Under the pieces are notes generated by a model. That model was not told the origin of the DNA and ran no database searches. It saw only the letters and a list, made by a program, of their open reading frames with translations. Below, in pieces: positions 1 through 64,000 of a stretch of 64,000 bases of DNA. Origin of the DNA: Pholiota molesta (lineage: Eukaryota; Basidiomycota; Agaricomycetes; Agaricales; Strophariaceae); assembly GCA_014925825.1 (NCBI GenBank), contig JACGCK010000084.1, forward strand, positions 1-64,000. Direction: 5' to 3'. A program made the translations under genes and the position numbers. Positions within the stretch are counted from its first letter, which is position 1, and each line of letters starts with the position of its first letter.

Positions 1-960
1 GCTCCAAAAAAGGCGTTTTCAAGCAAAAGACTCAGGGATTTTCCGGTGCGTCTAAGGCGGCAGTGGGTGTGGGATTGCAGTGCACGGGTTCTGTCCTGCT
101 CGAAATGGATAAAGGATGCGAAGGGTCCAGTGTTGCGGACATCAAATGCCCATCGATAAGATGCAGAAGCGGTGAGCGTTGCGCTTGGATTGATGTAGAA
201 AAATAATTTACACAAACCCCGTGGTCTATAAGTGGCTTAGGCGAACAGAATTCTGTTGATAGTGTTATTCCGGCGTACAGATATCAGGGAGACCGGATAC
301 GAGGAAGACTCTAGGAAGACTCTTGAAATTTCAGGGTACCCACGCAAAAGCGAGTCATTCAAAGCGCAAGGTTACTAGGGTGTGTTGTAGATGTCCAATC
401 TTTTCCCCGTAATACTAACCCATGGTCGAGACCCATCAAATCCAAAATGCCCTACTAATATCTAGTCGCCTCTAATCGCTGAAGAGATAGACATACCCAT
501 ATTCCATTCAAAAGCCCGAATCCCAAGGTATCAGAGAAGATGCCGAACAAGTTGATCAGTCAATGGAAGGGCATAGGCACGTTTATAAGGCCGTAAAAAG
601 ACGAAAACCTAGTTGTTCATGAAGAAATCGTAGAGATAAGCAGCCCATTGATGAAGCAGCTTGAGAATCGCAGGATTGTGATTTTTGGTTGCGTTCGAGG
701 TATCTGCACAGGGAACATGAATCTTATAAGATGCAGTCATTCTTGTCAGTCGCAGATAGCCTCCAGAGAAATAAACACTGTGAAGAACAGAGACAAGTGG
801 GTGCGACAGGTGTGGAGGCGGTAGTACATGTCGGAGGGACTTGGACGGCGAGCAAAGGGCGAGCGCGCAGTGCACCAAATTTAGAATCCGGAGTCACACC
901 AAAGTCACATCAGGTGATATCGCTTGCTAGAGGTTACGAGTCCTATTTATAGAAGTCGTT
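1..960. repeat. Partial extra copy of the ERG26/gene U upstream module
   Basis: Bases 1-240 match 2824-3060 (shared start 'gctccaaaaa', then a run ending near 'catcgat') and, in reverse complement, about 25,940-26,180. Bases about 840-930 (accaaatttaga, then a TCACATCAGGTGAT stretch) match 3695-3760, the DNA just upstream of the left ERG26-like gene. The module is therefore the shared upstream region of the divergent pair, duplicated in direct orientation about 2.8 kb away. No ERG26 coding sequence follows it: after about 970 the sequence is unrelated. No gene is recognised in 961-1500. Confidence 0.6.
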
Positions 961-1521
961 TTTCTAGGAGAGCTTGAGGAGAGCTTTAAGTTTTTATAAA
1001 AAGGTTCAGCTTTCGACGTTCGCTCACTTTGCATTTACTGATCCTTGCCCGCAAATAATTGAAGTACACGATAGCCTGCGCCCCTCCAGTGCAAGTGCAT
1101 CGCGCCGAGAACACATACCTCGGCCTCCTCACGCCGGACGATTCGACGAACCAATGTGTTTAATCACCCAATAGTTCCTTATAAACTACGCTCGAGTCTG
1201 CTGCCACTATATCGAAACACATATCTCCGAGTCGACGGCCCAAGCCATTTTGCACGACGCTGGCAGAGGGCAAGTTCCAGGCAATCAGATTGAGGGCAAG
1301 ACGGGGGTGACTAACAAAGTTGCAGTGCGCAAAATCACCCATGCTTTGAAATTTCTAGCTACCTATTTGAGAAGCCAACTAATGAGTGAATGGTGGGGCC
1401 TGAGCGTTGAACGACCAACGTCTTCAAACACTAAGGTAATTCTGATGGCTAAATCATGACTGGGGTTTGCAAGGAATAAAGATGAATGGCGCAACAAAAA
1501 TTGACATAACGCTCAGCAGCC

Positions 1522-2570
1522 TCAGCTTAATGTCGAAGTCACACACGCGCCGAAGCGCATTGGCCCCTTTCGGGGGTAGACTAAATGTATTGAGATAGGG
1601 TTGATATAAATACGAATGAATGAATGAAAGGGTGATTCCGAAACCATTGCCACTTTAACATTGTCATACCACCATCGCAGAATTCTGCTCCTCATGCCCG
1701 AATTATCATAAGCCAGAGGAGCCTGCTCCATGCGTTCTATTCCACCCCGGAGGGTGAGAGTGGAAAGACCCTTCAACTCTGCGCAACAAGGGCGAGAGCG
1801 AGACGGCGCTCACCCGGCTATACCTACATAGCAGAACCCTATTGGACTCTGGCGGTAGCCGGGAATATTGCCTTCGGCGAGGAACCCCAAGGGGCCCTGG
1901 GCCTCAATCCGTCCCGTGTTTTGAAGATCCAAACGTCTTTCGAATCGCTACGATGGCTGACAGGGGGCAATGGTCGAGTGGGAAAGATAATAAAAAAGGA
2001 TAAAATGGGGGTGGAGAAATTGAAAGGTGAACATATTCATAGCAAACGAAACAGGCATTGTCATCTGGGATATCCAAACATATTAGAATAGATACAATGG
2101 AAGGACGAAGAGATGCATTACCTGTATAGTCTGCCGCATCTGCTGGTTCATGCCTTACCCTGAAGCATGATCTGTGCGAGAGGTTAGCTGGGTCGACAGG
2201 ACCCATAGCGAATGCGGAGGGGACGATGGGTGCGCAATAATAAATCTACACGAGCGATCGAATTAGAAAAGCCCAGAGGTCAGTTGAAGCACGTACGTTT
2301 GAAGCCCCATCGCCCGTTACGCACACCTAGCATTGGGAGTGCGACACGTTTCCGTGATTCAAGGTTGTGGTGTGGCGTAGCCAAGAAGGCGTATGCCAGT
2401 GGTAATTGGGTAGGGTGCATGCAGGGTAGTGCGAGGTTATCAGACTACCCGCGTCTATAACATGAATCGTTAGAAGTGTACAAACATCAGAGGAACGAGC
2501 ACTCACGATGAAAGCATGATCACCCACCCGGAACGACGACCGATCTTTTTAGTGAGTGGGCAGTGGACAT
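1522..2570 (-). pseudogene. Gene U, left copy: unrecognised gene, probably decayed
   Basis: I do not recognise this family. Evidence for a former gene is that several peptides are kept in the same frame in both arms despite base changes: a start MSTAHSLKRS at 2570, VRHEPADAADY near 2130, DDNACFVCYE near 2050, and FLAEGNIPGYRQSP near 1880 followed by a plausible short intron and HPPGWNRTHGAG. A TATA-like stretch (tttatatag, 2687-2695) lies about 120 bp upstream, in the same position as in the other copy. I could not join the pieces into one open frame: the first segment reaches a stop after 16 codons in both copies. It may be a multi-intron gene that I mis-joined, or a pseudogene. It is divergent to the ERG26-like gene with about 1.3 kb between start codons. 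Confidence 0.4.
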
Positions 2571-3908
2571 GGGCGATATGGTGTGCGGTAAGGAGTGATG
2601 GTTTGGTAGAATCACCAAGTGCAGAGCGGCTCGAAGACGAAGATGGTCGTCGTTTAAAATAAAGAGAGGGCAAGGGGAGGAGGGGGTTTATATAGTTTTC
2701 TGAGTGGATGGTCCTGTTTGGCTCCAGGCCATGATTTTATCCTCTCAAGGGAGTAGCCGACTATGTAATATGCAGGGAGCGAGCACATGGACATGCCTGC
2801 AAGCCCAAGGATTTTTCTAGATAGCTCCAAAAAGGCGTGTTCAAGCAAAACATTTAGGGATTTTCCGGTGTGTCTAAGGCGGCGATGGTGTGGGATTGCC
2901 TGGGATTGCCGTGCTCGGGTGCTGTCCTGCTCGAAATGGATAAAGGTTAGGCAGGGTCTAGTGTCGCGAACATCAAATGTCCATCGATTAGATACAAGCA
3001 CTGCGCTTGGATTGATGAAAAAACGCACATAAAAACCACCGCAGCCCACAAGTAGACTAGATCGTCAGAATTCTGCAGGGAGCTCCATTTTTGAATGCCA
3101 TGTATCAAGGAGATTAAGGAAGTTCTAATACGGTACCCACATCAGGACGAGTCATACGAAGCTGGCGCAAGTTTCCAGGAGTGAGAGAGGAGACATGGAT
3201 GTCACAACAGTTCCCCAACAGATTCAAGCGTGTAGTCGAGAGCTTTTAAGTAGTATATTAACGGTTATAGTGTTTCAAGCCATCAGAGGGGGAGAGAGAG
3301 AGAGATAAGCAGAGATATCAATGTCTCGTTTGACATTCGAAGTCCAATGTATCTTATAAAACACGAGTTTACCGGTAAAAGGTAAGAACATGCCCACGTT
3401 GATAGAGCCGCACAGCAGAAGAACTATCATATCTCGACACGACAACTTTATGGGCATCACCAGGCCTGTTCGAACGAGCAGGTTTATAATGTTGACACTG
3501 TGTCCGGAGGACAGCGGAGCACCTGGATTCCGCAGTTGAACGCGAGCCGGAATATGAGGTGGGAGCGGTCCTCTCAATAGTAGGCAGCAAATTAATTTCC
3601 AAGAGTAAAAAAGCAACCGAAGAACCAAGGCGACTCGTGCGTAGGATGGGCATGAAGATGGTAGAACTTCATGGTTGAGAGCAAGCAGGAGCAAGCGCGC
3701 AGTGAACCAAATTTAGACGACGCGACTAGTAGCGTCACGTCAGAGTCACATCATGTGATAGGTACTGCCAACATAATGATGGCCAAAAATATATTGGCTT
3801 TACAGTCGTTCGATCTTTGAACGCTTCCCCATCTTACATTCACTCCTTTTCTACCCTCCCAAGAACCTTCTATTGACCTTGTTAATTTCTATATCTCGGA
3901 AGGAACAA
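2571..3908. promoter_or_regulatory. Shared upstream region of gene U and ERG26-like gene, left arm
   Basis: Non-coding interval between two divergent start codons. It contains a TATA-like motif facing gene U at 2687-2695, a GA-rich microsatellite near 3288-3306, and the palindrome TCACATCATGTGA at 3746-3758, which holds an E-box core (CATGTG) about 150 bp before the ERG26-like start. Pyrimidine-rich DNA precedes that start. The E-box is an observation only; it is not retained in the right arm. Confidence 0.45.
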
Positions 3909-5484
3909 ATGTCGCACGAAAAAGAAAACTCCAGAGATGTGTATATGGTCATTGGAGGCAATGGGTTCCTGGGACGCCATATCGTTCAACAGCTGCTAGC
4001 ACGGGGAGATATCGTGTCGGTGTTTGATATCGTAGCGCGCTATGACGACGTCAGTTTTTACTCTGGGGACATCAGCGACCAAGAGTCGGTAGCGTCCGCC
4101 TTGCGCAAAGTGCGTTTTTCCTGTCTTCGTTGAACCAGCACATTCTCATAATTAACGTCTGGTAGAGCGGCACGACATGTATCATCCACACCGCCTCTCC
4201 ACATGCGACACTAAAAGACCCCGCGATTTTCCACAAAGTGAATGTGCTAGGCACACAGGCCATTATCGCTGCCGCGGTGGAGACTGGCGTGCGCAAGCTC
4301 GTGTTCACGAGTTCCGCAGGTGTCGTGTTCAACGGTGGCGAGATTAAGGACGTCGACGAGCGCATCGCGTTCCCCGAGGTTCCTATGGATGCTTACAATG
4401 ATTCCAAGGCGAAGGCAGAGACCGCCGTCTTGGAGGCGAATGGCAAGGGTGGCCTCCTGACTGTCGCGCTCCGCCCCGCCGGAATTTTCGGGTATGTCCT
4501 GCCTGTTGAACCTAAAACTTGCTCCACATCATCTCACTTTCTTTCTATTGTTATACAGTCCTGGAGACCGCCAGGCTATGTCGGGTATGTACCAAGTATA
4601 CGAACGCGGGCAGACGCACTTCCAAATCGGCGACAACACCAACCTCTTCGACTGGACATACGTCGGAAACGTCGCACGCGCCCACCTCCTCGCCGCAGAC
4701 CGCCTCTCCACCCCACCACCCGCACCCCCGCTCGCCGAACGCGACCCGGAGAAGCTCCCCGCCTCCGCAGACGAGGTGCCCCCGCTCAGCGCCGCCGAGC
4801 TCGCGCTCATCACACCCTCCCTGCCCACCGTCGACCTCACGACGGGGCACCACCGCATCCCCACCTGCGACGCGCGCCCGCTCGGGCCGTACGTCACGCC
4901 CCCGCCCGACGCGGACAGGATCGCCGCGGCGTGGGCGGACCCCGCGGCCGCAGACGCCGCGCCGCGCCCGGTGATGCGCACGCGCTTCGACCAGCTGTCC
5001 GAGTACTCCCTGCAGCGCGCGAAGCTCGCGCGGCCCGACGTGAACCCGCTGCAGGTCGCGGGGCAGGTGTTCTTCATCACGAACGGGGAGCCGTGCTACT
5101 TCTGGGACTTCCCCCGGATGGTGTGGAATGAGCTGGACAAGTACTTCCCGGGGAAGCGGGCCCCGCGCGGCGTGTTCCAGCTGCCAAAGAGCGTGGGGAT
5201 GGCGGCGGCGGTGGGCTCGGAGTGGTTTGGGTATTTGACGGGCAAGGATGTGACGTTTACGCAGTTTAAGGTGACGTTTAGCTGTACGCCAAGGTTCCAT
5301 AATATTGAGAAGGCGCGGCGGATACTTGGGTACGAGCCGGAGGTGGGCGTCGAGGAGGGCGTGAAGCGTATGGTTGAGGTGAGTACTTGATTTGAGCTCA
5401 GGGATTGATGTGTCTGACGGTATTTCGTTGATGTAGTGGTGGTACGCCGACTATTTGGCCAACCAGAAGCAGTCATCGAAGTGA
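3909..5484 (+). CDS. ERG26: Sterol-4-alpha-carboxylate 3-dehydrogenase-like (ERG26 family), left copy
   Basis: Predicted 464 aa in four exons: 3909-4109, 4166-4491, 4559-5378, 5437-5484, all with GT-AG introns that keep frame. It belongs to the 3-beta-hydroxysteroid dehydrogenase/SDR fold. An N-terminal Rossmann motif IGGNGFLG (residues 15-22) follows VYMV, and the catalytic YxxxK appears as YNDSK (144-148). FQIGDNTNLFDWTYVGNVARAHL is the family's typical mid-region signature (quoted here in part: GDNTNLFDWTYVGN). ERG26 proteins oxidise and decarboxylate the C4-carboxyl sterol intermediate at the endoplasmic reticulum during ergosterol synthesis. A Pro/Ala-rich insertion (about 245-330) splits the C-terminal half. 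The start was chosen at the second in-frame ATG because MSHEKE directly precedes the Rossmann strand; an in-frame codon at 3873 would add 12 residues. Very GC-rich third exon. A close copy lies inverted at 23,034-24,640. Confidence 0.88.
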
Positions 5485-5549
5485 CTTGTTTTCTGACAAA
5501 ATGGATGATGTTCGAGGATCTGGCTTGCTTGTTTCGGATTTTTTTTCAT

Positions 5550-5644
5550 CTATCTATCTTTCTTTATCATACCTTATACCTTTTCCAGAGTTAATACTTT
5601 GGCAAAAAAAATATATACCTTTCGTGGACGCGCCTTGGCGCCCC
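5550..5644 (+). repeat. About 90 bp segment X, left copy
   Basis: The core is ccttttccagagttaatact followed by tttggcaaaaaaaatatatacc. The same segment is found at 22,915-23,005 in the SAME orientation, although both flanks (the ERG26-like gene on one side, a 34 bp block on the other) are in opposite orientation there. See findings. Confidence 0.65.
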
Positions 5645-5994
5645 GCTCGACGGGTAGTGGGCGAACTGATGGGCCCTTCATCAAACAACGGGCACTCAAA
5701 CACCGAAAAATGGATAATACAGTTCCTCGAGGTATTGAGAAGTATCATGAATACAAGAATATCTGAGCACTCGACCGCCCGCGGACACTTCGAACAACTC
5801 AGGACTCAAGTGCCACATAAATGAGATCCGCCTGCCTTTTTCTTTCTTTTTCCTGGCATAAAAAAAAAAAAAAAAAGGTCCGGGAACGTATGTGACACCA
5901 AGTCGTGAGTGGAAATGTGCGCCTAGATGCAGGAGGAGAGAAGCCAGTGGAAGCAACCGAAGGCACCGTAATAAAAGTTGAAGCAGTGCGCGAA

Positions 5995-6512
5995 ACTAAC
6001 CAACCCCTTCTCTCTTGACTCGGCTAATCAAAACGAATAATGTAAAGGCGGCGCCTGCTAGTCGATGATGCATGGGGGACTACAGGCGTGAACAGCAAAT
6101 ACAGAATAATGAATTATTCACGATTTACCGCTTGCGCTTGTGTATATGACATCGGAAGACGGCGGCCTTGGTAATTGAATTCGCTGGTCAACCGCCGAGA
6201 GCACGATGCAGAGCGGCCCAGGTATACCAGTAGCCAGTAGCGAGCAAACACCGAAAGCAAGCAAAGCAACCCAGGACTTGATGTAATGCGCCCAGCAGAT
6301 TTTGTGTTCCAATTAATTGAAGGACCAACGTTGAGTCCTTTTTTAATTTTTTCTTCGTACTGACCAAAAAAAAAAAAAAAAGGACCGGAAACGCAATGGA
6401 CACCAAGTCGAGAGAAACCTTGTCGGTGAGAATATATAAACTGGCGCAGCATAAGCTAACGCGAGCGACGTTTTCGGGGAGCGAAAGACAGTGAATATTT
6501 GAACATTATGCC
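5995..6512 (+). repeat. Dispersed repeat, copy A
   Basis: Matches 7495-7968 throughout at clearly diverged level. Shared landmarks in order are gcgcttgtgt, ggaagacggcg, gctggtcagccgccgagag (copy B form), acccaggacttgatgt, an A-rich run followed by gggaccgg, and cttgtcggtgag. A third, shorter match to the part around the A-run is at about 5830-5930. A TATA-like tatataaac is at 6434. No transposase or terminal repeats seen. Confidence 0.55.
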
Positions 6513-7494
6513 GCCGCGAACGAAGTCGGTCCAAAATCCGCCGAAACGCAAAAAGGAAAAGAGTCAAGGACCCAAAGACCCGAACAGAACACCGCGATAC
6601 ACATAAAAAATAGCTTGAGGATCGTAGCTGACAAGGGGGCAGCAATACTAGGCTCCCAAGAATGGAGGAAGCTGAAGAGAACACATAGAATCATCTCAGC
6701 CACGGCGTTAGCTCAAATGCAGACAACACTAAACCTGATACCACACACCATTGGAATACGATAGGATAATGAGCAGAGGACTACGCAAGCGGAGGAACAC
6801 TTTATTCTAAAGCGAGGTCCTCTAGTTTTATAGCATGGAGTAGACATCAAGCCACTTGTGCCACTGACTGTCCACGGCTAAGAACAATGTCCTATGCTAT
6901 TTTTAGCAGGGCATGCCTGAAGCTCGAGGAGCTCGCTTGCTTGTTGCGTGTTTCTTTTGATCTAAGTAGCAAATTTCTTTCTTGCTCATCATTATACGCT
7001 CTTACTGACCTGAGGTTTCTTATAATGCGACATCACCACTTCTAGAGAGTTACAACAGTAGATATCATTCTCCATTTCATACAACAAATTCAGAGTAGCG
7101 CCTAGTAGTGGAAAGTGGAAGCCCATCGTCAATAGGGCTCACTGTCGGCCTTATTAGCGACGCCAGAACTACTAAACAACGAAGCCGGGAGATTTGATTA
7201 TCTTAGAGTTTGCATGCATTCACTCAAGCGATATTCCAAGGGGATAAATATACTTACTACGTATGGGCTCGAGCAAGAAGAATACTTGGCCACGCCGCCC
7301 GGTGAATAGCTTCATGGAGTGCGAGGATAAAGTGCGTTCAAGTTCAGATTTTAATGAAGGGGTGCCATTCAATGAGCTAATATTAGTGATATCTACAGCA
7401 GTCAAAGGGTAGTGGAACTTCCGACACTGTGGAAGTGGAAGTGATCGAAGAGTCGACGAAGCCACAGATGAAAGAATTTGCAGTGACTTGATAG

Positions 7495-7968
7495 GAAATT
7501 ACCCCCCTTCCCTCTCTCGACTGGATCACCCTTTTCATAAAAGAGGCACGACTCCTTGTACCGCATGCGCTTGTGTGGGACATGGAAGACGGCGCCTCAA
7601 TGAATTTGCTGGTCAGCCGCCGAGAGAGGGCACAATGGAGTCACCCAAAGACATCAGTACGGAAGGAAGCAAACATTGTCGTAAAATAACCCAGGACTTG
7701 ATGTCATACGCTCAGAAGGTCTTGCATTGCAATTGAATGACCATTATTGTCGAGGCCTTTTCTCTTTTTCTGTCTGTGTCCAGTCAAAAAAAGAAAAAAA
7801 GGGACCGGTAAAACGCAAATAACATCAAGTGAGAGTAATCTTGTCGGTGAGGATATGGGTTAACTTAGAAGAGAAATGGGAGAGAAAAGAGGGAGCAAGG
7901 CGACGAGGCTGACGGGAGCAACGTTCTTTGAAGCTGGGTGCGATGTGACGAGCGAAAGATAAATAGTG
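7495..7968 (+). repeat. Dispersed repeat, copy B
   Basis: Direct-orientation partner of 5995-6512, about 1.5 kb downstream. The similarity continues faintly to about 8050 (a gacgtcggga/cagtccaaa stretch). It looks like an old tandem duplication; function unknown. Confidence 0.5.
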
Positions 7969-9174
7969 GATAAATATTATCCACATTTAAGAGCTTGCGC
8001 TTGTTTTGACACAGCACAAAAGACGTCGGGAAGTCAGTCCAAAGCCAGGCAAGGTGATGGAAAGCAGAGATATAGAGCCGGGAATAAGGAGGGAGAAGAC
8101 CGGGGTGGGGCAATTGGGAGAAGTGATTCTGAGAATTTTCGACCATGAATGTCGCGCTTTTATACTACGTAGGTATGGGTGCCACTGCCACTGGTACTGG
8201 TCCAGTACCCCCTTATAAAATTTGCTCGATTGAGATCGCCACAAAATTCTAGTGAATGACCCTGTTCGACGGAGTTCGGCAAGGCCATAATTGTACATAT
8301 TAGCGCAACGGGAAGATGGTAGTAAAGCGAAGAAATGCTTCATTTGAATTCCACTTGAACGTTGAACACGGGGCCTCAAATTTTGGAACATGAAATGGAC
8401 ATCGATTGCCCATGGCCAAAGCCGAGGAGGCCTGTGCCATTTTTGGTGCGGCGCTAGCATGACATGCATGAAGACTTGCTCACTTGTAATTGTAAACGCT
8501 AGGGGCCAAGCGCCGGCAGCAATCCGTGCGCTTATTGTCTGAGCAGATCAAAGTTTGCCACTCCGGAGATTCCTCATACAATAACAATTTATGCCACTAC
8601 CAACTGGTTTCAATCAAGGTTTTTTTGTTACGGAGTTGGTGCAGAAATTATGAACAATGACAACATAAGGCCCAAGAAGCGCCTGAACCTCCTTTGTTGG
8701 ACGCTGGCCTTTGTCGGATTCTGACTGTAGAAATAGAGGCTCACCACGTTTGGGGATTTTAGATGTGATAATTGGTCCCTATTATTGGTGAAGTCCAGCG
8801 CAAGAGATACTCTTTCGTGCATCTTGTCATTGGAATGTTGATCTGGTGTCACCAAGGTTTATTACTAGCACAAAGGCTGTCGGTCAGGTACCTACATTTT
8901 TAGGCGCGCAAGGAGCCGTCAATTAATCACATCACATCTAATTTAATCTAAAATCTAGTCATCCTTCGTAAGTACTTATCTTCAGTTCGTCTTGAATATT
9001 CTGAGTGATGTTGGTAGCGGGAATATCAAGGCGGATACTCCGCGAAGTACGTGCAGGGTCAATCGAGTAATCAATAATCTTTTATTGATAATTATATGCC
9101 ATCGTTGAAGTATACTGGTACTCTGAATTGACCTAGATGTCAACAGACTTTGGGAACAGTTCTGATAATCTGAT

Positions 9175-11408
9175 TCATAAATTACGAATTCCAAACAGGC
9201 ATCCAATAACAAGCAAGAAAATTCCTCCAACGTGTCCCAACATCTCTCTAACACCCGATTTCTCCAAGAAAACAAACCCAAACGCCAACACCTCATATCC
9301 CACATTCTCCGATCCGCGCCGACTCAGTCGAACGTGGTGGTCTGCATGCTCGATCTCAAACGGCGGACGGACGGTGCCCTTGCGCGTGGGGATCGTCATG
9401 CCCTCGAGCGTCGCGGTGTACGCCGTCGCGGCTGGGAGGCTTGACTGCGCGTCGTCGACTGAGCACGCAGCGAGGAGGCCCGAGGTGAAGCCGTCCTCGT
9501 GGAAGCCGTATTTGAGATAGGCGCCCGCGTAGGAGATGGAGCGCGTGTTTTGGATCTTGTACATCTCGTTTTGGGCCCTCACTGCCTGGTGAGGGGCGAA
9601 GGTTGCGTGTCAGCGAATACTTGCGTAAGAAGTATGATGAGACAGACCTTGGCATCCAAGACTGGATGGTCGTATTTCCAGCGCCCACCTATCTTTTCGC
9701 TCGCGGGCTCAAAGGGTGGGTTGAGCGTCACCAAGACTGGCCCATACTTGGCTTCAGATATATGCTGGAGATCGTTCATTCCGTACGTTCTATGGGCCAG
9801 TTAACATCTGCGATGCAAAAGAGGAATAAAAGCACGTACAAAGATACCTCGTTCACTTCTCTTTCCACCAGCTTTGAAGGAATTCCTGACTTTTCCGAAT
9901 ATAAATCGTCAGAGTCGCGATCCGTAGAGTACCCGTTCGCGTATTTACTAGACGGATTAGGGATAGATTTGGTAAAGGAGAGGTAATTCCAGCATGACCA
10001 AGCCAAACGATTCTGTGGCATCAGCTATGAAGATGTGCTTAGATGTCGAGTATGATAGATTACATCAAAACCAGTTCACCTTGTCGTCCGAATGCAAGAT
10101 CGCCACATTGTGATTCCAGTCGAATTGGCTGAGGATGCGTTCTTCGTCCTCAGTAATACCGCCGCCAGCTCGCAGAATCTGGAGGCTGGTATCGGAGTGG
10201 CAGGCGAGAATAACATGGTCGTATGTAACTTCCTCGCCATGTTCAGTGACTAAAAGAACTTGCGGTTTTTGTCCTTCTGCTGCTGGAAGAGTTTTGACGG
10301 ACTGTATCCCAGTAGAGAGGTGAAGGTTCTCTGGAGGAAGTTCGGACAGGATCTTCTTAACATAGTTATGGCTGCAAATTCTTTTTAGAAAAGGAATTAT
10401 TGAGGGCATGGTACTGCCCACCTGCCGCCTTGAATGGTCAACCACGAAGGTTTGCCTGTAATTTGTAGGAGATTATGGTTGTAGAGGAACTGGATCTAGA
10501 TGATTTTATGGGATATGGTCTGCGAAAGAAATGACTTTACGAACCAATGTGCGAGCGGGAAAGTCTAAGAAGCACTTATCAGGAGGGGTGCTCCATATCG
10601 CTGCTGTCATGGGCTATGAGAGTAAATAGTGTCGGTATATGGGTGTATTTCATGATAAAAGCTTACTATCAAGTAGTTCTTTCGGAAAGCGTTTGAATAC
10701 CCTTCGTTGTTCAAGTATTCTCCGATGGACAGTTCCTTTTCACCAGGTCGTAGAGGATTTAGGATAACACGTCTAGCGCATACATTAAAGCGCAGAATAT
10801 CGTATATCATGCGCCACATTTGCGGGTCGACCAGACGACGTGATTGACAGAATATGGTAGCCAGATTTTTGCCTGCCCATTCGAATGCACCACCATCTCG
10901 AGAAATGCTGAATGTCATCTCAGTTGGGATTATACGTATGCCTGTGCGTCTGTCGTCGCTTTTGCTGCTTTCAAACCACGAAGAGAACCAAGATCCACGG
11001 GTATCGGATTGTGCATACATTCGAAGAAATCGCAGAAAGTTGGGGTAGGTATCAGGGTTGCAGACAATCTAAAAGAAGCTTTAGAGGCTTAAATTTCACT
11101 TGAAAATATCTTGAACATACGAATCCACTGATATAAGTCAGTCACTGTCGACATTGAGAAACCTTGTAGACGTACGTGTCCACATCCACCCCTTCGCCTT
11201 TTCCGTTTGGTACAAAATGGACAGTGTTGGCATGACCGCCTGGTCTGCTATCAGACTCATAGAGATGCACCTCATGGTCGCTGTGCTCGTTCAAGAGCTA
11301 TTCACTTGGGCAATAAGATATCATTCGAGGACGAGCGAATTGAAATATGGGACTTGCCCATGTTGCTCCTAGGCCAGCAACCCCAGAGCCTACGACTGCA
11401 ATCTTCAT
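9175..11408 (-). CDS. FAD-dependent amine-oxidase-fold oxidoreductase (COG2907 type)
   Basis: Predicted 584 aa in ten exons (minus strand): 11408-11358, 11297-11176, 11127-11121, 11068-10667, 10613-10545, 10495-10422, 10371-10080, 10024-9840, 9789-9648, 9585-9175. The N-terminus MKIAVVGSGVAGLGATW is a dinucleotide-binding GxGxxG motif; LYESDSRPGGHANT is the second FAD-contact segment, and DVDTGFIVCNPDTYPN, TAAIWSTPPDK, QITGKPSWL and YLKYGFHEDGFTSG are typical of this family. A hydrophobic C-terminus (about 20 residues) suggests membrane association. The family is FAD/NAD-binding and of poorly known substrate; related bacterial genes often sit near cyclopropane-fatty-acid synthase, so a lipid role is possible but inferred. 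The first intron uses a GC donor and exon 3 is only 7 nt, both required by frame and family conservation. Divergent from the WD40 gene. Confidence 0.87.
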
Positions 11409-11651
11409 TTAAGTCCTCGGAGGTGTGGTAGAAGAAGAGAAGCAATTTGAGAGAAGGTTTGGCATGGTACCCGTTGTAGAACGTCTATCATTATGTAGCA
11501 TCAGGTCAGCGTTGTCGTGCACATCCAAGCGATGACCAGCATCACGATCGGATGCTTGGGCCATATCCCCATTTGCGACGATGATGATGATGGTGGCAAG
11601 CAGCGCCAAATTGCTGTCTCTTCTTCACCTCTTACCACCACCCAATCCTTT
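11409..11651. promoter_or_regulatory. Short divergent promoter region
   Basis: 243 bp separate the start codons of the FAD oxidoreductase (minus) and the DCAF4-like gene (plus), so both must be driven from this interval. It includes a pyrimidine-rich run (tcttcttcacctcttaccac, 11,618-11,637) just before the WD40 gene start. No TATA box is evident. Confidence 0.5.
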
Positions 11652-13433
11652 ATGCCAAAAGACCTGCCAGGCCTTTACTGGGACGAGGAACGAAATAGAT
11701 ACTTTCCAATATCCTCGCGTCCAAGACAGCCGCCACCTCCACCTGCCACTATCACCAGCCGCCACACTGGAACGACCATCGCAGAACCTACGACCGAAGT
11801 TTCAACAAATGAGAAGCGTAAGAGATGGTTTGTTCCTTTGCACTCTAACGGAGCCAGGATATCTACTGCAAGCGACGCCAGAGGGTTGAGAGATTCTCAG
11901 TATGTGTTGTTCTGTGAAGCTTGAAAGATTGCATCTGAGTTTCGTTAGCGACATTCTCTGCTTCCATTATGCATCCACCTCGCGTCTGAGTCGCGTCAAA
12001 ATACCTACCTTGGGACGTATACAAACCTTCAGCGTGAGCTCTGGTTCCTTTACAGTCATTTTATAACTACTAAAACTGAGCAATTGACCCATTTTGTAGT
12101 CTGCTGAATTCAATGGCCACACATGGCGTTTCATCGGAGATGACCAGGGCTGGCTGTACAGTGATAAAGATATCATCTATGAGCAACGTCAAGGCATGCA
12201 CCATTGGTCTGCCGACATGAATCTTCAACCCTCTTCTGCGGTTCGTAGCAGTTCATCGATACTTATGTGCAAAAGTGCTAATTGGCTTTCAAAAGATTTC
12301 CTCTATATCTGTCCATGGGTCGCTTTGCATGTAAATTTTCTACTCTTTATTTTCAGAGCGAGTCTGGTCTTATACGATCTATCCAGCTCGACGTGCCTTG
12401 GAGCAGGAAGAATTGCAGTTCAAGACTTCATTTTTCCCGAGTCCGTATAGTTAACACATTTTAATGCTTCAGCTATCTGATTTACAGCAGGCGGATGTTC
12501 ATACTCAATATGCGTAATGTGAATGATATTCGAGCTTCTGATATTCAAGATCGGACTCTTGTTTTAGGTACTTACACTACTCGATTCGGTCAGTCTTGCT
12601 CTTTCTCAACGACATTCTCCAGGCGCGTCCAAGAAGGCTGTCTATATCCCAGACATAGATACTACAAATTCGCCCCAATATCTTCACACCAAAAGCGATG
12701 TGTTTTCGGTCGCACAACAACGAGTATGTACGCGCATGCTTTTCGCTGTCTTCTCTGACGGTTTCCGGCCCCTTATACAGCACCTTGTGTACACTGGCGC
12801 CCGAAACGGTACCGTCGAACGTTTCGATATGCGTATGGCGAAGCACCATAGCCACAAGCTTTTCGACACTCGCTTCAGCTCCGGTGCACGAAGTTCAGTC
12901 CTTCATCTCAACCTCATACGCGATCACGAGATGTTATTGAGCCACTTAAACGGAGACGTAAGTGATTAGAATATCCAAAAATACAGAAGCTCAATCATTC
13001 TTACTATAGCTTGTCAGTTTTGACATGCGATTTTTCTCGACAACCTCGTCTATAGCCCCTTTGAAAGTTTTCGAGGGCCACGTCAACACAAACAAGCAGA
13101 ACCTGGTTTGTTTTCACAATACTTACGATTGAAGGCAATTGACTAACATATCGATAGGGAATAGCCATCGACCACGACCAAGATTTCCTGTTCGCAGCTG
13201 GTGAAGACTATCGCATCAGAGGGTGGTCTTTGCGCACCGGACGGCCCCTTCCCTGGAACAACACAAATGCTCCTTATAGCCCAACCAACCCGTTTTTGGC
13301 CTCGTTTGCTGATCATGTTTCCTCTCTTCAAGTTATGAGGGAGCCGGGCGAAGCGGGTCTCTCATTGTGGGCCGCTGCCAATCAGGACCTTTACCAGTTT
13401 CACCTAGGACAGAGAACGACCATTGAGGTCTGA
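11652..13433 (+). CDS. WD40-repeat protein, DCAF4-like
   Basis: About ten exons: 11652-11899, 11949-12033, 12100-12240, 12296-12330, 12357-12444, about 12489-12567, 12623-12723, 12781-12957, 13010-13105, 13158-13433. The N-terminus MPKDLPGLYWDEERNRYFPI matches DDB1- and CUL4-associated factor 4 proteins. WD-type blades are visible, with FDMRM and FDMRF (DxR ends used for DDB1 binding), YTGARNG, IDHDQDFLFAAGEDYRIRGW and HVSSLQVM. Such proteins act as substrate receptors of CUL4-DDB1 ubiquitin ligases; that role is inferred from family. The start at 11,652 was preferred to an in-frame ATG at 11,532 because homologues begin near this motif and a CT-rich leader precedes it. The donor of exon 5 and acceptor of exon 6 are uncertain by a few bases. 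Confidence 0.82.
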
Positions 13434-14365
13434 TTTGCGTACGTCGGGCAAACTAAGACCGACCGCTCTGGTTCCCTGTAGTCAGTGGACGAAAGTATGG
13501 CGGGCAGTAGATTGAGCGCGTGCATGTGGTGTTCGCGAGTGGTCATTGCTATCGAAGGGGCGCGTTAACGTTGGACCACGATGGCAGGCTGTATCAGATG
13601 TCGAAATGCTTCCTTCCAGCGACATGCGTTGGTGCACCGCCCTGATCAAGGGACATCTGCTCGGAAGGAGTTCAAGCCACGCTTTTTACGTTCGTAAAGT
13701 CTGGAATCCCACAGGCGAAGTTCAGGTCTACTGGTTGTGGTTGCGATTATCGCGCCCAGGGACGATGCTTCGGAGGTGATTACTTCTAGTTTGCAAGGCA
13801 GGTTGGGATAGTTGAATGCCATATTTTGTGGATTATCTGGGCAATTATTGAAAGAAGCTTGAGATCGACGTTTGTCATCTAGCCATGATCTAAAGCGCCT
13901 CCGCCACACAATCCTTGGATCAGGCTCGAATCGAATTCTTACGCCAAACAACTGCATTTCGGAGACCTACTTACCTCAGTCGCTGTGAAAGGGGCACAGT
14001 CAATCCCAAATTTTCAACACAATGAACGAGTAAAATTATCTAACGCCATTTTGCAACACTCAATACTCGCTGAATTGCCAGGGCTCTTTGTTTTCTCTCC
14101 AGTAGAGTGTTCTAACGTCTAGGCGAGCCTGATGGCGGCGGCGGACACTCAGTCAGAATTATAGGACAGAAGGCATACTGTATACATAGCTCCCTCCTTA
14201 TCTGAAGCTTGTGCACAAACACTCCATGCGTGGCGCAAGTCACTCTAGCTCGAACACCAGCACTAACTGAACAAGGATTGCACCATAAATTGCTTGGATT
14301 CTTCCTCCTATATCATCTGGGTTGGTTTTTTACCTGTGCCTCTGACTTGGTGAATCGACGCGAGG
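13434..14365. other. Intergenic, no gene recognised
   Basis: Open frames on both strands are short and show no family motif. The interval probably contains the 3' region of the WD40 gene and the promoter of the DUF6534 gene. Confidence 0.5.
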
Positions 14366-16673
14366 ATGCCAGGTCCCGCAGAAGTCGCGTCAGTACTTGC
14401 GGGCAGCGCTATATTTTCACCAATGTTATCAGCTGACTTGGTCGAACCGCAGGCATGGCCCGATGTTCATAGGGTTTACGTTCAACGTCTTTCTCTTCGG
14501 GATCATGGTCACGCAGGTGTATCTCTATTTTACGACATACAAGAAGTGAGTGGCCTGATCTTCTTTCTGTTTTGTTCTCCCGCTCGAGGCTCTTCTGATC
14601 TTTGTGTAGTGACAAAAGGTGGATGAAAATCTTTGTGCGTATCTTTTCCCTTCCAAAATCTGGCCAGAACGTAATCGCTTCTTATTCCTTTAGGTCATCG
14701 TTCTTGTCATCGCAGATACGGCCAACACCATCTTCGACGCCGCCTATCTATACCAGTCGCTCATCGTTCATTTTGGTATTTACCCCGTTGCAAATATCAT
14801 TTTCATTCCCTCATACCATGTGCTAATCCATAAATAAGGTGACGTCAATTATCTGCTGACCGCAGATTGGCGTATGTCCTCCATTCCATTATCACATAGG
14901 GTTGAAGATATTCATATTTGAGCCACCTTTCTTCTTGGCTTTTTTTTATCCAGTATTCGCGACAGGCAAGTTATTCAGACGACCTGCCGCCTGACTCCGT
15001 TTAATCATCTCAGTCTTTGATAATATCTAGACCCTGCCATCACCGTCAGTCGTCCAGCCAATCCACGATACAGATAACGAACATACATCATGACCTAGGG
15101 CATCATAGCCGCCCTCGTGCAGCTATTCTTCGCGTGGCGCGTCCGGATCCTGACACACAGCTGGCCCCTGGCCGGCGTCGTCCTCCTCGGGTCTCTCTCT
15201 GGACTCGGTATGCTTGTCCTTCTCAATGGTGTGTAACAGTATTGATTGAATATATGTGTAGCTGGAGCGGTCGCCACGTCGTTCGAGGTGGGGGATACGC
15301 CGCGGTTCACTGATTTTCGCAATTTCAAGGTACGTACACGGGGTCCGTTTTCTACATAAGTAGGGTGGTGCATGAACGGGTGTGATCTGGTGGTCGTCCA
15401 GGCTGGCTGGCTGGCTGACGACACGCGAACTAGGGCGTCGTGATCGTGTGGCTCGTCTCGGAGAGCGTCACGGATATCATCATCACCACGAGCCTCGTGT
15501 GGTACTTGTGAGTCTGTCACGCTGCTTGGTATGCGTTTGATGTGTGCAGGAAGAGCTGACAGGGTGTTGCATGTGATTCCAGGGTAAGCGCCCGTTAAGC
15601 GCCCGTTGTTCTATTGACCTCGTGGATTGTCGGACAATAGCGACGGCATAAAACGGGGTTCAGAGGGTCCGACCATATGGTCGACCGTATCATTCGCCGT
15701 AAGCCACGCTCGTTCATCGCTAGCGTTCGCACCTTCCGATGCGGTCGTTGATAACCCCTGAAGTTACGGTGCAGACCGGTCTCATCACGTCCGTTGTAGC
15801 GACACTGGACCTGATCCTGTTCCTGATCTACGTGAGCGCGCAACACACCACACATCATCATCCACTCACCCACTCACGCGCGCTTCCCCACACCCAAAGG
15901 CAAACGGAACGTCAGTCCTCCTTTCCCCTTCCCCCAACCCAGCTGAACCCCGCCCTTCCTGAATCCTGACCCGATCACACAGGCACCTGGTCTTCAACTT
16001 CCCCCTCTGCAAGCTCTACACGAACTCGCTCATGAGCAGCCTCAACGCGCGCGCGGGCTGGCGGTACGGGTCCGCGCACGGCGGCACCGGCACGGCGTCC
16101 GACCTCCTGCAGCAAGACTCGCACGGGAGCGCCCCCGCGTCCGTGGCCGACGCGGTGGTGATGGCGGGCATCGGCGGCGGGGCGCCGGTGCCGGGGACGC
16201 TCCTGGAGCAGCGCGGGGGCGCTAGGCGGTTCGAGACGCGGGGTCTCGGGCTCGGCGGCGCGGTGGAGGCGCGCGGCAACTTGAAGGCGGATGTGGAGGC
16301 GGGGGGCGAGGCGCTGCCGAGGAGGAGTCTGAGCGTGGGGTGTACCGCGTCGAGCCGGCAGCTGGAGCGCGTCGAGGTGGGCCGGGGCGGCGGGGAGATG
16401 GTCACGGTTCCGGTGATGAGCAGCAGGTCGGCGTCCGGTGTCCTGCGTGGGAGTGGGTTCGGGAGGCCGTTGAGTGTGTGTTTGTCCGTCGCGACTGACA
16501 CGAGTGGTTCGGAGAAGGCGGGAGATGGGGATGGTGCGAGTGGTAGAAAAGTTGGGGCGGAGGAGTTGATGCGCGAGTTGGACGTGGATGTGGGGTTGGG
16601 GTCGGACGATGTGGGACGCGCGGAGGTGGTGTCGCCGTCGAGGCTGGAGGCTGGACGTGGGCCCTTTGCATGA
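14366..16673 (+). CDS. DUF6534-type multi-pass membrane protein
   Basis: A basidiomycete family of seven-helix membrane proteins of unknown function. Exons read: 14366-14388, 14453-14545, 14610-14634, 14694-14775, 14839-14871, 14954-14965, 15031-15044, 15099-15207, 15262-15329, 15434-15507, about 15641-15697, about 15770-15830, about 15984-16673. Landmarks are GPMFIGFTFNVFLFGIMV, VTQVYLYFTTYK, DKRWMKIF, DTANTIFDAAYLY, LFATDPAIT, QLFFAWRVRIL, TGLITSVVATLDL and FNFPLCKLYTNSLMSSLN. A long Gly/Ser-rich cytoplasmic tail follows. Two of the exons are 12 and 14 nt, and the 12 nt exon ends with a GC donor. Two joins (15,508-15,640 and 15,831-15,983) could not be closed in frame, so either I mis-placed sites or the copy carries small frame breaks. 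Confidence 0.75.
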
Positions 16674-17430
16674 CGGTTTAACGGCATCTAACTATGAATG
16701 TTTAACGTTTAACGCCCGTCTGCTTATGTCTGTTTTTTCTCTTTCGATGAACTTTATTCACCATGGTGGGCGAAGGGATGATGCATGATAATGGTTTCCG
16801 CAAGACCATACTACGCAGGCGGCAGTGATAAGGCGTATTATACCTTAAGAAAGGAATTAAACCAAGGACGGGATCACCATCTGACCCCATTGATAAGGAA
16901 ATTCGAGTAGGAGAAGACATGTGGTGTGGAGAGCGTCCTAGGAGGACGCAGGAGTTTGTAGACACGCTGCGCGGACCAGAGCAAGACTGGGGAAGTTAGT
17001 CCTCGGAGACTCGCGGATTCCGAGAGCACTGTTTCCCCGGATATGACTGCTACATTCAGAGCGATAGTCGTGGACATGAACTTTGGGGTGGCTCAGGCGA
17101 GGCCGGCGAATGCGTGTACACTGTTCGGCAAGGCCGCTCTCGGCGGTAGTAGATTCGCGCACCCTCGTCGAAGACGTGCAGCGTTCGTTCTAGAGCGTAC
17201 GATCAAGTTGGTGCGGTGGGATTGACTCGATGCGCGTGAATACTAGGCCAGTGACTGCAATGCGGGGAGAGAGTGGTGTGATAGAGTCATAATCTCGTGC
17301 CAGTGTTCTGCCACTAAGATTGTCCCCATTGAAAAAATAAACAGCGGCAAACTCCGATCAGGGAAGCGCCCCATAAAATGGCCTCCGCTACTGTCACTCC
17401 GGTCAGATCTTTCTTCTCATCCTCCCCACC
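16674..17430. other. Intergenic, promoter of the desaturase
   Basis: No gene supported. An AT-rich stretch (gaaaaaataaac, about 17,330) may be the core promoter. An upstream ATG at 17,378 opens a 62-codon frame that overlaps the desaturase start in another frame (see findings). Confidence 0.45.
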
Positions 17431-19045
17431 ATGGCACGCAAACACGACGACGAGAAGGTCACTGTCGTTGAGCAGGATGTATACCCCGTCCCCGATATCC
17501 CTATCAAGGACTTGCTCGACGCGATTCCGTACGTCGCCTCGCTTTTCTGTCGCTACCTTTGGCTAACTTCCGTTATAGAGCTCACTGCTTCAAACGCTCA
17601 GCAATTAAATCCAGCGTATATATGTAAGTTCACCGCCCGTCGCGCTCTGCGCTGTCGCTGACACGTCTCTGCAGCTTTTGGGACCTCTTCGTGTGGGTCG
17701 CATCGTACCGCGCGACTCGGTACTTGGACAGCTTCATTACGCCGGAAACATTCTCCCTGCCACACCCCTCCCTCTATACCGCCGCCTCCTTCTCCATTTG
17801 GGCCCTGTACAGTTTCTGGACCGGCCTATTCGCTACCGGATTGTGGGTTATTGGACATGAATGCGGGCACCAGGCTTTCTCGGAATCCAAGTTCATCAAC
17901 AACTCTGTGGGATGGGTCTTGCATTCATCGTACGTTATTTTTAACAGGCTGTGATGGCTTATTTTCGTTGGGGCGATAGAGCTCACTTTTCGTTTCCTAC
18001 TTTAGCCTCGGAGTGCCCTACCACTCGTGGCGCGTTACCCACGCCAAACATCACGCCTCGACAGGACACATGACCCAGGACCAGGTCTTTGTCCCTCCAA
18101 CTCGTTCAGATCTCGGATTGCCCCCTCTCGACCCCAACCGCGAGGATCTCCTTGGTTCCCGTGTTACTGAGGAAGTTAAGAAGGAGCTTTGGGAGGCCCT
18201 TGGTGATTCTCCTATCGGTGCTATTGTTGGGCCGATGTCCTATCTCGTAAGTCGGGAGACGTCCGTTGCCTATTCGCTTTTCCTGATTCATTATTTGCTT
18301 TAGCTCGGTGGATGGCTTCTTTACATCACCACCAATGCCTCTGGTCAAAGAAGATATCCCAAGGGAACCAGTCGTAAGTGTAACACCTATCAATATGATT
18401 CCGTCCCGAACTGATGATATATCCTAAATTCAAGACTTTACCCCGTCCTCCCCAATGTTCGCCCCTCACCACTATGGTCAAGTCATCATTTCCGTAGTCG
18501 GTATCCTGCTGTGGCTAGGTGCCATTGCTGCCAGCATCCAGACTTGGGGCTTCTTTGAAGTGTTCAGAGCGTATCTCGTTCCCTACATGTGGGTCAACCA
18601 CTGGCTGGTTCTGATCACTTTCCTCCAACACACCGACCCTCTCCTCCCCCACTACCGCGCTCCTGAATTCACCTTCGCCCGTGGTGCCCTCGCCACCCTC
18701 GACCGCAACCTCCTCGGCGACCTTGGCCCGATCATGGCCTGGATCGGCGCGCATGCCACCAACGGTATCTCCGAGACGCACATCCTGCACCACATCAGCA
18801 GCAAGATCCCGCATTACAACGCGTGGGAGGCGAGCGCTGCGCTGAAGAAGAAGCTGGCGCCTGCGGGCATCCCGATGGACGGTCGCGCGGGCGGCTGGTC
18901 CGAGATGATCCGCGTGTTCCGGGAGTGCAAGTTCGTCGAGGACGAGGGCGATGTCGTGTTCTTCAAGAACGCGTACGGGCTTGCGAAGATGAAGCCTGCT
19001 CTCCCCGAGTCGTCGGCGAGCGATTCCGGCGTGGAGGTGAAGTAG
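17431..19045 (+). CDS. Delta-12 fatty acid desaturase (FAD2-type)
   Basis: Predicted 439 aa in six exons: 17431-17528, 17579-17623, 17675-17929, 18006-18246, 18304-18373, 18435-19045; all joins keep frame with GT-AG sites. It converts oleoyl to linoleoyl chains in endoplasmic reticulum membranes. The three diiron histidine boxes are present: HECGHQ (109-114), HAKHH (145-149) and HILHH (352-356). Hydrophobic segments flank them. Length is normal for fungal delta-12 desaturases. The chosen start (MARKHDDEK) has a strong context, caccATGG. No signal peptide. It converges with the Cdc123 gene, stop codons 222 bp apart. Delta-12 versus delta-15 specificity cannot be decided from sequence alone. 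Confidence 0.92.
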
Positions 19046-19267
19046 ATAGATGGTGTATACCGCGTTGTTTTTCTGTGGCTGGTGGCCGCGGCTATATCTT
19101 GGAAGATATCTCTGTATCAAAACTACATAGAGCGGTGTGGTGTTTATAGATAATAACATTAATACAACCCCCACTAGATGCGTTAAACCCATGCTCAGTG
19201 CTCCCCTCTTCCACCTTCCGTCTTCCCCTAAGTAAGTACTGCCCCACCCACCCACGGCCATCATGCA

Positions 19268-20947
19268 TCACGCGTCATCGCTGTCGTCGTCGTCCTCCCG
19301 CATGCTCTCGCTGACCGACCGCTGCCACACCCCGGCGAACTGCGCGATATCGCGGCCGCTGCTCATGTCGAGCGCCTCGAACGGGAGCATGTTGTGCTGG
19401 TGCGCGGGCGCGTTCCGCGCCGCGGCGGGGTGCGCGGCGGAGTCGATGACGCGTAGGATGGGGAGCGCAGCGGGCGGCGGTGGTGGTGGCGTCAAGGTTG
19501 AGGTATCCGTAGGCGGTGCTGAGATATCGGGCTCGGTGGTGATGGTAGCGGTGGTGGTGATACCGTTGGCGGTCGTGGTAGCGGTAGTAGTAATAGGCGT
19601 AGGAGGAGTAGTGGTGGTGGTAGTAATAGTGGCGGCCGCGTGCAGCGCGTGCAGCTCATCGTAGGTCCACAGCAGCGGGTCCGTCTTCGGGTGGTACGGG
19701 TTGAAGTCGAGGATGTGCCCGCGGGAGAGGTCGCGCGTGAGGAGGAAGTCGAACACGTCTGTGCAAAGGAGAGAAATCGAATCGGGGTCAGTTACAGTTT
19801 CGTCATACTCTTCAGTTAGACGCAGGCGTGATGCGATGGGAGGGCGAGAGCAGAGCGCAGAGCGCAGAGCGCAGAGAAAAGATAAAAGAGAGAGGTGAGC
19901 GACTACTCACAGTCCGGCTGCGCAGGCCACCGCGGCGCGATGTGCGCGGCCCAGAAGTCGCGCACGGCGGCGATCACGCGCGCCTGCGTCGCGGGGTCGT
20001 TCCAGAACGCGTAGAAGTTGGTGTCGCGCTGCGAGATGCCTGTGCCGTCGTGCTCGTCAGCGTATGCACTGCAGCGGAAGGGAGGGAGGGAGGGAGGGAG
20101 GGAGGGAGGGAGGGATAGCGGAGGGGGGAGATGAGGGAGATGAGGGAGAAGGAGAGGGCGGACGGACCGAGCAGTGTCCCGTCGCGCACGAAGCAGCGCA
20201 CCTCGCGGCTGCGGTCGACGGCGTACCACTTGCGGAGGACGAGCTCCAGGTCGTACTCCGGCTTTTGATCCTGCTCTGTCCTCTTTTCCGTGTCCTTCTC
20301 CGTAACGGCGTCGGCGCTGGGCTCGCCGCACCCGGCGAACACGCGCTCGGGGCTCAGATCGTGCGTGACGAAGTCGGACGACTTGAGGAGGAGGTACACG
20401 TCCGCGGGCGCGACGCACTTGAGCGGGGAGGAGGCGGGGAGGAGCCACGCGGCGTCCTAATGGTGACAACGACCACAGGTCAGAGGGAGAGGATATGGGA
20501 TCGATCGGTGGGGGATGCGGACCTTGGGTGAGGAGAAGTTGAGCTTGGGGAACACGCCCCCGTACTCCTTCACCGCCGCGCGGATGCGCGCGTCGAGATC
20601 GGGGAACGCATAGTGCACCGTCCCCTCGGTGTCCTCGCCCGCGTCCTCATCGTCTTCATCGTCCGACAGCGTGCTCTCCACCGGGCTTCATATCAAGGCC
20701 AAAACATCAAGACAATGATAAGTCAGGATGGCATTCAGGACAGGCCACAGATCCAAACGCACTTATCCTCCGAGCCCTCGGGCACGAACACCCCGTCCGC
20801 GTCGAGATACGCGCGGAACGCATCCGGCAGCGGGCGGACGACGGTGCTCTTGATGCTGTGCGCGGCGAAGAGGGGGTACCACGACGAGAACTGGAAGGCG
20901 AGGATGTAGGCGGGGGTCGGGCGCGGGAAGGGCGTGGATGAGGTCAT
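19268..20947 (-). CDS. CDC123: Cdc123 (D123) translation initiation factor eIF2 assembly protein
   Basis: Predicted 418 aa in five exons (minus): 20947-20763, 20685-20523, 20456-20168, 20039-19911, 19758-19268. Cdc123 is an ATP-grasp-like protein that promotes assembly of the eIF2 gamma subunit with alpha and beta. Recognised blocks are FQFSSWYPLF, an acidic stretch SDDEDDEDAGED, VFPKLNFSSPKDAAW, EVRCFVRDGTLLGISQRDTN (quoted at 20 residues), YVFDFLLTRDLSRGHI and LDFNPYHPKTDPLLW. A Thr/Ala-rich linker, probably disordered, lies in the last exon before PFEALDMSSG. Exon 3 to 4 was joined so that LLG runs directly into ISQRDT, which leaves a 128 bp intron holding a GGGA microsatellite. The first ATG is used as the start. 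Confidence 0.9.
20079..20116. repeat. Microsatellite (GGGA)n inside Cdc123 intron 3
   Basis: About nine uninterrupted units of gggagggagg type on the plus strand, flanked by further purine-rich DNA to about 20,160. It is wholly intronic under the exon model used here. Confidence 0.85.
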
Positions 20948-21772
20948 GGCGGTCAGAGACAACGGCCGGCGGCTATTTTTGACGCGCGTGCGTGGAATGA
21001 TCGCAGATTGCTAATCGATGCGATACTGTCACAGGTAACACACGCTCTCTCACCCTCTGCCACCCAGCCTGCCAGCCAGACGGCCCACTCCCTCTTGTGC
21101 ATGCATTCGATTCTGCGACCTCTCGTACAGCTACCTGTATCGGTGCGACAGGGGAAAAGGGGCATAGATGCCTGAACGCTCTCCAAGTTGCTCGTGCCGG
21201 TGCAGTATTCGTGGTCGCATCCAAGGCTCTTCAATCCCTTCCTGCAGTGCACGAGAGGGTGTCCGTGCGCCGTGTGGCTTGCGACAGGTGCTTTTGGCAC
21301 TGTGCTATGCGTCCATCCATTCGCGTTTATTCCCAAACCTTCTCGATTGAGTGTATATGTCGCTGCTCCATGCATTCTCTTCACTTGATTGCTCATGGAT
21401 TACTCATGCTATACATCTCTTGGCACGGCTACTACGCTGACGAAGTGGATTTATGCTGCATGTTACAGTCTGAGCGAGCCAGGAAGAGAATGCTTGCTAT
21501 GTGCAGCTTCCACCCAGGTTCTTCCCATGGGATATTTGCATTATCATTTCTCGTACATAGCTGGCCTACGTTCTCGCGGCCAAGGCCACATTTGAATGGC
21601 ATTCACTATGCCGATTGGCGTCTTTCACTGACGGTTTTCGGTGCCAGACCCGATCGGTGCTTTGACAACTTGCCACTGCTTGTGTTTTTGCAATGAAGCA
21701 TTGGGATCAGTGTTTCTTCCCTAGTATAGTAGTATATCAGATGTCACTGCATATCCATCGTTGTGTCTATCT

Positions 21773-21804
<32 letters not shown>

Positions 21805-22879
21805 TGTGTTGCTGCCACCTTGGACATCGACATGCTCCGATACAAGATCAATTCCACTCGAAGTTATGTCCAATGCATCGTTCGGGCTTTTTTTGGACAT
21901 TCGTCTCAAAGGAGTCAGCAACTGCATTATAGTGTGACTGCTTTTTTTCGAGAGATGGAATTGATCTTTCTTCGTTGAACTAGTCGTCAACGAGTCTTGC
22001 AGATAGACGCGCTCATTTATGTTTTCCTTTCTTCCTTTTTTTTTCTTTTAGAAATTTGCGTGAAACAGTGCCAAATGCCAACTTGAGAGAAAAAAGTGTG
22101 TTGCGGATCTAGAGAAGCAGTCATGTAATAGGGCGATGCCATGAGGCGGCCCCTAATTTGGATGTCCATTGTTTAACCATCATAATCACTGCGTGTATTA
22201 CTCCAGATTACTCTTCTTGACTCGAAGTTATCTCGTTTGTATCTTGTATAAAAGCACGCGGCCTCAAAGCTCCCTCCAACCCCACCACTCGCCCATCCTC
22301 GTCACACAGAAGCATGCGGTAAAAGCCTACTACAAGGGGTCGTCGCCTTTAACTTTTGGGCATAATAGCCAAGTCGAGAGAGAAAACGGGGCTGTATCCT
22401 ACCGGATCACTGCATATTCTTTCAATGTCTCGATCGCTTCCACTAACCTTTTACTGCTGCAGATATCACTTTCAATTGTTATTATTTAATTGCCTCGCTT
22501 ACTAGGTAATTAATCCTTAACTCGAAGGCAGCATATCCTCGCACTTTAAGAAGTTTTTCACTGGGAGATGCGGCCAAGTAATCTTCCTGCTCAAGTCCTG
22601 GGTTGAGGCTTGACTGCGGTGTTTGCTCGCTACTGGCTACTGATGTACGTGGGCTGCTCTCCATCATGCTCTCAGCGATTGACCAGCGAGTTGAATCATC
22701 GAGGCCGCTGGCTTCCGATGGCATACACAAGCGCAAGCGGTAAATCATGAATCCCTTCAAAATATCTACCGTTAATACCTGTTGAGTGCTACTCCATTGA
22801 CAGGATTGTTGTATTTTAGTTGGGCAATACGTAGCATATGTATAATCATTTGCTGGACGAGGTATCGGCAAACTCTTCT
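20948..22879. other. Intergenic, no gene recognised
   Basis: The largest open frame here (21,097-21,696) has random-looking composition, no motif, and no homologous partner in the window, so it was not called. A (TTTC)n microsatellite lies at about 21,772-21,805. The right end runs into the inner edge of the inverted duplication. Confidence 0.5.
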
Positions 22880-22914
22880 CAGTGCCCATCAGTTCGCCCA
22901 CAACCCGTCAAGCG

Positions 22915-23005
22915 CTATCTTGCTTTATCTTATCTTGTACCTTTTCCGGAGTCAATACTTTGGCCAAAAAAACTATACCTTTTGTGAATGCACCTTTGGC
23001 CCATC
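22915..23005 (+). repeat. About 90 bp segment X, right copy
   Basis: Core ccttttccggagtcaatact, then tttggccaaaaaaactatacc. It is in the same strand orientation as 5550-5644 although its neighbours on both sides are inverted relative to the left arm. Confidence 0.65.
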
Positions 23006-23033
23006 CTCAGGCCTCAAACAGCATCGGTTTTTG

Positions 23034-24640
23034 TTAGAAATTACAATGGATGTCCCACGATTTTGCCTGCGTGGCCAACAGGTCGGCATACCACCACTAC
23101 ATCAACGAAATATTGTCAGATGCAGTATTCCTTGAGCTCAAATCAAAAACTCACCTCAACCATACGCTTCACGCCCTCCTCGACACCGACTTCCGGCTCG
23201 TACCCAAGTACCCGCCGCGCCTTCTCCATATTATGGAATTGCGGCGTACAGCAAAACTTCACCACAGACCGTGTAAACGTCACATTTTTGCTGCCCATCA
23301 AATACCCAAACCACTCCGAGCGCGCCGCCGCCGCCATCCACACGCTCCTCGGATACTGGACCACGTCGCGCGGGGCGCGCTTCCCCGGGAAGTACTTGTC
23401 CAGCTCATTCCACACCATCCGCGGGAAGTCCCAGAAGTAGCACGGCTCCCCGTTCGTGATGAAGAACACCTGCCCCGCGACCTGCAGCGGGTGCGCGTCG
23501 GGCGCCGCGAGTTTCGCGCGCTGCAGGGCGTACTCGGACAGCGGGTCGAAGCGCGTGCGCACCACCGGGCGCGGCGCGGCGTCTGCGGCCGCGGGGTCCG
23601 CCCACGCCGCGGCGATCTTGTCCGCGTCGGGCGGGGGCGTGACGTACGGCCCGAGCGGGCGCGCGTCGCAGGTGGGGATGCGGTGGCGTCCTGTCGTGAG
23701 GTCGACGGTGGGCAAGGGGGGTGTGATGAGCGCAAGCTCGGCGGCGCTGAGGGGGGGCACCTCGTCTGCGGAGGCGGGGAGCTTCTCCGGGTTGCGTTCG
23801 GCGAGCGGGGGTGCGGGTGGTGGGGTGGAGAGGCGGTCTGCGGCGAGGAGGTGGGCGCGTGCGACGTTTCCGACGTATGTCCAGTCGAAGAGGTTGGTGT
23901 TGTCGCCGATTTGGTAGTGTGTTTGCCCGCGTAAGTATGCTTCGAGCAGAGCCAACATATCCTGGTGGTGGTGGTCTCCAGGACTGTATGACAATATGAA
24001 GAAAGTGAGATGATGTCAAGGAAGTTTTGAGGTTTAACGTTTAACAGCAGGACATACCCGAAAATTCCGGCGGGGCGGAGCACGACAGTCAGGAGGCCGC
24101 CCTTGCCGTTCGCCTCCAAGACGGCGGTCTCTTCCTTCGCCTTGGATTCGTTGTAAGCGTCCATAGGAACCTCAGGGAAGGCGATGCGCTCGTCGACGTC
24201 CTTGATCTCGCCACCGTTGAACACGACACCTGCGGAACTCGTGAACACGAGCTTGCGCACGCCAGTCTCCACCGCTGCAGCGATGATAGCCTTCGTGCCT
24301 TCCACATTCACCCCGTACAAAACGGAGGGGTTGAATAGTGTCGCACGGGCATAAGGGGTATGGATGATACACGTCGTGCCGCTCTGCCAGAAGTTGATTA
24401 TGCGAATGTGCTGGTGCAACGAAGACAGGAGAAACGCACTTTGCGCAAGGCGGACGCTACAGACTCTTGGTCGCTGATGTCCCCAGAGTAAAAAGTGACG
24501 TCGTCATAGCGCGCTACTATATCAAACACCGATACGATATCCCCCCGTGCTAGCAGCTGTTGTACGATATGGCGTCCCAGGAACCTGTTCCCTCCAATGA
24601 CCATATACACATCTCTGGGACTTTCTTTTTCGTGCGACAT
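23034..24640 (-). CDS. Sterol-4-alpha-carboxylate 3-dehydrogenase-like (ERG26 family), right copy
   Basis: Predicted 472 aa in four exons (minus): 24640-24440, 24383-24058, 23983-23155, 23096-23034, with introns in the same places and phases as in the left copy. Catalytic YxxxK is kept (YNESK). Three differences stand out. The Rossmann motif reads IGGNRFLG, with Arg at residue 19 where the left copy and the family have Gly. The region after the second strand reads HTPYARATLFNPSVLYGVNVEG instead of HTASPHATLKDPAIFHKVN (each quoted in part). The last exon ends with seven unrelated residues, WDIHCNF. Both copies are otherwise open throughout, so the gene is probably expressed or only recently free of selection. 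NAD binding may be impaired by the Gly to Arg change. Confidence 0.85.
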
Positions 24641-26425
24641 TTGTTCCTTCCGAGATATAAAAATCAACGAGGCCAACAGGAGATTCTTGGGAGGGTAGAG
24701 AAGAAGTGCATGTCAGATGGGGAATCGTTCACAGATGGAACGACTGTCTAAATTTGGTTCACTGCGCGTTGCTCTCAATCATGTACTACCATCTAATACC
24801 ATCTTCATGACTATCATACGGTGTAACATGTAGTTAAAAATTTGATCTTAGGGGCGCGATATGGGCGCGAGGCGTTTGCGCGAAAGAATCACAATCATTG
24901 ATATTGGTCAACGCAATGAAAATTCATAGCGTCTTTATTTTCCAAGATTGGGACGTTCGTCTCGCGCTCCCAGAAAGTCTAATGACGTAGAAGCGGCCAG
25001 GAAGTATAAAATTGCATCGCTTCATACTAGTACTTATAATAATGATTTCAGAGCTGCGCATAGAAGCGCGACCAGAAAGGTGGCGACAGAAATAAGTCAT
25101 TTTGTCCGGGTTATAATCGCCTGCGCATAGATATGAGAAGCTTATTTTGTACAGTGAAGATGCATTCGAATTTCGAACTTCGAAGGTCGAACGACTGCAA
25201 GCTTGATGGTCGACATATAGGGGCAGATAGCGTGACTCTGGCATTCTAAATTTGGCACAACAGTGTGACGGCGCGGCTCCGGGCTCACCCTCAACTTGAA
25301 CTCATCCCTACTCAACCTCTCTCTACGTAGATCTCACATGTACTACGACGGCCATACCTATCGTCCCCGTCTGTCTCAGGTGTACCTCTGGACGAGTGGT
25401 CAACCAGCTACGATTGACAAACTGACCTCCACCTTGCAACGCTTAGTTTTCCTTTGCAGGTACTGGTCAAAAAGTCCGGAAACCTGCGAGACTTGCCCAA
25501 ACTCTTTTGAAAGGACGCCTGATGACGCCTATACCCTTGCGGAGAATTCGGAGGTTCTTTATCTTCTATATGGCCTCAAAAACCTGTGCCATGGTCCCCC
25601 TGTTCGGTCGGCACACTTGTTCGAGCATTTTTGTCAGTTCTTCGGGCGCGGGGCATTGAACTCATTACAGTTATGTCCCTTTATCTATGTATGTCTGCCC
25701 CTTCTGGAACGAGAAATGAGTAGCAGCCTCGACTGTTTCTCAGATTGCTCTGGACTATATGTTTGCACTTAGGAAGCAAAAATCGGACATCTATACTCAC
25801 AACTTGCGCTACTCTTGTTATATATCTTGGGTGCCATATTAGATCCTCCCGTTATTCGGTCTCATTGATGCCCGTACGCCCCAAAATAAGAATTCCAAAG
25901 AATTCTGTCTCCCAAGCCCATTAGCCCGCATATGGACCGCAGGGTTTTTGTCCTTTTTTTCCCCGCATCAATCCAAGCGCGCCAGGCAACGCCCATTGCT
26001 TCTGCATCTTACCGATGAAATTTGATGTCCGACGTTGGACCCTTCGCATCCTTTATCCATTTCGAGCAGGGCAGAACAAGGCAGATCCCGAGTACCGCAA
26101 TCCCACACCATCGCCGTCTTGAACGCACCGGAAAATCCCTAAATCTTTTGCTTGAAAACGCCTTTTTGGAGCTATGTAGATAAATTTGTGGGTCTGCAGG
26201 TATGCGACCATGTGCCTCACTTGCTGCGTACCAGTCTACCCTAGTCTACCACTCCCGTGGAAGGAGGTCTGGAGCCAAACAGGACCACCCACTCAGAAAT
26301 CTATATAAACCCCCTGCTCCCCTCTTCCTCTCCCAATCTCAAACGACGACCATCTCCATCTTCGAGCCGCTCTGCACTGGGTGATTATACCAAATCATCA
26401 CTCCTTACCGCACACCATATCACCC
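24641..26425. promoter_or_regulatory. Shared upstream region of ERG26-like gene and gene U, right arm
   Basis: Counterpart of 2571-3908. Matching parts are 24,745-24,775 (aaatttggttcactgcgcg) and 25,880-26,190. A TATA-like tctatataaac is at 26,301-26,311, about 115 bp before the gene U start, as in the left arm. Between 25,250 and 25,800 the right arm has DNA that I do not find in the left arm. Confidence 0.45.
25296..25772 (+). CDS. Hypothetical ORF in arm-specific insertion
   Basis: A 158-codon open frame lying in sequence absent from the left arm. Segments such as MYYDGHTYRPRLSQVYLW, LAENSEVLYLLYGLKNL and HLFEHFCQFFGRGALNS look protein-like rather than random. A pyrimidine tract and AG (ttttcctttgcag) at about 25,458 and another near 25,745 may be intron ends; after the second, ALDYMFALRKQK would continue the protein. 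I do not recognise a family. It could be a fragment of a captured gene. Confidence 0.3.
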   Translation: MNSSLLNLSLRRSHMYYDGHTYRPRLSQVYLWTSGQPATIDKLTSTLQRLVFLCRYWSKSPETCETCPNSFERTPDDAYTLAENSEVLYLLYGLKNLCHGPPVRSAHLFEHFCQFFGRGALNSLQLCPFIYVCLPLLEREMSSSLDCFSDCSGLYVCT

Positions 26426-27547
26426 ATGCCCACTGCCAACTCAGTGAAAAGACCGGTCGTCGTCCCGGGCGGGTGATCATGCACTCATCGTGAGCGTTTG
26501 TTCCTCCTTATCTGATGTTTGGACACTTCTGACGATTCATGTTACAGACGCGGGTAGTCTGATAACATCGGACTATCCTGCATGCACCCTACCTAAGTAC
26601 CACTAGCATATGCCTTTTTGGCTAGCCACATCACAACCTTGAATCACGGAAACGTGTCGCATACCCAATGTTAGGTGTGCGTAGCGGAGGATGAGGCCTC
26701 AAACGTACGTGCTTGAGATGACCTCTAGGCTTTTCTAATTCGATCGCTCGTGTAGATTTATCACTCGGCGCTCGTCGTCCCCTTGTTTTCTACGGGTCCT
26801 GCCGACTCAGCTAACCTCTCGCACAGGTCACATTTTAAGGTCAGACATGAACCAGTGGACGCAGCAGACTATAACAGGTACTTCATCTCTTCATCCATTT
26901 ATTTTATCTCTGCTCATGTGTTTGAATAACCTAGATGACAATGCCTGTTTCGTTTGCTATGATTTTGTTCACCTTTTAATTTCTCCAACACCGTTTTATT
27001 CTTTTTTTATCATCTTTCTCATTCGGCCATTGCCCCCTGTCACCCCATCATACGAATTCGAGAAGACGTTTGGGATCTTCAAAGCACGGGACGGATTGAG
27101 GCCAAGGGCTCCTTGGGGTTCTTGGCCGAAGGCAATATTCCCGGCTACCGCCAGAGTCCAACCAGGCTCTGCTATGTAGGTATAGCCGGGTGAGCGCCGT
27201 CTCGCTCTCGCCATTTATGTGCAGAGTTGAAGGGTCTTTCCACCCTCACCCTCCGGGGTGGAATAGAACGCATGGAGCAGGCTCCTCTGCTCATGATAAT
27301 TCGGGCATTGAGGAGCGAATTCTGCGATGGTAATATGACAATGTTTAAGTGGCAATGTTTTCCAAACCAACTTTTCAGTCATATCTTTTTACACCAACCT
27401 TTTATCAATACATTTAGTCTACCCCCGAAAGGGGCCAATGCGCTTTGGCGCCTGTGTGACTTCGATATCAAGCTGCGCACCGCGCGATCCCAGGTCTTCT
27501 TGAGCCGTCAGCGCGTTTTTATCCTTTTTAGCCTCAAGCCTCACTGA
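26426..27547 (+). pseudogene. Gene U, right copy: unrecognised gene, probably decayed
   Basis: Plus-strand counterpart of 1522-2570. It starts MPTANSVKRPVVVPGG at 26,426 and meets a stop after 16 codons, as does the left copy. Conserved pieces are KVRHEPVDAADY near 26,850, DDNACFVCYD near 26,940, and FLAEGNIPGYRQSP near 27,120. At the exon ending in ADY, this copy has one extra base relative to the left (taacag against tacag), which throws the next segment out of frame, so the right copy looks more damaged. Product and function are unknown. Confidence 0.4.
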
Positions 27548-27570
27548 GGCCTCAACCATGATTCACGCTT

Positions 27571-29129
27571 CAGACCTTCCCAGTCGATCGAAGTTGGGCG
27601 GAAGATGACATACGCTACGAACAAACTAGATCTATATTTTCGAATCTAGTGTTACGACGATTCAGCTGCCTTGAGCTCGAGGCCTGCCGCAGAGAAAGCT
27701 AGGGACTCGGGCAAGTAACAAGTGATAAGAAATTCCCGTTGGTTTTGGATGGCCCAAACCGCTCGTCCGATACATCTGACAACCAAATTTTGCCGCCGTA
27801 TCAGCTCGTAGACACAGCGAGCACGAGCGGGTGGGTGTTGGCCATACGCAGCCGCTGAAATTCCGTTCGATAATCTAACGTAAGTGAACATCTTGGAACT
27901 ACTCTAAGTAAAAAAATACAATCTGACTGATTTTATGGTCAATTTCATGGTAGTATTGTCGGATGGGGAGGAATCATACTGGACACGACAGTGACGACAC
28001 CATGGATGTTAGGCCGGTGACCGTCCCTATTAGAGGCTGTCGACTTGCGGAGAACCCTCGAGTCTTAGCGGGACGGTCACCAGCCTACATGGATGTCTAC
28101 CGAGATAAGATTGGAAAGCCAGGCCTTGTTTTAATTTGAAGTTGCCCGCATATACTCCTTCTCAGGCTATTTCATGTTCTAATAGTGCGACCTTCAACTT
28201 CAAAATTAAGTGAACATCTGAGTCCGTTCACCGAACGCGCGAATCTCTGCACTTGATCAACGTTCAACCCTCAAGCTCACAGAGACTTTCGAAACATCCT
28301 TTTAATCGGTTGTGGGTCACTACAACGCTCTCCCCGTGCCAATCGCCCTTTTTCCCGAATTCGCCGCATCTTTATACTCGGGTGCTTTTTGGTTTGATAA
28401 CAATCAGAGCGTTATAATCTCAGCACATAATTACGACCAGCTTACGACGCCGTATATCCAAGTCTTTTGACTCTTGAGACGCGATATTTGGATTCAGTGA
28501 TTCAAATAACTCAGTTCCTACCACATTCACGACTCGTAAAAGGAATAGTCGCCGTGGTCGAACATCCTGACCTGAGAGATCGGGGGTAAGTACAAAAGTT
28601 TAATTATGTCGTTGGTAAATAAGCTCCGGCTGGCCATATCACTACATAAGCTAAGCCCGCCGGATTGAAGTAGTCGCATAGTAAAAATGTGGGGGGGGGG
28701 GGGGGATCGAAAGAACATAGCATGAAGAAAGTAAGTACATCGGAGTACATCGCGTATATCAGAAATTGAAAGGCCCAACCAGCTATATCACCACCACCAC
28801 ATAGAAAGAAGCCCGGCGCTCGGTAAGGAACGCGAGAAAGACGGAAGTGAAGAAAGAGTTTTAAATAACAGTATAAACGACAACGAAGAAAAACAAAAAA
28901 CAAAAGCAAAATATACGCAGAAGAAAAAATGCGGGAGCAGAAACAGAAAAAGGTGATTTTCAAATAATGATAATCTAGGGTATAAATAACCTCGACATCA
29001 AAGATTGTTCAGTTGTTCCAGTCGTACACCATCGCCAGGCCTTCGGGATAGATTAAAGAGTACACAGCTGCTCCACCTCCATATGAGCATCAAGCACCTA
29101 ATATCGCACGGTGAGAAAAAACACGCACC
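27571..29129. other. Intergenic, with hairpin and poly-G tract
   Basis: No gene supported. It holds the inverted repeat at 28,006-28,090, a second short pair (ttaatttgaagttg at about 28,130 against caacttcaaaattaa at about 28,195), a run of about 16 G at 28,689-28,704, and an A-rich stretch before the 3' end of the SH3 gene. Confidence 0.5.
28006..28090. repeat. Imperfect inverted repeat (hairpin-forming)
   Basis: Left arm atgttaggccggtgaccg continuing tccc (28,006-28,026) pairs with gggacggtcaccagcctaca (28,070-28,089), with two or three mismatches and a 43 nt loop. I tested a tRNA reading and found no D-arm or anticodon arm. It could be a small foldback element or a structured RNA; nothing decides. 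Confidence 0.5.
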
Positions 29130-31004
29130 TTAGAACGCACTGAACGCGAACGGGCTCTCGCTCGACACCGTATGCGTCGACTCCGCGTAGTTGCTCACGC
29201 GCTTCACGGCGAAGAACGACGGCAGGCTCTGCCCGGGCTCGCGGAGGCAGTCGATCGGGATGAGCCCCTTCCCGTAGTTCCCGGCGGCGCCGGTCCCATC
29301 AGCCGCGGACGCCGACGACGACGATGACACCTTCTCGACGAGCGCCCAGCCGTCATCGAAGGTCTGCAGCACGCGCACGCCGTCGTCGGGCGCGACGCGG
29401 AGCTCGTCCGTGAGGCTGGGGTTGAAGGGGCGCTTGATGTACTCCACCTCGGCGAACGCGCCGGCTACGGTTGGGGGAGCGGCGGCGGCGGGGACGGGGA
29501 CGATGGCGGGGGTGGGGGTCAGCGGGGTATCTTCGAAGGGGTTATTGTCGGCGAAGGGATTCGCCACCGGCTCAGCGCCGATGGGCGAGACCAGCGCGGG
29601 GGCTGGGAAAGTCGGGCCCGGGATGGGGGGTATTATTTCTCCGTACGAAGTGTACGGAGAGATTGTGGGGCTTTTGTTGTTGTAGTTAAGTGTCGCAGTT
29701 GTCGCAGTGCTGGATGGTCGCGAGTACCCAGAAGTGCGATCGCCCGCGGGGTCGGGGGGTTTAGGGAATGCGAATGATTCCGAGGGGGAGAACGGGCGGA
29801 CGGACATCGGCGTGCCAACCATCTCGCCGGTGGTCGTGCTGTCGCGGTGGTTGACGACCAGGTACTGCGAGTCATTGGAACCTTGGCTGCCGATGGAGAA
29901 GCGGGGGTCGTTGCCGAAATGGGACACGTCGATGACGAGGGCGGGCACTCTGCCATCTGTGCGCCCGACTTCGGCCATGGGCGGAAGAGGCGGGATGATG
30001 AAGCTGCCATTCTGAGGCGTGGTCGAGTGGTCGACGGTGGTCGCGAAGCTGCTACGCGCGGAGCGCGAACCGGCGGCGGCGGGGATAATTTCTGTGCTGT
30101 TTCGATCACCGTCGCCATATGTCTGGGATGTGCGGTTTTTGGTGAACCACCATTTATTCGCGCGGTCGTTTCGGCGCGCGCGCTGACGGCGTCGGTAGCC
30201 TAAAGCCAGCACCGCAAGGAAGAGCAGCACAACAAGAACAATGGCTACGACAACGCCCGCGGAAGTGTGAGACTTGCCAGTGGCCGCGACGGTGTTGTTT
30301 CCTGTCGTTGTACCAGAAGTATTTCCAGAGTCGCCATTTGCTTGAGTAGAAACTGGAAGGCCGTTGGAACCGATCGAAAGAGATCCGGACGCTGAGCCGG
30401 ACGAGTTTCCAGAAGGGAGGCCACCAGCATTCGCCGTGCCTGGCTCGCCTCCGGTGTTTCCGCCGGATGAGGACGAAGACCCATCGCTCCCTGAATTGCC
30501 AGACGTGCTCAGGTTGGTGCCAGTGGCGGTACTTCCTGCAGAAGCGGTACCGCTCGGGGATGCGCCGCTCTGGGTGGCGGAAGGAGAGGATGCGTCGGCG
30601 GTGCTGGTGCTTGAGCCTCCGGATGGCTGGGCTGCACCGGACGAGGCCGGGTCTCCACCGCCCGCTGATCCAGAGCCGCCGGTGCTGCCTGTGCCAGAGC
30701 CTGAGCTGCCTGTATCGCCTGAACCGCTGGAACCACCTGAACCGCTTGAAGGCGTGCTAGATGCCGCTGGTGATGAAGGAGTGGGTGTGGAAGCTGCAGG
30801 CGCGGTAGTGGGTGTTGAACTTGGAGTTTTGCTTGAGCTTGGGCTTCCGCCAACAATAGGTGATAAGATAGGGCTCAAGACAGGGATAGAAGGGAGAGGA
30901 AGTGGGAGGTTAATCAGAGAGGGGTCGCGCGCTTCAATTTCTTCGTCATTCATGAGCGCGCGCCTGAGTATGGTGTGTCGGCCGGATTGTCGTGCCATAT
31001 GCAT
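29130..31004 (-). CDS. Single-pass membrane protein with C-terminal SH3 domain
   Basis: A single-exon frame of 624 aa. Layout: a short N-terminus with no clear signal peptide (MHMARQSGRH); a Ser/Gly/Thr/Pro-rich stretch (about 55-245) expected to be O-glycosylated and outside the cell; a transmembrane helix SAGVVVAIVLVVLLFLAVLA (about 248-267) followed by RRRQRARR, which sets the C-terminus inside; a long disordered cytoplasmic part with NPFADNNPFED; and an SH3 domain (about 518-590) with the ALYDY-like strand EVEYIKRPFNPSLTDEL, the core FDDGWALVEK, and GLIPIDCL as the last strand. The architecture resembles fungal Fus1-like and other SH3 membrane proteins of polarity or cell-wall signalling; the role is inferred. 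The first ATG is used; a second ATG is two codons later. Confidence 0.85.
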   Translation of the reverse strand: MHMARQSGRHTILRRALMNDEEIEARDPSLINLPLPLPSIPVLSPILSPIVGGSPSSSKTPSSTPTTAPAASTPTPSSPAASSTPSSGSGGSSGSGDTGSSGSGTGSTGGSGSAGGGDPASSGAAQPSGGSSTSTADASSPSATQSGASPSGTASAGSTATGTNLSTSGNSGSDGSSSSSGGNTGGEPGTANAGGLPSGNSSGSASGSLSIGSNGLPVSTQANGDSGNTSGTTTGNNTVAATGKSHTSAGVVVAIVLVVLLFLAVLALGYRRRQRARRNDRANKWWFTKNRTSQTYGDGDRNSTEIIPAAAGSRSARSSFATTVDHSTTPQNGSFIIPPLPPMAEVGRTDGRVPALVIDVSHFGNDPRFSIGSQGSNDSQYLVVNHRDSTTTGEMVGTPMSVRPFSPSESFAFPKPPDPAGDRTSGYSRPSSTATTATLNYNNKSPTISPYTSYGEIIPPIPGPTFPAPALVSPIGAEPVANPFADNNPFEDTPLTPTPAIVPVPAAAAPPTVAGAFAEVEYIKRPFNPSLTDELRVAPDDGVRVLQTFDDGWALVEKVSSSSSASAADGTGAAGNYGKGLIPIDCLREPGQSLPSFFAVKRVSNYAESTHTVSSESPFAFSAF

Positions 31005-33667
31005 AGCTAGGCAGCGGTGGGGAGAGGGGGTATAAGTATTCGGAAAGGGGTAACCGGATTAGAGAACGAGAAAGTGAACGAGTGTGGGTACGTCTTAAAA
31101 GACGAGGAAAATTGGAGAGAAGACTCTCAAAGAGCCAGGGAATGGCGTATGAGACGAGGGAGTGAAGGAGAAAAGGTGCGTCTATTCATTTTCCTGATAA
31201 TAAACAAGTCTCCATTTGTTGAGAGAATGTGTTGTGGGAAGATTTATCTCCGACGCTAACCTAAAGGAGGAAGCTGATGGGAATAGCTATCAATAGCCGC
31301 AACGCTCAACCGTACAAATCCTTGTGCCTCTCATCATCACTCCACTTTTTGATAGACTTTATACCTCTCTCTTCACCATCGTTACAGCTTTTTGTAAAAC
31401 ACAACACTTGCCATATTTTCCACAACCTCATGTACACTCCTCCACTGCCTTGTGCCCTGCAAAGCCTCTCCTTTGACTGGACGTTGCCATTGGATTTGAT
31501 CACAGGCGTCTCACACACAGAGCTGACCCGTAATCCGGATGGACGTGGTCACTGAGAGGTGAGCATTTGATCATTACTTTATGAAGCATATGGCCAGTGA
31601 TATTTGACGCGTTCAGGATGTACATCAACTTCGATGTAGCAATGTTTCTGTTTTCTGACATATGTCTGGAGAACGAGTCGTGGGTGGGAGATTACACGAA
31701 TTTCTCCCATGATAAACTCAGGCTGGAGGCCGCCTCATCATCGGTGACTATAATCAGTGAATACTGAGACCGTATTTATACTTGGCGCTATATGAATCGT
31801 TATAACACCGACGTATTGGCAAACTCTCAGCCTTCCACAGAAGTTATTCCCTTATGCTTCCGCCGAGTACTCTCTCCGTGCGCAAGCCTGATGTTCGTTG
31901 ACGTCTTCATAGAAGCACTGTCTGCCCGCCCAGATTAACCTCTGCCGCACAATGACCGCTCTGTTCCGAGTCTTGCGTGCGTGCCGGTGGTCCCAAGAAA
32001 ACGCACAACGTACACCGTCAAAGCTTGCGCTTGCGGCCTGATGGGTGGGATTGATCATGGTTGTTCTTCCTGATTTATCTGTACTTACCTCATCTTGTAT
32101 AAAAAATAGATATCGAATGCTACGGAATGTGTGAGGAATGGCGTAAGCACAGTGAGCTGGGAGTCAGGATGTCATCTTGAAGCCTTCATATTCCCTACTG
32201 GCCACCATGCGAGATGTCGTATCGGACATATTCCAACATCACTCATACATACAGATTCTTGAAGGCTTTTTATACGACTACATGTAAGAAATATACGCAC
32301 GATGGCCTCCGTACGGCCTCCGTCAAAGAGCCTCAGCGCACATGGATATTTCATTTCTTTAGCTCTGAAATCCATCCGTTCCTGATTGCTCAAGATGGTT
32401 TAATAAACTGTAAATGTCTGTAATTCATCACGAAGCGAAGGTTATTCGCGCCACCTTATCGAGGACAATCCATCCATGACGACCAACAGCGGGTAAGTCT
32501 GACATATGACAACCCGCATTCCATCTGCATTTGCGCGCGCCGCGTACCGATGCCAGCCAAGGTCCGCCAGAGCCAGAGCCAAGCCGCCACCGCGCACGGT
32601 GGCAGGGCGGCGGGTTTGTGGCGGGATATCGAAGATTTGCGGAGGAGGGTGGCTATTGGATGAGCCACTAAATTTTGCTTTGCAGAAGCTCTAAGAAAAA
32701 GCTGAAAATGGAAGGTTGGAACATGAACGCAGGTGAACAGAGGTGAACGTGCGTGATTTTTGGACCTACATGCACGCGCGCGCGCGTGATTTGAAATTGC
32801 GCCACGCGATGTGGCGTCCCGCGTGCCGGGACTCCCATCGCAGAGCAGACATAAAACAAGCGCCTATCTGTGGTCCTTAGAAATATGCTCCAATCATTCG
32901 GCACCGAGTACCCCACAAATTACAATCAAGACAAAACCGAAAGACGACGCCACGCAATCTGTTTGGCATTTCTGAACAAGACTTAGGATATTTGGACAAA
33001 GTTGGACTGTCGTATGTACTATGTAGAAGATTTGTTCTTTCTGATTCCTAGGCTACGTACGCAGGAACAATCTGTATTCAGTTCGACAAGACCACTAGTG
33101 CGCGATCAATCGATCAATTCATTCAATATTAAATTAATAATGCCTTCCCTGAGCGCGCTTCAGCGCGGCGCGCGTCGTGCATGTTTGTCACGTTTCGAGA
33201 ACGTCACATGTTACGTCCTTTCATTCCAGCTGTAGCCTAGGCCCTAACCTTGGACTTGAACTTGGCCTACACGAAAAATTGGTCATTCCCAGGGTGTCTA
33301 GAACGCCTGTGGTGCATTTTGGGAACCCAGGGTGTTCGCAGCCTTGCTGACAAAACCTGGCCAGGGATTTCCATCTTGGGGTCGGATCCGGAAAAAAGTT
33401 CGACCGAGCGTTGCAACTTTGGGTGGACTTGGTAATTTTTGTATTGGTTATCTATCTAAGAACATCAACATCCCTCGGTTGAATTTGCCAGTGTAAATTG
33501 GCACGAAGACGACGGAGAGAATAATGATACCATAATGTTTTGTTCTTCCAAATCAGTGTCATAATAAACTTGAAATGAGATAGATTTATTTGCTAGCATC
33601 ACTGGCATGAGACTCAGATACATCGCAAAATTTCAAGTAAAATAAGAGTAGCTGAATGGGAAATACA
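31005..33667. other. Intergenic, no gene recognised
   Basis: Promoter of the SH3 gene, then about 2.5 kb where both strands give only short frames with no motif or conserved splice pattern. A GC-rich patch at about 32,530-32,650 encodes short Pro/Arg frames that I could not support as a gene. Confidence 0.45.
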
Positions 33668-36600
33668 CTACAAACAGTCTATACGAAGATAACGACGCCC
33701 TTCGAGCTCTGAAATCAGCGACGCACATGAACTTCCAAAGATATCCAGGCTGTAAAGGCGGAAGTACGTGTGTCCGTCAATACAGGTCGTTCGAGATGCA
33801 AGCATGCGCGAAAATGCTTCATCTTCTAGCATATACTCGACGGCAGTGTTCGGATTCCGCACTGTGTGATCTATCACTTTTTGGTAGAGATCTCGAACAG
33901 TGATGAGAAAGGTAGCTGGATCGAATGATTTCCCTGCGGTGAATATGTCCTGAGGCTGCGGCCATTCAGGCAGTGGGTCAGATTCAGGACCGGGTTTTTG
34001 CTTTGAAGCGACTCCGTCCGAGCAATAACCTCTTCGATGGTTGATTGTCCTGGATTTGATGTACATAATTGCCTTGCAGCGGGTGCAAACAGCATCCTTC
34101 CGCTATAATAATAAGATTATTAGCCAGGTAACCAGAAAGAAAGACATGCAAACTTACTTTCTTCTGACCATCATCCGTGTCTTCCTTCTTGAGCGCAGGT
34201 ATTGCATTACAATGCTTGAGCCAGAAAGCGTCACTACCGTTGCTTTTAGCTGAAACAGTGAATATCAGCGGCCATATTAAAATTGAAAGAAAGATCTTAG
34301 ATCACATACAGATGAAGTCTTTGTCACCGAGCCTCTCAGAGATCATCGGCTCGATCTCATTAAGTTTGTCCATCAATGCCCGAGGGTTCTTCTTGATGAC
34401 ATTAAAGTGTTTCTCCTTTCCAAGCTTTGCTAGCCGTTCGTTATAAGCCTTGGTAGCAATGGCCCACTTCGAACTCGTCATCGAAAACGAGATCCATTGA
34501 AGTTCGGCGCGCATATCCATAAATAGGTAGAATTCATCATCGCCTAAAATCCGTAGGGCTCGAGGATCGACAGTAGTTCCAATAGAAAAGAGTAACTGAG
34601 ATCGCGTAAGGCCTTGGTCCTTCAATTCCGCAGGAAGCTGTAGCGGGCGTCTAAGCATGTCTAAAGAGAAAGAGGGTTTCGGTGGCAAAGGCAAAGTAAC
34701 AGAGGCAGGCTGAGACGATGCTGAAGATACAGTGGCTCCAGATTTTGGGAATGATTTATCGAGCGTCGTTTGAAACTTGAAGAAAGCGCGCGGCGTACTA
34801 GCAGTATCCTTGTCCGTAGTCGATGATGGATTCGGAAGGGATACGTCGGTATCTACAACCATGTTTGTAGGTGCACAATCTACAAAAGGCGCACAGTTTT
34901 CCATTGAAAAGTTCTAAAAGATAGAAGTAAGAGGGATTCATTCAAAACAGGAATATTGACGCAAGATGCTCACATGTGGTTCCGGCATTTTACTGAGCCC
35001 AAGAGCATCAGATTCAGAATCTGGTGGACCACCAGGAGTACCAATTGGTAGGCCTAATGCAACGGTTCCAGGGCTAAGAGACCCAGCAAATCGTCTACGC
35101 TTTGGATCCGGTACAATATCATCCACACATACTAAGCCTGATGCTGGCGGCGTATCGCGGACTTGGATGGCATCCGAGTCTGCTCCCCGCTCCTTTCGTT
35201 TTTGGAGGGAAGTCAAACCTGTACGCGATGGCTGAGAGACGGCTACTATTGTATCTTGTAAGCATTAGAGAAAACGAGGTAATGAAAAAATACTACGAAC
35301 CATTTTGCACCATCCTAATTGAGAAAAGTCGTTCCTCGACTCCAAGTGAGAGCATAAAATTATCTTGGTCCATTTCGGCAACTTCAGCGTCTATATCCTC
35401 AAGCATTCGTGATCCCGTATCAGATGCTTCATCCTTGATTTCCATGAAACCTCCAAAGGTTACCGAATGGGCGGATTCTACTAGTCCACTCGCCTTGTTC
35501 ACTTGCACTTTTGGGAGAATCGGGTAAACTTGGAGACTGGCCTTCGATACAGAGGGCTCCTTGATATACAGTGAATTGAATAGCTCCGCTGTATAATTAA
35601 CGAGCTGTATATGATGCGAGCCATAAGTCGATGCAACAAACTGATGGAAATTGATCGGGCGTTTGTTTTCAACTCGAGAAGAGCCGATACGAATGTTTCG
35701 TCGAAGGAAGAAATCATGGGCAAGGCCAGTATACATCTCAATACCACTGGGTTGCGCTCGCTGAATTGAGTTCCAGCCTTTGTGAGACCCTTCAATGCGG
35801 CTACCATCCATCGAAATATCCTCGCGAGGACGCGCTAAACATCCTTTTCGTACATGTTCAAGCTGATCAGCGTGGACCTAGTAAGATAAATAGTGATTGA
35901 ATTTATCTGCGCGTCGTCATTGAATGGTAATAGAAGATACTTACCTTTGAAGCTGCAGCCGACCATACGTCGCCATGCTGTAACCACTTGTTATATGCCT
36001 CCGTTATTTTGATCTCCTGCTCTGCCTTGATCCAGTACGTTGCAGGGGTATTTGCTTTCGCAGGAGTTTTGATAATAGCGTCCCTTATATCCTGAAGTAC
36101 ATGCCGACGATGCTTATTTTTTGTACCCCCAAATACCACAGAACTGTATCTGATAGTAAAGAATGATTAATCTCTGGTAATTCGATGATTGGACATACAG
36201 CTTACCATATCATGAAATGGTAAACATCAAGGTTGACAATTACATCGGCTCCAAGGCCTTCACGAATAAATCGCCGTACTTGACAGCAATTATCGACGAT
36301 GATAGATACTGGCCTTGGAATTTTCATGACATCATGGCGTTCGCCAATGTCTTGCAGTAGCTCTCGGGTTTCTGCAGGCGAAGCGCTCATACAGTATCGC
36401 TAAAAATCAGATAAGTCTTAAGGCATATAATAAACTATTGAATTGATGTACCCAAGAAAGGCCTTCGCCTTCTTCATTAACAGCGCTCAGAATACCGCCT
36501 TTCATCGGATTTTGGCGGCGTCCATCTTTATCTATTATAGAAGCTTTTCCCGCAGACTTGAACGTATTATCTAGAGAGATGGATTTTGCTAGAGGAATAA

Positions 36601-37219
36601 TGCAAATGTGTCTTAGAATGATAAACGGAATATCAGATCTGTTCGTACCTGTTCTAGTTTGGGAATATTCAACGGATTCATGATGTCGAACCTTTGCGAT
36701 GAAGTCCAAGTACAGATCTGTGATCATGTCATTTGTGATGAAGGAGTCATTGTAGCCTTTCTCATCTGTAGGCAGAGAGAAGCAAGCGAGATTATTCCGC
36801 TTAAAACCATGTTGACGTGCTGATTGAAAGCACGAAAGATAGTCGAGCATTCTTTGCCTATATTCAAGTAGGTGCAGCTCTAGTATTTGCGCATTAGAAC
36901 TTAGGCAATCATTCGAATATTACCACTCACGTTTTAGATGCTCCGATAGACCAGCAGAGGTTGAAGATAGTCGGAGCTCTGTAATCAAATCAAATAGCTC
37001 ATGGGTTACTGCAGCCCGTTTCAGGAAATATGGAACGCTTCCTAATAGTTAATTGCGAATAGATAAGCTAATTTCTTTAGGTAGAGTTAAAGGAAACTTA
37101 CTTGGGATTTTCCAATGCGGCCAATTATTCCAGAATACATGATTTGTCGTTACAAAGCAGTATCCTCCTTTCGTTCCATTTTTTTTGCAATCCTTGCATC
37201 GAAGCTGGAATCCTATTGC
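33668..37219 (-). pseudogene. DDE transposase-like gene, 5' end cut by LTR element
   Basis: Minus-strand multi-exon gene. From the N-terminal side it reads QLRCKDCKKNGTKGGYCFVT (a CxxC pair), HVFWNNWPHWKIP, LDYLSCFQSARQHGFKR, SLDNTFKSAGKASI, GGILSAVNEEGEGLSW, IIVDNCCQVRRF, LDVYHFMIWY, WSAAASKVHADQLEHVRKGC (20 residues), MDGSRIEGSHKGWNSIQR and HDFFLRRNIRIG. The D in LDNTF, the D in VDNCC and the E in RIEGSHKGWN are candidates for the acidic triad of an RNase H-fold transposase. I recall similar hypothetical proteins repeated in Agaricomycete genomes, but cannot name the superfamily. Its upstream part is missing because LTR element 1 abuts at 37,220. Remaining exons appear open, so most decay is the truncation. 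Confidence 0.6.
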
Positions 37220-37624
37220 TGTGACGACTGGATACTTAGGTACTTGTACAGAGGACTGTAGATCACATGATAGTCACATGTTACCATGTAGATACAGCCA
37301 TCCAGCTGTATTAGATAATCAGATTTACCTTTAACCTTTACTTGAAGGACGAATCCACACACTGCCGGTATGACCAGATAGTCTACTCCCTACCATGGGT
37401 CATATGGGGGCACAGGCGAGCCTTACCACGCAGATCTCTCTGGCTGAGCATCCATCCCTGCTTGCCTGGTCAACGGCTCACATTGCCCTGGATAGGGTCA
37501 CATTCCTCCTGAGTAGGATTACAACTCTCCCTCTCCCTGGATCTCCATCCAGCCCTCTCTCCAGGTCTCCTCCAGCCTTCCCTGAAGTCCCCTCGAATGC
37601 CAGATGCAGACCACAGGCATCACA
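37220..37624 (+). repeat. LTR, element 1 left
   Basis: 405 bp, TG...CA ends. Shares the GACGACTGGATAC variant with the right LTR of the same element, against GAGGACTGGACAC in element 2. It lies directly against the cut transposase-like gene. The 91-codon frame inside it is present in all four LTRs by copying and is not taken as a gene. Confidence 0.88.
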
Positions 37625-38140
37625 ATGGTGGGGGCACCGCGGACTTCTTTCCAAGAAGGTTTCAAGATGACCTGGCACTCCTTGCCTGTCCTCCCTTGGG
37701 TCTGTGGAGGTTGACTATGATGAGTAGTCCCCCCTAGGATCTAGGTCCTCTGAACCCCAGTGGGTTGACCTTTCAATGCCAGCTGGCATCTGATTGTGTC
37801 CCTACTAAGGGTTTGGGCTTAGGACTTGCTTAGGACTCTCTCCTTTCTTCTCCCCTTGGATTTCAGTGGGTTGACTGTCTCTGATAGTCCCTACTCATTT
37901 CTAAGGTTCCTCCTGACCCACAGTGGGTTGACATTTGTGCCAGCTGGTACTTGTGTCCCTACTCCTGGGTTGGACTCTATCTTTCTCCTTTTCCCTTTAT
38001 GCTCTCCCTTCACCTTTTTGCTATGCCCTTCACCCCTTTTCTACCTTCCCTCTGGTCCTAGGAATGCTCCTCAGCCAAGGAGTTCCTCTGGAATTGGACT
38101 TGTGATGATTTGGAAGGAAGATGATGATACTGGTTGGATT
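37625..38140 (+). repeat. Element 1 leader with short repeats
   Basis: After the primer-binding site come about four diverged repeats of 60-110 bp built on gtgggttgac, tgccagctggca and gtccctact. Element 2 has a corresponding but cleaner array (42,778-43,100). No open frame is kept between elements. Confidence 0.6.
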
Positions 38141-38145
38141 GATGG

Positions 38146-40750
38146 CCCCATATCTCCCCAACCACTCCTTAGATCGACAAGCGGATTTTTGCGGCTTGTA
38201 GCCCTCGTCGAAGCGATATCGAACGCGCCCTCGATGGCCCCAAACGACCCACCTTTGGGTGAGAAACAGATGCTGAGACATTTCAATGTCCTGAGACGAA
38301 ATCGATTCGTTCTCGCTTCCCAAACCTCGGACCATCAAGATCTCTTCGGATTCGAGCTCGTCTCATCCGTCCGGTTCTTTTGAGCCCAAGGTCGTTGAAT
38401 TCCGAGCGCAGGAAGCTTCCGAAATCTCTGCATGTCCTCATGCTCCTCTGTTCATGGTCTCAGAACAGAGATTCATCTGTTTCTCCCCAACTGCTCCATG
38501 GATCGTTAAGCGGTTTTTGGGTCCTGTAGCCCCCGTTAAATCGATATCGAACACGCCCTTGACGGTCCCAAACAGCCCACCTTTGGGTGAGAAACAGATG
38601 CTGAGACATTTCAATGTCCTGAGACGAAATCGATTCGTTCTCGCTTCCAAACCTCGGACCATCAAGATCTCTTCGGATTCGAGCTCGTCTCATCCGTCCG
38701 GTTCTTTCGAGTGCAAGATCGTTGAATTCCAAGCACAGAAAGGTTCCGAAATCTCTGCATGTCCTCATGCTCCTCTGTTCTTGTTCTAAGAACAGAGATG
38801 CATCTGTTTCTCCCCAGCCGTTTGATGGATTGCCAAGCGGTTTTTTGCGGCTTGTGGGCCTTGTCAAGTTGATATCGAATGCGCCTTCAATCGCCCCGAA
38901 CGTTCCACATTTGAGTGAGAAGCGGATGATGAGACATTTCGATGTCTTGAGACGAAATCGATTCGTTCTCGCCCCCCAGACCTCGGATATTTAAGGTCTC
39001 TTCGGATTCGAGCTCAGCTCATCCGTCCGGTTCTGGCGAGCCCAAGATCATCGAATTCGGAGCATACAACGTCTCCAAAATCTCCAATGTCCTCCTGCCC
39101 TTCTGTTCCTACTTTGAGGACAGAGATTCATCCGCTTCTCCTCAACAAGTCCACGGATCGTCAAGCGGTTTTTTGCGCTCCGTCGCGCCTGTCCAGGCGT
39201 TTCCAACGAGCCCCTGTGCGTGTCTAACAAGTGATTTCCAAGCGAGATATGGCCTTTGAGACATTTTGGTCTCCTAATGTGAAACCAAATTCGTTCTCAT
39301 GAACAGCTGCCCGTATCTGGATGATCTCTTCGGATTCGAGCTCGTCTCATCCATCCGGTTCTATCGAGCCCAAGATCATCCCATTCCGAGCAGAACAAGC
39401 CTCCGAAATATCGGCATGTCCTCATGCTCCTCCTTTGCTCCTGTTATGAGCAAACTCTGGCCATATCTCCGCAGCCGGTTCGTCTATCGTTACGAAACTT
39501 TTTGCGCTGGAAAGCCCTTGTTTTCCTCGTTCGAAAACGCCTTTGAACGTCCCAGACCGTTGCGCATTGCCCGAGCTATGACTTTACAGTCATCTCAGCC
39601 TCCTGAAGAGACATCAATTTCGTTCTCCGCACCCAGCACTCCTAGCTCTCCAAACTCTTTTGATTTGAGCTCGCCTACCCCGTCCGGTTCTAACGAGTAC
39701 AAGAACGTCCAATTCTATGCAGTAGATCATTCTGGGGGGCCCATTACCTCTTCCTCCCCTATGATCAGTTCCTAGAACACATATTGGACTATAACTCAGG
39801 AACCGGACCTGCGATTGTCTCGCGGTTTTTTGCGCTGTGCTGGGCTATGCAGGGCGCATCTTTCAAGCCCCTGCTCAAGCGAATCCATGGAGTCCTCGAT
39901 GAGGAGTGCACTTTTGCCTATTTTGGACCTCTGGTCCGAAATTTCGTTCGCTTTTGGCTTCCATCGCCTCTAGCCCTATTCTGCTTTGGGATTCAACTTC
40001 TCCTTCTTTGTCCGGTTCTAACGACACCCAAATCACCCTGTGTTGACCAGTGGAACACTCTGGGGGGCCCATCTTCATCCTTTCCCTCTATTTCTATCAC
40101 TAGAGCGAAGATTTGGCTGTCTCTCAAGAACCAGACCTCCGATTCCTTAGCGAATTTTTGCGGCTTGTTAGGCTACGCAGGCCGCTTCGAATAAGCCCTT
40201 GCGCAGGCCAAACGAACGAAATTCGAGCGAACTAGACCACATGTCTCATTTCAGTGCTCTAATCTGAGACGAAGTTCGCTCTTGGCAACCATGGCAGGTT
40301 CCCTTCTGGAGGCTTCGGATTTGTATTCGCCTCGACTCTCCGGTTCTATCGAGCTCAAGAACATGACGATCTATTCAGTGGAATATTCTGGGACATCATC
40401 CACTCCTCATCATTCCTTCCCACTTCATCATCAGGAGAGATTGGCCCATATCTTCGGAACAAAGCTTTCGATTCTCACGCGGTTTTTTGGCCCTTGTAAC
40501 GTTTGCGAAGACGCAACATTCAAGCCCTTACTCGCATGGAATGATGCATTTTCGAATTTACCATCCTCTTTCCTCCTCTTCCTACCCTTCAATGAAGATT
40601 GACCTATATCTCCGGAACGGCTGCTCCGTTTTCCACGCAATGTTTTTGGCTCTGTTACGATTTGAAGACGCATCTTTCAAGCCCTTATATGCGCAAAACG
40701 ACGAAGTTTCGAAAGTGCTAGGCTTTCCTTCCCTCCTGCTGAGCTCATTC
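38146..40750 (+). repeat. Tandem array of about 330 bp units, element 1
   Basis: Nine degenerate units in head-to-tail order, marked by the motif cggttttttgcg or variants at about 38,174, 38,510, 38,835, 39,163, 39,500, 39,820, 40,150, 40,480 and 40,640 (the last short). Each unit also carries gagacatttcgatgtcctga, ggattcgagctc, ccgtccggttct and a tgcatgtcctcatgctcctc block, in that order. The first three units are closest to each other and similarity falls toward the 3' end. Confidence 0.82.
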
Positions 40751-41513
40751 AGCATATCCTGACCAGTGGGCCTCTTTTCCTTTCCATTTTTATGCCTTCT
40801 CTTTGCTTTTTTCCACCTGCCAGAGTCCACTCTGTCCTTTCCTTCTTTCTTTCCACTCTGTGGCATTGGATTTTTCTTTTCCTCTTTTTCTTCCTTGGTA
40901 CTTCTTTAGCTGCCCAGTCCTAGACATGCCTCATCCTATGACCACTGTCTGGCCTGCACACCGAAAGAAGTGGGGGGCAGGGGTAGGGGGTAGGACCATG
41001 GGTCCTGAGGAGGCCTAGCCTCCTCCTATTACCCTATCTATCCCTATGTCTGGGATCAGGCTATGATCCCTTGGAGGAGCTGCCTTATGGCTATGCCCCT
41101 AGCTCCTCTAGGATGCTGGATTGGCTGACCCTCCTATATGGAGCAGGAAAGCTATCCTCTGCATCCTCTCAGATCCTTCTAGATCTGTAGAGCTAGTCTA
41201 GAGCTTTGCTCTGGCTCTTAGAGGATGCTTTAGGATTGGTTGACTCTCCTATCTGGAGTTAGGAAGCCATCCTCTATTCCCTCTTTGATCTCTTGTAGAT
41301 CTACCTTGGAAGGCTAGAGAATTTGGGAACCAAATTTTTTCTCTTTGCTTATTTTATTTTAGTTTATTCTTCCCAAAATTTTTACTTTATATATTCTTTT
41401 GGCCTAGTTTGGGGGGCCATTGTGATTCTTTTCTCTTTATTTTTACCTATATGTTTTATGCTTGTTTTCCATTTTCACTTAGAGTACATGCCCTCTGGAC
41501 AAGTGGGGGGCTC

Positions 41514-41918
41514 TGTGACGACTGGATACTTAGGTACTTGTACAGAGGACTGTAGATCACATGATAGTCACATGTTACCATGTAGATACAGCCATCCAGC
41601 TGTATTAGATAATCAGATTTACCTTTAACCTTTACTTGAAGGACGAATCCACACACTGCCGGTATGACCAGATAGTCTACTCCCTACCATGGGTCATATG
41701 GGGGCACAGGCGAGCCTTACCACGCAGATCTCTCTGGCTGAGCATCCATCCCTGCTTGCCTGGTCAACGGCTCACATTGCCCTGGATAGGGTCACATTCC
41801 TCCTGAGTAGGATTACAACTCTCCCTCTCCCTGGATCTCCATCCAGCCCTCTCTCCAGGTCTCCTCCAGCCTTCCCTGAAGTCCCCTCGAATGCCAGATG
41901 CAGACCACAGGCATCACA
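41514..41918 (+). repeat. LTR, element 1 right
   Basis: 405 bp, looks identical or nearly so to the LTR at 37,220. Followed by gtatactactcc, which belongs to a non-LTR retrotransposon fragment. Confidence 0.88.
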
Positions 41919-42322
41919 GTATACTACTCCACTTATCTCCAATTCTGTACCCATTATGCATGGTCTTCCAGAGAAACCCTCGCGCTCTTTTTGAAAGAAT
42001 GTTGCTTCTGATTGAGAGCCATATTTCCCTGTCTGTAGGGAATTTACCCGCTAGTTCCTTTATACTGTGTCTTGTTATATCTAGCCTGATTATTGTGTCT
42101 GTACGTGGTACTAATTTCTTTGTCAAATGCACTCCTTCATGGAGTGATGCCTGTGTTGATAAGAGGAGGCTCTGGCCAGTAGATTCATATTCTGGATGCA
42201 TACTTATGTTATGGTCGGCAGTGGGAGGGAGTTGAAGTGCTGCTTCAGCTCTGGCTTTAGCCATTTCCAATTCTTTTTTGTCTGTTCTTTCCAGATAGAT
42301 ATTGCCCTGATGGTAGCGGAGT
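41919..42322 (-). mobile_element. Non-LTR retrotransposon fragment, RNase H and zinc-binding end
   Basis: The minus strand encodes YHQGNIYLERTDKK, then further on REIWLSIRSNILSKRARGFL and WKTMHNGYRIGDKW. The last peptides are typical of the zinc-binding region downstream of RNase H in fungal LINE-like elements. The fragment is interrupted on its upstream side by LTR element 2 and continues at 47,356; its downstream side is cut by element 1. Confidence 0.65.
42318..42322. repeat. Target-site duplication of element 2, left copy
   Basis: ggagt immediately before the left LTR. The same five bases follow the right LTR at 47,356-47,360. Confidence 0.85.
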
Positions 42323-42727
42323 TGTGAGGACTGGACACTTAGGTACTTGTACAGAGGACTGTAGATCACATGATAGTCACATGTTACCATGTAGATACAG
42401 CCATCCAGCTGTATTAGATAATCAGATTTACCTTTAACCTTTACTTGAAGGACGAATCCACACACTGCCGGTATGACCAGATAGTCTACTCCCTACCATG
42501 GGTCATATGGGGGCACAGGCGAGCCTTACCACGCAGATCTCTCTGGCTGAGCATCCATCCCTGCTTGCCTGGTCAACGGCTCACATTGCCCTGGATAGGG
42601 TCACATTCCTCCTGAGTAGGATTACAACTCTCCCTCTCCCTGGATCTCCATCCAGCCCTCTCTCCAGGTCTCCTCCAGCCTTCCCTGAAGTCCCCTCGAA
42701 TGCCAGATGCAGACCACAGGCATCACA
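42323..42727 (+). repeat. LTR, element 2 left
   Basis: 405 bp with TG...CA ends; shares diagnostic bases with the LTR at 46,951. Confidence 0.88.
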
Positions 42728-42777
42728 ATGGTGGGGGCACCGCGGACTTCTCTCCAAGAAGGTTTCAAGATGACCTG

Positions 42778-43103
42778 GCACTCCTTTCCTTCTCCCCTCA
42801 GAATCAGTTGGGTTTGACTTGGTGCCAGGTGGCATTCTGAGTCCCTACTCCTTTCTGAGGTTCCTCCTGACCCACAGTTGGGTTGACATTGGTGCCAGCT
42901 GGCATACTAAGTCCCTACTTCTGGGTTGGCTCTCCTTTCCTTCTCCCCTCAGAAATCAGTTGGGTTTGACTTGGTGCCAGGTGGCATTCTGAGTCCCTAC
43001 TCCTTTCTGAGGTTCCTCCTGACCCACAGTTGGGTTGACATTGGTGCCAGCTGGCATACTAAGTCCCTACTTCTGGGTTGGTTCTCCTTTTCCCTTTATG
43101 CTC
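42778..43103 (+). repeat. Short tandem duplication in element 2 leader
   Basis: A block of about 163 bp (ctcctttccttctcccctca ... cttctgggttgg) occurs twice in a row with very few differences. Each block itself contains two diverged copies of a cagttgggtt/tgacttggtgccaggtggca unit. Element 1 has related but more diverged DNA here. Confidence 0.75.
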
Positions 43104-43249
43104 TCCCTTCTCCTTTTTGCTATGCCCTTCACCCCCTTTCCACCTTCCCTCTGGTCCTAGGAATGCTCCTCAGCCAAGGAGTTCCTCTGGAATTGGACTT
43201 ATGATGATTTGGAGGGAAGATGATGATTCTGGTTGGATTGATGGCCCCA

Positions 43250-46180
43250 TATCTCCCCAACCACTCCTTGGATCGACAAGCGGATTTTTGCGGCTTGTAG
43301 CCCTCGTCGAAGCGATATCGAACGCGCTCTTGATGGCCCCAAACGACCCACCTTTGGGTGAGAAACAGATGCTGAGACATTTCGATGTCCTGAGACGAAA
43401 TCGATTCGTTCTCGCCTTCCAGACCTCGGTCAATTACGATCTCTTCGGATTCGAGCTCTCCTCATCCGTCCGGTTCTTTCAAACCCAAGATCGTTGGATT
43501 CCGAGCACAGGAAGTCTCCGAAATCTCTGCATGTTCTCATGCTCCTCTGTTTCTGGTCTAAGAACAGAGATGCATCTGTTTCTCCCCAACTGCTCCATGG
43601 ATCGTTAAGCGGCTTTTTGCCCCTTGTAGCCCTCGTCAAATCGATATCAAACGCGCCCACGATGGCCCCAAACGACCCACCTTTGGGTGAGAAACAGATG
43701 CTGAGACATTTCGATGTCCTGAGACGAAATCGATTCGTTCTCGCTTCCCAAACCTCGGACCATTAAGATCTCTTCGGATTCGAGTTCGTCTCATCCGTCG
43801 GCTCTTTTGAGCCCAAGATCGTTGAATTCCGAGCACAGGAAGCTTCCGAAATCTCTGCATGTCCTCATGCCCCTCTGTTCATGGTCTCAGAACAGAGATT
43901 CATCTGTTTCTCCCCAACCGCTCCATGGATCGTTAAGCGGTCTTTTGGGTCCTGTAGCCCCCAATAAATCGATATCGAACACGCCCTTGACGGCCCCAAA
44001 CAGTCCACCTTTGGGTGAGAAACAGATGCTGAGACATTTCGATGTCCTGAGACGAAATCAATTCGTTCTCACCTTGCAGACCTCGGACAGCCAAGATCTT
44101 TTGGATTCGAGCTCGGCTCATCCGTCCGGTTCTTTCAAGCCCAAGATCGTTGAATTCCAAGCACAGAAAGGTTCCGAAATCTCTGCATGTCCTCATGCTC
44201 CTCTGTTCTTGTTCTAAGAACAGAGATGCATCTGTTTCTCCCCAGCCGTTCCATGGATTGCCAAGCGGTTTTTTGCGGCTTGTGGGCCTTGTCAAGTTGA
44301 TATCGAATGCGCCTTCAATCGCCCCGAACGTTCCACATTTGAGTGAGAAGCGGATGATGAGACATTTCGATGTCTTGAGACGAAATCGATTCGTTCTCGC
44401 CTCCCAGACCTCGGATATTTAAGGTCTCTTCGGATTCGAGCTCAGCTCATCCGTCCGGTTCTGGCGAGCCCAAGATCATCGAATTCGGAGCATACAACGT
44501 CTCCGAGATCTCCGATGTCCTCCTGCCCTTCTGTTCCTACTTTGAGGACAGAGATTCATCCGCTTCTCCTCAACAAGTCCACGGATCGTCAAGCGGTTTT
44601 TTGCGCTCAGTCGCGCCTGTCCAGGCGTTTCCAACGAGCCCCTGTGCGTGTCTAACAAGTGATTTCCAAGCGAGATATGGCCTTTGAGACATTTTGGTCT
44701 CCTAATGTGAAACCAAATTCGTTCTCATGAACAGCTGCCCGTATCTGGATGATCTCTTCGGATTCGAGCTCGTCTCATCCATCCGGTTCTATCGAGCCCA
44801 AGATCATCCCATTCCGAGCAGAACAAGCCTCCGAAATATCGGCATGTCCTCATGCTCCTCCTTTGCTCCTGTTATGAGCAAAGTCTGGCCATATCTCCGC
44901 AGCCGGTTCGTCTATCGTTACGAAACTTTTTGCGCTGGAAAGCCCTTGTTTTCCTCGTTCGAAAACGCCTTTGAACGTCCCAAACCGTTGTGCATCGCCC
45001 GAGCTATGACTTTACAGTCATCTCAGCCTCCTGAAGAGACATCAATTTCGTTCTCCGCACCCAGCGCTCCTAGCTCTCCAAACTCTTTTGATTTGAGCTC
45101 GCCTACCACGTCCGGTTCTAACGAGTACAAGAACGTCCAATTCTATGCAGTAGATCATTCTGGGGGGCCCATTACCTCTTCCTCCCCTATGATCAGTTCC
45201 TAGAACACATATTGGACTATAACTCAGGAACCGGACCTGCGATTGTCTCGCGATTTTTTGCGCTGTGCTGGGCTACGCAGGGCGCATCTTTTAAGCCCCT
45301 GCTTGAACGAATCCATGGAGTTCTCAATGAGGAGTGCACTTTTGCCTGTTTTGGACCTTTGGTCTGTAATTTCGTTCGCTTTTGGCTCCCATTGCCTCTA
45401 GCCCTATTCTGCTTCAGGATTCGACTTCTCCTTGTTTGTCCGGTTCTAACGACACCCAGAATTCCCTGTTTTGACCAGTGGAACACTCTGGGGGGCCCAT
45501 CTTCCTCCTTTCCCTCTATTTCTATCACTAGAGCGAAGATTTGGCTGTCTCTCAAGAACCAGACCTCCGATCCCTTAGCAAATTTTTGCAGCTTGTTAGG
45601 CTACGCAGGCCGCTTTGAATAAGCCCTTGCGCAGGCCAAACGAACGAAATTCGAGCGAACTAGACCACATGTCTCATTTCAGTGCTCTAATCTGAGACGA
45701 AGTTCGCTCTTGGCAACCATGGCAGGTTCCCTTCTGGAGGCTTCGGATTTGTATTCGCCTCGACTCTCCGGTTCTATCGAGCTCAAGAACATGACGATTT
45801 ATTCAGTGGAATATTCCGGGACATCATCCACTCCTCATCATTCCTTCCCACTTCATCATCAGGAAAGATTGGCACATATCTTCGGAACAAAGCTTTCGAT
45901 TCTCACGCGGTTTTTTTGGGCCTTGTAACGTTTGCGAAGACGCAACATTCAAGCCCTTACTCGCATGGAATGATGCATTTTCGAATTTACCATCCTCTTT
46001 CCTCCTCTTCCTACCCTTCAATGAAGATTGACCTATATCTCCAGAACGGCTGCTCCGTTTTCCACGCAAATTTTTTGGCTCTGTTACGATTGCGAAGACG
46101 CATCTTTCAAGCCCTTATATGCGCAAAACGACGAAGTTTCGAAAGTGCTAGGCTTTCCTTCCCTCCTGCTGAGCTCATTC
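43250..46180 (+). repeat. Tandem array of about 330 bp units, element 2
   Basis: Ten units with the core motif at about 43,285, 43,612, 43,939, 44,265, 44,594, 44,930, 45,250, 45,580, 45,908 and 46,072. Units two and three are very similar and together correspond to unit two of element 1, so the length difference between elements is a unit gain or loss. Downstream of it, 46,180-46,950 is a shared non-coding 3' region with several small foldbacks (for example ggatcaggctatgatccc). Confidence 0.82.
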
Positions 46181-46950
46181 AGCATATCCTGACCAGTGGG
46201 CCTCTTTTCCTTTCCATTTTTATGCCTTCTCTTTGCTTTTTTCCACCTGCCAGAGTCCACTCTGTCCTTTCCTTCTTTCTTTCCACTCTGTGGCATTGGA
46301 TTTTTCTTTTCCTCTTTTTCTTCCTTGGTACTTCTTTAGCTGCCCAGTCCTAGACATGCCTCATCCTATGACCACTGTCTGGCCTGCACACCGAAAAAAG
46401 TGGGGGGCAGGGGTAGGGGGTAGGACCATGGGTCCTGAGGAGGCCTAGCCTCCTCCTATTACCCTATCTATCCCTATGTCTGGGATCAGGCTATGATCCC
46501 TTGGAGGAGCTGCCTTATGGCTATGCCCCTAGCTCCTCTAGGATGCTGGATTGGCTGACCCTCCTATATGGAGCAGGAAAGCTATCCTCTGCATCCTCTC
46601 AGATCCTTCTAGATCTGTAGAGCTAGTCTAGAGCTTTGCTCTGGCTCTTAGAGGATGCCTTAGGATTGGTTGACTCTCCTATCTGGAGTTAGGAAGCCAT
46701 CCTCTATTCCCTCTTTGATCTCTTGTAGATCTACCTTGGAAGGCTAGAGAATTTGGGAACCAAATTTTTTCTCTTTGCTTATTTTGTTTTATTTTTGCTC
46801 ATTCTTCCCAAATTTTTACTTTATATATTCTTTTGGCCTAGTTTGGGGGGCCATTGTGATTCTTTTTTCTCTTTATTTTTACCCATATGTTTTATGCTTG
46901 TTTTCCATTTTCACTTAGAAGTACATGCCCTCTGGACAAGTGGGGGGCTC

Positions 46951-47355
46951 TGTGAGGACTGGACACTTAGGTACTTGTACAGAGGACTGTAGATCACATG
47001 ATAGTCACATGTTACCATGTAGATACAGCCATCCAGCTGTATTAGATAATCAGATTTACCTTTAACCTTTACTTGAAGGACGAATCCACACACTGCCGGT
47101 ATGACCAGATAGTCTACTCCCTACCATGGGTCATATGGGGGCACAGGCGAGCCTTACCACGCAGATCTCTCTGGCTGAGCATCCATCCCTGCTTGCCTGG
47201 TCAACGGCTCACATTGCCCTGGATAGGGTCACATTCCTCCTGAGTAGGATTACAACTCTCCCTCTCCCTGGATCTCCATCCAGCCCTCTCTCCAGGTCTC
47301 CTCCAGCCTTCCCTGAAGTCCCCTCGAATGCCAGATGCAGACCACAGGCATCACA
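46951..47355 (+). repeat. LTR, element 2 right
   Basis: 405 bp, preceded by the purine tract aagtggggggctc and followed by the ggagt target duplication. Confidence 0.88.
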
Positions 47356-47690
47356 GGAGTTCAGCTACTAATTCCCGTAGTAGTGTCATATTGGGGCTGC
47401 CCTTCCAGCCAGATGACTCTAGCTTGGGGAGCCTTTTTGTTAAATTTTTAATAAGTGATTTACTTCTTACTTGAAGTAAAAGCTGATCAGTTCTGTTGGT
47501 CTGTTGCACAGCTTTGGTGAGCACTGCAGCTGTGCCCCCTTCAACTGAAATTGGGGTTGGGTTTCCTTCCAGTTTAAGATTGACTAAAATTGCCTCTTCT
47601 TTGTGTATTACTGCTAGTTTATCGGAATTGTTGATTGATCATTGGGTGTAATTAAATATATTCTCTTTGGATTCTGCGGAGGGCCGCATT
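47356..47690 (-). mobile_element. Non-LTR retrotransposon fragment, RNase H part
   Basis: The minus strand reads DKLAVIHKEEAILVNLKLEG, then VLTKAVQQTNRTDQLLLQVR and MTLLRELVAEL, which runs in frame into the segment at 41,919-42,322 once LTR element 2 and one ggagt are disregarded. It fits an RNase H domain of a LINE-like element. A stop just upstream marks the end of the recognisable fragment. Confidence 0.6.
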
Positions 47691-48038
47691 ACTTATTAAT
47701 AACATGTTTGAAGGCCTTGGTGGGCGCCTGCGGGCGCCGAGCGGGGACTATCCGAAATGGTTAAGACTATTCCTATTCTTGGAACTCCGTCGATCTTAAT
47801 AATTACTTAGGTTCGACGCAGGTTCGACGCGGCGGACGCAAATTCCTGCCACGCTTCCGAGGACCGAGACTGCAACCCTGCATGCAATGCTTTTTGATCA
47901 GGTGCACGAGCCATCGTCGAGGGGTATAAGATGGGGTCGAGGTCCTCTTCTAATTCTTCAGTCGAATCATCTCCCACTTTCGTCTGCCACCTCCACCGAG
48001 CTCCCTAGTCACCCTCAGTCTCTTTATCACCCGACAAA
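47691..48038. promoter_or_regulatory. Promoter region of the hydrophobin-like gene
   Basis: A TATA-like gtataagatgg lies at about 47,925, some 110 bp before the start codon, followed by a pyrimidine-rich leader. A direct repeat aggttcgacgc occurs twice at about 47,808-47,830, and a GC-rich foldback gggcgcctgcgggcgcc is at about 47,722. Confidence 0.45.
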
Positions 48039-48567
48039 ATGTTCTCCAAGCTCGCTGTGTTCGCCGTTGCCACCATGGCTGTCTTCGTCGCTGCTGGTGA
48101 CGTGAAGAACTCCTGCAACACCGGAAAAGTGCAATGCTGTTCGTATTTTCGAACCTTTGCTTTCTTACTGTTTAGTGTCTTAATATCATATTTGCAATCC
48201 CATAGGCAACTCTGTTATCTCCTCCGACACCCCGGGATTCACTCAGATCCTCGCCCTTGTCGGCGTCGAAGCTAAGGGCTTCACCGGACAGGCTGGATTG
48301 ATCTGCACACCTTTGGCAGCAGTTGCTGCGACCATTAGGTGGGGTTCCATGTCACTTAGGAAGCACCTAAGAGGTCCGATCTCCTCGGCAGGTCTTCACC
48401 CAATTCTATATATGGATGCTCGATCCCAATCCATCCGTGCCCCTCCAATCTCTCAGAGATGGGTTATTTCCCTCATATGCATATTCCATCTGTATAGGAT
48501 GGACACATCATGTTGCGTAGAGATGACCAAAATAGGATGTCTATCAAAACCGTTCAGAACTTATTGA
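48039..48567 (+). CDS. Class I hydrophobin-like protein with aberrant second half
   Basis: Two exons (48039-48138, 48206-48567) give 153 aa. It has a signal peptide, MFSKLAVFAVATMAVFVAAG, then SCNTGKVQCC with the first three hydrophobin cysteines, NSVISSDTPGFTQILALVGV, and GLICTPL with the fourth. Hydrophobins are secreted amphipathic proteins that coat hyphae and fruit bodies. After ICTPLAAVAAT the usual sequence is lost: the expected short loop to the fifth cysteine is replaced by about 56 unrelated residues, yet the frame stays open and ends ICIF...SCC...IGC, which supplies four more cysteines. C5 to C6 spacing is about 10 rather than 5. It is either a rebuilt hydrophobin or a copy whose 3' half was replaced. 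Confidence 0.6.
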
Positions 48568-48769
48568 AATGTTTGAGAATATGGCTGAATATCCCAGGAA
48601 AGGGTTGCAGTATGCACAGAGTGAGCAATTGGATAGCAAGACAGGTTTATTAAACGTTCATATAGATTATAAGACAAAGATACAGACAAGATGCGACGCA
48701 GTGGAGTGACGAATTTACAAGATGACAAAATATAGCAAAACGTGGAAAATCGCCAGCCATACCAATGTT

Positions 48770-51700
48770 TCACTTCGAGGGACCTGCCTGACCATCACTA
48801 CGGGCGCGAGATGGATCGTCCTGAGGCGGATGAGCGGCTTGTGCATTGGGCGCCAGATAATGGCCGTAGGGGTTAGGGTACATAGGCGGGCCTTGAGGCG
48901 CCCAGTAGCCGCCACCATGCTGCGGAGGGCCAGACGTCTGAGCGTTGGACGTTGGGGGTTCTTGAGGCACCCAGTAGCCGCCACCATGCTGCGGCGGGCC
49001 AGACATCTGAGCGTTGGACGTTGGGGGTTGCTGTGGAATTCCAGGTCCAGACGGGTACCAGCCTTGCCCAGGAGCCAGGCCCCAATTATTAGCGGAGGGG
49101 TGGTGTTCGGGAGGAGGCGGAGCATATCGGCTACCGTACGCATCGGGATACGCAGCGTAGTTTGCAGGATAGAAGGTCTCCTGTCCTTGCCTGAACGCTG
49201 GTGGCTGAGGATTTGGAAGGCGATCCATGATCTGCGGCTGAGGGACGCGTGGCTGGCCGGATTCCGTAGGAAAGGCCTCCTGTCCCTGCCTGAATGCTGA
49301 TGGCTGAGGATTTGGAAGGCGATCCATGACCTGCTGCTGAGGGACGAGCGGCTGGGATTCGGTAGGAGGCGGCTGATTGTTGGAGGGCGCTGGAGCAGGT
49401 GGCGCAGGCATGGCATCGGCAAGGGGGATGGATGGTCTAACAGGCTCAGGACGCAGTGGCTGCTCGCTGTGGATGGCGGGAGCGAGCTTGGGGGCTGGGT
49501 CGGCGTCCGTGTGTACAGCCGCAGCAGACGCAGATGCAGACGCAGATGCAGATGCCGTTGACTTTGGCATCTCCTTGGCGCGATGAAGGCCACCAAACAG
49601 CGTCTCCGCCAATTTGTCTGTTGCGCTGCCTTCTGCAGTAGGCTTGCTGTCAGTAGGCTTCTTGTCGCCTTTCTTCCCAGATTTCAATTTGGATGGCTTA
49701 GGGGTAGCATCGAGTACAATGATCGAGGCTGGATGCAGTATCATATTAGCGGTGCATCACCTGGAGATTCAAAGTGATCCGGACCTTCAGATGCTTCGCC
49801 CTCGTCTTCGCTCGATGAGTGTGCAGGCTTTTTGACGCGTCGCTTCGACGCGCCTAAAGGCAGTGTGATTAGCTTGAAAAATCATATGAAAATGTTATGC
49901 CGACCACGTACCCTGCTTCGTCTGGGTCCTTTTGCGTTTATTCCTGAGAAGATGGGGAGAGCGTGTAATCGGCATGTCATCGTCAGGGCATGAATACTGA
50001 GCCGATCCTTCCTGTGAGGAGTCGTAGGGTGCGTCGGTCGGTTCGTCTGCTTCCACGAACTGCACTTTGGGCTTGGCTTTGGACGTGGGCTTGCCTTTTA
50101 AATTGGACGTGAGCTTTTTTTTCTTGGTCTTGGGCTCGGTATCTTCATCTGGAACCTCACCATCTGGGGCATCGTCGAGCTGGCACATAGGCACGTTGGA
50201 TCCCTCCTCCGCTTTGACTTTCTTGGATAAAGTGGATGGCTCCTTCTTGGACGTACGGCCTACGGCCTTCTGAGCTTTTGACGTCGTGGTAGCTTTGATG
50301 AGACGAGGAGGCCCTTGGCGATCTTCATTCAGATTCTTGTCGAGGAATTTTCGCCGGCCGTATGCATGTGGCGAAGTCGAATCGGGGGGAACGCCTATAA
50401 TAACGGGCATGTCTATAGGGACGGCTGCAAAGCATAAGTCATATGTGTGCGTTGGTAAAGGACATCCCTCATACCTGATGCGTATTGCCTCTCGATCACA
50501 AGCGGATGAGTGGGGTGGCTGAACGCTGCGGAGAGGAGAGCACGGGCCGGCAGTTTCAAAACCGAGATCCCTTTAGAGGCGTTTTTGCCCGCCTCATCAC
50601 AAGGGAAGGGCACGTCCTCAGGCCAATTCAAAAGCACGCAGCCTGCGTCCGCAATGACCTGTGGAAGCGCCCTCCACAAAAGTCCCGGCCCTTTGGTGAC
50701 GGTGATTTTATGATGTGCTGGAAATAAATGTTAGGCTGTCGTCGCTACGGCAATTAACTTCAACTTACAGGCCAAGCGAATGAACTTTTCCCGAAGCTCA
50801 TGAATCGTCGGCACCGCTGCCTCTCCAACTGGGGTCGGCTCCTTCTTTTCAAGTACGCCGTTGGCGGAAGTGGCGTCTCGTGGAAGATCTTCGCCATCTT
50901 CTAGCAGCGCTCACTTGGATAGACGGTCACTGCATTGTCCACATTAGCACCAAAGTCAAATTATATTTGATGACGACCTACAAAACATGAGCCTTCATCC
51001 TTCCCATCGCAGTAACGTCAGAAGAGCCATAGCGCTCCAAGAAGAACTGTAAAAGCCAATGAGTAAAAATGGATGAAAATCAGCACTAATACACCCACAT
51101 CAATCGTTGCGTCACTTCCAAAAACCTGGGCAAGAGCTTGATCCTGGCTCACGACACCGCCCACCGCAATGCAGAGGGTCTCGAATCCATGCATGTTGGA
51201 TGCCTGTCGAATCTGCGCAACATGAGCCGAGGGTGATAGGACAAACGTGCTCGAATAATCATACCACACTGCCCATCTTATCCGTATGCTTCTTGAAATC
51301 GCGGGTGCGCTTGGCGAAGGACACATCGGCTCTGTCCGACATGAGCCGGAGGCGATGCCATGACCGCAAGACCTGGTCGTAGGAGTCAGGACTGGCGGCT
51401 TTGAAGCGTTCGTAGCAGGAGGCGATGGTCGCTTTAGTAGGTAGGCCGCCGGCTAGAGTAATATTACGGCCAAATTAGCATCCAATCTTACAGCAACGGC
51501 TAAGCAACTCACCGAGGGCCTGCTTTTCAAGAGGGAGTCGAGCTAACTCATCTGCACGTTGCGCTTCGAAGTAACTTTGATAGATGTTCCAGGAGCTGGA
51601 CAAGCGGGCTTTGGTGACATCCCAGCGCTCGACAATCTGAGTCGGAGACAACCCGGTCTTGGCGCCGATCTCTTTAAGAAGGAGATCAAGGTCATGGAAC

Positions 51701-52930
51701 CCTTGCTGGAGGGCGTCGCGTGCAGCGCTGGACATTCTGCTAATGGTAGGGGAGCCCTCGAGTTTGGAATCGCCATCGAAGGCATCTTCATCGTCTTCGC
51801 CATGCCCATCAGAGCCAGCAATCGGGTCTTCTGGAACGACAGGTAGGGCGGTCGCTGAGGGTAAGGAAGTGGTTTTCGTAGGCTCAGCAGACTCAGCAGC
51901 AGGCGCTGTGGCTTCAGTGACTACTGATGGCCCAGGAGGCAGGGACGATGCGTCGTTTGATGGCGTCAAGCTGGGAGAAGGGACAGAGGTTGAGCGGCGA
52001 GTCGACGAAGACGAAGTGGAATGGGCAGTAGGTGGCAAGGCCGATGCTTGGGGCGGGATGTACTGAGGCGAGAAAATGTCCGCTGGAGGATTGGGTCCAT
52101 CCATTGGCATGTCCATTTGGGTGCGGCTGCGATGTTGATCTTGAACCGGAGGGTTAGGATAGAACATCTGGTTTTGCGCGCTTCCAAAAGGCATTCCCGG
52201 GTGTTGGAAATATGGAAGAGGCACGGCCTGTGGGTGAGATTGGCCGGGTCCTGGATATGTCATGTATTGATACTGGCGGTATTGTGCGCCAGGATGTTCA
52301 GCCATCCCACCTCGATTGCCATACTCTCCCATTTGATAGGCTGGCTGGGCAGGGCCGATGGATAAAGATCGACGGCCTACATTAATATGAGCTATGAACT
52401 AGGCGAATAACACTGAATGGTGCTTACCATCATCAGCACTCGCGTTCGAACGATCGCTTTTACTCCCTAGCTGCACATTTTGCTGTAAAGGGCCAATCGA
52501 AGCCGAGCGGCCACCTGGAATTGCAGAGATATTAGCCAACAGCACTTGAGAATATAGAATCAGCAGACGCACTGTTAGCCTCTGCAGGCATAGGCGCTGC
52601 GTTAGGCATCGCTGAATTTGGGGGCGGCATGTCAGAGGACAAATCCTGACGAAAGACATGGCTTGTGTTGGCCTTGTATCCAGCACCGGCAGCACACGCA
52701 GTTGGCTTGACGTTGGTGCGGAGGCGTGTAGGCGTCAGATGGGGGCTAGCAGAAAGGCCGCGCTTGCGCTTTTTTGGAGGCGAGGGGTCGGATTCCTTCG
52801 GATTGGTTGGCTGGGAGGCCGCCTCCATCTGCGACAGCGCCTCCATTTCCTCTTGCGTCAGAGGCGCCTCGTCGCCATAGTCATCGATTGAGGGCGCCAA
52901 ACTCGAGCGTCCTGCGGTAGATCTGGGCAT
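48770..52930 (-). CDS. Large nuclear protein of unknown function, Pro/Gln-rich
   Basis: A multi-exon minus-strand gene. Exons recognised: 52930-52573, 52514-52428, 52376-51513, about 51,455-51,265, about 51,220-51,100, a short FFLERYGSSDVTA exon near 51,045, about 50,900-50,770, about 50,720-50,475, 50,430-49,912, about 49,855-49,762 and 49,730-48,770. It begins MPRSTAGRSSLAPSIDDYGD. Basic patches PPKKRKRG and KKKK suggest nuclear import. Central blocks GLSPTQIVERWDVTKARLSS, LCIAVGGVVSQDQAL and LLNWPEDVPFPCDE are blocks I recall from an expanded hypothetical family in Agaricomycetes. The C-terminal part has tandem peptides (see findings). It may be a transposon-linked or self-expanded gene; no function is claimed. 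Confidence 0.6.
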
Positions 52931-54043
52931 GGGCTGAGGGATGATGGCTGCGTTTGCTGAGCGTTCCGAACGTTAGAAATCTGGGAGAAGGTAGGGGATT
53001 AGAATCCAGAGAGCCGTTGGCAAAATTGCAAAACAAATTTTGGAAATAAGGCGGCCTACCTGTAATCAGCCAGCTGTCTAGCCCAGATTGATTCTCCACA
53101 GCTGGCTTCTCTCCCAGTTGCCAGGAAATTCAGCCTTCGCTGTCAGCAGCGCGGTGAGCAAGCCTCCAAGGAAATCCTAATTCTCCATATAAAATCCCTG
53201 AGCCTATGAGAAAAATTCAAGACAGTCTGAATTCCATGAAGAGTCAACAAAAAAAAACATGAAGAACATAAAAGCGTACCTTCCATAGTGGAGGGATATT
53301 TCTGAATGCCAATGCTGCCTGTGAGGCGCATTTCTCAGCTCCCAGAGATTCGTCAAGGTACTTGATTCACCATGGCCCGGCTTCTTTCGTTGTTGCCTGG
53401 ACTCTCATCCTTCGCTGTCACTTTCATCTAGGGCATGGTGAGCACATATCGAGCAAAGCAGGAGGTGCGGGCAAAACACGAACCTCCGATGCATAGCAGC
53501 GGACATAAATATTGCTCCGTATATCAAAGCCAGGGCGATGGAGAGAGAGATTTATGTTGAAGAGGAATAACACACGGAAAACATATCTGGGCTGGAGGGG
53601 GATTGTTGGATGCCGATGCAGTTTGTGAGCGCATTTCCGAGGAGAATCTGACGTGGAGGGCTGACATTGATTCCATCAGCGTGAGAGGGTCGGTTATGCG
53701 GACCTGAAATCCGATCATCCCAGGGCCTCTAGGCCTTTCAATTTACCTTCGCACCTTCCATCTCACCCATTGCCCATCTATCGTAGCGGAGGCATACATA
53801 TGGTCTCAACAGCTACCTCTCTGAACAAGCCAGCATCCCAAGTGTGTATGGAGTGTGCTTGGGGTGGCTTTGCCAGTCTCGCATCGCCTGGCAGACCTTC
53901 GCGCGCGGTGAGCAGAAGAGCTGTCAAAATTCCCCTTCTGAGATTGCTCCGCAGAACCATATCGGACAGTCAATGAGCTTCCGTGGCTCCGATTTAAGGC
54001 AGCTCATAGCGCCTCGGGCGTCCGCTCACAATCCGCTCACATC
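52931..54043. other. Intergenic, with a weak direct repeat
   Basis: No gene supported. A stretch at 53,291-53,335 (ggagggatatttctgaatgc ...) is repeated in diverged form at about 53,595-53,640 (ggagggggattgttggatgc ...), which suggests an old duplication of about 300 bp. Confidence 0.4.
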
Positions 54044-54777
54044 ATGGAGGCCCTCAAACGCGTCTTTTGTGGCAACCCCTCTTGCCCCGCCGTTCTTGAA
54101 AAGCCCAAGGAGTGCGCTAGCTGCAAGGCCCGCTCGTACTGCGTACGTTCGTGTCATTGCCCTGACTTCGTTAACTAACCTTTTGGCAGAGCCGCGACTG
54201 CCAGCGGGCAGATTGGCCAGCACACCGCCCCTACTGTTCCCCCTCGGCGCAACTCAGCAGCGATGCGAACACGATCCGTGCTTATGACCGGCAACACCGT
54301 AACATGATCCTAAACATCGCACTCGACTTCTTTCTGTTCCACCGGAGCTACTCACACCTTAGAGGCAACAATCGTCTCCAGTTCCTTCCCCATGCCCGAG
54401 CTCAGTACCTCCACATCACACTTCGTCGCGTCAATCGCCCACCCGGACTTAAAGGCCGCCACAACAGGGTTTCTTTTGTCACTGCCAGGCCCGGCCTCGT
54501 TGATGATCTCCCTGACGAGCATCGCGCTGATATCCTTAGCCGCCTTCAGCTTAGGTTTCCAGCTGTATGCTTTGGTTACTCGATCATCAATACACTCAAC
54601 CCATCTCAAGTGAAGGTGACGACCATCACCCATGCTTTTCAATGGCCTCCCGCTGCCACCAGGGGGTTCGGGATCTCAAAGTCAGTGCGCCTGATCTGGG
54701 TGTCGGAGTGGTTCCTAGTTAGGGAGGCGAGGGAGGCAATGGAGGCGAAAATTCAACGTCAAGGTGGAGGGCAATAG
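54044..54777 (+). CDS. MYND-type zinc finger protein
   Basis: 228 aa in two exons (54044-54142, 54190-54777). The N-terminus carries a MYND finger: CGNPSCP, CASCKARSYCSRDCQ, DWPAHRPYC, with the usual C-C-C-C-C-C-H-C order over residues about 9-50. The rest has no recognised domain. MYND fingers bind proline-rich peptides. Small MYND proteins are numerous in mushrooms, usually of unknown role. The intron splits the finger between SYC and SRDC at a clean GTACGT/GGCAG pair. It converges with the unknown gene at 55,004-55,998. Confidence 0.82.
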
Positions 54778-55003
54778 GTGTACTTGTTTGTCATTGCGAT
54801 AGCTTTTTTAATGTGATCGGCTCTGAATGGCACATATGCGTCTGAAGATCCTGCTTTGAGATGCTCGCATTCCTCGAAAAACAAACGCGCTTCCTCCCCA
54901 ATTCCTATATCTCTGTCCGTTGTCCCTCTGTGCCACGCCACGATAAATTTATTGCCAAAATATGTACAAGGTTCATTCAAATCTAAATTCTAGCAACACG
55001 GCG

Positions 55004-55998
55004 TCACGGGCGATTGCGGCGTATTCTAGTAAGAGCCTTAGATCGTCCCCCATATGATGTCAAGAATGTCGACGCTTCAGCAGCTGATGGTTTATTAGAC
55101 GACGGGTTGTCGAAATCATCGATCTCGACATAGCGACATTTTCCTAACAATGCCAACGTCCGCGAAAGAGGTTCGTCAATGCGAAGGGAGGATGATCCAC
55201 GTGGTTCCAACCTTTGAGCAGTTGCACCTTTGAAAACAATTAGGCGTGTCTTCCATTTAATATTGTGACTTACTAAATTTTCCTCCAAAAGGGCGTGAAA
55301 CTCCAGCCAATTGCTTGGTCCCGGGCTCGTAGAAAGCGATGTGCTCGCCAATATATCCTAGGAGGTGGGGGGCAGCCAAAATCCCGGGATCGCCTTTCTC
55401 GCGATAGGCGGCCAAGATATTACCCATCGCAGTGCAATCGCTGGGAGTGCTGCCTTCTATAACTGTATAGGTCAGCATAGTACAAATAAAACAAAGTTTG
55501 AGTGCTTACGGAGGGTCGGAAAATGTAAATACTCCGAGAATCGCTCGGAGGTTTCAACGGTGCGTGAAAGATTTACTGCCATCAACCTCAGTACTGTTAA
55601 GCAATAGGAAAAATAATGTTTCACCGACCATTCATTCCACAGCCGTCGAATTCAAGATGACATAACGCGAAAACTTCACCATTAGTGCTGCTTTCAACGA
55701 GTCGGCAGGACCATGGCTCGTATGGCGGAATGTCGTGAACCAAAGGGCAAAGACACTCCAGAAAGAGTCCCCTGGAGCGTAGCCACTCTTTCAAATCCGT
55801 GGCCTTGAGCGGCTGTCTATCGGATTCAATGATCCTAATGTAAAAGTCAGAAAATATACAGCTTGTACTGTGGATGAACACATACCAAGAGACTTCTACA
55901 ATGCCTTTGATGAGGCGTGAATAAATTGCAAGGTTTGGGCTGAGGTGCTGAACATTGCGTGCAGCAATCAAAAGCGGATGATCCTTTAGGTCGTTCAT
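55004..55998 (-). CDS. Hypothetical multi-exon protein
   Basis: Five exons on the minus strand, starting MNDLKDHPLLIAARNVQHL at 55,998 and ending with IRRNRP at 55,004. Joins: IVEVSW splits at 55,882, then LKEWLRSRGLFLECLCPLVH, MAVNLSRTVETSERFSEYLH (20 residues), STPSDCTAMGNILAAYREKG (20), HLLGYIGEHIAFYEPGTKQL (20), and SATAQRLEPRGSSSLRIDEP (20). The frame is open through every join, so it looks like a working gene. The content resembles hypothetical proteins repeated in Agaricomycetes; I recognise no domain and claim no function. Confidence 0.6.
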
Positions 55999-56433
55999 AT
56001 TGAACTAAGGGAGGGGAGGGGATTTCAGGCAACTTGACGTCCTTTATAGTTTCCAAAAAAAATCACAAATCCTTTACGATGCACAGATTTAATGTAACTC
56101 ACAAGAATTCAAGAATAATCAAGGGCGTACGCGTATTACTGAAAGATTCGCCAGAATCCCCTGTTAGACGTCCATTTTGGCAGTTATCAGGCTCTTAGCG
56201 GGGGCCTTCTGAGGCTTGGGTCGATTGAGGGGTCCAACGCCGTGCACCTCGAGGGTGCATTGGGCATATCACTTTGTGAGGCAAGGCTGTCTGGACTCTG
56301 CGCGACTTAGCCGTAATATTCGAGCATGTGACGTGACTGCGAAAGGCAAAAAAGACAAAGCATAAGTTTTTCTTTTGCAATCATCATCACAGGCCATCGC
56401 CCATACCCTCAAGATCCTTGGGCCTTGGCACCT
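55999..56433. other. Divergent upstream region
   Basis: About 435 bp between the unknown gene (minus) and the TET/JBP-like gene (plus). No motif identified. Confidence 0.35.
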
Positions 56434-58268
56434 ATGTTAGGCGGTAAGTCTGTCTTCCTATCTGCAGCCCTTCTTGGGGGTGTCTCTATTGAGGCCAGCG
56501 AATGCAGGCTCCGCTGTTTCGTGTGTCGGCGCCGGCCTTGGAATCGTATCACGGCGGCAGCAAGCCATTCTGACTGTGCTCCCCCTCTCTTCCTCTCGCT
56601 GAGCCGCTTTGAATTCTTTACTAACTTGCCCACACTGCCCAGGTCGAACCACTCGTACGGGGAAAACCTTTTCCCCATATGACGCCCCGGAAGACGGCCC
56701 CATTCTGGCGCCCCCGACGTTTTTGATGCGCCAGTACATTCAAGCCCTAACTGACGCCGACGTTGGCCTAGACGACACCGATGACAACCTCTCCGACGCT
56801 GGCAAGGCCCTCTATGACCGCGCCTGTGACCGCGCAGGTTGCAGCTCCCCCTCGGCTCAACCTGGCGCATCCCTGGGCGATTCACCCCATGCTGCGCCCA
56901 ATCCCCCCTCGATTTCGGCTGCCGCCTCCCAGAAAATATCTGCTTCTGGCCCTAGCCAGACGCCCCGCGGAAACGGCTCCCCTCTGCATGTGCCGAAGCC
57001 CCACAAGTCAGAGAAGAACTATCAGTCCAATCTGAGGCAGCGCGCCCGTCGCGCTGCCTCTCGCGCTGCTGCACAGCTTCAGGCCGAAACCGATCTGAAG
57101 GCGTTCCTTCTACGCCGCCAGCGCGAGGCCTGCAAGAAGCCGCTCGTTTCAAAGGTGGACTTTGGCAGCGGATTTGACGAGGTTCGGACGGGCCCATGCT
57201 GGACGGCGAGGCGAGAGGCTCGAAAGGCGCAGGATCGGACGGAGCATACACTGGAGGAGGTTCTGGCCGATGGGTCTATACAGGCCGTGGATTGGGATGG
57301 GAGGTACGAGCTGCCGCAGCGTCCTACAAGCGGCGCCAGCTAACACTTGTCTCCTTAGCCAAACCCGCCTGATAGTCGATCGAGAAGGCGTAGTCGTTGC
57401 CGTCCTTGGCGGTATGCCTAGAGGCGACGCATGGCCGGCCATACAAGCTGCGGCAGCCGACGCTATCAAAGACGCTGCGCAAGTGATTAATTTTTCCACA
57501 AAGCACCTGGACCATCGCCGCGGCCGCTTCCCTGCGCTTGCTGCTGGTATATCTCATGGCGGCGGTCAACGACGGCCGTCTGTGTTAAATAACAGCGCAA
57601 ATACCCAGGCGATTGAAACACTTTTCAAAACTCCCGCCTTGTGCCGGATTTCCGGCCATACAAACCGTAAGGCTACCTCACATTAGCGACCATACAAACT
57701 ACTCATTGTTTTTTTCCTAGGCTTATTTCAGACCTATGGGCGCCGCCTCTATGATCACTACTCTGACACACTGATGCGGCTGTGCTCACGCTACCCAGAC
57801 CTCACTCCTCCATTCAGCAAGACCATATTCGCTGCCTGTTCCGTTAACTTTGGACCGAAAACCGTGTCGCACCCACACCGTGACTATGCCAACCTGACCT
57901 GGGGATGGTGCGCCGTCACGGCACTAGGCCAATTCAATCCAGACCATGGCGGCCACTTGGTCCTGTGGGACCTGGGTCTTGCTATCCGCTTTCCTCCAGG
58001 CTCCACCATCTTGATCCCCTCCTCCCTAATCCAGCACTCTAACACCAGGATTGGAGATGGTGAAGTGCGGTATTCATTTGCACAATATTCTGCAGGTGGA
58101 CTTTTTCGATGGGTAGAAAATGGCTTCCAAACCGAGGAGCTATGGGCAAAAAGCGCTTCGCCTGAGGAAGTTGACCAGCGACGTCGGGATGTAGAAACGC
58201 GGTGGGAGCGCGGGCTAGCCATGCTGAGCACCATTCAAGAGCTCCGTCAGAGGCTTGGGGCTGTCTAG
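56434..58268 (+). CDS. TET/JBP-like 2OG-Fe(II) dioxygenase
   Basis: Predicted 508 aa in four exons: 56434-56443 (10 nt), 56643-57303, 57359-57666, 57721-58268. TET/JBP enzymes hydroxylate 5-methylcytosine or thymine in DNA using 2-oxoglutarate and iron. The C-terminal domain shows HPHRDYAN (the HxD iron pair), WGWCAVTALG, GGHLVLWDLGLAIRFPPGST (20 residues), LIQHSN (distal histidine), and GEVRYSFAQYSAGGLFRW with the Arg expected to bind 2-oxoglutarate. The N-terminal half is disordered with a basic Arg/Ala-rich stretch (RQRARRAASRAAAQ). Such genes are known to be expanded in Agaricomycetes and linked to KDZ transposons, and a KDZ transposase lies 2.2 kb downstream here. The first exon is tentative; the frame is also open upstream of 56,643. 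Confidence 0.8.
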
Positions 58269-58326
58269 TTTTTTCGTTCCATCGATAGCTTTTTTGTTCC
58301 ATCGATAGCTTTTTTCTTCCGTCGAT
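58267..58326. repeat. Three tandem 20 bp repeats after the TET/JBP-like gene
   Basis: Unit agcttttttgttccatcgat, three copies in a row with one or two changes each, beginning at the stop codon of the dioxygenase gene. It could act in 3' end formation; that is a guess. Confidence 0.8.
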
Positions 58327-58775
58327 ACCTACGAGATCGCGAATGCTCTCGAAATGTACCATAGTTTAGCGATGCTGCAATTATATCATCACATTCTTGT
58401 TATTCTATAGTCCTTGGGGTGATTCAGTAAGCTACAGAATGTCAAGTGAGGACGGAGTGTATTTGTTGTAAGACGAAGTGCTGTAGTTGAGACGTTGCTC
58501 TGAGTTCTGTTATGAAATCGAGTTGAGCTTAGGCTGGTTTAAGGTCGTCGTCTGACCTTTACTACCCTTGGCTGTAACCCCAGGACAAATGCATATTGAT
58601 TTAAAGGTACAATTAAATCTGATTCAAAACTGCAATTGCTGTTGGAAACCAGTGCTGGGGTCAATTGATACACGATTTTTCATATGTCGGCTGGGTTCAT
58701 TATTTTGTATAACCCTGCTTTCCAACTCCGCTGCAACAGCAGTAAACGCTGTCATCAGCAAGCCCTGTTGTGATA

Positions 58776-59444
58776 CTACTGGGATTGGTACATGAATTCT
58801 CTACTCCTATGACGATCTTGGACCTCCTTGAAGTCAACAATTGCATAGCAGAAGACCTCCTCAAGCCAGCCTAATACTGTGTTAACATTGGTGCCCACCT
58901 GGGTGGCGTGCGCATGCTCCGGACCCACCCCCGCAAGTGCGTAAACTTCGTTTGAGTATCGGTATATCATATTCTGCAGCTTGCTCAGTCTGACGATCTT
59001 GTCATAGATTCGATCCTTGTCGCGCTCTTCCAAGTAGGCCGCACAGATTCCCTCAACGTAATCCTGTGGAGAGGCGCCAACTGTTCTGTCCAAGCTGCGT
59101 TGGATTCTTTCAACGCCCTCCTTCCAAGACGCCAGTGGATCAATCGCAGATGTTATGGATTCATCCTCTTTGGGTGCAGGTACTGTCTTCGACGTGCTGT
59201 AAATATTGTGAATTGATGGCTTCGTTCATCGCCAGTTTGGCATACCTTTTCACTTGGTGAGTACGAGCGTATTCTTTTCTTCGCTTTTTATTGATGGTGC
59301 GCTTTTTCCTGAACGCATCGTTAGCATAGTGTTGTGAATTGAACTCTGTGAGTCTTAGACTTACTTTTCATAATGTTTTTTGCTTTTGGCTCTATTAGCT
59401 GCGACCTTTTCCTCCGGGCTGTTGTACAGGCGAGGGCGGCCCAT
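58776..59444 (-). CDS. Small basic protein of unknown function, KDZ neighbourhood
   Basis: 187 aa in three exons (59444-59365, 59308-59246, 59196-58776). The N-terminus MGRPRLYNSPEEKVAANRAK followed by SKKHYEKKKRTINKKRRKEY is strongly basic with a bZIP-basic-region-like NRAKSKKHY pattern, so DNA binding is plausible. The C-terminal domain runs from SLDRTVGASPQDYVEGICAA (20) to FCYAIVDFKEVQDRHRSREF (20) and is helical. I recall this arrangement as repeated in Agaricomycete genomes but cannot name it. It shares a 240 bp divergent promoter with the gene at 59,685. Confidence 0.65.
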
Positions 59445-59684
59445 CTTGATGGGAGTTGCAGGAAGAGATAGGAATAAGAAGAGTGCCTTCGTGCAAAATT
59501 CGTGCATCGCAACCCCGCTTGGCTACGTTTCGGCCTATCAGTCCTTGTATAAATACCTAAATGTGCCCCCCCCTCCAGCCGGCTCCCATTGCACGTCGTT
59601 TCTCGAGTGCCGCTCCATACTTTCCCAATCCTACGGTATGTTTCAACTCTTGCTTTAGCCATCAATGCTCATCAAACCATTCAG
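59445..59684. promoter_or_regulatory. Divergent promoter of two small genes
   Basis: 240 bp between start codons. A TATA-like tgtataaatac lies at about 59,547-59,557, facing the plus-strand gene. A possible leader intron of that gene (gtatgtttcaac ... accattcag, 59,636-59,684) ends exactly at its ATG. Confidence 0.5.
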
Positions 59685-60202
59685 ATGCCATCTCCTGAAG
59701 AGCCCTCTGCTGAACAGCTCACGCTAATCACAAATCTCGCTCCATATTTTCGACATCTCAACGATGGCAAAGACGCCGATGCCTTCTTCGAGCGTCTATT
59801 CAATCTGTGGTTTGTGCGTTGGCGCCTGAAGCTGCAAGACTATGGCAGATGCCAACGCCGTTTAGACCAAGGCATGAACGAAAAGATGCAAGTGCGTAAT
59901 CTATTCTCTATCGCGCAGCCTCCAGACTGAAGTCCTTTTAGTGGATAAGGGATGAGCTACAATCCGCTGCATCCTTGGCTGCTGAGGGCCCCGTGGAATG
60001 GCAATGGCAGGCATATATGAGAATTTGTGAAGGCCGGCTGGGAGTCCCAGCGAAGGTAGGCGCCCAGCAATCTTTGTCCCAGTTTTGTTAGCTGAAGCTA
60101 TGCATAGAGAAAGTATGGAGACGTCGATGGACGCGACGATGCACGGCCGCGACCTCAGCCCAGGCCAAAGAAGGTCCGAGCAAGCTCAGACGGCCAGATT
60201 GA
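59685..60202 (+). CDS. Small hypothetical protein, KDZ neighbourhood
   Basis: 143 aa in three exons (59685-59891, 59942-60055, 60092-60202), all joins in frame. It reads MPSPEEPSAEQLTLITNLAP (20), FFERLFNLWFVRWRLKL, WIRDELQSAASLAAEGPVEW (20), then a basic tail RRRWTRR. Family unknown; I recall similar short proteins, often beginning M-x-S-P-E-E, as multi-copy in mushrooms. It converges with the KDZ-Ulp1 gene, stop codons 237 bp apart. Confidence 0.6.
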
Positions 60203-60439
60203 CGCGTCGACGTAGCTACATAAATCTCCCAACTAGTAGACCTATGCTGAATTGTTGATGCTGTAAATTGTAAAGTCTGCCATCTGTTTTTTCGCAATCA
60301 TATATTTTCTTATTGGCCCTAATCGTGCGGGAGATTTTTACTTGAATATTTGATTTGCACACCATAAGAAATATCAAACAAGGCTAAGGCAGCAGCAAGT
60401 TCTGTACGTCGCATCAATCGCATTGTCACGGATGCAGGC

Positions 60440-63400
60440 CTACATAGATGATAATACTGTGCAGATTAAATTCCGTAAGGTGATCCTCCAGGCGGGCATT
60501 ACAGTCTCATCGATTGCCCGACCAGCTGTACCATAGCCTCTTAACACGGCTGTTATCCATAACAGAACCCATAGCCCGCAATCATGCCCGTTCGTTTGGA
60601 TGGCCTCCATCTGGCAAAAGATTTAGCGCTGCCGAAATCATTGAGCTAGAGATTGCGTACCAAAACAGGCCTTGCGACCCAGTCCGTTGTAGCTATCGGC
60701 ATCGGATGTCCGTGTTGATTTGCTAGTTGAATCAGTCGCGAGATAAATACAGATACGCTCTGCGAGAAAAATCATGTCAGACAAATAGCTAACTCAGCAA
60801 GGTAATAAATAATACTTGAACGTCTCGATTCCATGACGCCCTCCCCGCCAGGCTATCGAAAAGATGCACTTCCCGACGTTGAAGGTATACAATCGCCAGG
60901 ACCCAGTGGCATTCCGATCGCCTGTGGATTGGAACTATCCAAATATCCTTCGTCCAAAAGTTGTGCCGGTATGTACTTTTCCACAGCTCAACATCCGGGG
61001 CTTTGTAGCGGATGCGAATGAGCTCATAGGTAGAAAAGATGGCGCATCGACTGGCGGAGGCATGGTGATGGGGATCCCTGGTGAAGAGCTCGTGAAGGAA
61101 GGTCGATAAGCCGTTTATGCAGATGTCGTCGAGAAGGGCGTCCTTTGTGTTGAGTATTTGTAGCTCACTGTTGCTAAGATGGTAGGCTTGAGATTGAGAG
61201 CTGGGATGGCGATAGCCACCAGGCATCAGGGCTTCCCCGCTACTGATGAAATAGAGCAAGTCATCGTCTTCCTGTACGTTCTGAAGCCGGCACCGTGTAA
61301 TGAGTTACATTTATTACAAGGTCAAATGTCAGACTGACCAATTTGGTCCACCGTAAGGTCATTGCGTCTTCAGTATGTTCAATCGTAGACGTATCTTCAT
61401 CGCCACCATTCTCCGTTTGAAGGATCTCTGAAACAATGATTACCTCCTCTTCTTCCTCGAGAGCCACCTCCTCTTCGTCCTTGAGAGCTGCCTCTTCATC
61501 TGCGATGGTGGCCGCATCTTCTTCATCCGCGACATTGACCGTGCTGCCTTGAATGATGTCCCTTGCATGGGCCTGATGATCGCGATTGTCCGGGGTATCG
61601 GAATCCATGCCGTCTTCGATGGTGTCCGTCATATAAATCCATTTGAATATGGGCTCCGGGCATCCTGACAGTTGCGATGCAACTCTGGAAGCATCTAAAA
61701 CATGAGAGTCAAACCGTATTGCTGAAGCCAGAGGGCTAGACCATCGCGTCTTCAAATGGAGGAGGTGATCGCGATACCGGCCAAGCTGAACACCAAAAAG
61801 GCTGCCTTTGATATGTTCAGTGCTGAACGGATGGCTACGCTTGAATGGCACACTTACATCCTGGCGTTCTGATGGCTAATTCGACTGCCCCTAACTCCCG
61901 ATGAAACCATGAGCAGAGATTGTCAGCTTCGCGACCAAGCCGACGTTGCTCCTCCAAACATCGATCGAGCTTTATCATCGCTCGTATACCTGACCGGATA
62001 CTGGGATCGTCCAGCCATGGCTGCGATTTTGCTTCCAATGGGCTGATCCAGACGTCTTCCATAAGGCTGGAATCGTCTCGAAGGTCGGCCAACTTGGTAG
62101 GGAGCGGTAGTGGGAGCGGTATGTTGCAGGCCGGGTCATATAGATCTTCAAGCTTAGCACAGTAGACGTTGAACTTTTTGATGGCCGTCAAAAGCGCAGG
62201 GGCTCGCTTGGAGATTGCTTTGCGAGTTTGCTGGTGAAGCTTTGTTCCTGAAGTTTTGTGAGCTACTGGGCAAGACATGATCGGACGGCACCTACCAAGG
62301 GTCTGACTTCGACCCCCAACTGCTTGATCTAGCCGATCCCATTCAAAGAAGCTTCCAATCGCTCGCTTGCGGATGTTGATTTTGAGATCGCGAGCCATCA
62401 GGAGAGTTCGGATGAAATCCAAGCTTGCCCCTTTCAAGTCGGGGTACGAGTCATGAACGTTAAGTGAAACGTATAGGGCCTCCACCCTGCTTGTGAAGGC
62501 TGCGTGCGTTTCGAGAAGGCCATTGAGGATTTGATTTGAGTCTTGAGGCGTCGCAGATGAGGCGCTGGCCAGAGCAGATTTTGCAACATTGATAGCCTTT
62601 TCCACGCTTTCGAGATCTCCCTGCAGGCTAAGAATCGTGTCAAGCTCCCTTTTTAATTTCGCTGGTGCATCTGAGATAATAATCGAGTTAGCAGTGGGCC
62701 TTACGCAGCTGAAGGAATCAAGTATACAAACTTACGAGCTCGGATCGAAAGCTGGGCCTCTTTTTGAAGGGCCCATTGCTGGCGTAGCGCTGACTCCGTC
62801 ATCCCACACTTCTCCACGATTGACCTTGCCTTTCTGCCTTGCTCTTCGACGCCTAATCTCTGGCGGCGCTTGAGCCAGTCACCAAGGTCGTCTCGTAGAT
62901 CCTGAGCAACCGCAGAGAGTTGTCGGTCTGTCAGCCAGATCCGACGAGCACGCTATGAGAAACATTGTAAGTCGTTGTTCAATAATCTGTATTTCGATTG
63001 CACTTACTGATGACGTTCTCACAAGTGGAATTAATTTTCGTAGGCGAGACCATGTCCGCTCAACGCCTTCTCCATCCGTTAGACCCAATCCGCGAGAGAG
63101 TCGAGGATTGTAGAGAAGTTGGCAGGACCATTGATGGCCGTATGCGTGCATCGCCGTCGTGACAAACTGAATGCGAGACCGGATGGATCGTGGCAAGATA
63201 TCATACTAAAATGAAAGGATTGTAGCGTTTCTTTTCCTGCAGCAAGTAGGAGTAACTGACCATTTGGGTGCTGCGATCTAGAACGCAGCCAATATCATAT
63301 AGGACGGTGACGTTGGCCAAGGAAGGTACAAATGCAAAAAGCCATAGGATAAGGGCGATAGAGTACTTCTGCTGCTCGCCAGGCGTGTCGATATTCGCAA

Positions 63401-64000
63401 AAAAGAGGGGGATGTCATGGCGACAAACCAGAGACATCCAACCCATATCATCGTATCGCCCTTCATTGGAGACCGATTTCTTTTTGTCTCCATCGGCAGC
63501 ATCATGCGACTTTTCACATTCGTCGACGGCTGCATCCGGAACCTTGGGATTTCGGGCCTTTGGTGAGGACTTTCTGGCTTGACGTATCATTTCGCCAACA
63601 CTGTCAACGAACGCTTTGGGTATAACGTGTCTCGGTTCATGAAACCGTACACTCTCTCCTCCCGAGGCGAGGTGACGATGGTGAAAGTTCCCATCTGTTG
63701 CAACCTGAAAGTCTCCACCACTTTGAAGGTATATATCAATACAAAGATGGCGAAGTAATATGGCTAGGAATGCTTACTCTTCCAAAGGCCTTCCATGTTT
63801 TACTCCTCCAAAGCAGGCCGGGCATAGCTGCCGAAGCGCTCGCGCACACTCGGACGGTGTTGAGGACTCCTGGGTTGATGTGGAGAGGGCGGTACTAACG
63901 ATGGGTGCTCGGAGGATTCAGCGGGTGAGGATGGCGGATGGGGTAGGGAGGGAAGGACGGAAGAAATCGTCCTGGAAGCATCTGGGTTGAATGGTTGAGT
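60440..64000 (-). CDS. KDZ transposase fused to Ulp1-type cysteine protease (partial, continues beyond window)
   Basis: Minus-strand gene running in from beyond 64,000 and ending at 60,440. Transposase part: LCPACFGG, GGDFQVATDGNFHHRH (DGN acidic motif), VDSVGEMIRQARK, VCRHDIPLFFANIDTPGEQQ (20), VLYDIGCVLDRS, YDILPRSIRSRIQFVTTAMH (20), AYGHQWSCQLLYNPR and GLGLTDGEGVERTWSRLRKL (20). A long coiled region follows (LKRELDTILSLQGDLESVEK), then a Glu-rich linker. The C-terminal Ulp1 domain has the catalytic set: HWVLAIVYL, LFDSL, QTNGHDCGLW. Exon ends used include 63,778/63,720, 63,261/63,205, 63,008, 60,820 and 60,644. All catalytic residues are present, so the element may be active. One join, near 61,835-61,851, does not close in frame by any splice pair I found. 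Confidence 0.82.

What the first reader, a model, noticed from the sequence alone, without database searches (positions are those of the whole stretch)
37220..47355. LTR retrotransposons whose cargo is a tandem array of about 330 bp units
Two complete elements with clean 405 bp LTRs, primer-binding site and purine tract have no gag-pol; instead about 2.6-2.9 kb of each interior is a head-to-tail array of 9 or 10 units. Known non-autonomous classes (TRIM, LARD, TR-GAG) are defined by short, long non-coding or gag-only interiors; an array-filled interior is less usual. Possible roles are packaging signals, structured RNA, or seeds for satellite DNA.
Basis: partly seen in the sequence, partly recalled or inferred. 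Interest (0 to 1): 0.8.

Follow-up and report, generated by a model that had tools for sequence, protein, structure and literature searches.

The report
Mushroom retrotransposon carrying a satellite-like array
A mushroom genome carries a recently active family of jumping elements that seem to encode no proteins and are filled instead with an old, evenly spaced array of repeated DNA, so they are probably copied by other elements' enzymes and may need the array for that.

Summary
Window 37220-41918 (E1) and 42323-47355 (E2) are LTR retrotransposons with identical 405-bp LTR pairs, an 18-nt primer site perfectly complementary to the host's tRNA-Phe(GAA), a GTGGGGGGCTC purine tract and no gag-pol. 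About two thirds of each interior is a head-to-tail array. Of 18 complete copies examined in this genome (inferred: Pholiota molesta, Agaricales), 18 carry the array, 14 have identical LTR pairs and 15 have 5-bp target duplications. The ~328-bp unit is probably an old dimer (~158 + ~170 bp; weak but consistent homology). The array is a fixed, polarised ladder: similar 5' units vary in number, while 3' units only ~50% identical to them keep their spacing (328.2 +/- 1.6 bp) and are 93-97% identical between two subfamilies with strongly diverged LTR bodies. Tests found no coding signal, no conserved RNA fold, no 10-11-bp helical period and no free satellite copies. Best reading: a trans-mobilised element whose array is a spacing-constrained cis-acting region, comparable in role to the VNTR of LAVA elements; this function is inferred. 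Plant Retand/Ogre elements already carry internal arrays, so this is a new variant of a known kind.

The parts
37220..37624 (+). E1 5' LTR (TGTGACG...ATCACA, 405 bp)
   Evidence: identical to 41514-41918, 405/405; genome copies
37626..37643 (+). E1 primer-binding site, complementary to tRNA-Phe(GAA)
   Evidence: 18 of 18 matches to the 3' end + CCA of a genomic tRNA-Phe gene
37644..38152 (+). E1 leader, about 78% identical to the E2 leader
38153..40715 (+). E1 array: 7 full units of about 328 bp + 2 short units of about 158 bp (16 half-units by the model)
40716..41500 (+). E1 tail, found in the 13 other subfamily-A copies and, more diverged, in the 4 B copies
41501..41513 (+). E1 polypurine tract (AAGTGGGGGGCTC)
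41514..41918 (+). E1 3' LTR
42323..42727 (+). E2 5' LTR (405 bp); TSD GGAGT just before it
42729..42746 (+). E2 primer-binding site, complementary to tRNA-Phe(GAA)
42747..43251 (+). E2 leader with its own short tandem repeats (70/152 bp, 42776-43090)
43252..46145 (+). E2 array: 8 full units + 2 short units (18 half-units by the model)
46146..46937 (+). E2 tail
46938..46950 (+). E2 polypurine tract
46951..47355 (+). E2 3' LTR; TSD GGAGT just after it

Best explanation
E1 and E2 belong to a recently active family of non-autonomous LTR retrotransposons. They are transcribed from their LTRs, primed by tRNA-Phe, and copied and integrated in trans by the proteins of other tRNA-Phe-primed elements in the same genome. 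Their interior is an old array of ~328-bp units, each probably a dimer of nucleosome-sized (~158 and ~170 bp) halves. Unit number changes in register, mainly among the 5' units, probably by template switching between repeats during reverse transcription. The array is not passive filler: it acts as a cis-acting nucleic-acid region in which regular spacing of short conserved sequence blocks matters, most likely by giving many copies of a binding site to a partner protein (Gag or integrase, or a host factor) and so making the element a good substrate for trans-mobilisation, as the VNTR does in LAVA. SHOWN: anatomy, presence in 18 of 18 complete copies, recent mobility, PBS-tRNA match, absence of coding signal, orthology of array positions between subfamilies, depletion of indels in the full units. 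SUPPORTED BUT WEAK: the dimer. INFERRED: trans-mobilisation and its partner, template switching, and the cis-acting role.
For: All 18 complete copies examined carry the array, with 7-10 full and 2-3 short units. 14 of 18 LTR pairs are identical. PBS is 18/18 to tRNA-Phe. Of 10 other places with that PBS I read three; all three also share the LTR 3' end (26-41-nt matches), and the C99 one has a long gag-like frame with a CCHC knuckle recognised by eye. Array positions are orthologous between subfamilies A and B (86-97% identity per position in the pair C600/C26) while paralogous positions fall to ~50%; beyond the first 64 bp LTRs A and B align at 50% against 42.5 +/- 2.5% for 20 shuffles. Unit spacing is 328.2 +/- 1.57 bp over 139 intervals, and 27 paralogous pairs show 2.0 indels each against about 35 expected at an assumed 0.15 indels per substitution (measured tail rates 0.15-0.21). 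In C600/C26 there are 5 indels per 150 substitutions in full units against 12 per 63 in the tail (Fisher p = 0.001), and fewer substitutions than in the tail (106/2270 against 63/772, first class left out, p = 0.0005). Precedent: the LAVA VNTR determines trans-mobilisation efficiency (PMC4432496, passages read).
Against: No autonomous partner with the same LTR body was found; the shared features are the PBS, the LTR 3' end and a similar terminus, and 7 of the 10 other PBS places were not read. Array positions descend from one ancestral array, so the 139 spacings and the paralogous pairs are not independent. The short 3' units do not show the indel depletion (0.11-0.25 indels per substitution in four A/B pairs, one event in each being a whole 158-bp unit). 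The tail may be indel-prone because of its T-runs, which would inflate the expectation; at the array's own ortholog rate (5/150) about 7-8 indels per pair would be expected against 2.0 (my arithmetic). For a single pair, the chance of so small a length difference averages 0.046, not tiny. TRIMs in the same genome have no array. No expression, binding or mobilisation data were available, and no consensus fold marks a packaging structure.
Confidence: 0.45

Rival explanations
1. Neutral passenger: the array is a by-product of strand-transfer errors during reverse transcription, frozen in a successful lineage, with no function. Mobility depends only on LTR, PBS, leader and purine tract.
For: Internal arrays in plant LTR elements have been hypothesised to arise by such errors (PMC7004042 passages). 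Helenus-like TRIMs in this genome with the same purine tract and a similar LTR start are only about 675 bp long and have no array, so an array is not a general need. The short 3' units are not indel-depleted.
Against: Depletion of indels and reduced substitution in the full units relative to the tail. No array-less complete copy among 18, and a narrow range of 16-23 half-units (2 x full + short) although direct repeats should readily collapse.
Confidence: 0.3
2. Chromatin module: ~158/170-bp halves phase nucleosomes (328 bp = dinucleosome) over the inserted copy, for silencing, insulation or protection.
For: Half-unit length is near nucleosome repeat lengths (recalled); spacing is kept while sequence diverges; a run of at least four T recurs near the start of 43 of 44 full and short units in four elements.
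Against: No excess of 10-11-bp AT-dinucleotide periodicity over dinucleotide shuffles (46 of 150 and 21 of 150 shuffles reach the observed value; other periods, 9.5 and 12 bp, did exceed shuffles). Peaks in concatenated arrays can be harmonics of the repeat. No chromatin data.
Confidence: 0.15
3. Structured RNA array (packaging or dimerisation signals with a conserved fold).
For: A possible stem at unit columns 129-134/146-151 has 84% of cells paired and two compensatory pairs; 4 of 22 unit fold energies have z of -1.6 or lower, the lowest -2.95 on the minus strand.
Against: RNAalifold finds essentially nothing: -1.0 kcal/mol on the + strand (z = -0.7) and 0 on the - strand; 0 pairs for the half-unit alignment, + strand. 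The candidate stem ranks seventh of 27,719 windows, so it is not singled out. None of the 5 Rfam matches up to E = 5 reaches its family's threshold.
Confidence: 0.06
4. The array is, or was, protein-coding (captured gene or domain repeats).
For: Open frames up to 220 aa exist; one of 166 aa (39694-40191) matches a predicted protein on a 1,158-base metagenome contig (85% identity over 99%) and a Pholiota gene model.
Against: Variable columns in the 8 position classes fall 210, 211 and 229 over the three phases (sums); no lag-3 signal; that 166-aa frame has stops in 14 of 18 elements with substitutions even across codon positions; 328 is not a multiple of 3; no Pfam family above cut-off for 10 translations. 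The two 'homologs' look like translations of the same array.
Confidence: 0.02
5. Assembly artefact or chance repeat.
For: E1 lacks a target duplication and its 3' flank matches another contig.
Against: 18 complete copies on 17 contigs; 15 of 18 with 5-bp target duplications, all different from each other.
Confidence: 0.02

Closest known systems
Retand / Ogre (Tat lineage) Ty3-gypsy elements of plants
   Same: Tandem arrays inside the internal region of LTR retrotransposons, family-specific, with varying array length; some Retand members non-autonomous (PMC11963269, PMC7004042; passages read).
   Different: There the array lies between pol and the 3' LTR, and the region is described as hypervariable. 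Here there is no pol, the array is about two thirds of the interior, and it is conserved position by position between subfamilies. Fungus, not plant.
SVA / LAVA VNTR-composite retrotransposons of apes
   Same: Non-autonomous, mobilised in trans, with a central tandem-repeat domain in which some end units are conserved; in LAVA that domain determines mobilisation efficiency (PMC4432496; passages read).
   Different: Non-LTR, LINE-1-driven; SVA repeats of 30-50 bp; no LTR, PBS or purine tract (last point recalled).
LARD (large retrotransposon derivatives)
   Same: LTRs, PBS and purine tract around a long non-coding interior (definition recalled).
   Different: LARD interiors are not defined by an array; interiors here run from about 3.9 to 5.4 kb, partly below the usual size (recalled).
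TRIM, including Helenus (TRIM with tRNA-like LTR)
   Same: Non-autonomous; Helenus-like TRIMs in this same genome share the purine tract and the LTR start TGTGACG (PMC10886601 passages).
   Different: TRIMs are short (about 675 bp here) with no array; their PBS differs.

Membership tests
LTR retrotransposon | paired TG...CA LTRs | tested here: met
   405/405 in E1 and E2; 18 copies
LTR retrotransposon | PBS complementary to a host tRNA | tested here: met
   18/18 to tRNA-Phe(GAA), six gene copies in the genome
LTR retrotransposon | purine tract before the 3' LTR | tested here: met
   GTGGGGGGCTC
LTR retrotransposon | target-site duplication | tested here: met
   5 bp in 15 of 18 copies: 12 flagged plus C619, C26, C125 after a 1-bp boundary shift read from the same output; E1, C322, C4 lack it
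Non-autonomous LTR element | no gag-pol | tested here: met
   longest stop-to-stop frame inside E1 or E2 is 220 aa; 10 of the 36 frames listed there were scanned, none with a Pfam match above cut-off
TRIM | very short element and interior | tested here: not met
   4.7-6.3 kb
TR-GAG | gag-only interior | tested here: not met
   no frame of gag size, no Pfam match
LARD | long (usually >4 kb, recalled) conserved non-coding interior | tested here: inconclusive
   non-coding by these tests and conserved, but 3.9-5.4 kb (lengths)
Retand/Ogre (Tat) | array between pol and 3' LTR | tested here: not met
   array present, no pol
Retand/Ogre (Tat) | RT phylogeny in the Tat lineage | not testable with these tools
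   no RT in the element
VNTR-composite (SVA/LAVA) | non-LTR, LINE-driven | tested here: not met
   LTRs and PBS present
VNTR-composite (SVA/LAVA) | repeat domain needed for trans-mobilisation | not testable with these tools
   needs an assay
Satellite DNA | long free-standing arrays | tested here: not met
   117 matches on 22 contigs; LTR or tail sequence of the family in the fetched stretch on 21, only a leader piece on the 22nd, C168; collapsed satellites could be missed
Retrozyme / ribozyme array | self-cleaving ribozyme in the repeat | tested here: not met
   no ribozyme family among the 5 Rfam matches up to E = 5

The most novel reading that the evidence does not exclude
A class of non-autonomous LTR elements in which an evenly spaced array of nucleosome-sized half-units works as a molecular ruler: not its fold and hardly its sequence, but the spacing of short conserved blocks is under selection, because arrayed sites recruit a partner protein (or phase chromatin) and this decides which transcripts or copies are mobilised. 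The array would be a transferable mobility module that has been combined with two strongly diverged LTR bodies.
Probability: 0.25. Interest if true: 0.75.

Novelty: new variant of a known kind. Interest (0 to 1): 0.5.

Why it matters
What non-coding interiors do in non-autonomous LTR elements is open; for internal arrays, the Retand authors write that origin and function remain unknown (passage). Here 18 complete and mostly young copies carry an old array with natural variation in repeat number, two LTR bodies and indel depletion, so array dependence of mobilisation can be tested directly. It also gives a fungal case of a retrotransposon spreading satellite-like DNA.

Tried and rejected
Coding origin: rejected. 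An apparent codon-phase signal in single unit halves (8 of 10 and 12 of 17 substitutions in one phase) vanished when the variable columns of each class were counted. Conserved RNA structure: no support. Nucleosome-type 10-11-bp periodicity: spectral peaks in whole arrays can be harmonics of the repeat; the test on single units gave nothing in that band, with peaks at 9.5 and 12 bp left unexplained.

Dimer reading, results against it: pooled over eight aligned classes, lag 158 ranks only third (z = 2.2; lag 265 first, z = 4.4), and 158 is second, not first, in two of nine single units; in whole arrays it is among the top eight lags in four of six. A check after drafting, with a profile of A halves searched against B halves, scored above every shuffled control in 6 of 10 (5.6-17.7 bits, all at the same offset, over about 50-90 nt; shuffled maximum 2.5), but the reverse search did so in only 2 of 10. 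I therefore call the dimer probable.

Autonomous partner: the integrase search (150 of 208 candidates scored) placed none within about 10 kb downstream of the PBS places; the C99 element (L041, L047, L048) shares the PBS and the LTR 3' end but not the LTR body, and its 1000-aa frame has no Pfam match. A first tRNA pattern gave 0 matches; a second found tRNA-Phe. The unit profile gave at best E = 0.012 (5.2 bits, L045) and the half-unit model nothing in the other elements tried. ARAGORN at default found no tRNA in the TRIM stretches; only a relaxed run on one TRIM LTR gave tRNA-like calls. Paper searches returned 0 papers; one listed 2, 49 listed 12 and 71 listed 12 of 42, none matching by title and start of abstract.

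Dropped before counts: three fused units (E1.5, E2.6, C595.6) from the class counts; one of 28 paralogous pairs (divergence under 0.3) from the expectation; from the 18 complete copies, the incomplete or nested ones (C359, C564, C168, C604, C190, C259, second copy on C595) and single LTRs (C591, C608, C440, C95, C157).
Full report
The observation. The window holds two complete LTR retrotransposons. E1 (37220-41918) and E2 (42323-47355) each have identical 405-bp LTR pairs, a purine tract directly before the 3' LTR and a primer-binding site one base after the 5' LTR. The primer site is a perfect 18-nt complement of the 3' end plus CCA of tRNA-Phe(GAA), a gene found in six identical copies in the same assembly. 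E2 is flanked by the duplication GGAGT; E1 is not flanked by a duplication. The repeat tools find the ~328-bp periodicity at once.

Family-wide. A search of the 65.6-Mb assembly with the LTR gave 40 matches (40 of 53 candidates scored) and with one unit 117 matches on 22 contigs (40 of 42 candidates scored). I fetched the places and took 18 complete copies, E1 and E2 included: 14 of subfamily A (LTR 403-405 bp) and 4 of subfamily B (LTR about 425 bp). LTR pairs are identical in 14 of 18, differ by 1 base in 2, by 2 in 1 and by 7 plus gaps in 1. Five-base target duplications are present in 15 of 18, three of them after moving a boundary by one base; E1, C322 and C4 lack one. All 18 carry the array. 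Incomplete copies and single LTRs were not counted, and candidate lists are capped, so copy numbers are lower bounds.

Host. A window protein is closest to Agaricales proteins, best named hit Crassisporium at 51%. An array-derived protein is annotated in Pholiota molesta on a contig of 75,181 bases, exactly the length of contig C125 here. I infer that the genome is Pholiota molesta, family Strophariaceae.

Anatomy of the array. A profile of the unit finds 7-10 full units and 2-3 short units per element; the short units lie 158 bp apart in 20 of 24 intervals, 157-160 in the rest. Within single units, 158 bp is the best self-match lag in all six older units of copy C600 and in one of two tested in C26, and second in the other C26 unit and in C600.1, always weakly (32-40% identity). 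Pooled over aligned classes it ranks only third. A profile of first halves finds 6 of 10 second halves above all shuffled controls, at the same offset; the reverse search finds 2 of 10. The full unit is therefore probably an old dimer of ~158 and ~170 bp, and the 3' short units single halves. A sequence-only half-unit model, trained on both halves, finds 16 in E1, 18 in E2 and none elsewhere in the window. By 2 x full + short, the 18 elements have 16-23 half-units.

A fixed ladder. In E2, unit identities fall from 79-89% among the first four units to ~50% for the last ones, and each position has its own class, found in order in both subfamilies. In the A/B pair C600/C26 the same positions are 86-97% identical, the lowest being the variable first class and the others 93-97%. 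Copy number differs mainly in the first class. E1, E2 and C595 carry a fused unit (about 71% to its nearest class) that reads as an in-register deletion. Beyond the first 64 bp, the LTRs of A and B align at only 50%, though above the 42.5 +/- 2.5% of 20 shuffles, and their 3' ends are again alike.

Constraint on spacing. Successive full units are 328.2 +/- 1.57 bp apart (139 intervals, range 322-338). Twenty-seven of 28 paralogous pairs in one element (one under 30% divergence dropped) differ by 2.0 indels on average, where an assumed 0.15 indels per substitution predicts 35; length differences average 1.5 bp against 29.7 simulated, although for a single pair the chance of so small a difference averages 0.046. 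In C600/C26, indels per substitution are 5/150 in full units and 12/63 in the tail (p = 0.001). Three further A/B pairs gave tail rates of 0.15-0.21. The short units are not depleted (0.11-0.25, one event per pair being a whole 158-bp unit). Caveats: positions share one ancestry, and tail T-runs may raise the comparison rate.

What the tests did not find. No coding signal: variable columns in eight classes fall 210, 211 and 229 over the phases (sums), a 166-aa open frame of E1 is broken in 14 of 18 copies, and none of 10 translated frames (of 36 listed) has a Pfam match above cut-off. No conserved fold on either strand or for half-units; 18 of 22 unit fold energies have z above -1.6. None of 5 Rfam matches reaches threshold and none is a ribozyme. 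No 10-11-bp periodicity beyond shuffles. No free-standing arrays: of 22 contigs with matches, 21 also show LTR or tail sequence of the family in the fetched stretch and one (C168) only a leader piece.

Partners. The same 17-base PBS occurs 25 times exactly in the genome and 4 times with one mismatch, against 2 for the reversed control. Ten of these places lie outside the family. I read about 1 kb at three of them: all three share the PBS and the last bases of the LTR. The one on C99 continues into a gag-like frame of about 1000 codons in the stretch read, with a CCHC knuckle seen by eye and no Pfam match. It is a plausible kind of helper, not a proven partner; its LTR body is different.

How it most likely works. 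The copies are young and seem to encode nothing, so trans-mobilisation is the most reasonable route (inference). Strand transfer between co-packaged RNAs has been hypothesised for plant internal arrays (PMC7004042, passages) and would explain in-register gain and loss. The constraint argues for a role of the array itself. The closest tested precedent is the LAVA VNTR, which determines trans-mobilisation efficiency (PMC4432496, passages), although there repeat remodelling was placed at the DNA level. I therefore prefer an arrayed cis-acting region at about 45%, with a neutral passenger at 30% and a chromatin module at 15%. The late check of the dimer softened that claim but not these odds, which rest on spacing and conservation.

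Novelty. Internal arrays in LTR elements are known in plants (PMC11963269, PMC7004042; passages only). What appears new here is the fungus, the absence of gag-pol with the array as most of the interior, the ladder conserved across two LTR bodies, and the evidence of spacing constraint. My literature searches showed no fungal precedent, but they cover only openly licensed papers and I saw only listings there.

Noticed in passing
L043-L046, L050, L051 (C15, C163, C211, C333, C179, C445); L049 (C117): Very short LTR elements whose LTRs hold a tRNA-like sequence with A- and B-box-like motifs (recognised by eye; ARAGORN calls in one LTR only in a relaxed run, none at default). L044 measures 675 bp with 255-bp LTRs and the duplication GCTTC. 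They share the purine tract and LTR start with the array family and look like Helenus TRIMs; L049 is a different family of the same kind.
   Followed up: partly
window 37200-42322 against L010 (C595); L016 (C4) against L013 (C593): E1 lacks a target duplication; the 404 bp between E1 and E2 are identical on C595, where the copy just before them has the duplication GTATA. C4 likewise shares 8 bases of 3' flank with C593 and lacks a duplication. This suggests recombination between copies, or haplotypes.
   Followed up: partly
L047/L041 (C99:6480-8080): A tRNA-Phe-primed element with a gag-like frame appears to lie inside a tRNA-Gly-like gene (recognised from memory; ARAGORN found no tRNA in L047).
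   Followed up: no
window 42776-43090; L030 2020-2713: The leader has its own tandem repeats (70/152 bp in A, about 143 bp in B) with varying copy number; the 328-bp unit profile does not match them.
   Followed up: partly
whole elements, e.g. window 37220-41918 and 42323-47355: The RNA-sense strand is pyrimidine-rich (58.5% against 49-50% in the flanks).
   Followed up: partly
L036 and L035 (C359, C168): Interrupted arrays near long open frames (1190 and 1231 codons), probably later insertions.
   Followed up: no
L033 (C125): A public gene model (BJ912DRAFT_1002727, Pholiota molesta) appears to be a spurious annotation of array sequence.
   Followed up: partly
window 48892-49355: Tandem repeats of 69 and 99 bp inside a proline-rich open frame on the minus strand.
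   Followed up: no
window 4166-5390 (+) and 23143-24503 (-): Two similar genes in opposite orientation that look like 3-beta-hydroxysteroid dehydrogenase relatives (name recalled, not searched).
   Followed up: no
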